In this document: positions 1-28,393 of the stretch, in pieces
Layout: each line of letters opens with the position of its first letter
How positions within the stretch are numbered: position 1 is the stretch's first letter
DNA from: a virus
Direction: 5' to 3' (one strand)
DNA: 28,393 bases
Virus record (IMG/VR): IMGVR_UViG_3300023199_000049
Location: 1-28,393 of that record
The notes under the pieces: model-generated
What the model saw: the letters and a program-made list of their open reading frames with translations, nothing else
Told to the model about the DNA's origin: nothing
Database searches by the model: none
Translations under genes and position numbers: made by a program

Positions 1-11
1 ACGATCGAATA

Positions 12-1034
12 GTGGCCACGACTGTCACGCATACCATTCGTTCCTCGGGGGGCGATTATACGTCGTTGTCGGCGTGGGAGTCAGACCAGCAGCGGGATTT
101 GGTAACTGCTGACGAGATCGCACTTGCTGAATGCTATAACGATTGGGCGAGCGGGTTAGTGGACCCAACTGAGGTTAGCGGATGGACATGGGACAGCACC
201 CACTATGTTGAAATTAGAGCTGCTGCTGGCCATATACATAACGGCATGCCCAAGGATGGCGCAGGGGATTTTACGGGTTTTGCCTTAGTATCCAATTCTA
301 GCTCAATCACTTTAAAACTTACTTCCTCCAGTTATGCAAAGGTCTATGGATTGATAATTTGGAATTCCTCCACTGATGCAGCATTGTTTTGTCGATCCTC
401 GATCAGGCCCATCGCTGCTGACCGCTGTATTTTCCATGCGGCCAATCATAAAGGGTTTTTGCAAACATCAAACCAAGATGGTGGCGCTGCCAATAGTTTA
501 GCTTTCAAATGTGGCGTTGGTTTTTCTATGCGGAGATCCAACTGGGCGTTGTACAACTGTACCGCAGTGGGCTGTACTAACGCAGGAATTGAACAAGTCG
601 GCGGCAGCAGCAACGCTAAAGTAATCAACTGTCTTTCAGCCGACAATGGCACTGATTTTTCAATGGCTGACACGACGCACATAGTACAATACTGTGCGTC
701 CAGCGACGCAACCGCTGACGATACCGATACAACCGGCAACCGCATCAACCAGACCTTCACCTTCGTCGACGCCGCCAACGACGATTACCACCTTGATAGC
801 GCGGACGCCGGCGCCAAGGGGTTCGGCACCGACCTGAGCGCTGACGCGGACTATCCTTTCGACTGGGATGTCGATGGCGACACCCGAGGAACGACGTGGG
901 ACATCGGCTTTGACCAGATCACAGGAGTGGGCGGGGGCTTGACGACATCCGACGTAAGCGTGCTGGATCTAACGGCGACCTTGAGCGCGCCAAGCTCGCT
1001 CAGGAGCCTGGTCAGCAACATACCGACATTGTGA
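12..1034 (+). CDS. Parallel beta-helix spike-like virion protein
   Basis: Predicted right-handed beta-helix protein of 340 aa, probably part of a tail spike or appendage that contacts host surface glycans. The N-terminus (HTIRSSGGDYTSLSAWES) matches the entry segment common to phage beta-helix proteins, and the middle consists of short Val/Ile/Asn/Cys-rich turns such as YNCTAVGCTNAG and VINCLSADN. The end carries the DWDVDGDTRG...WDIGFDQ signature seen at the close of such domains. The GTG at 12 overlaps a TAG in another frame (10-12), suggesting coupling to an upstream gene; the frame is open to the window edge, so an earlier start is possible. Codons up to about 720 are AT-richer than the C-terminal quarter, suggesting module exchange. 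No catalytic residues can be assigned, so depolymerase activity is only a possibility. Confidence 0.7.
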   Translation: MATTVTHTIRSSGGDYTSLSAWESDQQRDLVTADEIALAECYNDWASGLVDPTEVSGWTWDSTHYVEIRAAAGHIHNGMPKDGAGDFTGFALVSNSSSITLKLTSSSYAKVYGLIIWNSSTDAALFCRSSIRPIAADRCIFHAANHKGFLQTSNQDGGAANSLAFKCGVGFSMRRSNWALYNCTAVGCTNAGIEQVGGSSNAKVINCLSADNGTDFSMADTTHIVQYCASSDATADDTDTTGNRINQTFTFVDAANDDYHLDSADAGAKGFGTDLSADADYPFDWDVDGDTRGTTWDIGFDQITGVGGGLTTSDVSVLDLTATLSAPSSLRSLVSNIPTL

Positions 1035-1044
1035 GGGGATCGAA

Positions 1045-1482
1045 ATGGCAACCGGAACCAACCTTGCGTTCAATCACACGACGAAGTTGATCGGCAATGG
1101 CACGATCGACTTCGCGGCGCATACCTTCAAAGTCATGCTGCTGTCCGCCACGCCGGCCGCGACGAACACGCTCAAGAGCCAGCTGACCGCCGCATCGAAT
1201 CTCGCGGCAGCGACCAAGACGCTCGGCTCGGTCACCTGGACCACGACCAGCACGGACGATGCCAAGTTCGACGCGGCGGATGTCACCTTCACCGCCTCCG
1301 GCGGCACCAGCTCGGTCAAGGCGTGGGCCATCTACGACGAGAACACGACATCTCCGCTCGATGCGCCGGTGTGTTATGGGGACGTGGATACGGCGCAGGC
1401 GACGGTTTCGCTCGCCGCCGGGGAAAAACTGAAGCTGCAATTCAACGCATCGGGGATCCTGCGTCTCGTCGATTCGGCATGA
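1045..1482 (+). CDS. Phage structural-type protein, about 145 aa
   Basis: A 145-aa protein starting at ATG 1045 with a good Shine-Dalgarno AGGGGA (1034-1039) five bases upstream. It has the make-up of small virion proteins: Thr/Ser/Ala-rich, alternating beta pattern, no Cys cluster and no membrane helix. The opening (NHTTKLIGNGTIDFAAHTFK) and the following VMLLSATPA resemble a widespread phage family in which a GTIDLDTDTFKVAL-like stretch begins the protein; the function of that family is not established to my knowledge. The last bases overlap the sulfotransferase start (ATGA at 1479-1482), so the two are probably co-translated. It lies between two proteins likely to act on or at the virion surface, so a minor structural or decoration role is the best inference. 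Confidence 0.6.
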   Translation: MATGTNLAFNHTTKLIGNGTIDFAAHTFKVMLLSATPAATNTLKSQLTAASNLAAATKTLGSVTWTTTSTDDAKFDAADVTFTASGGTSSVKAWAIYDENTTSPLDAPVCYGDVDTAQATVSLAAGEKLKLQFNASGILRLVDSA

Positions 1483-2276
1483 TCGTCTGGCTGGCGAGCT
1501 ATCCGAAGTCTGGGTCCACCTGGGCGCGGATGCTGCTCACGGCCTACCATTATGACGGCCACGCTTGTATCAACGACACGATTACGACCGGCGACGTTGC
1601 CGCGAACTGGTATCAAGCGGCCAGCGTCAAGCCCATCAGCGCGATGTCGGGCAGGGATAAGATCCTGGTCCGTTATGCTGCGTTGCTGAACATGATCAAC
1701 GGCACTCGTCACCGCCCGGTGGTGGCCAAGACACACCACGCCAACGCCGAGCTTTACGGTGTGCGGCTCATACCGGGGCCATTGACCTTCCGCGCCATTT
1801 ACCTCGTGCGCGACCCGCGGGACGTGGCGCCGAGCTTCGCGCGCCATATGGGCAAATCGGTCGATGAAACGATCGCCAACATGGCCGACGAGGACCATGC
1901 CATTGGCAAGCAGTTCGAGATCCCACACATCCTGAGTTCGTGGTCCAACCACGTCAGGAGCTGGGGCAGCGGCGATCCGCAGACCGTTCTGGTACGGTTC
2001 GAGGACTTGCGAACGGATCCGTCGGATGCGCTGCATCGGATGTTGGTCGCCTGCAACGTCCGCCCGGATGTCGCGCGGATCGCGCGGGCCGTCGAGGCGT
2101 GCTCTTTGGAGCGGCTGATGGCGCAGGAGGACGAGCGAGGATTCATTGAGGCGTCCCAAAGGACGGAGCGCTTCTTCGGGAGCGGGAAAGGCTGGGAGCA
2201 GGAGTTGACGCCCGAGCAGGCGCAGCGGATCGGATCGGATCACGGGGAAATGATGCAGGCCATGGGGTATCGATGA
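1479..2276 (+). CDS. PAPS-dependent sulfotransferase
   Basis: A 265-aa cytosolic sulfotransferase predicted to move sulfate from PAPS to a hydroxyl, most likely on a glycan. The 5'-phosphosulfate-binding loop is YPKSGSTW at residues 8-15. The catalytic-base motif is VVAKTHH with His86. The 3'-phosphate-binding segment is YLVRDPRDVAPSF (108-120, Arg111 and Ser119), followed by the family VRFEDL (172-177) and the C-terminal GSGKGWEQELTPEQ segment that closes over the cofactor. All core motifs are present and the length is normal. The start at ATG 1479 overlaps the previous stop (ATGA) and puts the first beta strand directly before the P-loop; an upstream in-frame start would add 52 unconserved residues. 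It lies among virion genes with glycosyltransferases about 5 kb downstream. The acceptor, virion or host polysaccharide, is unknown. Confidence 0.88.
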   Translation: MIVWLASYPKSGSTWARMLLTAYHYDGHACINDTITTGDVAANWYQAASVKPISAMSGRDKILVRYAALLNMINGTRHRPVVAKTHHANAELYGVRLIPGPLTFRAIYLVRDPRDVAPSFARHMGKSVDETIANMADEDHAIGKQFEIPHILSSWSNHVRSWGSGDPQTVLVRFEDLRTDPSDALHRMLVACNVRPDVARIARAVEACSLERLMAQEDERGFIEASQRTERFFGSGKGWEQELTPEQAQRIGSDHGEMMQAMGYR

Positions 2277-2669
2277 GTGGAACTGCAGCTATTTGCGCCG
2301 ACCACCGAGATCCTCGGCACCGTAACCACCGAGGTTCCGGCGCTCAGCCTGAATGTTACCCCGTTTGCGCCGGCCACGCAGACCGAGCGGATCAGCGCCA
2401 TTCCAGCGCTTTCGATCGGGGCCACGTTATTTGCGCCGGCCACGCAGATCACGGCGGTCGGGACCACGCAGGTCGATTTACCGGCGCTCGATGTAACGCT
2501 GTCGCTGCCGCCGCCGTCTACTGCGATCGTGCTGCGATTGGCGGCGTTGCCCAGCCTGGATCTGCAACTGGCGCTGCATCCGCCAGCAGTCGTCTTGCCG
2601 GGCGAGTCGGACACGGTGGCGCCTGGCGGTTTCATGCTGAACATGGGAAGGATGATGAATCGTGGCTAA
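2277..2669 (+). CDS. Repetitive low-complexity small structural-type protein
   Basis: A 130-aa protein of unknown function starting at GTG 2277 immediately after the sulfotransferase stop (TGA 2274-2276). It is built from imperfect repeats of about 22 residues with the pattern (L/P)FAPxT followed by VPALSL or IPALSI, that is FAPTTEI, FAPATQT and FAPATQI, then degenerating into ALDVTLSLPPP and SLDLQLALHPP. Two copies share a 19-bp identical DNA stretch. It is rich in Ala, Pro, Thr and Leu, almost free of charge in the repeat part, and has no clear signal peptide or membrane helix. The regular period suggests a stacked beta or polyproline structure, such as a fibre segment or virion glue. A longer ORF in the next frame (from 2273) is His/Arg/Gly-rich and was rejected as a shadow. 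The stop overlaps the next start by 8 nt. Confidence 0.55.
   Translation: MELQLFAPTTEILGTVTTEVPALSLNVTPFAPATQTERISAIPALSIGATLFAPATQITAVGTTQVDLPALDVTLSLPPPSTAIVLRLAALPSLDLQLALHPPAVVLPGESDTVAPGGFMLNMGRMMNRG
2364..2448 (+). repeat. 19-bp direct repeat spaced by 66 bp inside the repetitive ORF
   Basis: The 19-mer TTTGCGCCGGCCACGCAGA occurs at 2364-2382 and again at 2430-2448, exactly 66 bp (22 codons) apart and in frame, encoding FAPATQ. A diverged third copy beginning TTTGCGCCGACCAC lies upstream near 2290. The identity at DNA level suggests recent duplication or gene conversion of a 22-codon unit, which could allow repeat-number change. Confidence 0.85.
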
Positions 2670-2964
2670 TGCCTACATCTCAGAGCATTCACACAAGGGC
2701 GACGAGGCTCGCGGGATGCCGGTCGAGGCGCCGACGCAGCCTGCGGTGGCGACACAGAAGGTCAGTTTCACGACCACGGCCGGAGCGTCTTCGGCGTTCG
2801 GGACGGGAACGCACTTCGTGCGCATCATCACCGACGCGGCGTGTCATGTGGCTTTCGGGGCCGATCCGACCGCGACCACGAACGATCCGGTGTTGCCTGC
2901 CAACGTCATTGAATATCACCACGTGCGCCCGGGCCTGAAGGCCTCGTTCAAGGCCACCGCCTGA
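2662..2964 (+). CDS. Small phage structural-type protein, 100 aa
   Basis: A 100-aa protein starting at GTG 2662, overlapping the previous gene by 8 nt. The sequence MANAYISEHSHKGDEARGMPVEAP, then a beta-rich core with THFVRIITDAACHVAFGADPTAT and the ending LPANVIEYHHVRPG, follows the pattern of a small protein family common in phage late operons. There, an FVRVxTDAxCSVAFG-like strand pair is typical. Its exact role is not known to me; a decoration, fibre-connector or baseplate-type structural function is plausible from position. No catalytic motif or membrane segment is present. Its TGA overlaps the next ATG by one base (TGATG). Confidence 0.6.
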   Translation: MANAYISEHSHKGDEARGMPVEAPTQPAVATQKVSFTTTAGASSAFGTGTHFVRIITDAACHVAFGADPTATTNDPVLPANVIEYHHVRPGLKASFKATA

Positions 2965-3182
2965 TGGCTTACGAGCTCTACGGATGGCGCCTGGACCGGG
3001 TGCAGGTCCAGCTGGAGGCATCCGATGATGGACAGTACCGGCTTCGGATCAAGGGCGCCCGCGAGAATGCGGGACGCACGCGCAAATTCGATCGCGCCGT
3101 AATCATCGATGTACACGAGTACATGGGCATGCAGATGGCCCTAGGCTCACCTGACCTGAAACAGGAAAATTCGCTGGCCTGA
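2964..3182 (+). CDS. Hypothetical protein, 72 aa
   Basis: A 72-aa unrecognised protein coupled to the gene before it through a TGATG overlap at 2962-2966. It begins MAYELYGWRLDRVQVQLEASDDGQYRLRIKGAR, suggesting a short antiparallel beta sheet followed by a mixed charged segment (RENAGRTRKFDRAVIID) and a helix with Met-rich HEYMGMQMALG. There is no Cys motif, signal peptide or membrane helix. It sits in the small-structural-gene block between the sulfotransferase and the second beta-helix protein, so it may be a minor virion component, but nothing in the sequence fixes a function. Confidence 0.5.
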   Translation: MAYELYGWRLDRVQVQLEASDDGQYRLRIKGARENAGRTRKFDRAVIIDVHEYMGMQMALGSPDLKQENSLA

Positions 3183-3199
3183 CGGCCCAGGAGAAAGAC

Positions 3200-3637
3200 A
3201 TGTCCAACACAGCTATATGGGCGCACTATGCGGCAAGCGGCCTGTTGGAACGTCGCCTGCGCTGCACCAGCGACGGCGATTTGAACGTCAACTCGGTTGG
3301 TCCCTCAATCAACGAAACCTGGGACGCCACTCAGGTTATTCAGGGGCCGTTCGACTACGAAACCGTAGCCGCATCTCAGACCGACCAGGTTCTCGGGGTC
3401 ACAGGAGCGGTCGGCGACTTTCTGCACAAACTCATCATCGTTCCGGCTACCACAGGTGCAGGAAACGTCAGCATCGAGGACGGCTCAGGCTCGGCTATCA
3501 GTGTGTTTGCCACGGGCACGTTGTCTGACCTGACGCCCATCACCATCGAACTCAATATTCGATCAACCGGCGGCGCATGGTCTGTGACGACCGGCGCGAA
3601 CGTGAGCGTCATTGCTATCGGGATCTTCACGCCATGA
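3200..3637 (+). CDS. Phage virion-type beta-rich protein, 145 aa
   Basis: A 145-aa protein with one of the better ribosome-binding sites in this block (AGGAGA just before ATG 3200), following an 18-nt gap. After a short N-terminal part (MSNTAIWAHYAASGLLERRLRC), the region SVGPSINETWDATQVIQGPFDYETVAASQTDQVLGVTGAVGDFLHKLIIVP reads as a beta-sandwich. It ends in the strand pattern SVIAIGIFTP, like many small phage appendage or fibre-cap proteins. Glycine and serine turns dominate and no catalytic residues are recognised. The stop overlaps the next tiny ORF (ATGA at 3634-3637). A virion role is inferred from composition and from its place directly upstream of the large beta-helix protein. Confidence 0.6.
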   Translation: MSNTAIWAHYAASGLLERRLRCTSDGDLNVNSVGPSINETWDATQVIQGPFDYETVAASQTDQVLGVTGAVGDFLHKLIIVPATTGAGNVSIEDGSGSAISVFATGTLSDLTPITIELNIRSTGGAWSVTTGANVSVIAIGIFTP

Positions 3638-3693
3638 TCAAACGCTTGATTCTAATCGCGCTGCTGTGGCCGTTGGGGGTGACCCATGGCTGA
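3634..3693 (+). CDS. Possible 19-aa hydrophobic leader-like peptide
   Basis: A very short ORF, MIKRLILIALLWPLGVTHG, starting in an ATGA overlap with the preceding gene and ending 8 nt inside the next one. It looks like a positively charged N-terminus followed by one short hydrophobic segment, as in a signal peptide or single-span micropeptide. It may serve only to carry ribosomes into the beta-helix gene at 3686, or be a real small membrane peptide. The reading frame differs from that of the beta-helix protein, so it is not that protein's signal sequence unless a frameshift occurs. Support rests only on tight coupling and composition. Confidence 0.3.
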   Translation: MIKRLILIALLWPLGVTHG

Positions 3694-5197
3694 ATATCAC
3701 GTAACGCAAGACGGGTCGGGCGCCGAAACCGGCGCAAGTTTTGCAAACGCTATTGCGGTTGATGATATGGACTTCGCCAGCCTAAATGCCGGAGACGAAG
3801 TAACGCTTTACGGGGAGATCACGAGCGCCATTGAAATTAAAAGTAGTGGCAGCAACGGGTCGCCCATCACAGTGAAAGGCGAAGACGCCGTGCTGGGGTA
3901 TTGGACAGATTGGGCGGCGCTGCGGACGTGGACTGATGAGGGCAACAACATCTGGTCTACGCCCTTTACGGACAGTGCAAACAATCCACTGATCAATTTC
4001 GGCGCGGTCGGTGAATACGGCGAACGGATTGACTATATCGGTGCCAGTAAGGCCATCGCGAAAGCCAAGGACTGGGACATCGATACGTCTGAGCAAAAAC
4101 TGTTCATTTATTCTGTGGGCGCGCCGGTAAGCTACTACGGTCAGGTCCTAGTGAGCGATAGAGCGGCGATTGTGATCAAGGACGAGCGCTTTATCACTCT
4201 TGAAGAACTGGGCTTCCGTTATGCCGCGCTTTGCGTGCATGCGCTGGTTCGTTCATACGCGACCGCCGATATGGACGGCGTTAAAATTCTCGGCGGGTGG
4301 TTCGAGAACGTCGGCAACGGATTCCGGATCGGCAGTGATTCCGCGACGTACACGATGAAGCGTTGTGAGATCAACGGGGTGGTCGGGACGACGTATGGAG
4401 AAAAGCACAGCCATATCCATGGCCGCGTCGGCGAAGGGAACTACATTCGAAATAACCGCGCCGTGAACGGGGGGCTCAGCATTTCAACCGCTGCCTTCTA
4501 TATCGGAGAAGGCGAAAATTTCGCCACAGGTAAAAGCTACATCGACGACAATTACGTCGATGGCTATACGTATGGGAAGTTCTGGCCATCAGACGGGGCT
4601 GGCTGTTTCCTGGATAACTGGGCTCGCAACATCAAAGTCAACAGAAACTTTGTGAAAAACACTGAGGGACCGGCGTATAAGAGCAATAGCGGGGAAGCTG
4701 GCAACAAATTCAACAGCAACATAGGTATTGGAGGAACTTACGGCTTTTTGCACAGGGATTCGAGAACTGTAAATAACGCTACCACCAAGTTGCACAACAA
4801 CACGCTGATTGGCGCGACTGAACATGCGGTGCGAATAAACAACCTGACCGGCACGATAGATGTGCGCAACAACATCTTAGGGTCAGTGGGGGATGGTATT
4901 AGCTTCGCTGAAAATCCCACGGTCAACGAATCACATAACGTGTTCTTTGGCACTGCGCGCCAAGTCAAGCAAGACGGTCAGGCAGCGACCTCGGGAACCA
5001 GTGGCGTGAACGCCGACCCCCTATTCGTCAACCCCAACGGCACGACAGCGGAGGACTTCAAACTCCGTCCCGATTCCCCAGCCTTCGGCGCGGGAACGTG
5101 TGTCTACACCACCGGCTGCGTACCTTACGACTATCGCGGCTGGCGTGCTCGCGTGCCGCCGGACATCGGGGCGTTTCAGCGTAATTTGCAGGAATGA
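3686..5197 (+). CDS. Large parallel beta-helix tail-spike-like protein
   Basis: A 503-aa protein with a pectate-lyase-like right-handed beta-helix pattern. The N-terminus MAEYHVTQDGSGAETGASFANAI is the classic first turn, followed by YGEITSAIEIKSSGSNGSPITVKGE. Many later turns have the form NYIRNNRAVNGG, VNRNFVKNTEGPAY and LHNNTLIGATEHAVRINNLTGTIDVRNNILG. The end, DPLFVNPNGTTAEDFKLRPDSPAFGAG...DYRGWRARVPPDIGAFQ, is the standard beta-helix close. The role is most likely a tail spike or enzyme acting on capsule, exopolysaccharide or LPS. Asp and Glu are abundant along the helix but a catalytic pair cannot be chosen. The DNA is AT-richer than the packaging genes, fitting frequent exchange of receptor-binding modules. 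The stop overlaps the next small ORF by ATGA. Confidence 0.72.
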   Translation: MAEYHVTQDGSGAETGASFANAIAVDDMDFASLNAGDEVTLYGEITSAIEIKSSGSNGSPITVKGEDAVLGYWTDWAALRTWTDEGNNIWSTPFTDSANNPLINFGAVGEYGERIDYIGASKAIAKAKDWDIDTSEQKLFIYSVGAPVSYYGQVLVSDRAAIVIKDERFITLEELGFRYAALCVHALVRSYATADMDGVKILGGWFENVGNGFRIGSDSATYTMKRCEINGVVGTTYGEKHSHIHGRVGEGNYIRNNRAVNGGLSISTAAFYIGEGENFATGKSYIDDNYVDGYTYGKFWPSDGAGCFLDNWARNIKVNRNFVKNTEGPAYKSNSGEAGNKFNSNIGIGGTYGFLHRDSRTVNNATTKLHNNTLIGATEHAVRINNLTGTIDVRNNILGSVGDGISFAENPTVNESHNVFFGTARQVKQDGQAATSGTSGVNADPLFVNPNGTTAEDFKLRPDSPAFGAGTCVYTTGCVPYDYRGWRARVPPDIGAFQRNLQE

Positions 5198-5325
5198 GAA
5201 AACCGCGTCGCCCCGGCCGCAGGCGCACCGACTACCTGTGGCGAATACTCGCAGTCTCGGTGCTCGCCGCGTTGTTCATCGGGTGCGAGCGTATGCGCGC
5301 CATTATCCTGGGGGTCTTGCTGTGA
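5194..5325 (+). CDS. Small basic single-span membrane protein, 43 aa
   Basis: A 43-aa ORF, starting in an ATGA overlap with the spike gene. It has a strongly basic N-terminus (MRKPRRPGRRRTDYLW) followed by a hydrophobic segment RILAVSVLAALFIGC, a short polar break (ERMR) and a second hydrophobic tail AIILGVLL. LFIGC resembles an imperfect lipobox, so it could be a small inner-membrane protein or lipoprotein. A holin- or spanin-like role is conceivable but cannot be shown, since no endolysin is next to it. Its stop overlaps the next GTG start (GTGA, 5322-5325). Confidence 0.45.
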   Translation: MRKPRRPGRRRTDYLWRILAVSVLAALFIGCERMRAIILGVLL

Positions 5326-5633
5326 CAGAACAAGATAAAAACTGCGACACCGCCGCGCGCGCCTGGAATGGTCTGTGCGACTTCAAGACCAACGTCAACC
5401 GGATGGCTGGCGGCATCGACTACCGCCTGTCGCTGCTGGAGTCATGGCAGAAGACCGCGCAGCAGGAGATCGATTTGCTCAAGGAAAATCACGTTTTAAT
5501 GCGCGAGATGCTGTCCGAGCAGCGCAGGATGAACGAGTTGATGCAGGAGTACGTGCGCACCGCCGGCGCGGCGGCCGCCATGCTCGATAAACTGCGCGAC
5601 ACCTTGCCGCGCAGGATGCCGGACGACGTTTGA
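5322..5633 (+). CDS. Coiled-coil hypothetical protein, 103 aa
   Basis: A 103-aa protein of unknown function, read from GTG 5322 in a GTGA overlap with the previous stop; the open frame reaches further upstream but that part is a shadow of the spike gene. From residue 34 onward it is one long helix with heptad spacing of Leu, Met and Ile (LSLLESWQKTAQQEIDLLKENHVLMREMLSEQRRMNELMQEYV), ending in an Ala-rich stretch and LDKLRDTLPRRM. It has no membrane segment. Position and shape suggest a trimeric or dimeric connector, or a partner of the small membrane protein before it. Its TGA overlaps the next ATG by one base. Confidence 0.55.
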   Translation: MTEQDKNCDTAARAWNGLCDFKTNVNRMAGGIDYRLSLLESWQKTAQQEIDLLKENHVLMREMLSEQRRMNELMQEYVRTAGAAAAMLDKLRDTLPRRMPDDV

Positions 5634-6775
5634 TGGCACTGCAACGCGGCGCATCGAGCGAGCTTCTCGAGCGCACCCTGTCTGCCGTCAAGTCGATCCG
5701 CGAGGCCGCCTCGTTCGAGGCGTGGGTAAAAGGCCAACGTACAGGCATCATTGATCGCCTGTCCAACATCGAGGCCGCGGACAAGGCGCAGGCCGCCCGC
5801 ACACCTTTGCGGGGCGGGGCGGCGGCATTCGCGCCGGGGATGTCCTCGCAGGCGCCGGCGGGCTCATTCGAGCGCTTCAAGCGCGAGGCCACTGCGCGCC
5901 TTGCGGCCATTCCGGCCGATGAATTCGTCAAGAAGGTTAACACCGATCCGCAATTCCAGCGCGGGTTGGGCCTGCCTGCGTTCGGCGTGTCAGAGCGTGC
6001 CGGGGACGGATCGCTGAAGAGCCTTTTCCAGGCCGTCAAAAGCGCCCCCGCCCAGACACTCGCCGCCGACATCAAGCGCGATTTCGAGGCCTCCAAGGCA
6101 ACCGAGGCCTCCGGATTCGGCCTACCACAGCTCGCGGTCGGCATCGGCGCGGCCGGCGTGGGCGCCGGGCTCGTCTCGGCGCTGTCGGGAAACAACCTGC
6201 TCGGGCGCATCACCAACATCATCAAAAGCGCCTCGGGCGGCTCGGGGGCATCGGCTAACGCGGTGCCGGGGCTTTCAACTGGCGTCACGACGCCAACTGG
6301 TGGTGGGCTCGTTGGCTCCGGCGCGCTGAACCCGGCAACCGTCGGCATCGCCGGAGGCGCTCCGCTCGGCGCCTCACCGCTCGCCGTGGCCGGCGGGGCT
6401 CAGGCGCTGCCCGGTGTCCAGGCACTGCCCACGGGCGGGCAGATCCCCGGCACGAACATTCAGGTCGGCACTCCTGGCACCACCTCCGGCGGCCAGAGTC
6501 TGCTGGAGCGCGTCAAGAACATCGCCCAGCGTGCCGCTCGGGGGCTCGCCCAGGGACTTCCCGGGGATGCGCCCAGGGGCAGTGCAGCAAGCCAGCTCCC
6601 GGGCGCTAACGCGGCGCAGGCGCGCGCACCTGCCCTGCAGCCTCAGGTGGTGTCCGTCGAGCCTCCGACTGCGCCCCCGCTGGTAGAGCCCGTGAGCCTG
6701 CGCGCACAGGCGGGGCGAGCGCTTCTGTCGAGCCTGTCGTCCGGCGCGCCGAGCGCCAACCTGACCGGACTGTGA
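5633..6775 (+). CDS. Large Ala/Gly/Pro-rich protein of unknown function
   Basis: A 380-aa protein I do not recognise. The ATG at 5633 in a TGATG overlap is preferred to a TTG one codon earlier. Residues 1-160 are helical and charged (ELLERTLSAVKSIREAASFEAW, GSFERFKREATARLAAIPADEFVKKVN). A Gly/Ala hydrophobic stretch follows (GFGLPQLAVGIGAAGVGAGLVSALSG), then a long Gly/Pro/Ala/Thr linker-like half with repeats such as ALPGVQALPTGGQIPG and a short helix LLERVKNIAQRAARGLAQGLPGD. The glycine-rich hydrophobic patch resembles those of phage internal or ejection proteins, but the position upstream of the glycosyltransferases is not the usual place for one. It may be a virion or membrane-associated protein. 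The stop overlaps the next start (GTGA). Confidence 0.5.
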   Translation: MALQRGASSELLERTLSAVKSIREAASFEAWVKGQRTGIIDRLSNIEAADKAQAARTPLRGGAAAFAPGMSSQAPAGSFERFKREATARLAAIPADEFVKKVNTDPQFQRGLGLPAFGVSERAGDGSLKSLFQAVKSAPAQTLAADIKRDFEASKATEASGFGLPQLAVGIGAAGVGAGLVSALSGNNLLGRITNIIKSASGGSGASANAVPGLSTGVTTPTGGGLVGSGALNPATVGIAGGAPLGASPLAVAGGAQALPGVQALPTGGQIPGTNIQVGTPGTTSGGQSLLERVKNIAQRAARGLAQGLPGDAPRGSAASQLPGANAAQARAPALQPQVVSVEPPTAPPLVEPVSLRAQAGRALLSSLSSGAPSANLTGL

Positions 6776-7056
6776 TCAACTGTCGCGGATGCCGGGCCTG
6801 CTGCCAGGGCCCGGACCGGGAGCTTGTGCTCGAAGACGGCGACGGGGACTGGCTGTTGCGCACCTGTGACGAGCGCGGGCGGTTCCGCCTCGCCGACCAC
6901 GAGGGCACTTGCGTCTACCTGACGCCCGGGGGCTGTGGGATCTACGAGGATCGCCCCAAAGTCTGCGCGGCGTTCGATTGCCGAGAGCTCAGCGATCTGC
7001 CGGGCGTTCCGCTGCGGGTGCTGTTAGCTGCCGGCGCAAGGATGCTAGAGCCTTGA
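6772..7056 (+). CDS. YkgJ-type Cys-cluster protein
   Basis: A 94-aa member of the YkgJ (UPF0153-like) zinc/iron-chelating Cys-cluster group. It begins with Cys4-x2-Cys7-x2-Cys10-Cys11 (MINCRGCRACC). A second half, GTCVYLTPGGCGIYEDRPKVCAAFDC, matches the family pattern GxCxYLxxxxCxIYExRPxxCRxF. These cysteines probably bind a metal or iron-sulfur cofactor; the biochemical role of the family is not settled. GTG 6772 is in a GTGA overlap with the preceding gene, and the ORF ends in a TTGA overlap with the first glycosyltransferase. The gene may therefore be translated together with the sugar-transfer genes. Such genes do occur in phages and bacteria, so transfer from a host is possible. Confidence 0.75.
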   Translation: MINCRGCRACCQGPDRELVLEDGDGDWLLRTCDERGRFRLADHEGTCVYLTPGGCGIYEDRPKVCAAFDCRELSDLPGVPLRVLLAAGARMLEP

Positions 7057-7694
7057 GCCTGTTGATCGCGACGCCGATGTACGCCGGGCTGTGCCAGCAG
7101 CCGTATTTCGCTTCCTGCATGGCGCTGAAAGAGTCGCTGCTCGCGGCCGGGGTTGATCACGATTGGCTTGTCACGACGAATGAATCCCTTGTCACGCGCG
7201 CGCGTAACACTCAGGCCTCGTCTTTCTGGCTGCGCACCCGCTACGAGGCGATGATCTTTATCGACGGGGATATCGAGTTCGCGCCCGAGGACGTAGCCAA
7301 GCTGTATAACCTCGGCAAGGAGGTCGCCTGCGGCGCCTATGCGATGAAGCGCCCGTCTGGTGGCGTCACCGCATGGAAGGATGGCGCCCTGGTCAAGCTT
7401 GACGACCTGGACGGGCCTACGGAAGTCGATTACGCCGGGACCGGGTTCTTGATGATCCGCCGCGCAGTGTTCGACCAGATGGCCGAGAAGTACGAGGATC
7501 TGCGCCACATGGAGGGCACCGGCGAGGTGTGGGCTTTTTTCAACACCTTCATCAAGCCAGCGCCCCGCTGGCAGGATCGGTATTTCGTATCCGAGGACTA
7601 TGCGTTCTGCGAGCGATGGCGCGCCATCGGCGGATCGATCTGGCTGGAACCTTCGATCCGCCTGGGGCATTGGGGCACGGCGCGCTATGGTTAA
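7053..7694 (+). CDS. GT-A fold glycosyltransferase
   Basis: A 213-aa protein predicted to be a nucleotide-sugar-dependent glycosyltransferase of GT-A fold (GT2/Anp1-like pattern). It opens with the first Rossmann strand SLLIATPMY, then the LVTRARNTQASSFWL segment. The metal-binding DxD is in IFIDGDIEF (Asp71-Gly-Asp73), followed by the acceptor-side strand DYAGTGFLMIRRAVF, SEDYAFCERWR (180-190) and a late LGHWG. The best start is TTG 7053 in a TTGA overlap with the preceding stop, because the next ATG (7077) would cut off the first strand. The protein is short but contains a whole catalytic domain and no membrane anchor. The acceptor could be a virion protein, DNA or a host surface glycan; nothing in the sequence decides this. 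Confidence 0.78.
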   Translation: MSLLIATPMYAGLCQQPYFASCMALKESLLAAGVDHDWLVTTNESLVTRARNTQASSFWLRTRYEAMIFIDGDIEFAPEDVAKLYNLGKEVACGAYAMKRPSGGVTAWKDGALVKLDDLDGPTEVDYAGTGFLMIRRAVFDQMAEKYEDLRHMEGTGEVWAFFNTFIKPAPRWQDRYFVSEDYAFCERWRAIGGSIWLEPSIRLGHWGTARYG

Positions 7695-8292
7695 CACTGA
7701 GGTCGTCGTCTCGTGCTGCCTGTTCACGGGCGGGGCCAACGTTCCCAAGAACTCGCGCGCGGTGTTCGACGCCGCCTGGGTGGACCGGCTGTATCGCGGG
7801 GTGCGGCGCAATTATTCGCGCCCTTTCAACCTCGTGTGCTTCACGGATCAGCCGTACGACTTCGCCGAGCCGGTCCAGACGCGAGACCTTCGACTGCCGG
7901 TGGACTGGAATACGGTACTGCTCGAGTGCTACGCCGTGCCGGCGCGCCGGCTGGTGGTAATGGGCCTGGATACGGTCATCACCGGCTCGCTCGATGAACT
8001 GTTCGCGTGGGACGGCGAGCTGGCGGCGCCACGAGACCCGAATCGCCCGACGAAGGCGTGCACCGGCGTCGTGCTGGCCCGCGGCCCCGTGAACGTCATG
8101 GGGCATACGGACATGGTCGCCATCGACCGCCTGCGCCCGCGTTGGCTCGATGATCTCTTTCCGGGGCAGGTGGTCAGCTACAAGAAGCACGTCAAGATCC
8201 GAGGCCTGGGGGACGCGCGGATCGTTTATTTCCACGGCACCGAGAAGCCGCACGAGGTCGATGCTCCCTTTATCCGGGAGCATTGGCGGTGA
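7687..8292 (+). CDS. Second glycosyltransferase-like protein
   Basis: A 201-aa GT-A-like protein starting at ATG 7687, overlapping the previous gene by 8 nt. Features: an N-terminal strand TEVVVSCCLF, the Asn/Phe/Val strand FNLVCFTDQPYDF, and the nucleotide-sugar site VVMGLDTVITGSLDELFAW (residues 91-108). In related transferases that site reads DLDVVVTGSLDELF; here the first Asp of the motif is replaced by Gly, leaving one acidic residue (Asp95). It ends IVYFHGTEKPHEVDAPFIREHW, typical of the metal-binding HG..KPHE tail of such enzymes. The missing first Asp leaves open whether it is fully active or uses a different metal geometry. It is placed between another transferase and the Rossmann protein, implying a shared glycan task. 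Confidence 0.7.
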   Translation: MVNTEVVVSCCLFTGGANVPKNSRAVFDAAWVDRLYRGVRRNYSRPFNLVCFTDQPYDFAEPVQTRDLRLPVDWNTVLLECYAVPARRLVVMGLDTVITGSLDELFAWDGELAAPRDPNRPTKACTGVVLARGPVNVMGHTDMVAIDRLRPRWLDDLFPGQVVSYKKHVKIRGLGDARIVYFHGTEKPHEVDAPFIREHWR

Positions 8293-8293
8293 G

Positions 8294-8908
8294 GTGATCC
8301 GCTCCAAGGAAGACGTGGTCCGCGAATTTACGCCGCTCGGGATCCAATTGACGGATCTGCCGGATCTGTGCGGGAAGTTTTCCGGCCGGTTACTGCTGGT
8401 CGCGGCCGGGCGCTGCGCGTGGGATGACGTTGAGGCCGCGGGCATGGCCGGCAACAGCGACCTGCCCGTGATGGCGATCAACCAGATGGGGCTGCATTGG
8501 CCGGGCCCGCTGCTGCATCTGTACTCGAACGACCGCAAGGTGCTTGAGCACATTCCGGGCCTGCGCGCCCAATATCGCCGTGAGCATCCTCAGGTCCGCC
8601 ACATCCATTCATGCGGGTCGGGCGGTACGCACCGGTGGCCCTGGCCCGGCCACGGCACCAGCACACTGAACGCCTGCTATACGGCGTTGGCGCTCGGTTA
8701 CGATGAGGTCTGGCTGTGCGGTGCGCCGCTGGACAACTCGGGGCACTACTTCGATCCGCCTTGGGTCAAGACTAACTTTGCCGCCGAAGTGACCGCAGTC
8801 GGTGGATTCCCGCGCTACTGGACCAACGCGGCCCGGCATATCTTCGCTGGGCGCGTGAAAAGCTTCTCCGGACGCACCCGTGAACTGCTCGGGGCGCCGG
8901 CACGTTAG
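8294..8908 (+). CDS. MptE/DUF115-like Rossmann protein, glycan cassette member
   Basis: A 204-aa protein with a Rossmann-like strand GRLLLVAAGRCAWDDVEAAG near the front, LPVMAINQMGLHWPGPLLHLYSND, and a conserved-looking core GHGTSTLNACYTALALGYDEVWLCGAPLDNSGHYFDPPW. That core pattern (GTSxLxAxxxALxLGYxxVxLxGxPxDxSGHFF) resembles phage and bacterial proteins of the MptE-like/DUF115 kind that accompany sugar-transfer genes, including flagellin glycosylation loci. The start is set at GTG 8294, two bases after the preceding stop; an ATG at 8261 would add 11 residues within the previous gene. The reaction is unknown to me; nucleotide-sugar or pterin-type diphosphate chemistry is possible. Context suggests the same pathway as the two transferases upstream. 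Confidence 0.5.
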   Translation: MIRSKEDVVREFTPLGIQLTDLPDLCGKFSGRLLLVAAGRCAWDDVEAAGMAGNSDLPVMAINQMGLHWPGPLLHLYSNDRKVLEHIPGLRAQYRREHPQVRHIHSCGSGGTHRWPWPGHGTSTLNACYTALALGYDEVWLCGAPLDNSGHYFDPPWVKTNFAAEVTAVGGFPRYWTNAARHIFAGRVKSFSGRTRELLGAPAR

Positions 8909-8917
8909 GGAGGCCGC

Positions 8918-9136
8918 ATGGGCAAGAAGATCGAAATCCTGTCTGAGACAGACAACTTCGTGCACGTTCGCTGGAGCCGGCACACGCTGAAATCGCCCGG
9001 CGATCTGCTTGAGGTCTGCGAAGCACTGTATGGCGCCGGCCTGCTCGCGCTGAACTATGCGTTCAGCCAGTCGGACGCGCACGGCGGTTTCGTGTGTTTG
9101 AGAACCGGTGGACCAAGAACAGACAAAGCTGCTTGA
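8918..9136 (+). CDS. Hypothetical protein before the terminase, 72 aa
   Basis: A 72-aa protein with a strong Shine-Dalgarno (AGGGAGG, 8907-8913) before ATG 8918. It overlaps the large terminase start by 29 nt. The sequence MGKKIEILSETDNFVHVRWSRHTLKSPGDLLEVCEALYGAGLLALNYAFSQ predicts two strands and one or two helices. There is no helix-turn-helix of the usual small-terminase kind, and the length is well below most small terminases. Position directly ahead of the large subunit is where a small terminase would lie, so a divergent or reduced version cannot be excluded, but I do not claim it. Confidence 0.5.
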   Translation: MGKKIEILSETDNFVHVRWSRHTLKSPGDLLEVCEALYGAGLLALNYAFSQSDAHGGFVCLRTGGPRTDKAA

Positions 9137-10610
9137 GCAGCTTGTCAGGGCCGCGCGTTATTCGCAGTTCCTGCGCTACCGTCCGCTCGGCCATCCCGAC
9201 ACGCTGCCCGGCGGGCGGCTGTGGAAACAGAACGGGTGGCACTGGTGGTCAGCCAAGCCATGGCAGCTCGATTTCCACAGTGCCGGCTCCTTCGCCAAGG
9301 AACGCGCCTCCATCTCGGCCAACGGGGTGGGCAAGAGCTATTCCGTGGCGTGGGAGTGCGCCGCGCACGTGCTTGGGGACTACCCCTCCTGGTATCAGGG
9401 GTGGCGTTTCCCTGGACCCAACCACTGGTGGATCGGCGCCATCGACGCGGACCAGCAGCGCATCGGGATCCAACGCATCCTGCTCGGCGCCGATCTGGAT
9501 CAAAACCTGGGTACGGGTTTCATTCCTCGCGAGCGCATACATGGCAAGGTGCGCACCCGCCAGGCCGGCATATCGGACATTGCCGACCGGGTAACGGTGC
9601 GCCACGCTTGCGGCGGGTACAGCACGGTCACCTTCAAAACCTACAGTCAAGGGTGGCGCGCATGGCAGGCCGGCGCCCCGGACGGGATCGTACTCGACGA
9701 GGAGCCGGACGAGAACGACGCGCACCAGCGCGACATCTTCGTCGAGTGCCAGACGCGAATTTTCCGTTCATCGGGGATTTTGCTGCTTGGCATGACGCCG
9801 CTGCTCGGAGAAACCGAGATCACGCGCCACTTCATGCAGCCCAAGGCGCCCGGGATCTATTGCGTGACGGCGTCATGGGACGATGCCCCACATCTGAAGG
9901 AGGAGGACAAGGAGCGCCTGAAGCTCAGCTATCCGCAGCATCAGATCGAGGCACGCACGCTTGGCCTTGCGATGCTCGGCACCGGAAGGATCTTCAACGT
10001 GGCAGAAGACGAAATCACCGAATGGCAATTCCCGATCCCCGTGCATTGGCCGCGCATCGCCGGAATCGATTTCGGCCTTGACGAGGATCACCCCACGTCG
10101 GTGGTGTGGCTCGCCCACGACCGGGAAAACGACCGCGTCTATATCTACGATTGCTATAAAAAAACAGGTAAGGAGTCGCTATACCACGCCGAAGCGATCA
10201 AAGCACGCGGCGCGTGGATCCCGATGGCATGGCCGCACGACGGTGCGAATCGCGAGAAGGTCGGCGGCATCGTCCTCGCGGACAGCTACAGGCGCCACGG
10301 AGTCAACATGCTCCCACTGTCTGCGCGATACGATCGCGACAAGGGCGGAGCACAGCCCACGGAGCCCTGGATCAACGAGATGACAGAGAGAATGAACACA
10401 GATCGGCTCAAGGTGTTCAACCAGTGCAACGAGTGGTTCACCGAGTTTCGCAGCTACCACCGCGACCGGCGCGGCGACATCGTGCGCGTACGCAACGATC
10501 TGATGGACGCGACCCGCTACGCGCTGATCATGCTCAAATACGCCGACACCAAGGCCGCGCATACGGCATATTCGCGCAGCTCAGCGCGCGCCGCGAGGAT
10601 CTCTTTATGA
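9108..10610 (+). CDS. terL: Terminase large subunit (DNA packaging ATPase/nuclease)
   Basis: A 500-aa terminase large subunit that would pump DNA into the prohead and cut it. The N-terminal ATPase has a Walker A-like ISANGVGKSYSVA loop (ANGVGKS, residues 71-77), a strand WWIGAIDADQQR, and Walker B GIVLDEEPDEND (193-203) with the acidic pair. A coupling-type segment GILLLGMTPLLGETEI follows. The C-terminal RNase-H-like nuclease begins at WPRIAGIDFG (Asp321 as first metal ligand), with later acidic residues in GGIVLADSYR and RVRNDLMDATRYALIML. Length and domain order fit the family. GTG 9108 is the only suitable start, and it overlaps the gene before it. A recognisable small subunit is not seen next to it. 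The stop overlaps the next ATG (ATGA). Confidence 0.92.
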   Translation: MDQEQTKLLEQLVRAARYSQFLRYRPLGHPDTLPGGRLWKQNGWHWWSAKPWQLDFHSAGSFAKERASISANGVGKSYSVAWECAAHVLGDYPSWYQGWRFPGPNHWWIGAIDADQQRIGIQRILLGADLDQNLGTGFIPRERIHGKVRTRQAGISDIADRVTVRHACGGYSTVTFKTYSQGWRAWQAGAPDGIVLDEEPDENDAHQRDIFVECQTRIFRSSGILLLGMTPLLGETEITRHFMQPKAPGIYCVTASWDDAPHLKEEDKERLKLSYPQHQIEARTLGLAMLGTGRIFNVAEDEITEWQFPIPVHWPRIAGIDFGLDEDHPTSVVWLAHDRENDRVYIYDCYKKTGKESLYHAEAIKARGAWIPMAWPHDGANREKVGGIVLADSYRRHGVNMLPLSARYDRDKGGAQPTEPWINEMTERMNTDRLKVFNQCNEWFTEFRSYHRDRRGDIVRVRNDLMDATRYALIMLKYADTKAAHTAYSRSSARAARISL

Positions 10611-10987
10611 GGCGAGTCATATCCATTGCAGACCGGGTCGGTCCGGCGCTGGAAGCACACTTCCACCGACATGGTGTGCGCCCTGCGCGCAGGTTCACCT
10701 ATCGCGGCAAGGATGTCTACCTCGCCGAGGGCGGCCCGCATTTCGACGCGCACCCGGCCGTCATCGATCCCACCGACGCATGGATGCTCGCGGGCTACTA
10801 CGTGTCGGTTTGGGGCGTGCAAAACGGACTCGCGGTGCTCGGCAGGCCAATGTACTTCAAGCTCGACCATGATCCGAATCGCTCGGCCCAAGCTAACCGG
10901 GCAGGCCGCCTGGAAGCCGCCGAGGTCGACGCAAAGGAGCACATCGACTCCTTCTATCTCGCCGGGCATTTCAAGGTGGTGGTGTGA
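10607..10987 (+). CDS. Hypothetical protein between terminase and portal, 126 aa
   Basis: A 126-aa protein I do not recognise, starting in an ATGA overlap with the terminase stop. A helical and basic N-terminus (MRRVISIADRVGPALEAHFHRHGVRPARR) is followed by a beta-rich centre (FTYRGKDVYLAEGGPHFDAHPAVIDPTDAWMLAGYYVSVWGVQNGLAVLGRPMYFKLDHD). A helical end follows (AGRLEAAEVDAKEHIDSFYLAGHFKVVV). No catalytic or metal site is evident. Genes squeezed between terminase and portal commonly act in head assembly or packaging, so a small head-related protein is the most economical inference. Confidence 0.5.
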   Translation: MRRVISIADRVGPALEAHFHRHGVRPARRFTYRGKDVYLAEGGPHFDAHPAVIDPTDAWMLAGYYVSVWGVQNGLAVLGRPMYFKLDHDPNRSAQANRAGRLEAAEVDAKEHIDSFYLAGHFKVVV

Positions 10988-12777
10988 TGGCAAAGCGAAG
11001 ATTCGACCGGCGCGACTTCAAGGTCATCGCTGAGTACGTCTACGAGGAGCGCGTACGCCGAAAGGGCAAGCGCAAGGATCTGGAGCAGATCTGGAAGGAG
11101 ATCGATCGACAAATCGACATGCGACCCGATCGGTCTCACAAGCTGTCTGGCAACGGCCTACCGGATCCGCGCAAGGCCTGGCTGCCGGAAGTCGAGTTAC
11201 CACTGCAGGCCGAGGCTCTGGAGACCCTGGTGGCCGACACGCGCGGGATGGAGTTCCCGGACTCAGGCCCCTGGTACGAGGCACGCGCCGCGCTGACGGA
11301 TGAATACCTCGAGCGCGCGGATCTGTCATCCGTGGTCACGGGCGATCAGAACGAAGTCCCTTCCCTGATTACCCAGGACAACGCCGACAAGCTCGTGGCT
11401 GGCGTGGTTGAACACTGGCATTCGCAATACGACTTTCGCGGCAACATCGATTTGATCAACGCCGAGGCACTCAGTTACGGGGTCGGCGTCGGCCGGGCGC
11501 GCGTCGTGCACCGCCGCATCCTGGCCGATACCGCCAACGGACTCAAGGCGCAGGACGTGCGCATCCCGGCGCTGGTGCCCGTGTCGATCAAGGACGCCTA
11601 TCTGGATGACCGGCGCCACATCACCCTGCACGAGGGCTTCGAAACGGCGCCCATGAACATCCTGTCGCGCAGGATGATGTTCTCCGACTTCAGGGAAATG
11701 GTCTCGCGAGGATCCGCCGGATCCGGCTGGATTAGCAGCGAAATCAAAGACCTGAAGCCAGACGACAAGGGAATGGTCGAGCTGCTCGAAGCCGAGGGCG
11801 ATTTTATCGTGCCGCGCAAGACGACCGGGGACATCCAGCTTCCGGGCGCGAACGTATGGGTGGCGTGCGGATCCAACGCCGCCGCCCTGGTGCGCCTGCA
11901 CTTCCCGGAGCATCCGCGCACAGTCATCGAATTCCCGTACCACCGCGAGCGCTTGGGCACGCCATACGCCACCAGTCCGCTGATCAAGGGCTATCCGCTC
12001 CAACGCGCTGCGGTCGAGTCACTTATCTACCTGATCCAGGCGGGGGCACTGCGCTCCCTGCCGCCGGTCGGCTATGACCGCTCGGACACCCATTTCGCCG
12101 CTCAGGGCGGCCCGATAATGGAGCCCGGCGCTCAGTGGGCCACGCTCGGGGACATCAAAACGCACCTAGTCGGCGATCCGCAGGCCCTGTTGGCCATGTA
12201 CCAGCACTTCCTGCTGCAGTACGCCGATGCGGTCGGGATCCACCGGGCGCGCCTGGGCGCCCAAACGGTCAGCCATACGACGGCGTTCGCCAAGAACGCC
12301 GAGCTCCAACGCGGGGCCGTGCGCACCGTGGACTACGTGCGCGCATCCCTGCAGGGGCCCCTGATGCAGTGGCTGCAGCTGGCCTGGGCGATGGGCCTGG
12401 AGGCCATGGGCCGGCGTGAGCTGACCTTGTACATCGAGCCCTACCGCGGCTACGTGACGCTCACCCGCGAGCTGCTCCCGGACCAGGTGAGTTTCGCGGC
12501 CCATGGCTCCGGCGGGCCGGCCGAGGAACAGGCCAAGCGCGCCGAGCGCATGACGGCCCTGGCCGAGGCCATCCAGATCGACAACCTGCGCCTGGCACGC
12601 GGAGAACAGCCGCTGCTCAACCTGGAGGCCATGATCGAAGAGCGCCTGCGCCAAGGCGGGTGGGTGGACATCGATCCGTTCATCAACCGCGACACCGGAG
12701 CCGCCCCGGACATCGGCGGCGACGTGGGCGCGCTGGCTGCGCTGCAGGCATCGGGGGCGATCGGCAATGTCGGCTAA
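10987..12777 (+). CDS. Portal protein (podovirus type)
   Basis: A 596-aa portal (head-tail connector) that would form the dodecameric ring at the packaging vertex. The basic N-terminus MAKRRFDRRDFKVIAEYVYEE is followed by WLPEVELPLQAEALETLVADTRGMEFP and NIDLINAEALSYGVGVGRARVVHR, the wing/stem pattern of podovirus portals. Next come YHRERLGTPYATSPLIKGYPLQRAAVESLIYLIQAGALRSLPPVGYD and the long helix DPQALLAMYQHFLLQYADAVGIHRARLGAQTVSHTTAFAKNAELQRGAVRTVDYV, which reads as the crown/stem helices. A charged C-terminus (EEQAKRAERMTALAEAIQ) follows. ATG 10987 overlaps the preceding stop by one base; a GTG one codon earlier is possible. Size and place between terminase and scaffold support the call. 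Confidence 0.85.
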   Translation: MAKRRFDRRDFKVIAEYVYEERVRRKGKRKDLEQIWKEIDRQIDMRPDRSHKLSGNGLPDPRKAWLPEVELPLQAEALETLVADTRGMEFPDSGPWYEARAALTDEYLERADLSSVVTGDQNEVPSLITQDNADKLVAGVVEHWHSQYDFRGNIDLINAEALSYGVGVGRARVVHRRILADTANGLKAQDVRIPALVPVSIKDAYLDDRRHITLHEGFETAPMNILSRRMMFSDFREMVSRGSAGSGWISSEIKDLKPDDKGMVELLEAEGDFIVPRKTTGDIQLPGANVWVACGSNAAALVRLHFPEHPRTVIEFPYHRERLGTPYATSPLIKGYPLQRAAVESLIYLIQAGALRSLPPVGYDRSDTHFAAQGGPIMEPGAQWATLGDIKTHLVGDPQALLAMYQHFLLQYADAVGIHRARLGAQTVSHTTAFAKNAELQRGAVRTVDYVRASLQGPLMQWLQLAWAMGLEAMGRRELTLYIEPYRGYVTLTRELLPDQVSFAAHGSGGPAEEQAKRAERMTALAEAIQIDNLRLARGEQPLLNLEAMIEERLRQGGWVDIDPFINRDTGAAPDIGGDVGALAALQASGAIGNVG

Positions 12778-13048
12778 TCCGTTCCTGACCGAGGCCGAGC
12801 AGGCCTTTCTGCGCGGGATGGCCTCCGACCCGCGCTGGTTCGCGATCCTGCGCAAGATCGCCGACTCCTGCCCGCCACCGCGCTACCGCCCGGGGGTGGA
12901 CGACCAGGCGCAGATCCATGCCTGGATCTATCGCTCGGGCGCCTTCACTCAGCTTGAGGGGGTGCTCAGCCTGCTGGCCGGACGGTCGGTGACGCTGGAG
13001 CACCAAGGCGTTGATTTGACAAGCGAGGAAACACATGGCAACATCTGA
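12767..13048 (+). CDS. Hypothetical protein between portal and scaffold, 93 aa
   Basis: A 93-aa protein overlapping the portal by 11 nt and the scaffold by 14 nt. It starts MSANPFLTEAEQAFLRGMASDPRWFAILRKIADSCPPPRYRPG, a helix pair, and continues with DDQAQIHAWIYRSGAFTQLEGVLSLLAGR. Small proteins of this type and place are common in podovirus head operons, and the helical build suits an assembly aid or minor head protein. No specific family function is known to me. The double overlap places its synthesis under the same ribosome flow as portal and scaffold. Confidence 0.55.
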   Translation: MSANPFLTEAEQAFLRGMASDPRWFAILRKIADSCPPPRYRPGVDDQAQIHAWIYRSGAFTQLEGVLSLLAGRSVTLEHQGVDLTSEETHGNI

Positions 13049-13652
13049 CATACCTGCCTCGACCGTGGCCGAGGAACCGAGTGGGGCGCCGCAGGCGACC
13101 CCCGAAGGAACCACCGGCGCACAGGCCGACGACCTGGATACGCTCCTGTCATCGATCGACAAGGAGTATGCCCAGGCTAGCGCTCCGAAACCGGCGGAAC
13201 CGCCCAAGCCAACCGAGGGCCAATCCGATCCGCGCTTCGACGAGCTCCAGCGCACCGTTCAGGCGATCGAACAGGAGCGCGTGGCCTCTGACATCGAGGC
13301 CGCCGTTCGCACTGTTCAGGAGCACTTGGGCGATGGGCTGCCCGTAAAGCTGCCCGACCGGGTGGTGCGCGGGATGCTAAATGATCTCGCCATGGAAAAT
13401 CGCGGGGTCATGGTCGCATTCCAGAACCGCCGCCAGGAACCGGGGACGTGGAAACGCATCCTTGCAGCGTCGGCGGCCCAACTGCGCAAAGAGTTCGGCG
13501 ATCCCGTGGATCAGCAATTGACCAGCGACAGGGCCGCGGCACAGGCCGCCGTACGCGGGGCTTCGAAAGCCAGTGCGACGGATGACGGCCAGCCGAATCT
13601 CGCAGCCATGTCGGATCAGGAGTTCCTGAAATGGAAGCGCGAACACGGTTGA
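13035..13652 (+). CDS. Capsid scaffolding protein
   Basis: A 205-aa predicted scaffold that directs capsid assembly and leaves the head before or during packaging. Residues 1-65 are acidic and disordered (Ala, Pro, Glu, Asp, Thr). Next comes a helical centre (DPRFDELQRTVQAIEQERVASDIEAAVRTVQEHLG), a positively biased segment (LPDRVVRGMLNDLAMENRGVMVAFQNRRQEPGTWKRILAASAAQLRKEF) and the end NLAAMSDQEFLKWKREHG. The SDQEFLKWKR-type tail is usual for scaffolds whose C-terminus binds the coat. Location directly before the major capsid gene strengthens the call. The TGA (13650-13652) lies five bases before the hairpin that covers the capsid start, suggesting translational coupling. No protease motif is seen. 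Confidence 0.78.
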   Translation: MATSDIPASTVAEEPSGAPQATPEGTTGAQADDLDTLLSSIDKEYAQASAPKPAEPPKPTEGQSDPRFDELQRTVQAIEQERVASDIEAAVRTVQEHLGDGLPVKLPDRVVRGMLNDLAMENRGVMVAFQNRRQEPGTWKRILAASAAQLRKEFGDPVDQQLTSDRAAAQAAVRGASKASATDDGQPNLAAMSDQEFLKWKREHG

Positions 13653-13656
13653 TTTA

Positions 13657-13704
13657 ATGGTCTTGTCGTCCGGCGCACGATGTGTGCCAGGAGGACAAGA
13701 CCAT
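13657..13704 (+). promoter_or_regulatory. Long hairpin sequestering the capsid SD and start codon
   Basis: The left arm 13657-13678 pairs with the right arm 13682-13704 around a GAT loop. Matches: ATGGTCTTGTC with GACAAGACCAT (11 pairs), one G-G mismatch, TCC with GGA, a bulged A at 13689, then GGC with GCC, one G-U and CAC with GTG. In all there are 21 pairs. The right arm contains the AGGAGG Shine-Dalgarno (13689-13694) and the first two bases of the capsid ATG (13703), so both are buried when the RNA is folded. The scaffold stop is five bases upstream, so a terminating ribosome would reach into the stem base. Control of capsid translation by scaffold translation, RNase III processing, or DNA-level palindrome function are alternatives. 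Confidence 0.75.
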
Positions 13705-14821
13705 GGCCCTGACTGTATCAGCAACTGACGTCGAAGTACCCAAGCCAGTCAACGTCGCGTATAACGAGACGCTGCTGCGCACCGCGCGCCCGCTGGCGGC
13801 GTATTACATCGGCGCCCAGCCGGGCGAGCTGATGCTGCATCGAGGCACCGCAACGATCGGTTGGCGGCGCTTCAACACGTCCGCGGACGACTCGAGCGCC
13901 ATCGCGCCGACCGTGACTCCGCTGTCGGAAGTCACCACGGCGGCCTATGGCATGGGGCGCACGCCCGCCACCGTGCACCGCACCGACACGAGCGCGACGG
14001 TCAGCAAATACGGTCAATTCTTCTACGTCAATGAGGAAGTGGACGTATTCAACTTCAACCACACCATGGACGGGATCGTGCAGACGCTGGCGATTTCCGC
14101 CGGCCGCAGCCTGAACTGGCTGCAGCGCAACGTGCTCGAGGACAACCTGACCCTGCACTACGCCGGGAACGTTGCTTCGGCGGGCGCGGTCACGGCCACG
14201 GTGTCGGCCGGGGATCTGAACTACGCGATCAACGTGATGACCCGCAACTACGTCAACACGTTCTCGCCGGTCTCGGCGGGGTCCCAGATCGTCGGTTCCA
14301 GCCCCCTGCTGCCATCGCTGTGGGGCCTGTGCCACCCGGACGTGGCACACGACATCGCCGGTCTGACCGGCTTCAAGTCGGCCGAGACCTATGCGAGCCA
14401 TACCGCCCTGGTGCCGGGCGAGTTCGGCTTCTACGGCCGGGCGGGTCTCGGTGTGCGATTCATCCAGACCCCCGAGGCGTCCATCGACGCCGGCGCGGGC
14501 GCCACGACCAGCTCGAACGACTTCCGTTCGACTTCGGGGAGCAACGATCTGTACACGATCGTGCTCCTTGGGCGCGATGCCCATGGGGCGGTCGGGCTGG
14601 GGCAACAGCTGCCGGATGGCAGCTTCGTCTCGGGCCGCGAGGGCAACCCGCCCGCCATCAAGATGATCGTCAAGGGGCGTAATACCGATCGCCCCTCGGG
14701 TCTGGACGACCCGTTCGACGAGATGATGAGCATGGCATGGTCGGCGTGGCACGCGGGCGCCATCCTCAATTCCAATTGGGGGCGCGGGCTCGTGGTCGCT
14801 GCGAGCAACCTCGCCAACTAA
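13703..14821 (+). CDS. Major capsid protein (N4-gp56-like family)
   Basis: A 372-aa major capsid protein. The ATG at 13703 is chosen for its ideal AGGAGG eight bases upstream; an in-frame GTG at 13682 would add seven residues and lies in the hairpin. The order of segments follows the N4-gp56 capsid group: YNETLLRTARPLAAYYIGAQPGELMLHRGTATIGWRRFNT, then IAPTVTPLSEVTTAAYGMGRTPATVHRTDTSATVSKYGQFFYVNEEVDVFNFN, then the spine helix VQTLAISAGRSLNWLQRNVLEDNL. Next are LNYAINVMTRNYVNTFSPV, a beta-rich core with LWGLCHPDVAHDI and GEFGFYGRAGLGVRFIQTPE, and the end MMSMAWSAWHAGAILNSNWGRGLVVAASN. It follows a scaffold and is flanked by a 5' hairpin and a 3' terminator, as expected for the most abundant product. 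Confidence 0.88.
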   Translation: MALTVSATDVEVPKPVNVAYNETLLRTARPLAAYYIGAQPGELMLHRGTATIGWRRFNTSADDSSAIAPTVTPLSEVTTAAYGMGRTPATVHRTDTSATVSKYGQFFYVNEEVDVFNFNHTMDGIVQTLAISAGRSLNWLQRNVLEDNLTLHYAGNVASAGAVTATVSAGDLNYAINVMTRNYVNTFSPVSAGSQIVGSSPLLPSLWGLCHPDVAHDIAGLTGFKSAETYASHTALVPGEFGFYGRAGLGVRFIQTPEASIDAGAGATTSSNDFRSTSGSNDLYTIVLLGRDAHGAVGLGQQLPDGSFVSGREGNPPAIKMIVKGRNTDRPSGLDDPFDEMMSMAWSAWHAGAILNSNWGRGLVVAASNLAN

Positions 14822-14845
14822 TCCGCATTCGCGGGAAGGACATTC

Positions 14846-14870
14846 AGGGGGCTTCGGCCCCCTTCTTTTT
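14846..14870 (+). terminator. Rho-independent terminator after the capsid gene
   Basis: A perfect 7-bp stem (AGGGGGC, 14846-14852, with GCCCCCT, 14857-14863) closed by a TTCG tetraloop is followed by TCTTTTT (14864-14870). This is a textbook intrinsic terminator 25 bases after the capsid stop. The next gene (14881) is in the same direction and shows no obvious promoter of its own, so partial read-through is expected. That would lower downstream tail gene expression relative to capsid. Confidence 0.9.
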
Positions 14871-14880
14871 GGGAGACGGT

Positions 14881-15267
14881 ATGCCGATCACTCGACAAAG
14901 TCCGGTCATGGACATGGACACCAACCAGCCCCTGAACATGGGGCCGAGGGCATCGCGCCTGTTGCTGCATCGCATGCTGCGCGCGCACGGTATCACCCAC
15001 GATGTCGCCGACACGCGCGACGCGCTGTTGGCCATCTGCCAGAGAAACAACGTCCAGGGGTTTCCGGCCGTTCCACGTGAAACGGCCCAGGCGAGCGCCA
15101 GAGCCACGGAGCCTGTTCCGGTTCCCGATGCGCAGCATTTCCCCCGCAACGTGGTGCATCTTCGCAAACTGTGTAAGGAGCGCGGGCTTAAATGGGAGCG
15201 CACCGATAAGCGCGATGACCTGGTCGCGCGGATCCAGGCGGACATTGTGGAAAAAGGCTATGGCTAA
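14881..15267 (+). CDS. Hypothetical protein with SAP-like C-terminal motif
   Basis: A 128-aa protein whose ATG 14881 has a GGGAG Shine-Dalgarno (14871-14875) right after the terminator tail. The N-terminal part has a helix pair (ASRLLLHRMLRAHGITHDVADTRDALLAICQRN) and a disordered Pro/Ala linker. Residues 91-121, NVVHLRKLCKERGLKWERTDKRDDLVARIQADI, form a SAP/HeH-like helix-extended-helix (LRKLCKERGLK...DKRDDLVARI), a fold that often binds DNA or protein. The first half may be a diverged copy of the same helical unit. Small SAP-like proteins after capsid genes are seen in several podoviruses; the role here, perhaps head completion, is uncertain. It overlaps the next gene by 8 nt. Confidence 0.55.
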   Translation: MPITRQSPVMDMDTNQPLNMGPRASRLLLHRMLRAHGITHDVADTRDALLAICQRNNVQGFPAVPRETAQASARATEPVPVPDAQHFPRNVVHLRKLCKERGLKWERTDKRDDLVARIQADIVEKGYG

Positions 15268-15979
15268 AACACTGCTCGACGGCGTCAATGAAGTCTTGCG
15301 GCGCCTGAACAAGATCTCCGGCGATGCCGGCGCCCTGACCTCGTTGACCGACTCGCCCCGGCAGGTGTGGATCGATACGGCCGTGCAGGCATGGAACGAG
15401 GCCATCGAGGAACTGTATTCAGTCAGCGGCGCGGGTCTGCCCAATGAGGTTGCCGAGGCGACCATCACGCTTGCCACGGGCGATCGGGATTATGCGCTGG
15501 CATCGGATCTGCTCGCGTTGCGCTGGCCGCTGCAGGACCGCACCAATGGGCAGTACATCCGCGCCTACCCTGGCGGCTATGCGGCGCTCATCGCCGACCA
15601 GCCCATTGCGGACAATGTCACAGGCCTTGCGCAGGCCGCGGCAATTCGCCCCACCGACGGACAGCTGTACCTGGATGCCATCCCGAATGCCGCCGAGAAC
15701 GGGCTGGTCTACACGTATCTTTATGACAAAGATGTCTCAATGGCATCGGCCTCGGATGCAATGCCGTTTAACGATGGGGTATTTCGCGCGCTGGTGCCCG
15801 CTGTAGCCGAGTTGATGGCGATCAATCACAAGCGCGAGTTCAGCGCCGAGCTGTTCCGTGCATCGATGGGCCGCGCCGCCCGCCTGCTAACGCAACAACA
15901 GCCGCGCACCCATTACGGCCCGGTGCGCGCAGGCGGTCACTTGCCGGGCGTCGGCGCGCCGTTCGAGGACGATTTCTGA
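15260..15979 (+). CDS. Head-tail adaptor (tail tubular A-like) protein
   Basis: A 239-aa protein with a helical N-terminal domain (MAKTLLDGVNEVLRRLNKISGDAGALTSLTDSPRQVWIDTAVQAWNEAIEELYS). It continues with a beta-rich centre (AEATITLATGDRDYALASDLLALRWPLQDRTNGQYIRAYPGGYAALIADQ). A second helical part follows (DGVFRALVPAVAELMAINHKREFSAELFRASMGRAARLL). That helix-sheet-helix plan and the position after the capsid match podovirus adaptor proteins that sit under the portal. ATG 15260 overlaps the previous gene by 8 nt, and its stop overlaps the next ATG by one base. No catalytic site is seen. The alternative is another connector protein of similar fold. Confidence 0.62.
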   Translation: MAKTLLDGVNEVLRRLNKISGDAGALTSLTDSPRQVWIDTAVQAWNEAIEELYSVSGAGLPNEVAEATITLATGDRDYALASDLLALRWPLQDRTNGQYIRAYPGGYAALIADQPIADNVTGLAQAAAIRPTDGQLYLDAIPNAAENGLVYTYLYDKDVSMASASDAMPFNDGVFRALVPAVAELMAINHKREFSAELFRASMGRAARLLTQQQPRTHYGPVRAGGHLPGVGAPFEDDF

Positions 15980-17565
15980 TGCCGCGCTCGGTGCACCGCG
16001 AGGAGGCGTTGCGCCTGAAGTTCGGCGGCGGCGTCCATTCGCGCGCCTCAGAGGAGGATCTGGATCCGAGAGAGTGCTCAGCCGGACAGAACTTCGCGCT
16101 GGACCGCGACAATGCACAGTTTCGCCCGCGCAAGGGCTTCGAGTCGCTTGGAACGCTGCCCAACAGCGGCGAGGTGCGCGGTTTCGCATCTCTGTTCAAG
16201 TCCGATGGCACCATCTCGACCCTCGTGCAGGGCGCCGGCAACGTCTACGAGTGGGACGGAGGCTCAACTTTCACTTTGGTCGGCACGGTCAATGCCAACG
16301 CGAAGATCCGTGGCCGGCTTGAGCACAACTGGCAGCTTACCGACAAGGTGCTGATCACGGACGTCAATCTGGCCGAGGTCGTGTACGAATGGGATGGCAG
16401 CACCCTGGCAGCGGTCACGTTCACGGACGAGACCGGATCCGGCGCTTTCGGCACGTTCCGCGCGCGCTACTGCTTTGTGGAGAACGAGCGCGCCGTTTTC
16501 GCCAACATCCACGACAACGGCAACGATTTCCCCCATCTCATCGTCGGCTCGGCGCGCGGCGATTACGCGCAGATCACGGTCGCCAACCGGCCGTCATCGT
16601 CGCTGTCGGAATCGGACCCGTTCTTTCTGGTCCAACCGGACAACAGAGCCATCAATGGGCTCGTCGAAAGCTTCGGGCGGGTGGTGGTCAGCAGCAAACT
16701 GGGCAATCTGTACAAACTCACAGGAGCCTCGGCGAAGGATTTCGCTATGGAGCTGCTATCCACCCGCACCGGAGCCGCCGGGGACGAGGCCATGGCGCTG
16801 GCCGTCAATGACATCGTCTACGGCCGACAGGGGGCTGTCGAAAGCGCGACCGCGACAGAGCGCTTCGGCGATGTCGAGCAGAACGATCTCAGTGGTCCGG
16901 TCGCGGATCTGTTCGAGGGTTTCGACGACTGGATTATCGTCGAGAACCGACGCCTGAACCGCGTCTATTGCCACCCTGTCGGGGGTTCGCAGATCTGGGT
17001 GCTGCATACGGGGCTTCTTGAGTCCGGGATCTCTCCCTGGTCACAGTGGGTGACCAATCACGCGATGGCGCTGAACCCGACGGCCATGATGAACGTGCTT
17101 GACCCGAGCGACGGGCTCGAATACGTGCTCATGGGTGACGCGAACGGCAACGTATACCGCCTGGAGGGCTCAGGTACATCGGACGCCGGTGCCACCATCA
17201 CGGCGTCGCGCACCTCTGCGCTGTTCAGCGCCGAAGTGCTCGCCAAGGCGGTGGATATGGAGGGCTATCTGCGCTATCGCAGGCAGGAAGCGGTCAATGT
17301 CGAGGTGGTGCTGCTGTTCGCCGGCGAGCACCCGATCACAGAGTCGGTCACTCTGGCGCTTCCGGGCACCGATATTGATACGGTTTATTCAGGGGATGTA
17401 TATTACGGCGGGGATTTCTACTATGGGGTCGACACGTCAAAGCTCATCCGCCGGCAGTTCGCCGTCCCGGCCGGTTCTCAGGATTTCCAGGTCAAAATCA
17501 CGGTTGACAGTGGCAACGCCTGGACCGTCAACGAACTCGGTTTGCGGTTCACGCAAGCGGCGTAA
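15979..17565 (+). CDS. Tail hub/nozzle-like beta-propeller protein
   Basis: A 528-aa protein dominated by beta strands in repeating blade-like units. Examples are EVRGFASLFKSDGTISTLVQGAGNVYEWDGGSTFTLV, TDKVLITDVNLAEVVYEWDGSTLAAV, INGLVESFGRVVVSSKLGNLYKLTG, DWIIVENRRLNRVYCHPVGGSQIWVLHTG and GLEYVLMGDANGNVYRLEG. Such GNVYxWDG/GNLYKLTG turns point to a WD-like or tail-nozzle propeller. In podoviruses the protein after the adaptor is the tail tube B or nozzle/hub, and size and order fit this. The C-terminus (YLRYRRQEAVNVEVVLLFAGE...QDFQVKITVDSGNAWTVNELGLRF) forms a beta-sandwich-like end. No enzyme motif is found. Confidence 0.68.
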   Translation: MPRSVHREEALRLKFGGGVHSRASEEDLDPRECSAGQNFALDRDNAQFRPRKGFESLGTLPNSGEVRGFASLFKSDGTISTLVQGAGNVYEWDGGSTFTLVGTVNANAKIRGRLEHNWQLTDKVLITDVNLAEVVYEWDGSTLAAVTFTDETGSGAFGTFRARYCFVENERAVFANIHDNGNDFPHLIVGSARGDYAQITVANRPSSSLSESDPFFLVQPDNRAINGLVESFGRVVVSSKLGNLYKLTGASAKDFAMELLSTRTGAAGDEAMALAVNDIVYGRQGAVESATATERFGDVEQNDLSGPVADLFEGFDDWIIVENRRLNRVYCHPVGGSQIWVLHTGLLESGISPWSQWVTNHAMALNPTAMMNVLDPSDGLEYVLMGDANGNVYRLEGSGTSDAGATITASRTSALFSAEVLAKAVDMEGYLRYRRQEAVNVEVVLLFAGEHPITESVTLALPGTDIDTVYSGDVYYGGDFYYGVDTSKLIRRQFAVPAGSQDFQVKITVDSGNAWTVNELGLRFTQAA

Positions 17566-18055
17566 GCCCAGCGTTCGCCATGGCCTGCAGATCGACTCGT
17601 TCGGGGAACTTGGCGACTGGAAGGTGCTACGCGCGGCCTACCGCCTCGGCGCCCTGCCCGAGGGCTGGCATGCGGTCCCGGATCTGGACGCCGCCTCGTT
17701 CCTGGAGGCAGGAACCGCGTTCATCGGCGAGAAATTTACGCACGGCTGGGCTGTGCGCGATGCCGACCGAACCCGACTGGTCGCCTTCGGGGCGCAGGCC
17801 GGCCCGGTGGTCCTGATTGGTGACGCTGTCTGGCACCCGAAGACCAGCGCCAGAGTCAAGGTCGAGACGGGCCTTGCCCTGTTCGACGCGCTCAGGGGCT
17901 CTCTGGCGCTGCTGGTGATGTCCAAGCTTGCGGACAAGCGGTTCTACGAGTGGATGGCCGATGCCGGCGCCCTGCGCCGCGTGGGTAGCCTGTATGACAT
18001 CTATACCACGGGGGAGCGCGTTGCGCTGTTCCAATCGCGTGAGGTGAGACCATGA
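17510..18055 (+). CDS. GNAT-like small virion or ejection protein, start uncertain
   Basis: The stop is sure (18055) but the start is not. The coding pattern is convincing from IDSFGELGDWKVLRAAYRLG onward, yet there is no ATG near. GTG 17510 (181 aa) or TTG 17504 would overlap the hub gene by about 56-62 nt; a CTG at 17585 would fit the conserved part more neatly; GTG 17624 would truncate it. The end, PKTSARVKVETGLALFDALRGSLALLVMSKLADKRFYEWMADAGALRRVGSLYDIYTTGERVALFQSRE, resembles the acetyltransferase-like (GNAT) proteins found in podovirus tail/ejection gene blocks. No acetyl-CoA loop is certain. The stop overlaps the next ATG (18052). Confidence 0.5.
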   Translation: MATPGPSTNSVCGSRKRRKPSVRHGLQIDSFGELGDWKVLRAAYRLGALPEGWHAVPDLDAASFLEAGTAFIGEKFTHGWAVRDADRTRLVAFGAQAGPVVLIGDAVWHPKTSARVKVETGLALFDALRGSLALLVMSKLADKRFYEWMADAGALRRVGSLYDIYTTGERVALFQSREVRP

Positions 18056-18732
18056 GCAGCCTTGTCAGCGCCTTGTTCGATGCGCCATCGGACGAGGATG
18101 TACTCGGCGCCCTGACCGGGGCCCAGAGCCAGGCGGCCGGCGCCGCCAACATCAACGCCGGCGGGCTGCGATCCCGTCGGACCGGCGATCTGCTCACCAT
18201 CAGCTCCACGCCGGCCCGGCAAGCCCAGATTGGCCAGCTTTCTGCACAATTTGGGAAAGCAGCACGCGAACTCGGGGCGCTGCGCTCCCAGGTGCGCCCC
18301 GGCTTCGGGCGCCTGACCGACGCGGCCCGCTCGACCCTTGGCTCGGCGCGCTCGCGCGCCATCGGCGATCTGCGCGAGACTCTGGCCCGGCGGCGCCTGA
18401 GCGGCTCGAGCTTCGCGGCCGATACGCTCGCGCGCGCCGAAGCCGAGTTCGCACAGGCCGAAAACGAGCTCGTGCAGCGCTCGTTCCTGCAGGAGCTGGA
18501 CCTGTCCACGCGCCTACTCGAGCGCGAGTCCGCCAACGACCAGGCCCGGCTGCAGACCGCCATCAACGAGATGAACCTTCAGGCTGGTCTCGGCGAGTCC
18601 CTTTCACAGGCCGGCCTAGGGATCCTGGCCAATCTTTCCCAGGCTCAATCCGCCCTTCTGCGCGACATGGCGGTCGGGGCCGGCGCGACCCAGGCCAGGC
18701 TGCTTGACCTTGGGATCGGTCTACTCGCATAA
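18052..18732 (+). CDS. Internal virion (ejection-type) protein 1
   Basis: A 226-aa, mostly helical Ala/Leu/Arg-rich protein that fits the first of three genes for internal head proteins delivered with the DNA. It has an N-terminal short segment MSSLVSALFDAPSDEDVLGALTGAQSQAAGAANINAGGLRS. Long amphipathic helices follow (LRETLARRRLSGSSFAADTLARAEAEFAQAENELVQRSFLQELDLSTRLLERESANDQARLQTAINEMNLQAGLG). It ends in a Gly/Leu-rich stretch (ILANLSQAQSALLRDMAVGAGATQARLLDLGIGLLA). The pattern resembles the short DNA-transfer proteins of P22-like podoviruses, but identity is inferred from order and composition. There is no signal peptide or membrane span. Confidence 0.6.
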   Translation: MSSLVSALFDAPSDEDVLGALTGAQSQAAGAANINAGGLRSRRTGDLLTISSTPARQAQIGQLSAQFGKAARELGALRSQVRPGFGRLTDAARSTLGSARSRAIGDLRETLARRRLSGSSFAADTLARAEAEFAQAENELVQRSFLQELDLSTRLLERESANDQARLQTAINEMNLQAGLGESLSQAGLGILANLSQAQSALLRDMAVGAGATQARLLDLGIGLLA

Positions 18733-18741
18733 GGGGGCACC

Positions 18742-20019
18742 ATGGCATCGAATTTGCAGGGACTTGGTTTCTCCCAGACGTTCCGTGGTCCGGAGATCAT
18801 CGCCGACAAACGTCAGGCGCGCGCGCAACAGGCCCAGGCCGAGCGCGCCAATGCTATCGCACTGTTCACCACGGCGCTGCAGCAGACCGAGGACGCGGTG
18901 ACGCAGGCCCGCGAGCGGGGCGCCCCCGATGTCACGCCCTTTGTGCAGGCCATGGCGCCCGCCCTGCTGCGCGCCGCCATGGCAGCCGATGGCGGCGGCG
19001 AGGGGATCAATACCCAGCTCGCGCGCGGGAAGCTCCAGGGGTTGCTGCTCCAGCCCTCCGGCGAGCAGGCCCTGCAGGCCCAGGCGGCCGAAAAGCGCAC
19101 GTTGGCCCAGGCCCAGGCCGAGGGTACAGCGGCCGGTACGCCGCCTGCACCAATATCGCTTGGCGAGCGCGTAATCAGTGGATCGAGCTCAGCCAATCAG
19201 CGCTTTGCGTTGGGGATCCCTGAAAATGAATCGGCCCGTGTTGAGTTTTTGCGCGATCCAGACGGGACCGTAAAAGCTAATGTCAAGGGGAGATTTGGCG
19301 CCGGAACGCAGGTCAACATTGCCGCCGGAGAGAGCGCGTTTCAGAGCACGATCGGAAAGAACATAGGGGATCAACTGGCGCGTATGATCGCGGAAGGCGA
19401 AAAAAGCGTCGGCACAGAGCAGGTTCTCCGGCAAATGATGTCGAGCTTGAAACAAGCGCAAACAGGAACATTGAGGCCAACTATTACAGCTCTCCAGGGG
19501 TTGGCAAATACTTTTGGATTGTCGCTTGAAACGATCGCCAAAAAATCCGGGATCGCAAAACTCGGCGAGCTGACCAGTCAGGAGGAATTCAATAGGCTTT
19601 CTCGGCAGTTGATAATTGATGGTTTCGAGAAGTTCAATGGAAATTTGAACTTGCGTGAAGTTCAACTCGCTGAAGATGCCTTCGCGAACCTCGGCCGTAG
19701 CAACGCAGCAAACGAGGAAGCGATTGCGGCGGGGTTAGCTGCCGCCACACTGAACAGGCAGCGCGCCTTGGATGCTGCGCTCGTGAGCCCCGAGGAAGGA
19801 GGGGCATTATCGGAGGCGCGCGCGCTCATCCGCAGCAAAATAACTAATGATGTGGAAGAATTCATGCGGCTTAAGTCACAATTTCTTGTCGAGATCCGAG
19901 GCTCTGAGGCGGCGCTGCCGGAAGGGGTGCCGGACGGCTCTGTGCCTGTGGGAAAATTGCCAAGCGGCGAAACGGTCTACCGCGCACCTGATGGTCAATT
20001 TTTCGCGGAGCAACCATGA
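18742..20019 (+). CDS. Internal virion (ejection-type) protein 2
   Basis: A 425-aa helical protein, second of three likely ejection proteins. It opens MASNLQGLGFSQTFRGPEIIADKRQARAQQAQAERANAIALFTTALQQTEDAV, a motif of Gln/Ala-rich helices. It continues with a long coil and a Gly/Ser spacer (GTPPAPISLGERVISGSSSANQR), then a helical second half with FEKFNGNLNLREVQLAEDAFANLGRSNAANEEAIAAGLAAATLN. The C-terminus DGSVPVGKLPSGETVYRAPDGQFFAEQP is a small beta hairpin repeated in many phage internal proteins. Bases about 19190-19680 are clearly AT-richer than the flanks, suggesting a swapped domain. Its TGA overlaps the next ATG (20016-20019). Confidence 0.58.
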   Translation: MASNLQGLGFSQTFRGPEIIADKRQARAQQAQAERANAIALFTTALQQTEDAVTQARERGAPDVTPFVQAMAPALLRAAMAADGGGEGINTQLARGKLQGLLLQPSGEQALQAQAAEKRTLAQAQAEGTAAGTPPAPISLGERVISGSSSANQRFALGIPENESARVEFLRDPDGTVKANVKGRFGAGTQVNIAAGESAFQSTIGKNIGDQLARMIAEGEKSVGTEQVLRQMMSSLKQAQTGTLRPTITALQGLANTFGLSLETIAKKSGIAKLGELTSQEEFNRLSRQLIIDGFEKFNGNLNLREVQLAEDAFANLGRSNAANEEAIAAGLAAATLNRQRALDAALVSPEEGGALSEARALIRSKITNDVEEFMRLKSQFLVEIRGSEAALPEGVPDGSVPVGKLPSGETVYRAPDGQFFAEQP

Positions 20020-22094
20020 TGGTACGCGCCCTGACAGAGCAGGAGGCGCAGCAAATACAGCCGTTCACCGGGCCGACAGTGCGCAGGATCACGCCCGAAG
20101 AAGCGATGCAGCTCCAGCCGCTCGGGGCACCTGCGGAGAATGCTGCTGCGCAGCGTGCTGAATCCCCACCCCCGGATCCTGGGGTCGTGAAACGGCTGAT
20201 CCAGCGCTTCATGGGCTCGGACGTAGACGACCCTCTTGAATTCGAGCGCTTAGGAACCATTCTTGCCTTCTCCGCCGGCGGGGCCAAGGCTTTCGGCTCC
20301 GGTGGCGCGTTAGTAGCTGGCCCGCCGGGCGCTGCAGCAGGGACGGTGCTCGGCAGCGTTCTCGGCGCAGCCGCTGGCGCTGCGGCACCAGAGACAACGC
20401 TCAACATACTTGAGATGCTTGGTTTGGAAGGCGCAAGCGAGCGCGGTCTGAGCGACGCTGATCTGCGCCGGGTGGCCGAAGGTGAAGCGCTGCTCGAAGT
20501 GGCGAGCCTGGGGCTGTTCGGCGCCGCTCGCTTGGGCGGGCGGGCCATCGCGCGCAAAGCATCGGGCGTCACGAAGGCGGGTGAAAACCTCGCGCAGCAG
20601 GCCGGTCAGATCGGCGTCGAACTGCCAGCCGTGGTGGTCGGCGATGGCAAGTTCGGGAAACAAGTCCTAAACGTCCTCGGGCGTTTTCCAATCGTCGGCG
20701 CCAAGGCGCGGCGTAACATCGAGGCCGCAGATCTTGCGCTGCGCCGGGCATTTGATGAGTTACCGGATCGGGTCGCGCCACTCGTCACTATTTCTCCAGA
20801 GAACCTCGGTTTTCGCATTCTGGACGACGCCAAAAACCTGTTCAAGGAGGTCGGTGCAAAATTCAATGCGCGTTATGACGACTTGTTCTTGCGCGCCAAA
20901 CGCCTGGGCGTCCGTGTTACACCGCGCGAGACGCAGGGCATCACCGAGGCCGTTCTTGAGGATATCGCAGAGCGCACCCCGACGGTGGCCGGTAAGGTAT
21001 CGACCCCCGCAGACGCCGCATCCTTGGTAAAGGGATTTTTAGAGCGCGAAGTGCTCGACTTGGATGATCTTTCTCTCGCTCAGGCGGACGAACTGCTGAA
21101 AAAGATCGAGCAGCGCATTGCAACTGCCGACAAGGGAATCCGCAAACCGGTCGCGCTGCTCCTGATGCCTGTGCATGGTGCAGTCAAATCTGACATCCTT
21201 AACAACATTTCAGGCGACGGCGCGAGGCAAATCGCTGAGGAAATGGCCGCGCTGGATAGCGAGTTCTCCAAGACCATGACCACCTTGTTCGAGACAGCGA
21301 CCGCAAACAAATTCGCCAGAGTGGAGAGGGCGGGTATTAAGTCTGCCGTCAGGCGCCCGTCAGAGCAGGCAACACAAGTCGCTGTGGATAAGCTCGCTGG
21401 TATAGTGCTTGATCTGAACAGCCCGCAGTCTGTTGATGAGTTGTCCCGCCTTGTCGGCAAGGAAACATTCCAGCAGTTGGGGGCGAACGCGCTCAAAGAT
21501 GCGCTCGCAAAGTCCGTTACTGAGCGAGCCGGGAGGGTGCTAATCGATGCCGACAAACTCAGGCAAACGTTCGGCGTCGGAATTCGCACATCCGGGCGCC
21601 TCAAAGCATGGGAGCGCCTGCTCTCTGATTCTGGGATCACGGGACAGCAGCTCGAGACGATGGTCGAGGCAGCGCAGCGCCTCGGTGATACGCCGATCCC
21701 GAATGTCAGCACTTTTCTTGCGCGCGGGGTTACGATCGGTGGTTGGCGCAGGCTGGTAAGCGCGAGCTTGCCGTTCCTGGCATTTGGCTCAGCCACTGGC
21801 GGCGCCGCGGGCAGTGCACTTAGTGGGCTCGCATTTTTGGGCGGTTCCCGCCTGCTCACATCAGCGCTATCTGACCCGCGTTCAGCGCTTCCGCTGCGCG
21901 TGATCCTCGACAAAGAGTCGGCCGCACTGGCACAGCGCGCCGCGTTCCTGAAGCTATTCCGGATCGGGATATTCTCCATGGGCAACGCCGGTGAAATAGC
22001 CTCTGATACCGCGGCCGAGCTAAGCAATGGCGCCGCAGAATGGGCGCGCCAAGCCTTTGGGCCAGAACAGGAGCAGGAGAATGAGCAGCAATGA
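20016..22094 (+). CDS. Internal virion (ejection-type) protein 3, with Gly/Ala hydrophobic segments
   Basis: A 692-aa protein, third and largest of the ejection-type set, with start ATG 20016 (or 20019). Residues 1-55 contain QIQPFTGPTVRRITPEEAMQLQPLG, a QPLGAP-type short repeat. Residues about 85-130 form a Gly/Ala-rich hydrophobic stretch (AKAFGSGGALVAGPPGAAAGTVLGSVLGAAAGAAAPET), and a second one lies at 583-609 (LPFLAFGSATGGAAGSALSGLAFLGG). Between them are long helices. Two glycine-rich membrane-active patches around a helical body fit proteins that help form the trans-envelope channel during DNA entry. No lysozyme or transglycosylase motif is seen, so a peptidoglycan-degrading function is not claimed. 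It ends in an acidic Gln/Glu tail (EQEQENEQQ). Confidence 0.6.
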   Translation: MMVRALTEQEAQQIQPFTGPTVRRITPEEAMQLQPLGAPAENAAAQRAESPPPDPGVVKRLIQRFMGSDVDDPLEFERLGTILAFSAGGAKAFGSGGALVAGPPGAAAGTVLGSVLGAAAGAAAPETTLNILEMLGLEGASERGLSDADLRRVAEGEALLEVASLGLFGAARLGGRAIARKASGVTKAGENLAQQAGQIGVELPAVVVGDGKFGKQVLNVLGRFPIVGAKARRNIEAADLALRRAFDELPDRVAPLVTISPENLGFRILDDAKNLFKEVGAKFNARYDDLFLRAKRLGVRVTPRETQGITEAVLEDIAERTPTVAGKVSTPADAASLVKGFLEREVLDLDDLSLAQADELLKKIEQRIATADKGIRKPVALLLMPVHGAVKSDILNNISGDGARQIAEEMAALDSEFSKTMTTLFETATANKFARVERAGIKSAVRRPSEQATQVAVDKLAGIVLDLNSPQSVDELSRLVGKETFQQLGANALKDALAKSVTERAGRVLIDADKLRQTFGVGIRTSGRLKAWERLLSDSGITGQQLETMVEAAQRLGDTPIPNVSTFLARGVTIGGWRRLVSASLPFLAFGSATGGAAGSALSGLAFLGGSRLLTSALSDPRSALPLRVILDKESAALAQRAAFLKLFRIGIFSMGNAGEIASDTAAELSNGAAEWARQAFGPEQEQENEQQ

Positions 22095-23104
22095 GTAATC
22101 CCTATAGCCAGCCATCCATCTCCGGCTACAACAGCTCACCGCCAGCGGACGACAAGTCCTTTGTCGAGAGTAACCGGGTCAAATGGTCGACGCACATCGA
22201 TAAGATCGGCACGCCGCTGAAAACCTTTGCCGAAGCGATCGACTCGGCCGCCCTGGCCGCTTTCGCAGCGACCTTCGGGGCCGGCGCCGGGACATCGGCC
22301 AAGAGCGGCGCCTATACGGTGGCGACCTCCGACAGAGGCAAGACGTTCGTGGTGACCAATGCCCCGACGATTACACTACTCGCGGCAGCCGGGGCGGGGG
22401 ACGGCTTCACGGTAGCCGTGCGCAACGACAACGCGCCAGCGAGCGGCTCGCTCGTCACGATTGACGCCAATGCCTCGGAAACCATCAACGGCGCCTTGAC
22501 CCTCGTGCTCCAACCGGGGGATTCGGCGCTGCTGGTGTGCAATGGCAGCGACTGGTTCGCGCTCGTCGGCGGACACCGTACGCCGGGGATCGAAATCCTG
22601 GCCAACGACACGGCGGCCACGGGCGCGACCATCGATTTCGAGTCGCTGATCTCGAACAAGCACGCGGCCATCCTGCTGGTATTCGATGATCTCGTGCCAG
22701 CCACGGACGCCACGGACCTGTACCTGCGCACCAGCACGGATAACGGCTCCACGTACAGTTCCGGCGCGTCGGATTACCTGTGGACGCGCAACTCTCTTGC
22801 GAGCACGCCGGCCAACACCGCCGCGGGCGACTCCGACTCGGAAATCGAGCTGGCCGTCAATCTCGGGAGCCAGGCGGACGAACAGGCGTCGGGTTTGATT
22901 TGGATCATCAACCCCACCAAAGGCGGCCAGCGGCCAAAGGTCATGTGGTCGATCGCCTATCAGACGGCGTCCGACGCCATGGTCCTGGCAACCGGTGCGG
23001 CGGAACGCGGCACCGTGTCTGCGGTGAACGCCTTCCGCCTGCTCATGTCATCTGGTAATGTGAGCACCATCAATTACACGCTCTACGGGTTCCGAGCATC
23101 ATGA
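22091..23104 (+). CDS. Tail fibre or spike protein
   Basis: A 337-aa protein with several fibre modules in series. Residues 1-55 (MSNPYSQPSISGYNSSPPADDKSFVESNRVKWSTHIDKIGTPLKTFAEAID) resemble the virion-attachment N-terminus found on many phage fibres. A beta module follows (AYTVATSDRGKTFVVTNAPTITLLAAAGAGDGFTVAVRND...TINGALTLVLQPGDSALLVCNGSDWFAL), the pattern of a widespread fibre repeat. The C-terminal ILANDTAATGATIDFESLISNKHAAILLVFDDLVPATDATDLYLRTSTDNGSTYSSGASDYLW and INYTLYGFRAS look like a receptor-binding or structural head. ATG 22091 is in an ATGA overlap with the internal protein. It is short for a full receptor-binding fibre and could act with the beta-helix spikes, perhaps as their adaptor. 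Confidence 0.7.
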   Translation: MSNPYSQPSISGYNSSPPADDKSFVESNRVKWSTHIDKIGTPLKTFAEAIDSAALAAFAATFGAGAGTSAKSGAYTVATSDRGKTFVVTNAPTITLLAAAGAGDGFTVAVRNDNAPASGSLVTIDANASETINGALTLVLQPGDSALLVCNGSDWFALVGGHRTPGIEILANDTAATGATIDFESLISNKHAAILLVFDDLVPATDATDLYLRTSTDNGSTYSSGASDYLWTRNSLASTPANTAAGDSDSEIELAVNLGSQADEQASGLIWIINPTKGGQRPKVMWSIAYQTASDAMVLATGAAERGTVSAVNAFRLLMSSGNVSTINYTLYGFRAS

Positions 23105-23337
23105 AACGCTGGATCGCAGGGATTGGGGCCTCACAGATGACCGCCGAACAGGAGGCCGAAGTGCAGGCTTCTTGGGCCGGGGGCGCGGCCAAAACCGCGG
23201 CACGAGCCGCATCCGCAGCCCGGATCGAGGCTAAGCGCCTGGCTGTAGAGGCGCTGCAGGACTCGCTGCTCGAGGCCGAAGCGCTCAAGCCGCAAGCCGC
23301 CGAGGCGATCAAGCAATGGGCCGCGACGCGCTCTTAA
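23101..23337 (+). CDS. Small helical Ala/Glu-rich protein after the fibre gene
   Basis: A 78-aa all-helical protein starting in an ATGA overlap with the fibre stop (23101-23104). Sequence: MKRWIAGIGASQMTAEQEAEVQASWAGGAAKTAARAASAARIEAKRLAVEALQDSLLEAEALKPQ, with Ala/Arg/Glu heptads suggesting a coiled coil. It may be a fibre accessory, chaperone or assembly factor, but nothing specific is known to me. It is the last gene of the rightward late operon and meets the leftward operon end-on, with a 4-nt overlap (23334-23337). Confidence 0.5.
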   Translation: MKRWIAGIGASQMTAEQEAEVQASWAGGAAKTAARAASAARIEAKRLAVEALQDSLLEAEALKPQAAEAIKQWAATRS

Positions 23338-23567
23338 GGGCCTCGCTCTACTTTGCTCAGCGGCCTTAGCCTTGCGCCGCGGATCGGCTTCCTTCCGCGA
23401 TTTCCTGCGGCCTTGGGGCCGACCACGTACATCGCCCACAGCTCGCAGCCGAGCTTGCCGTCAGCGCATTCCTGCCAGCGTGGGCAACGCGTAGGACGCT
23501 CGCACGGTGGCGGGCGCTGCGCCTGGATGCTCTCTGCGAGCCTCCCGGGGTCCGGGCCTATGGTCAT
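23334..23567 (-). CDS. Small Cys-motif protein, last gene of the leftward operon
   Basis: A 77-aa minus-strand protein starting in an ATGA overlap with the exonuclease stop (23564-23567). The centre is PPPCERPTRCPRWQECADGKLGCELWAMYV, four Cys spaced C-x5-C-x5-C-x5-C, a pattern that recurs in small phage and bacterial proteins and may bind zinc. The end is basic (GNRGRKPIRGARLRPLSKVERG). No enzyme function is known. Placement after the exonuclease suggests a recombination or regulatory accessory. Its end overlaps the end of the rightward operon by 4 nt, so any terminator would have to lie in coding DNA. Confidence 0.55.
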   Translation of the reverse strand: MTIGPDPGRLAESIQAQRPPPCERPTRCPRWQECADGKLGCELWAMYVVGPKAAGNRGRKPIRGARLRPLSKVERGP

Positions 23568-24190
23568 GCAGCACCTCCGATCTTGGCGCCGACCTTCCGC
23601 TTCGCCCGCTCGAGCTCGGCCGCGAACTCCAGGACAGCGCTCGATAGTGCCTCGATCTGCGCCTCGTCCCGGTGCACACGCCGGATGACGCTCGGCAACA
23701 TCGGCGAGTAAGCGACAAAATCAAGCCACTGCAGATCGCATATCCAGATCACTCCGACGATCTGCGCCATGTATTTCTCCGGCACACCCTCGTCGAGCAG
23801 GCTCTTTACGTGCTGCACCGGCATCGCGCACTTGACCTCGATCCCCCCGACATCCCCCACTAGAGCATCAGGGCTGCACCCCACGGCGCCATCGTGGGCG
23901 GTGACAAACCCCACCTTGCGTGCGGTCTCGCCACTCGTCAGCTCATACCATGGGATCGCTTCCCGCTCCAGGATCTCCCCCCTGTCGGTCCCATACGACG
24001 AGAAATCCTCCATCGAATAGCCGAGCATCTGCTCTGCGATCAGCCGGCACTGGTACGTGCGCGGCATCTCGCCCGTGCGAGGCTTTAGCGCTGGGGTGAC
24101 AATTTGGTCGAACGCGCTAGCGGTCGGCCGGCCAGCGCGTAGCGCCAACCATTGCTCCGAGCCCTGGGCCACGTTGTGGATGACGCTCAT
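23564..24190 (-). CDS. YqaJ/lambda-exonuclease-like recombination nuclease
   Basis: A 208-aa exonuclease of the lambda Exo/YqaJ superfamily, expected to resect double-stranded ends 5' to 3' so that the ERF-type annealing protein can pair strands. Motifs: GSEQWLALRAGRPTAS (10-25), the YqaJ start motif; RGEILEREAIPWYE (70-83); GCSPDALV (104-111) with Asp108; and the PD-(D/E)XK pair GIEVK (116-120), Glu118 and Lys120. The helix motif YMAQIVGVIWIC (140-151, Gln143) follows. All core residues are present and the length is normal. ATG 24190 overlaps the nuclease before it (ATGA, 24187-24190). Its partner annealing gene is 1 kb upstream in the same operon. Confidence 0.88.
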   Translation of the reverse strand: MSVIHNVAQGSEQWLALRAGRPTASAFDQIVTPALKPRTGEMPRTYQCRLIAEQMLGYSMEDFSSYGTDRGEILEREAIPWYELTSGETARKVGFVTAHDGAVGCSPDALVGDVGGIEVKCAMPVQHVKSLLDEGVPEKYMAQIVGVIWICDLQWLDFVAYSPMLPSVIRRVHRDEAQIEALSSAVLEFAAELERAKRKVGAKIGGAA

Positions 24191-24558
24191 GATTGAGCGA
24201 CCAGGCAGGCGAATTGGTCGACGGTCATCGAGATAGGTTCCCCGCCTCGATCCGGCCAGATCGCTGGGGCCAGATCATGCGGATCGACGAAGGCGCGCCA
24301 CGGCCGCCGACTGGCGCGCCAAAACAGCACCGGGCGGCTCCTGCGCTGCTCGGCCTGTCGCACTGCCTGGCTCCAATATGCGGCCAGCCATCGCTCAGCG
24401 TACTTGATCTCGATGCACCATCCGGGCACATCTAGGCTGTCGGCGCCTCCGTCGCGTGCCGCACCCAGGCGCCGGCGTAGCGGCACGCCCAGGAGCGTGC
24501 CGAGCAGTGCCAAGAGATCACGTTCCCCGCGCGCGCCCTTTCTCCTGCTATTTGTCAT
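24187..24558 (-). CDS. Hjc-like PD-(D/E)XK nuclease (putative Holliday junction resolvase)
   Basis: A 123-aa small nuclease; ATG 24558 is chosen since upstream in-frame residues are a shadow of the next gene. It has the order Lys7/Arg10 with Glu12 (RRKGARGERDLLALL), Asp43 (GGADSLDVPGWCIEIK) and Glu50-x-Lys52, as in Hjc-like resolvases and small phage PD-(D/E)XK endonucleases. The rest (YWSQAVRQAEQRRSRPVLFWRASRRPWRAFV) forms the usual sheet and helix. The predicted role is resolving branched DNA or trimming ends in recombination or packaging; the true substrate cannot be told from sequence. It overlaps the upstream gene by 11 nt. Confidence 0.72.
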   Translation of the reverse strand: MTNSRRKGARGERDLLALLGTLLGVPLRRRLGAARDGGADSLDVPGWCIEIKYAERWLAAYWSQAVRQAEQRRSRPVLFWRASRRPWRAFVDPHDLAPAIWPDRGGEPISMTVDQFACLVAQS

Positions 24559-24874
24559 CTTTGCGATCCAGACGCTCGATTTCGGCCAGTAGCAAAGCGG
24601 CAGCGCGTACCAGGTCTCGTCGTGTATCCTTCGGTTTCCACCACGATGGATCCCACGGCCATGGCGTGGGGACCGGCCCCATAAGCGCCCGGCCACGGAC
24701 CGTCAAGCAGACGTGCAGCGCGTAGCATCCGGCCGCGGCCGCAAGTTCGCCATGGGCCCATTGATCGTCATGTTCTGCTGTCCAGCCCTCCTCGTAGATC
24801 TGACGGTGGCGTTCGTCCAGCACGTCGGCTGCAGCTGGCGCAAGCGCGCGGTAAGACTGCTCTTTCGGCTCCAT
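24548..24874 (-). CDS. Phage protein of the ERxRQI...WPWDPSWWKPKD type
   Basis: A 108-aa protein of a family very common in phage early regions. It has VLDERHRQIYEEGWTAEHDDQWAHGELAAAAGCYAL, then WPWDPSWWKPKDTRRDLVRAAALLLAEIERLDR. The HDD...GELAxAAxCYA and W-PWD--WWKPKD...RRDLVRAAALLLAEIERLD patterns are the landmarks. The family is helical and has been compared with MazG-like nucleotide hydrolases, but no full EExxE catalytic set is evident, so no reaction is claimed. ATG 24874 (MEPKEQSYRALAP) is chosen for its TAATG overlap with the preceding gene; extra N-terminal residues would be shadow sequence. Confidence 0.68.
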   Translation of the reverse strand: MEPKEQSYRALAPAAADVLDERHRQIYEEGWTAEHDDQWAHGELAAAAGCYALHVCLTVRGRALMGPVPTPWPWDPSWWKPKDTRRDLVRAAALLLAEIERLDRKDDK

Positions 24875-25113
24875 TACTCGTACCCCCTGCGTCCGCCTTC
24901 GACAGCTCGCCGAGCCGTGGTGGGGGAAACCCCGAATGCGACGCCAACCTGACGCCATGAGCGGCCTGCCCGATGCAGGGCGCGGGCCTCGACTATCTGC
25001 TCCTCGCAGAGCGCGCGAGGCCGACTATGGCGTAGTTCGCGGCCGGCCTGTACGTGCAGGTCATCCAGGCGCAGACGCAGGGCGATATATGCGCCGAGCG
25101 GGGGCGCGCTCAT
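24874..25113 (-). CDS. Small helix-turn-helix protein, 79 aa
   Basis: A 79-aa protein from ATG 25113 (ATGA overlap with the ERF stop). The N-terminal half (MSAPPLGAYIALRLRLDDLHVQAGRELRHSRPRALCEEQI) is a helix with a charged linker. The C-terminal half, VEARALHRAGRSWRQVGVAFGVSPTTARRAVEG, is a resolvase/Hin-like HTH (RSWRQVGVAFGVSPTTARRAV, residues 51-71). It could be a DNA-binding regulator or recombination accessory. No catalytic domain is attached. Its position between recombination genes would let it act with them or control the operon. Confidence 0.6.
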   Translation of the reverse strand: MSAPPLGAYIALRLRLDDLHVQAGRELRHSRPRALCEEQIVEARALHRAGRSWRQVGVAFGVSPTTARRAVEGGRRGYE

Positions 25114-25853
25114 CGCTCGCGCTCGCTGACGAGCCGGTCGAGGCGCGGGTACAGGCCCGACAGGATGGCGTTGTAGTGCTCGGCGCTCGGCGCGCCATCG
25201 ACCTCGACCTGCGCATACTGGAGGAACTTGAGCTCGTCGATGCCGGCTGCCCGCACGCGGGAGCGTAGACTGGCCGCTTGCTCCTCGCTGATGGGAGATC
25301 CTACCTTTCGGGCGTCGTCTTGGTCCGGCTCGATGTAGACGAGGTTTAACGCATCTCGCAGCGCGTAGCGCGCTGCGTACGACGCGGCCGAGCCGTCTGC
25401 CTGCTCGGAGCTCGTGCCCGGCGGGCCGCCGGCGGTGCGTACGGTAAAGCTGTTCGTTCGCGAGTGCCCGCCGGCGTGCAGGAGCGTCATACTGCATGTC
25501 ACCTGCTTGTCCCACGCCTCGTGGTCGCGCGTCACGGCGAATCCTGCCTCAAGCAGGAGCGGGCGCAGATGCTCCATGATCTCCTCGTAGCTCGCGTACC
25601 GACTGCGTACTGATCCGTCTTTTCCGCGAATGACACGCGTAGCCGTGATTGGGCGCAGGCGCGCCTGCAATTGCACAAACGCGCGATTGAACTCCTGCTC
25701 TGCCTGCCTGGCTATGACGCGCATCTGCACGTCGAGCAGCTTGTCGATCTTCCCTGGGTCGAGGCGTTCCAGATCCACGCCGCGCAGCATATCGACGACG
25801 GATAGGGGTTGGAGCGCCTTCGGCTCGTGTGGCTCAAGATGCCTATTGGTCAT
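25110..25853 (-). CDS. erf: ERF-family single-strand annealing protein
   Basis: A 247-aa member of the ERF superfamily of phage recombinases that bind single-stranded DNA and anneal complementary strands. The typical core runs from about residue 40 to 180: IDKLLDVQMRVIARQAEQEFNRAFVQLQARL, RYASYEEIMEHLRPLLLEAGFAVTRDHE, and the family signature EQADGSAASYAARYALRDALNLVY (150-173). The C-terminal part (EEQAASLRSRVRAAGIDELKFLQYAQVEVDGAPSAEHYNAIL) looks like the variable tail used for partner binding. It forms a natural pair with the YqaJ-like exonuclease further down the operon. Start ATG 25853 overlaps the upstream stop (ATGA). Confidence 0.88.
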   Translation of the reverse strand: MTNRHLEPHEPKALQPLSVVDMLRGVDLERLDPGKIDKLLDVQMRVIARQAEQEFNRAFVQLQARLRPITATRVIRGKDGSVRSRYASYEEIMEHLRPLLLEAGFAVTRDHEAWDKQVTCSMTLLHAGGHSRTNSFTVRTAGGPPGTSSEQADGSAASYAARYALRDALNLVYIEPDQDDARKVGSPISEEQAASLRSRVRAAGIDELKFLQYAQVEVDGAPSAEHYNAILSGLYPRLDRLVSERER

Positions 25854-26119
25854 TTCATGGTCTCCTTTACGGCTGCCACGATCTCGTTTGCACTGGCGCG
25901 CAGCTGAGCTAGCAGCTCGGCAGCCGTACGCGCATTGCCCGCCTCAGCGTCCAGCGCGGCGACGCACGCTTGCTCCAGCGTGGCGTGGTAAGTGTACCGC
26001 TTACTCTCCACGGGCTGCTGTTTTTTAGCTGAATAACCTTCCAATGTTTCCTCCAATATCCACCCGTAGGTGTATCGGCGCACGCCAAACCGACTGCACA
26101 ATCTTATGTAGCTCTTCAT
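25850..26119 (-). CDS. Hypothetical early protein, 89 aa
   Basis: An 89-aa protein of unknown function directly upstream of erf, with an ATGA overlap at 25850-25853. ATG 26119 has AGGAA upstream at suitable spacing. Residues 1-45 (MKSYIRLCSRFGVRRYTYGWILEETLEGYSAKKQQPVESKRYTYHA) predict a small beta sheet. Residues 46-89 form a helix (TLEQACVAALDAEAGNARTAAELLAQLRASANEIVAAVKETM). No family is recognised. The tight coupling suggests cotranslation with the annealing protein. Confidence 0.55.
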   Translation of the reverse strand: MKSYIRLCSRFGVRRYTYGWILEETLEGYSAKKQQPVESKRYTYHATLEQACVAALDAEAGNARTAAELLAQLRASANEIVAAVKETMK

Positions 26120-26135
26120 TAGAATTCCTGTTCCC

Positions 26136-26750
26136 TCACGGCCGCAACCGCAGAAGCCGCTGCGTCAGATCTTCGCTCTGAGCGGCTTTTACCGCCCGGC
26201 CCGTCCGCTCGAAAGCTGCGGCACTCCTTGCATAGCTCGCGGCACTCCTTGCAGCACTCACAGCGTGCACGGCGCACGCCTCGCTCGCCGCACGTGCGGC
26301 ATACGCTGCACGTGCGTCGTACGGGATGTTTTCATCATCCCATGCGGCATATGCGGCATACGCCGCGCTGCGCGCATGCTGCACGATGCCCTCTTCGCCG
26401 TCTGCCAGGTACCGCCGCACTACGTCAGGTGCATCCCACAGACCGATTACCTGGAGCGCACACCAGCGCGCGTATGCGCGGAGGGCTTCTGTCGCATCTG
26501 CGATCCACAGATACTCGCGGCGCATAGCGCAGGCTTTATTGCGCCCCTGTATAACCTGCCCTGACAACACGACGCGACCCACTACAGGGCTAATCGCGAA
26601 TGACAGTGCATCGCAAGCCGATGTGCTGCCATGAAACCCCCATTTGCACAGCTCTATGGGGGCTTCTACGCTGTAAATATGGCCTACTTCCACAAACCCG
26701 AACTCCCCGCCGTGGGCCAAAAAATGCCAGGCTTCGATGGCTTTGCTCAT
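26136..26750 (-). CDS. AWHFL-type phage protein with Ala-Tyr-rich repeats (DUF7666-like)
   Basis: A 204-aa protein. The front reads IEAWHFLAHGGEFGFVEVGHIYSVEAPIELCKWGFHGSTSACDALSFAISPVVGRVVLSGQVIQGRNKACAMRREYLWIADATEALRAYARWCALQV. This is the pattern of a phage/bacterial family (resembling DUF7666) in which AWHFL, Cys-x2-G-x-H and VVLSG-like strands recur; its function is unknown to me. Residues 126-182 are an Ala/Arg/Tyr/Ser repeat zone (AAYAAYAAWDD, AAYAARAASEACA, AARSAASYARSAAAF), with tandem GCATACGCC-like DNA. The repeats probably form a helical array. The gene has an ATGA overlap with the one before it (26747-26750). Confidence 0.65.
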   Translation of the reverse strand: MSKAIEAWHFLAHGGEFGFVEVGHIYSVEAPIELCKWGFHGSTSACDALSFAISPVVGRVVLSGQVIQGRNKACAMRREYLWIADATEALRAYARWCALQVIGLWDAPDVVRRYLADGEEGIVQHARSAAYAAYAAWDDENIPYDARAAYAARAASEACAVHAVSAARSAASYARSAAAFERTGRAVKAAQSEDLTQRLLRLRP

Positions 26751-26935
26751 GCTGCATCCCCTGACGTAAACCGCTCCATGTTATCCCTCACGCGGCGCAT
26801 GGTCGCCTCAAGGTCCGCGCGCTCGAGCACGACTGCGCGGCCCTCGACATCCCAGCTCATCCGCAGGCCGTACTCCTGTGCCAGCCTGTGCAGCAACGCG
26901 AGCGGCACATCATCGGGCAGGTGTACAGTGGTCAT
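26747..26935 (-). CDS. Small hypothetical early protein, 62 aa
   Basis: A 62-aa unrecognised protein with a good upstream site (GGGGAGA about 8 nt before ATG 26935). It begins MTTVHLPDDVPLALLHRLAQEYGLRMSWDVEGRAVVLERADLEATMRRVRDNMERF, predicting a strand-helix-strand-helix unit, possibly a small dimer. It could bind nucleic acid or a host protein, but no motif supports that. It is coupled by ATGA to the next gene downstream. Confidence 0.5.
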   Translation of the reverse strand: MTTVHLPDDVPLALLHRLAQEYGLRMSWDVEGRAVVLERADLEATMRRVRDNMERFTSGDAA

Positions 26936-26937
26936 TT

Positions 26938-27288
26938 TTAGTCTCCCCGGCGAGGTGCTTTCGGACAGAATCGAGAAACCGTCTCTACGGCCAGTCGTGG
27001 GCCTGCCATTAACTCGTTCGGCAGCTCGGCGACCTCATTAAACACAGTCCGCTCAACATATTTCAATTGGCCTATATGCTCGCGCAGGAGCGCCTGCCGA
27101 CGTAGAGCTTCTCGTTTGATGAACGCACTTAGGTCATTGCACAGCGCAGTCGCCTCCTCCATCGTAAGTTGGATAAAGCCTTCGTCATCTGCGATTGCGG
27201 TTATTTGCAAGCAGACACCGCGCCCGTCTCCGCCCCAGAACTCTTTTAGTATGTGCCATTGCATTTCAGTGTTGATGTTAGTTCCCAT
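26938..27288 (-). CDS. Hypothetical early protein, 116 aa
   Basis: A 116-aa protein starting at ATG 27288 after AGGAT; the frame reaches further upstream but that part is shadow. It has a beta-hairpin front (MQWHILKEFWGGDGRGVCLQITAIADDEGFIQLT) and a helical middle with LTMEEATALCNDLSAFIKREALRRQALLREHIGQLKYVERTVFNEVAELP. The short phrase IQLTMEEATALCNDLSAFI is a form seen in many phage and mobile-element proteins of unknown job. No catalytic residues are visible. It lies in the middle of the early operon. Confidence 0.55.
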   Translation of the reverse strand: MGTNINTEMQWHILKEFWGGDGRGVCLQITAIADDEGFIQLTMEEATALCNDLSAFIKREALRRQALLREHIGQLKYVERTVFNEVAELPNELMAGPRLAVETVSRFCPKAPRRGD

Positions 27289-27293
27289 GATTG

Positions 27294-27458
27294 CTATCCT
27301 CGTTTGCGACGGCGCGTTTCCCGCAATCGGTCGCACACCCAGTGGTGGTGCGGCTTGCAGTGTGCGCGGATCAGCGCGATGGCGTTGTTGAGCACTGCAT
27401 AGTCGTACGTTTCCAGCCATTCCTGGTATTCATGCCACTCCTGCGAAGAAGAACTCAC
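27294..27458 (-). CDS. Very small basic early protein, 54 aa
   Basis: A 54-aa protein read from GTG 27458 in a GTGA overlap with the stop of the small membrane protein before it. Sequence pattern: a short acidic start (MSSSSQEWHEYQEWLETYDYAVLNNAIALIRAHC), one helix, then His/Trp/Arg-rich KPHHHWVCDRLRETRRRKRG. The basic tail could bind nucleic acid. An earlier ATG in frame would add Gly/Arg-rich shadow residues and was rejected. Function is unknown. Confidence 0.45.
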   Translation of the reverse strand: MSSSSQEWHEYQEWLETYDYAVLNNAIALIRAHCKPHHHWVCDRLRETRRRKRG

Positions 27459-27568
27459 GCCATCCACCCCAGCGCCCGCGCTGTGGCGTACAGCATCACC
27501 GCCACCGCCGCCAGCTCGGCGGCGTTTCGCAGCCAATATTCTGCGACTTTCTTCTCATATCTGTTCAT
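27455..27568 (-). CDS. Single-span small membrane protein, 37 aa
   Basis: A 37-aa ORF with a strong GGAGGAG ribosome-binding site just before ATG 27568. It overlaps the upstream gene by 14 nt and is coupled to the next by GTGA. It has a charged start (MNRYEKKVAEYWLRNAAEL) and one predicted membrane helix (AAVAVMLYATARALGWMA). It may be a phage inner-membrane micropeptide acting on the host envelope or excluding other phages, but this is only a guess from the layout. Confidence 0.5.
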   Translation of the reverse strand: MNRYEKKVAEYWLRNAAELAAVAVMLYATARALGWMA

Positions 27569-27890
27569 TGTGCTCCTCCACTTCCTTCGCGACACGTTCG
27601 GCCTCATCGCGCGCCCAGAGCCGGCATAAGACGCGCCACTCATGCAGGAGTATGCGCTCTACGTCCTCGCGGGGGTCGATCCAGACCCGGACGCGCTCGA
27701 TCTCCTCGCGCAGACGACTGAGCAGGTCCAGGCCTTCGTCGGCGGCCCACTCAGTCAGCTCATCCATCCAGTTACCCTGCACGGCGGCCTCATACAGCTC
27801 CTCGGCCAGCTCGTCGATGCGGTCCTGCCCGGCCTCGTATGCATCGACCTCGGCCATGTGGTTGGCCAGGTCGGTATCTACTGTACCCAC
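27555..27890 (-). CDS. Acidic early protein, first gene of the leftward operon
   Basis: A 111-aa acidic helical protein. The start is GTG 27890, supported by AGGAGG (27901-27896) five bases ahead. The sequence is rich in Glu/Asp/Leu/Ala: MGTVDTDLANHMAEVDAYEAGQDRIDELAEELYEAAVQGNWMDELTEWAADEGLDLLSRLREEIERVRVWIDPREDVERILLHEWRVLCRL. It has no Cys motif or membrane span. Strong negative charge and small size fit a DNA-mimic or host-protein-binding early product, but this is unproven. It is the promoter-proximal gene of the operon containing the recombination genes. Confidence 0.55.
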   Translation of the reverse strand: MGTVDTDLANHMAEVDAYEAGQDRIDELAEELYEAAVQGNWMDELTEWAADEGLDLLSRLREEIERVRVWIDPREDVERILLHEWRVLCRLWARDEAERVAKEVEEHNEQI

Positions 27891-27905
27891 GATTGCCTCC
27901 TGTAG

Positions 27906-27923
27906 ATGTCATCGTGATGCCAT
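27906..27923. promoter_or_regulatory. Candidate operator palindrome
   Basis: ATGTCATCGTGATGCCAT is an 18-bp near-palindrome in which seven of nine base pairs match, in the 91-bp gap between divergent genes. It starts two bases downstream of the predicted leftward -10 box and covers the predicted start of transcription. A bound dimer of the HTH regulator encoded at 27982 could thus block leftward transcription. No second copy was found by eye. Confidence 0.45.
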
Positions 27924-27924
27924 G

Positions 27925-27953
27925 AGGCTAGCTTATGCGGCAGGGCTAGTCAA
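27925..27953 (-). promoter_or_regulatory. Predicted leftward early promoter
   Basis: Read on the minus strand, TTGACT (27953-27948) is separated by 17 bp from TAGCCT (27930-27925). The -35 matches the sigma-70 consensus in five of six positions; the -10 is weaker (three of six). The expected start near 27918 would give a 28-nt leader with AGGAGG before GTG 27890. It would drive the 27890-23334 operon. Confidence 0.5.
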
Positions 27954-27975
27954 CGGCAAAGTGTTCGTCTATTAT
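27947..27975 (+). promoter_or_regulatory. Predicted rightward promoter for the HTH gene (leaderless)
   Basis: TATTAT (27970-27975) is a good -10. The six bases 17 bp upstream (TAGTCA, 27947-27952) match -35 in four of six and overlap the leftward -35. Only six bases separate the -10 from ATG 27982, so transcription would begin at or next to the A of the start codon. No Shine-Dalgarno precedes this ATG, fitting a leaderless message like that of lambda cI from PRM. Confidence 0.5.
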
Positions 27976-27981
27976 CGCTCC

Positions 27982-28182
27982 ATGGCAAAAGATAATCGTG
28001 GATATTTGGAACTAGTGCGCTGGGGCGGCACCCCTTCGAGGGCGGCGCGCGCGCTCGGGATCAGCCGTCAGCGGCTGCACAATTGGGCGGTCCGGGGCGT
28101 GCCCATCGACCAGTTCATCGAAATTTCCAGGCGCACTGGGATCCCTCGGCAGCGCCTGCGCCCCGACCTGTACGAGGAGTGA
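27982..28182 (+). CDS. Cro/YdaS-like HTH regulator
   Basis: A 66-aa DNA-binding protein. Residues 9-36 hold the HTH (LELVRWGGTPSRAARALGISRQRLHNWAVRG). The end VPIDQFIEISRRTGIPRQRLRPDLYEE has the TGIPRxxLRPDLY tail typical of the YdaS/Cro-like group. ATG 27982 is chosen over upstream in-frame codons because the preceding residues show no HTH-like coding pattern and a good -10 lies just ahead. It probably binds the palindrome in the intergenic region and helps decide between early gene expression and its own. Whether it acts as repressor or Cro cannot be decided; no second regulator is seen in the window. Confidence 0.78.
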   Translation: MAKDNRGYLELVRWGGTPSRAARALGISRQRLHNWAVRGVPIDQFIEISRRTGIPRQRLRPDLYEE

Positions 28183-28186
28183 TCCA

Positions 28187-28375
28187 ATGCTCGCACGCCT
28201 AGGTATAGCGTTGTTTGTGCTTAGCTTTTTGATTGGCGCGGTGATTTTTGGCACGGGTGTTGCATTAACCCTGGAGCTGCGCAGCTTTATGCCGGCAGTG
28301 GTGCTCGGTGGGGCCGGGTTTCTCATCCTTGGCGCCGGCCGGCTCGTGCTGTGGATCCTCGCCGGCGATGTCTGA
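28187..28375 (+). CDS. Two-helix membrane protein, 62 aa
   Basis: A 62-aa protein with a GAGGAG ribosome-binding site (28174-28179) seven bases before ATG 28187. It has two hydrophobic stretches, residues 5-27 (LGIALFVLSFLIGAVIFGTGVAL) and 34-58 (FMPAVVLGGAGFLILGAGRLVLWIL), around a short polar loop. It has no holin-like charged tail and no enzyme motif. It may be a superinfection or membrane accessory gene downstream of the regulator; the function is unknown. The next start overlaps its end. Confidence 0.55.
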   Translation: MLARLGIALFVLSFLIGAVIFGTGVALTLELRSFMPAVVLGGAGFLILGAGRLVLWILAGDV

Positions 28376-28393
28376 TCTGCCGGAGCCGCTGGT
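28368..28393 (+). CDS. Start of a further gene, cut by the window end
   Basis: ATG 28368 overlaps the stop of the membrane protein by eight bases and stays open to the window edge (MSDLPEPL...). The spacing is like other couplings in this genome, so a real gene probably begins here, but only eight codons are visible and nothing can be said about its product. Confidence 0.35.

Follow-up and report, generated by a model that had tools for sequence, protein, structure and literature searches.

The coat-protein operator of phage MS2 is a hairpin laid over a ribosome-binding site in the operon to which the coat gene belongs. Inhibitory hairpins at ribosome-binding sites are also found in T4, at genes e, soc, 49 and I-TevI (PMC3014915). 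Coupling of neighboring genes by RNA unfolding has been described for VII-IX of phage f1, where the structure is a blocking hairpin, for coat-lysis of MS2, and for rpmI-rplT of Escherichia coli (PMC12548453). Both hairpins that block a ribosome-binding site and coupling by unfolding are thus established in phages. Here we describe a hairpin at the start of the major capsid gene in a virus record of 28,393 bp, which was analyzed over its whole length and is referred to below as the window.

Gene Order and Hairpin Architecture

The window carries a terminase gene (9108-10610), a portal-like gene (10984-12777), a small ORF, a putative scaffold gene and the major capsid gene, in that order (Table 1). 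The capsid gene was assigned to the major head protein family PHROG 1357 (E 8e-33) and to Pfam Phage_capsid_4 (E 1.4e-6). Its start agrees with the starts of relatives, and an upstream in-frame GTG (13682) was rejected as a start codon because the relatives align from the ATG at 13703. The ORF upstream of it has no PHROG or Pfam match and is probably a scaffold gene, a label given by position. An ORF of 190-260 codons lies at the same position in most relatives, and a gene annotated "scaffolding protein" is found upstream of the capsid gene in a distant relative, Stenotrophomonas phage StenR_269.

Table 1. Features of the scaffold-capsid junction in the window
Feature	Position	Strand	Remarks
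Putative scaffold gene	13035..13652	+	ORF encoding 205 aa; lies 3' of the portal-like gene and 5' of the capsid gene
Putative scaffold stop, TGA	13650..13652	+	Stem follows after 4 nt, capsid ATG after 50 nt
Hairpin 5' arm	13657..13678	+	Sequence and predicted fold
GAU loop	13679..13681	+	Predicted fold
Hairpin 3' arm	13682..13704	+	Includes Shine-Dalgarno and start-codon AU
Capsid Shine-Dalgarno, AGGAGG	13689..13694	+	In the stem; first A bulged, next three bases (GGA) paired, then one G mismatched and the last G paired
Major capsid gene	13703..14821	+	372 aa; ATG 13703-13705
Terminator-like hairpin and T run	14846..14873	+	Just 3' of the capsid gene; 2 overlapping matches against 0.9 expected by chance

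The preliminary description had placed between these two genes a stem of 21 pairs containing a mismatch, a bulge and a G-U pair, one of each, and enclosing the Shine-Dalgarno and the AT of the capsid ATG. Sequence and predicted fold agree on all of this, and only the distance from the scaffold stop to the stem had to be corrected, from five bases to four. The predicted fold consists of an outer helix of 11 pairs (13657-13667 with 13694-13704), the outermost two of which involve the A and U of the start codon, and of inner helices of three pairs (13669-13671/13690-13692) and seven pairs (13672-13678/13682-13688, including the G-U). The interruptions are a G13668.G13693 mismatch and the bulged A13689. 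Shine-Dalgarno and/or start codon held in a stable local helix, the mark of a sequestered ribosome-binding site, is what folding predicts for this locus.

Several other identities for the structure were considered and set aside. An intrinsic terminator at 13657-13704 was rejected on the grounds that no terminator was called and no T run is present, GGCCCTGACTG lying directly 3' of the stem. A frameshift or readthrough fusion to the capsid was rejected because the gap lengths among relatives occupy all three frames. The hairpin has no Rfam match at gathering score, and weak Rfam matches to microRNAs are those expected from any near-perfect hairpin. The sole foreign match of a DNA hairpin pattern search (L073) was attributed to chance, as it lies at the GGQD motif of a queC-like ORF, on the other strand.

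Two intron-related elements were noted in relatives. A group I intron (L194:1751-1990; Rfam RF00028, 90 bits) splits the capsid gene of one relative just before the YIVNEE motif, and an annotated intron homing endonuclease gene (L250:624-1073) lies exactly between the scaffold and capsid genes of StenR_269. Contigs near-identical to the window differ from it at 14836 and 14865, beside and within the terminator-like hairpin.

Stability of the Capsid Start Site

Folding of the 161-nt context, a check suggested in the preliminary description, gave -63.2 kcal/mol against -48.3 +/- 4 for shuffled versions (z -3.7, 0/200). No other 50-nt stretch of the window's + strand folds as stably as the hairpin itself (-36.2 kcal/mol), and the best folds of eight whole-window shuffles (-30.6 to -35.5) were each weaker.

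Among phage proteins, the major capsid protein usually ranks with the most heavily translated, and an open start site is expected; the capsid starts of N4, T7, and P22 are open, with costs of 3.3, 4.4, and 3.9 kcal/mol, respectively. Opening the capsid start site of the window is predicted to cost ~21-22 kcal/mol (22.2 in a set of 80 capsid starts, where it ranks at the top), with a z score of +7.15 against shuffled upstream sequence. The mean cost at 320 other gene starts of these phages is 7.1 kcal/mol. Repression in vivo is suggested by these computed energetics.

Conservation of the Pairing

Profile searches of viral contigs supplied the relatives, about 100 distinct capsids; the bacterial and archaeal genome collection held three relatives only. 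For 80 distinct capsid starts and, as controls from the same loci, 320 starts of other genes, the start codon was paired with an upstream arm at P > 0.9 in 27.5% and 7.5%, respectively (Fisher p 5e-6). On the capsid tree, 15 of the 23 rows of a sister clade exceed 0.9, and the six rows of the window's own clade all fall at 0.57-0.70. Taking these two clades together as near relatives, pairing between upstream segment and start region exceeds that of shuffled segments at p <= 0.05 in 51% of 35 sequences as opposed to 9% of 116 control starts, the figure for more distant capsids being 14%. The rise in opening energy across the near set is modest on average (mean z +0.55). Pairing is abolished when relatives are given each other's upstream segments (z -6.4, against -2.5 to +0.6 in six control sets); a first version of this test was possibly confounded by base composition, and it was repeated with controls from other genes.

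The pairing partner of the start codon lies 15-30 nt upstream in many relatives. A predicted helix including the AUG is present in 37 of 39 capsid starts that were inspected closely, all picked from the near relatives and with the window among them. Every position from -8 to -1 shows three to five pair types across these 39 starts, counts that derive from the minimum-energy fold of each sequence and are therefore biased towards pairing, so that the control-based tests carry the weight. A compensatory change from A-U to U-A, in the stem at position -1 and adjoining the start codon, distinguishes the close relatives L011 and L012, whose loops are identical. Both have a layout like that of the window, with the Shine-Dalgarno in the 3' arm beside a mismatch and the AU of the AUG outermost. 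One more two-sided change was found in a five-sequence subclade, several other pairs being broken in some of its members. The two contigs closest to the window (L001 and L002) are near-identical to it, have the hairpin unchanged and are thus uninformative.

Covariation in relatives had been proposed as a further check, and a lack of conserved pairing had been named as an outcome that would refute the proposal. Instead, pairing over the capsid start is kept despite extensive base-pair turnover; the structure is retained and the sequence is not. Comparison of the sequences thus indicates that the pairing is conserved by co-variation.

Variation among Relatives

The usual layout in the sister clade has the AUG held in the stem and the Shine-Dalgarno left in the loop, with mostly 6-14 pairs reaching into the start site; the window, whose stem has 21 pairs and encloses the Shine-Dalgarno, stands at an extreme. 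The distance from the upstream stop to the 5' arm is mostly 1-14 nt, and in four sequences (L011, L012, L013, and L184) the arm is partly or wholly inside the upstream gene. Counting near relatives with a start-site helix, 82% have a 5' arm that begins no more than 12 nt past the stop or within the upstream gene. The stop-to-start gap is not above that of other gene pairs in length (p 0.55).

Some relatives are without the helix. The cultivated distant relatives StenR_269, Rollin, Pascal, AD45-P4, and vB_Pun_Y3 have start-codon helix probabilities of 0.00-0.56, none of them strong, and the feature thus looks specific to the clade.

Two other arrangements were seen upstream of the capsid gene. 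L018 and L019 have a 14-pair stem in the 34 nt before the capsid ATG; its last base directly precedes the ATG, and the Shine-Dalgarno is buried in it. At an opening cost of ~18-20 kcal/mol these two are nearest in strength to the window. The subclade of L034, L040, and L245 has a conserved short hairpin (approximately ATTGGCG/CGCCAAT) that follows the upstream stop and precedes the Shine-Dalgarno, in place of one over the AUG.

Proposed Control of Capsid Translation

We think it very likely that the hairpin is under selection and controls capsid initiation. It would act as a cis-acting mRNA element that bars free 30S subunits from the capsid start, the capsid being made mainly by, or beside, ribosomes that have just finished the preceding gene (the putative scaffold). 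On reaching the upstream stop, such a ribosome would melt the lower stem and so free the start codon, and a forward movement of a few nucleotides would free the Shine-Dalgarno too. The 50-nt gap between stop and start provides space for the terminating ribosome and the initiating 30S subunit simultaneously. To the explanation as a whole, a selected translational-control hairpin opened by ribosomes arriving from the upstream, probably scaffold, gene, we assign a probability of roughly 0.5. The chances that coupling is the way in which the hairpin is opened appear to us to be even.

The footprint of a ribosome at a stop codon extends up to ~9-12 nt past it, which in the window corresponds to ~13661-13664. 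The upstream stop adjoins the stem, as expected of coupling by unfolding, and a ribosome covering these 9-12 nt would by computation lower the opening cost from ~21 to 13-10 kcal/mol; if a further 3-6 nt were covered (13667-13670), 5-2 kcal/mol would be left. In many relatives (e.g., L014, L127, L050, L018, and L044) the 5' arm lies beyond the ribosomal footprint, and the opening energy is not reduced by a ribosome waiting at the stop. The earlier proposal that the ribosome terminating on the scaffold gene opens the stem is therefore upheld in part: it is physically possible and would leave the site of the window half opened, but is predicted to bring relief in only some of the relatives. Coupling by unfolding is, on these calculations, feasible in the window, and a ribosome resting on the stop is predicted to be insufficient alone. 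In a synthetic library, structure just past the stop codon is reported to reduce coupling (PMC12548453).

A more far-reaching reading, which we regard as doubtful, is that a fast-evolving and continuously re-paired RNA switch in a podovirus-like clade sets the ratio or the order of scaffold and capsid, possibly with the scaffold or capsid protein as its ligand. If true, the switch on the capsid start would be a dedicated RNA-level control of head-assembly stoichiometry.

Alternative Explanations

The hairpin might silence only long read-through transcripts, with the capsid translated from a shorter RNA whose 5' end, set by initiation or by cleavage, falls inside the hairpin, so that the 5' arm is missing. 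T4 gene e offers a precedent with a 100-fold effect (PMC3014915), and a 5' end at 13668-13672 would bring the computed opening cost down to 5.5-2.3 kcal/mol. A terminator-like site 3' of the capsid gene and the promoter that T7 has between its scaffold and capsid genes are also consistent with such a transcript. However, no sigma-70-like promoter was found at 12700-15000, a result that applies to this promoter type only, and the stems and 5' arms vary in sequence among relatives, with the consequence that no common promoter motif is apparent by inspection. We consider this explanation unlikely.

By analogy with MS2, the scaffold or capsid protein could bind the hairpin as an operator and repress capsid translation once abundant. 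A structured start site on the gene for the shell is where such autoregulation would act, and the structure is kept as its sequence turns over. Nevertheless, the folds inspected have no common loop or bulge motif besides the Shine-Dalgarno, and stem length varies widely among relatives, which makes a protein operator quite unlikely.

It is distinctly improbable that the hairpin serves as an RNase III site, processing the operon mRNA and setting the stability of the capsid mRNA, as the preliminary description had offered as an alternative. With its 21 pairs and internal mismatch, the stem of the window could plausibly be an RNase III substrate, and the idea is applicable to this unusually long stem. 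It does not extend further: a stem of ~20 pairs is not conserved as such, relatives having mostly 6-14 pairs into the start site, which is short for RNase III, and cleavage cannot be the conserved role because most of their stems are short. A double cut near the middle of the stem would, moreover, remove or damage the Shine-Dalgarno.

That the pairing is incidental, a product of GC-rich sequence and a chance palindrome, is very improbable given the shuffle, other-gene, and swap controls and the compensatory change between L011 and L012, even though the ATGGC with which many relatives' capsid genes start favors any upstream GCCAT by itself and the helix is not universal.

Comparison with Known Systems

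A selected hairpin that controls capsid initiation is the reading we prefer, and by structure and co-variation the hairpin of the window fits a known kind, with a function that is predicted. In the open-access literature searched, we did not find a clade-conserved hairpin blocking the ribosome-binding site at a scaffold-capsid junction. That a clade keeps its capsid start codon in a re-paired hairpin points to RNA-level control of head assembly, and the old question of scaffold-to-capsid stoichiometry becomes testable by simple reporters.

The T4 hairpins resemble that of the window in having the Shine-Dalgarno and/or AUG in a local helix and in their predicted recurrence in related phages (PMC3014915). 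T4 gene e differs in that late transcripts without the 5' part of the structure relieve the block (PMC3014915), whereas the hairpin of the window lies between two structural genes, acts on the major capsid gene if our reading holds, and has no sigma-70-like promoter within 12700-15000. The f1 VII-IX, MS2 coat-lysis, and rpmI-rplT pairs share with the window a downstream ribosome-binding site buried in structure beside or under the upstream gene, and unfolding at rpmI-rplT takes place at +52 nt, close to the 50 nt of the window (PMC12548453). Coupling has been shown experimentally in these three systems and is inferred in the window, and in many of its relatives the footprint of a stop-bound ribosome would end short of the stem. 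The MS2 operator is likewise a hairpin over a ribosome-binding site in an operon with a coat gene, but no conserved protein-contact motif was seen in the folds inspected. Finally, N4, T7, and P22 have, like the window, a capsid gene just after the scaffold gene or its positional equivalent, the scaffold and coat genes of P22 overlapping by one base and T7 having an internal promoter; in contrast to the window, their capsid start sites are open.
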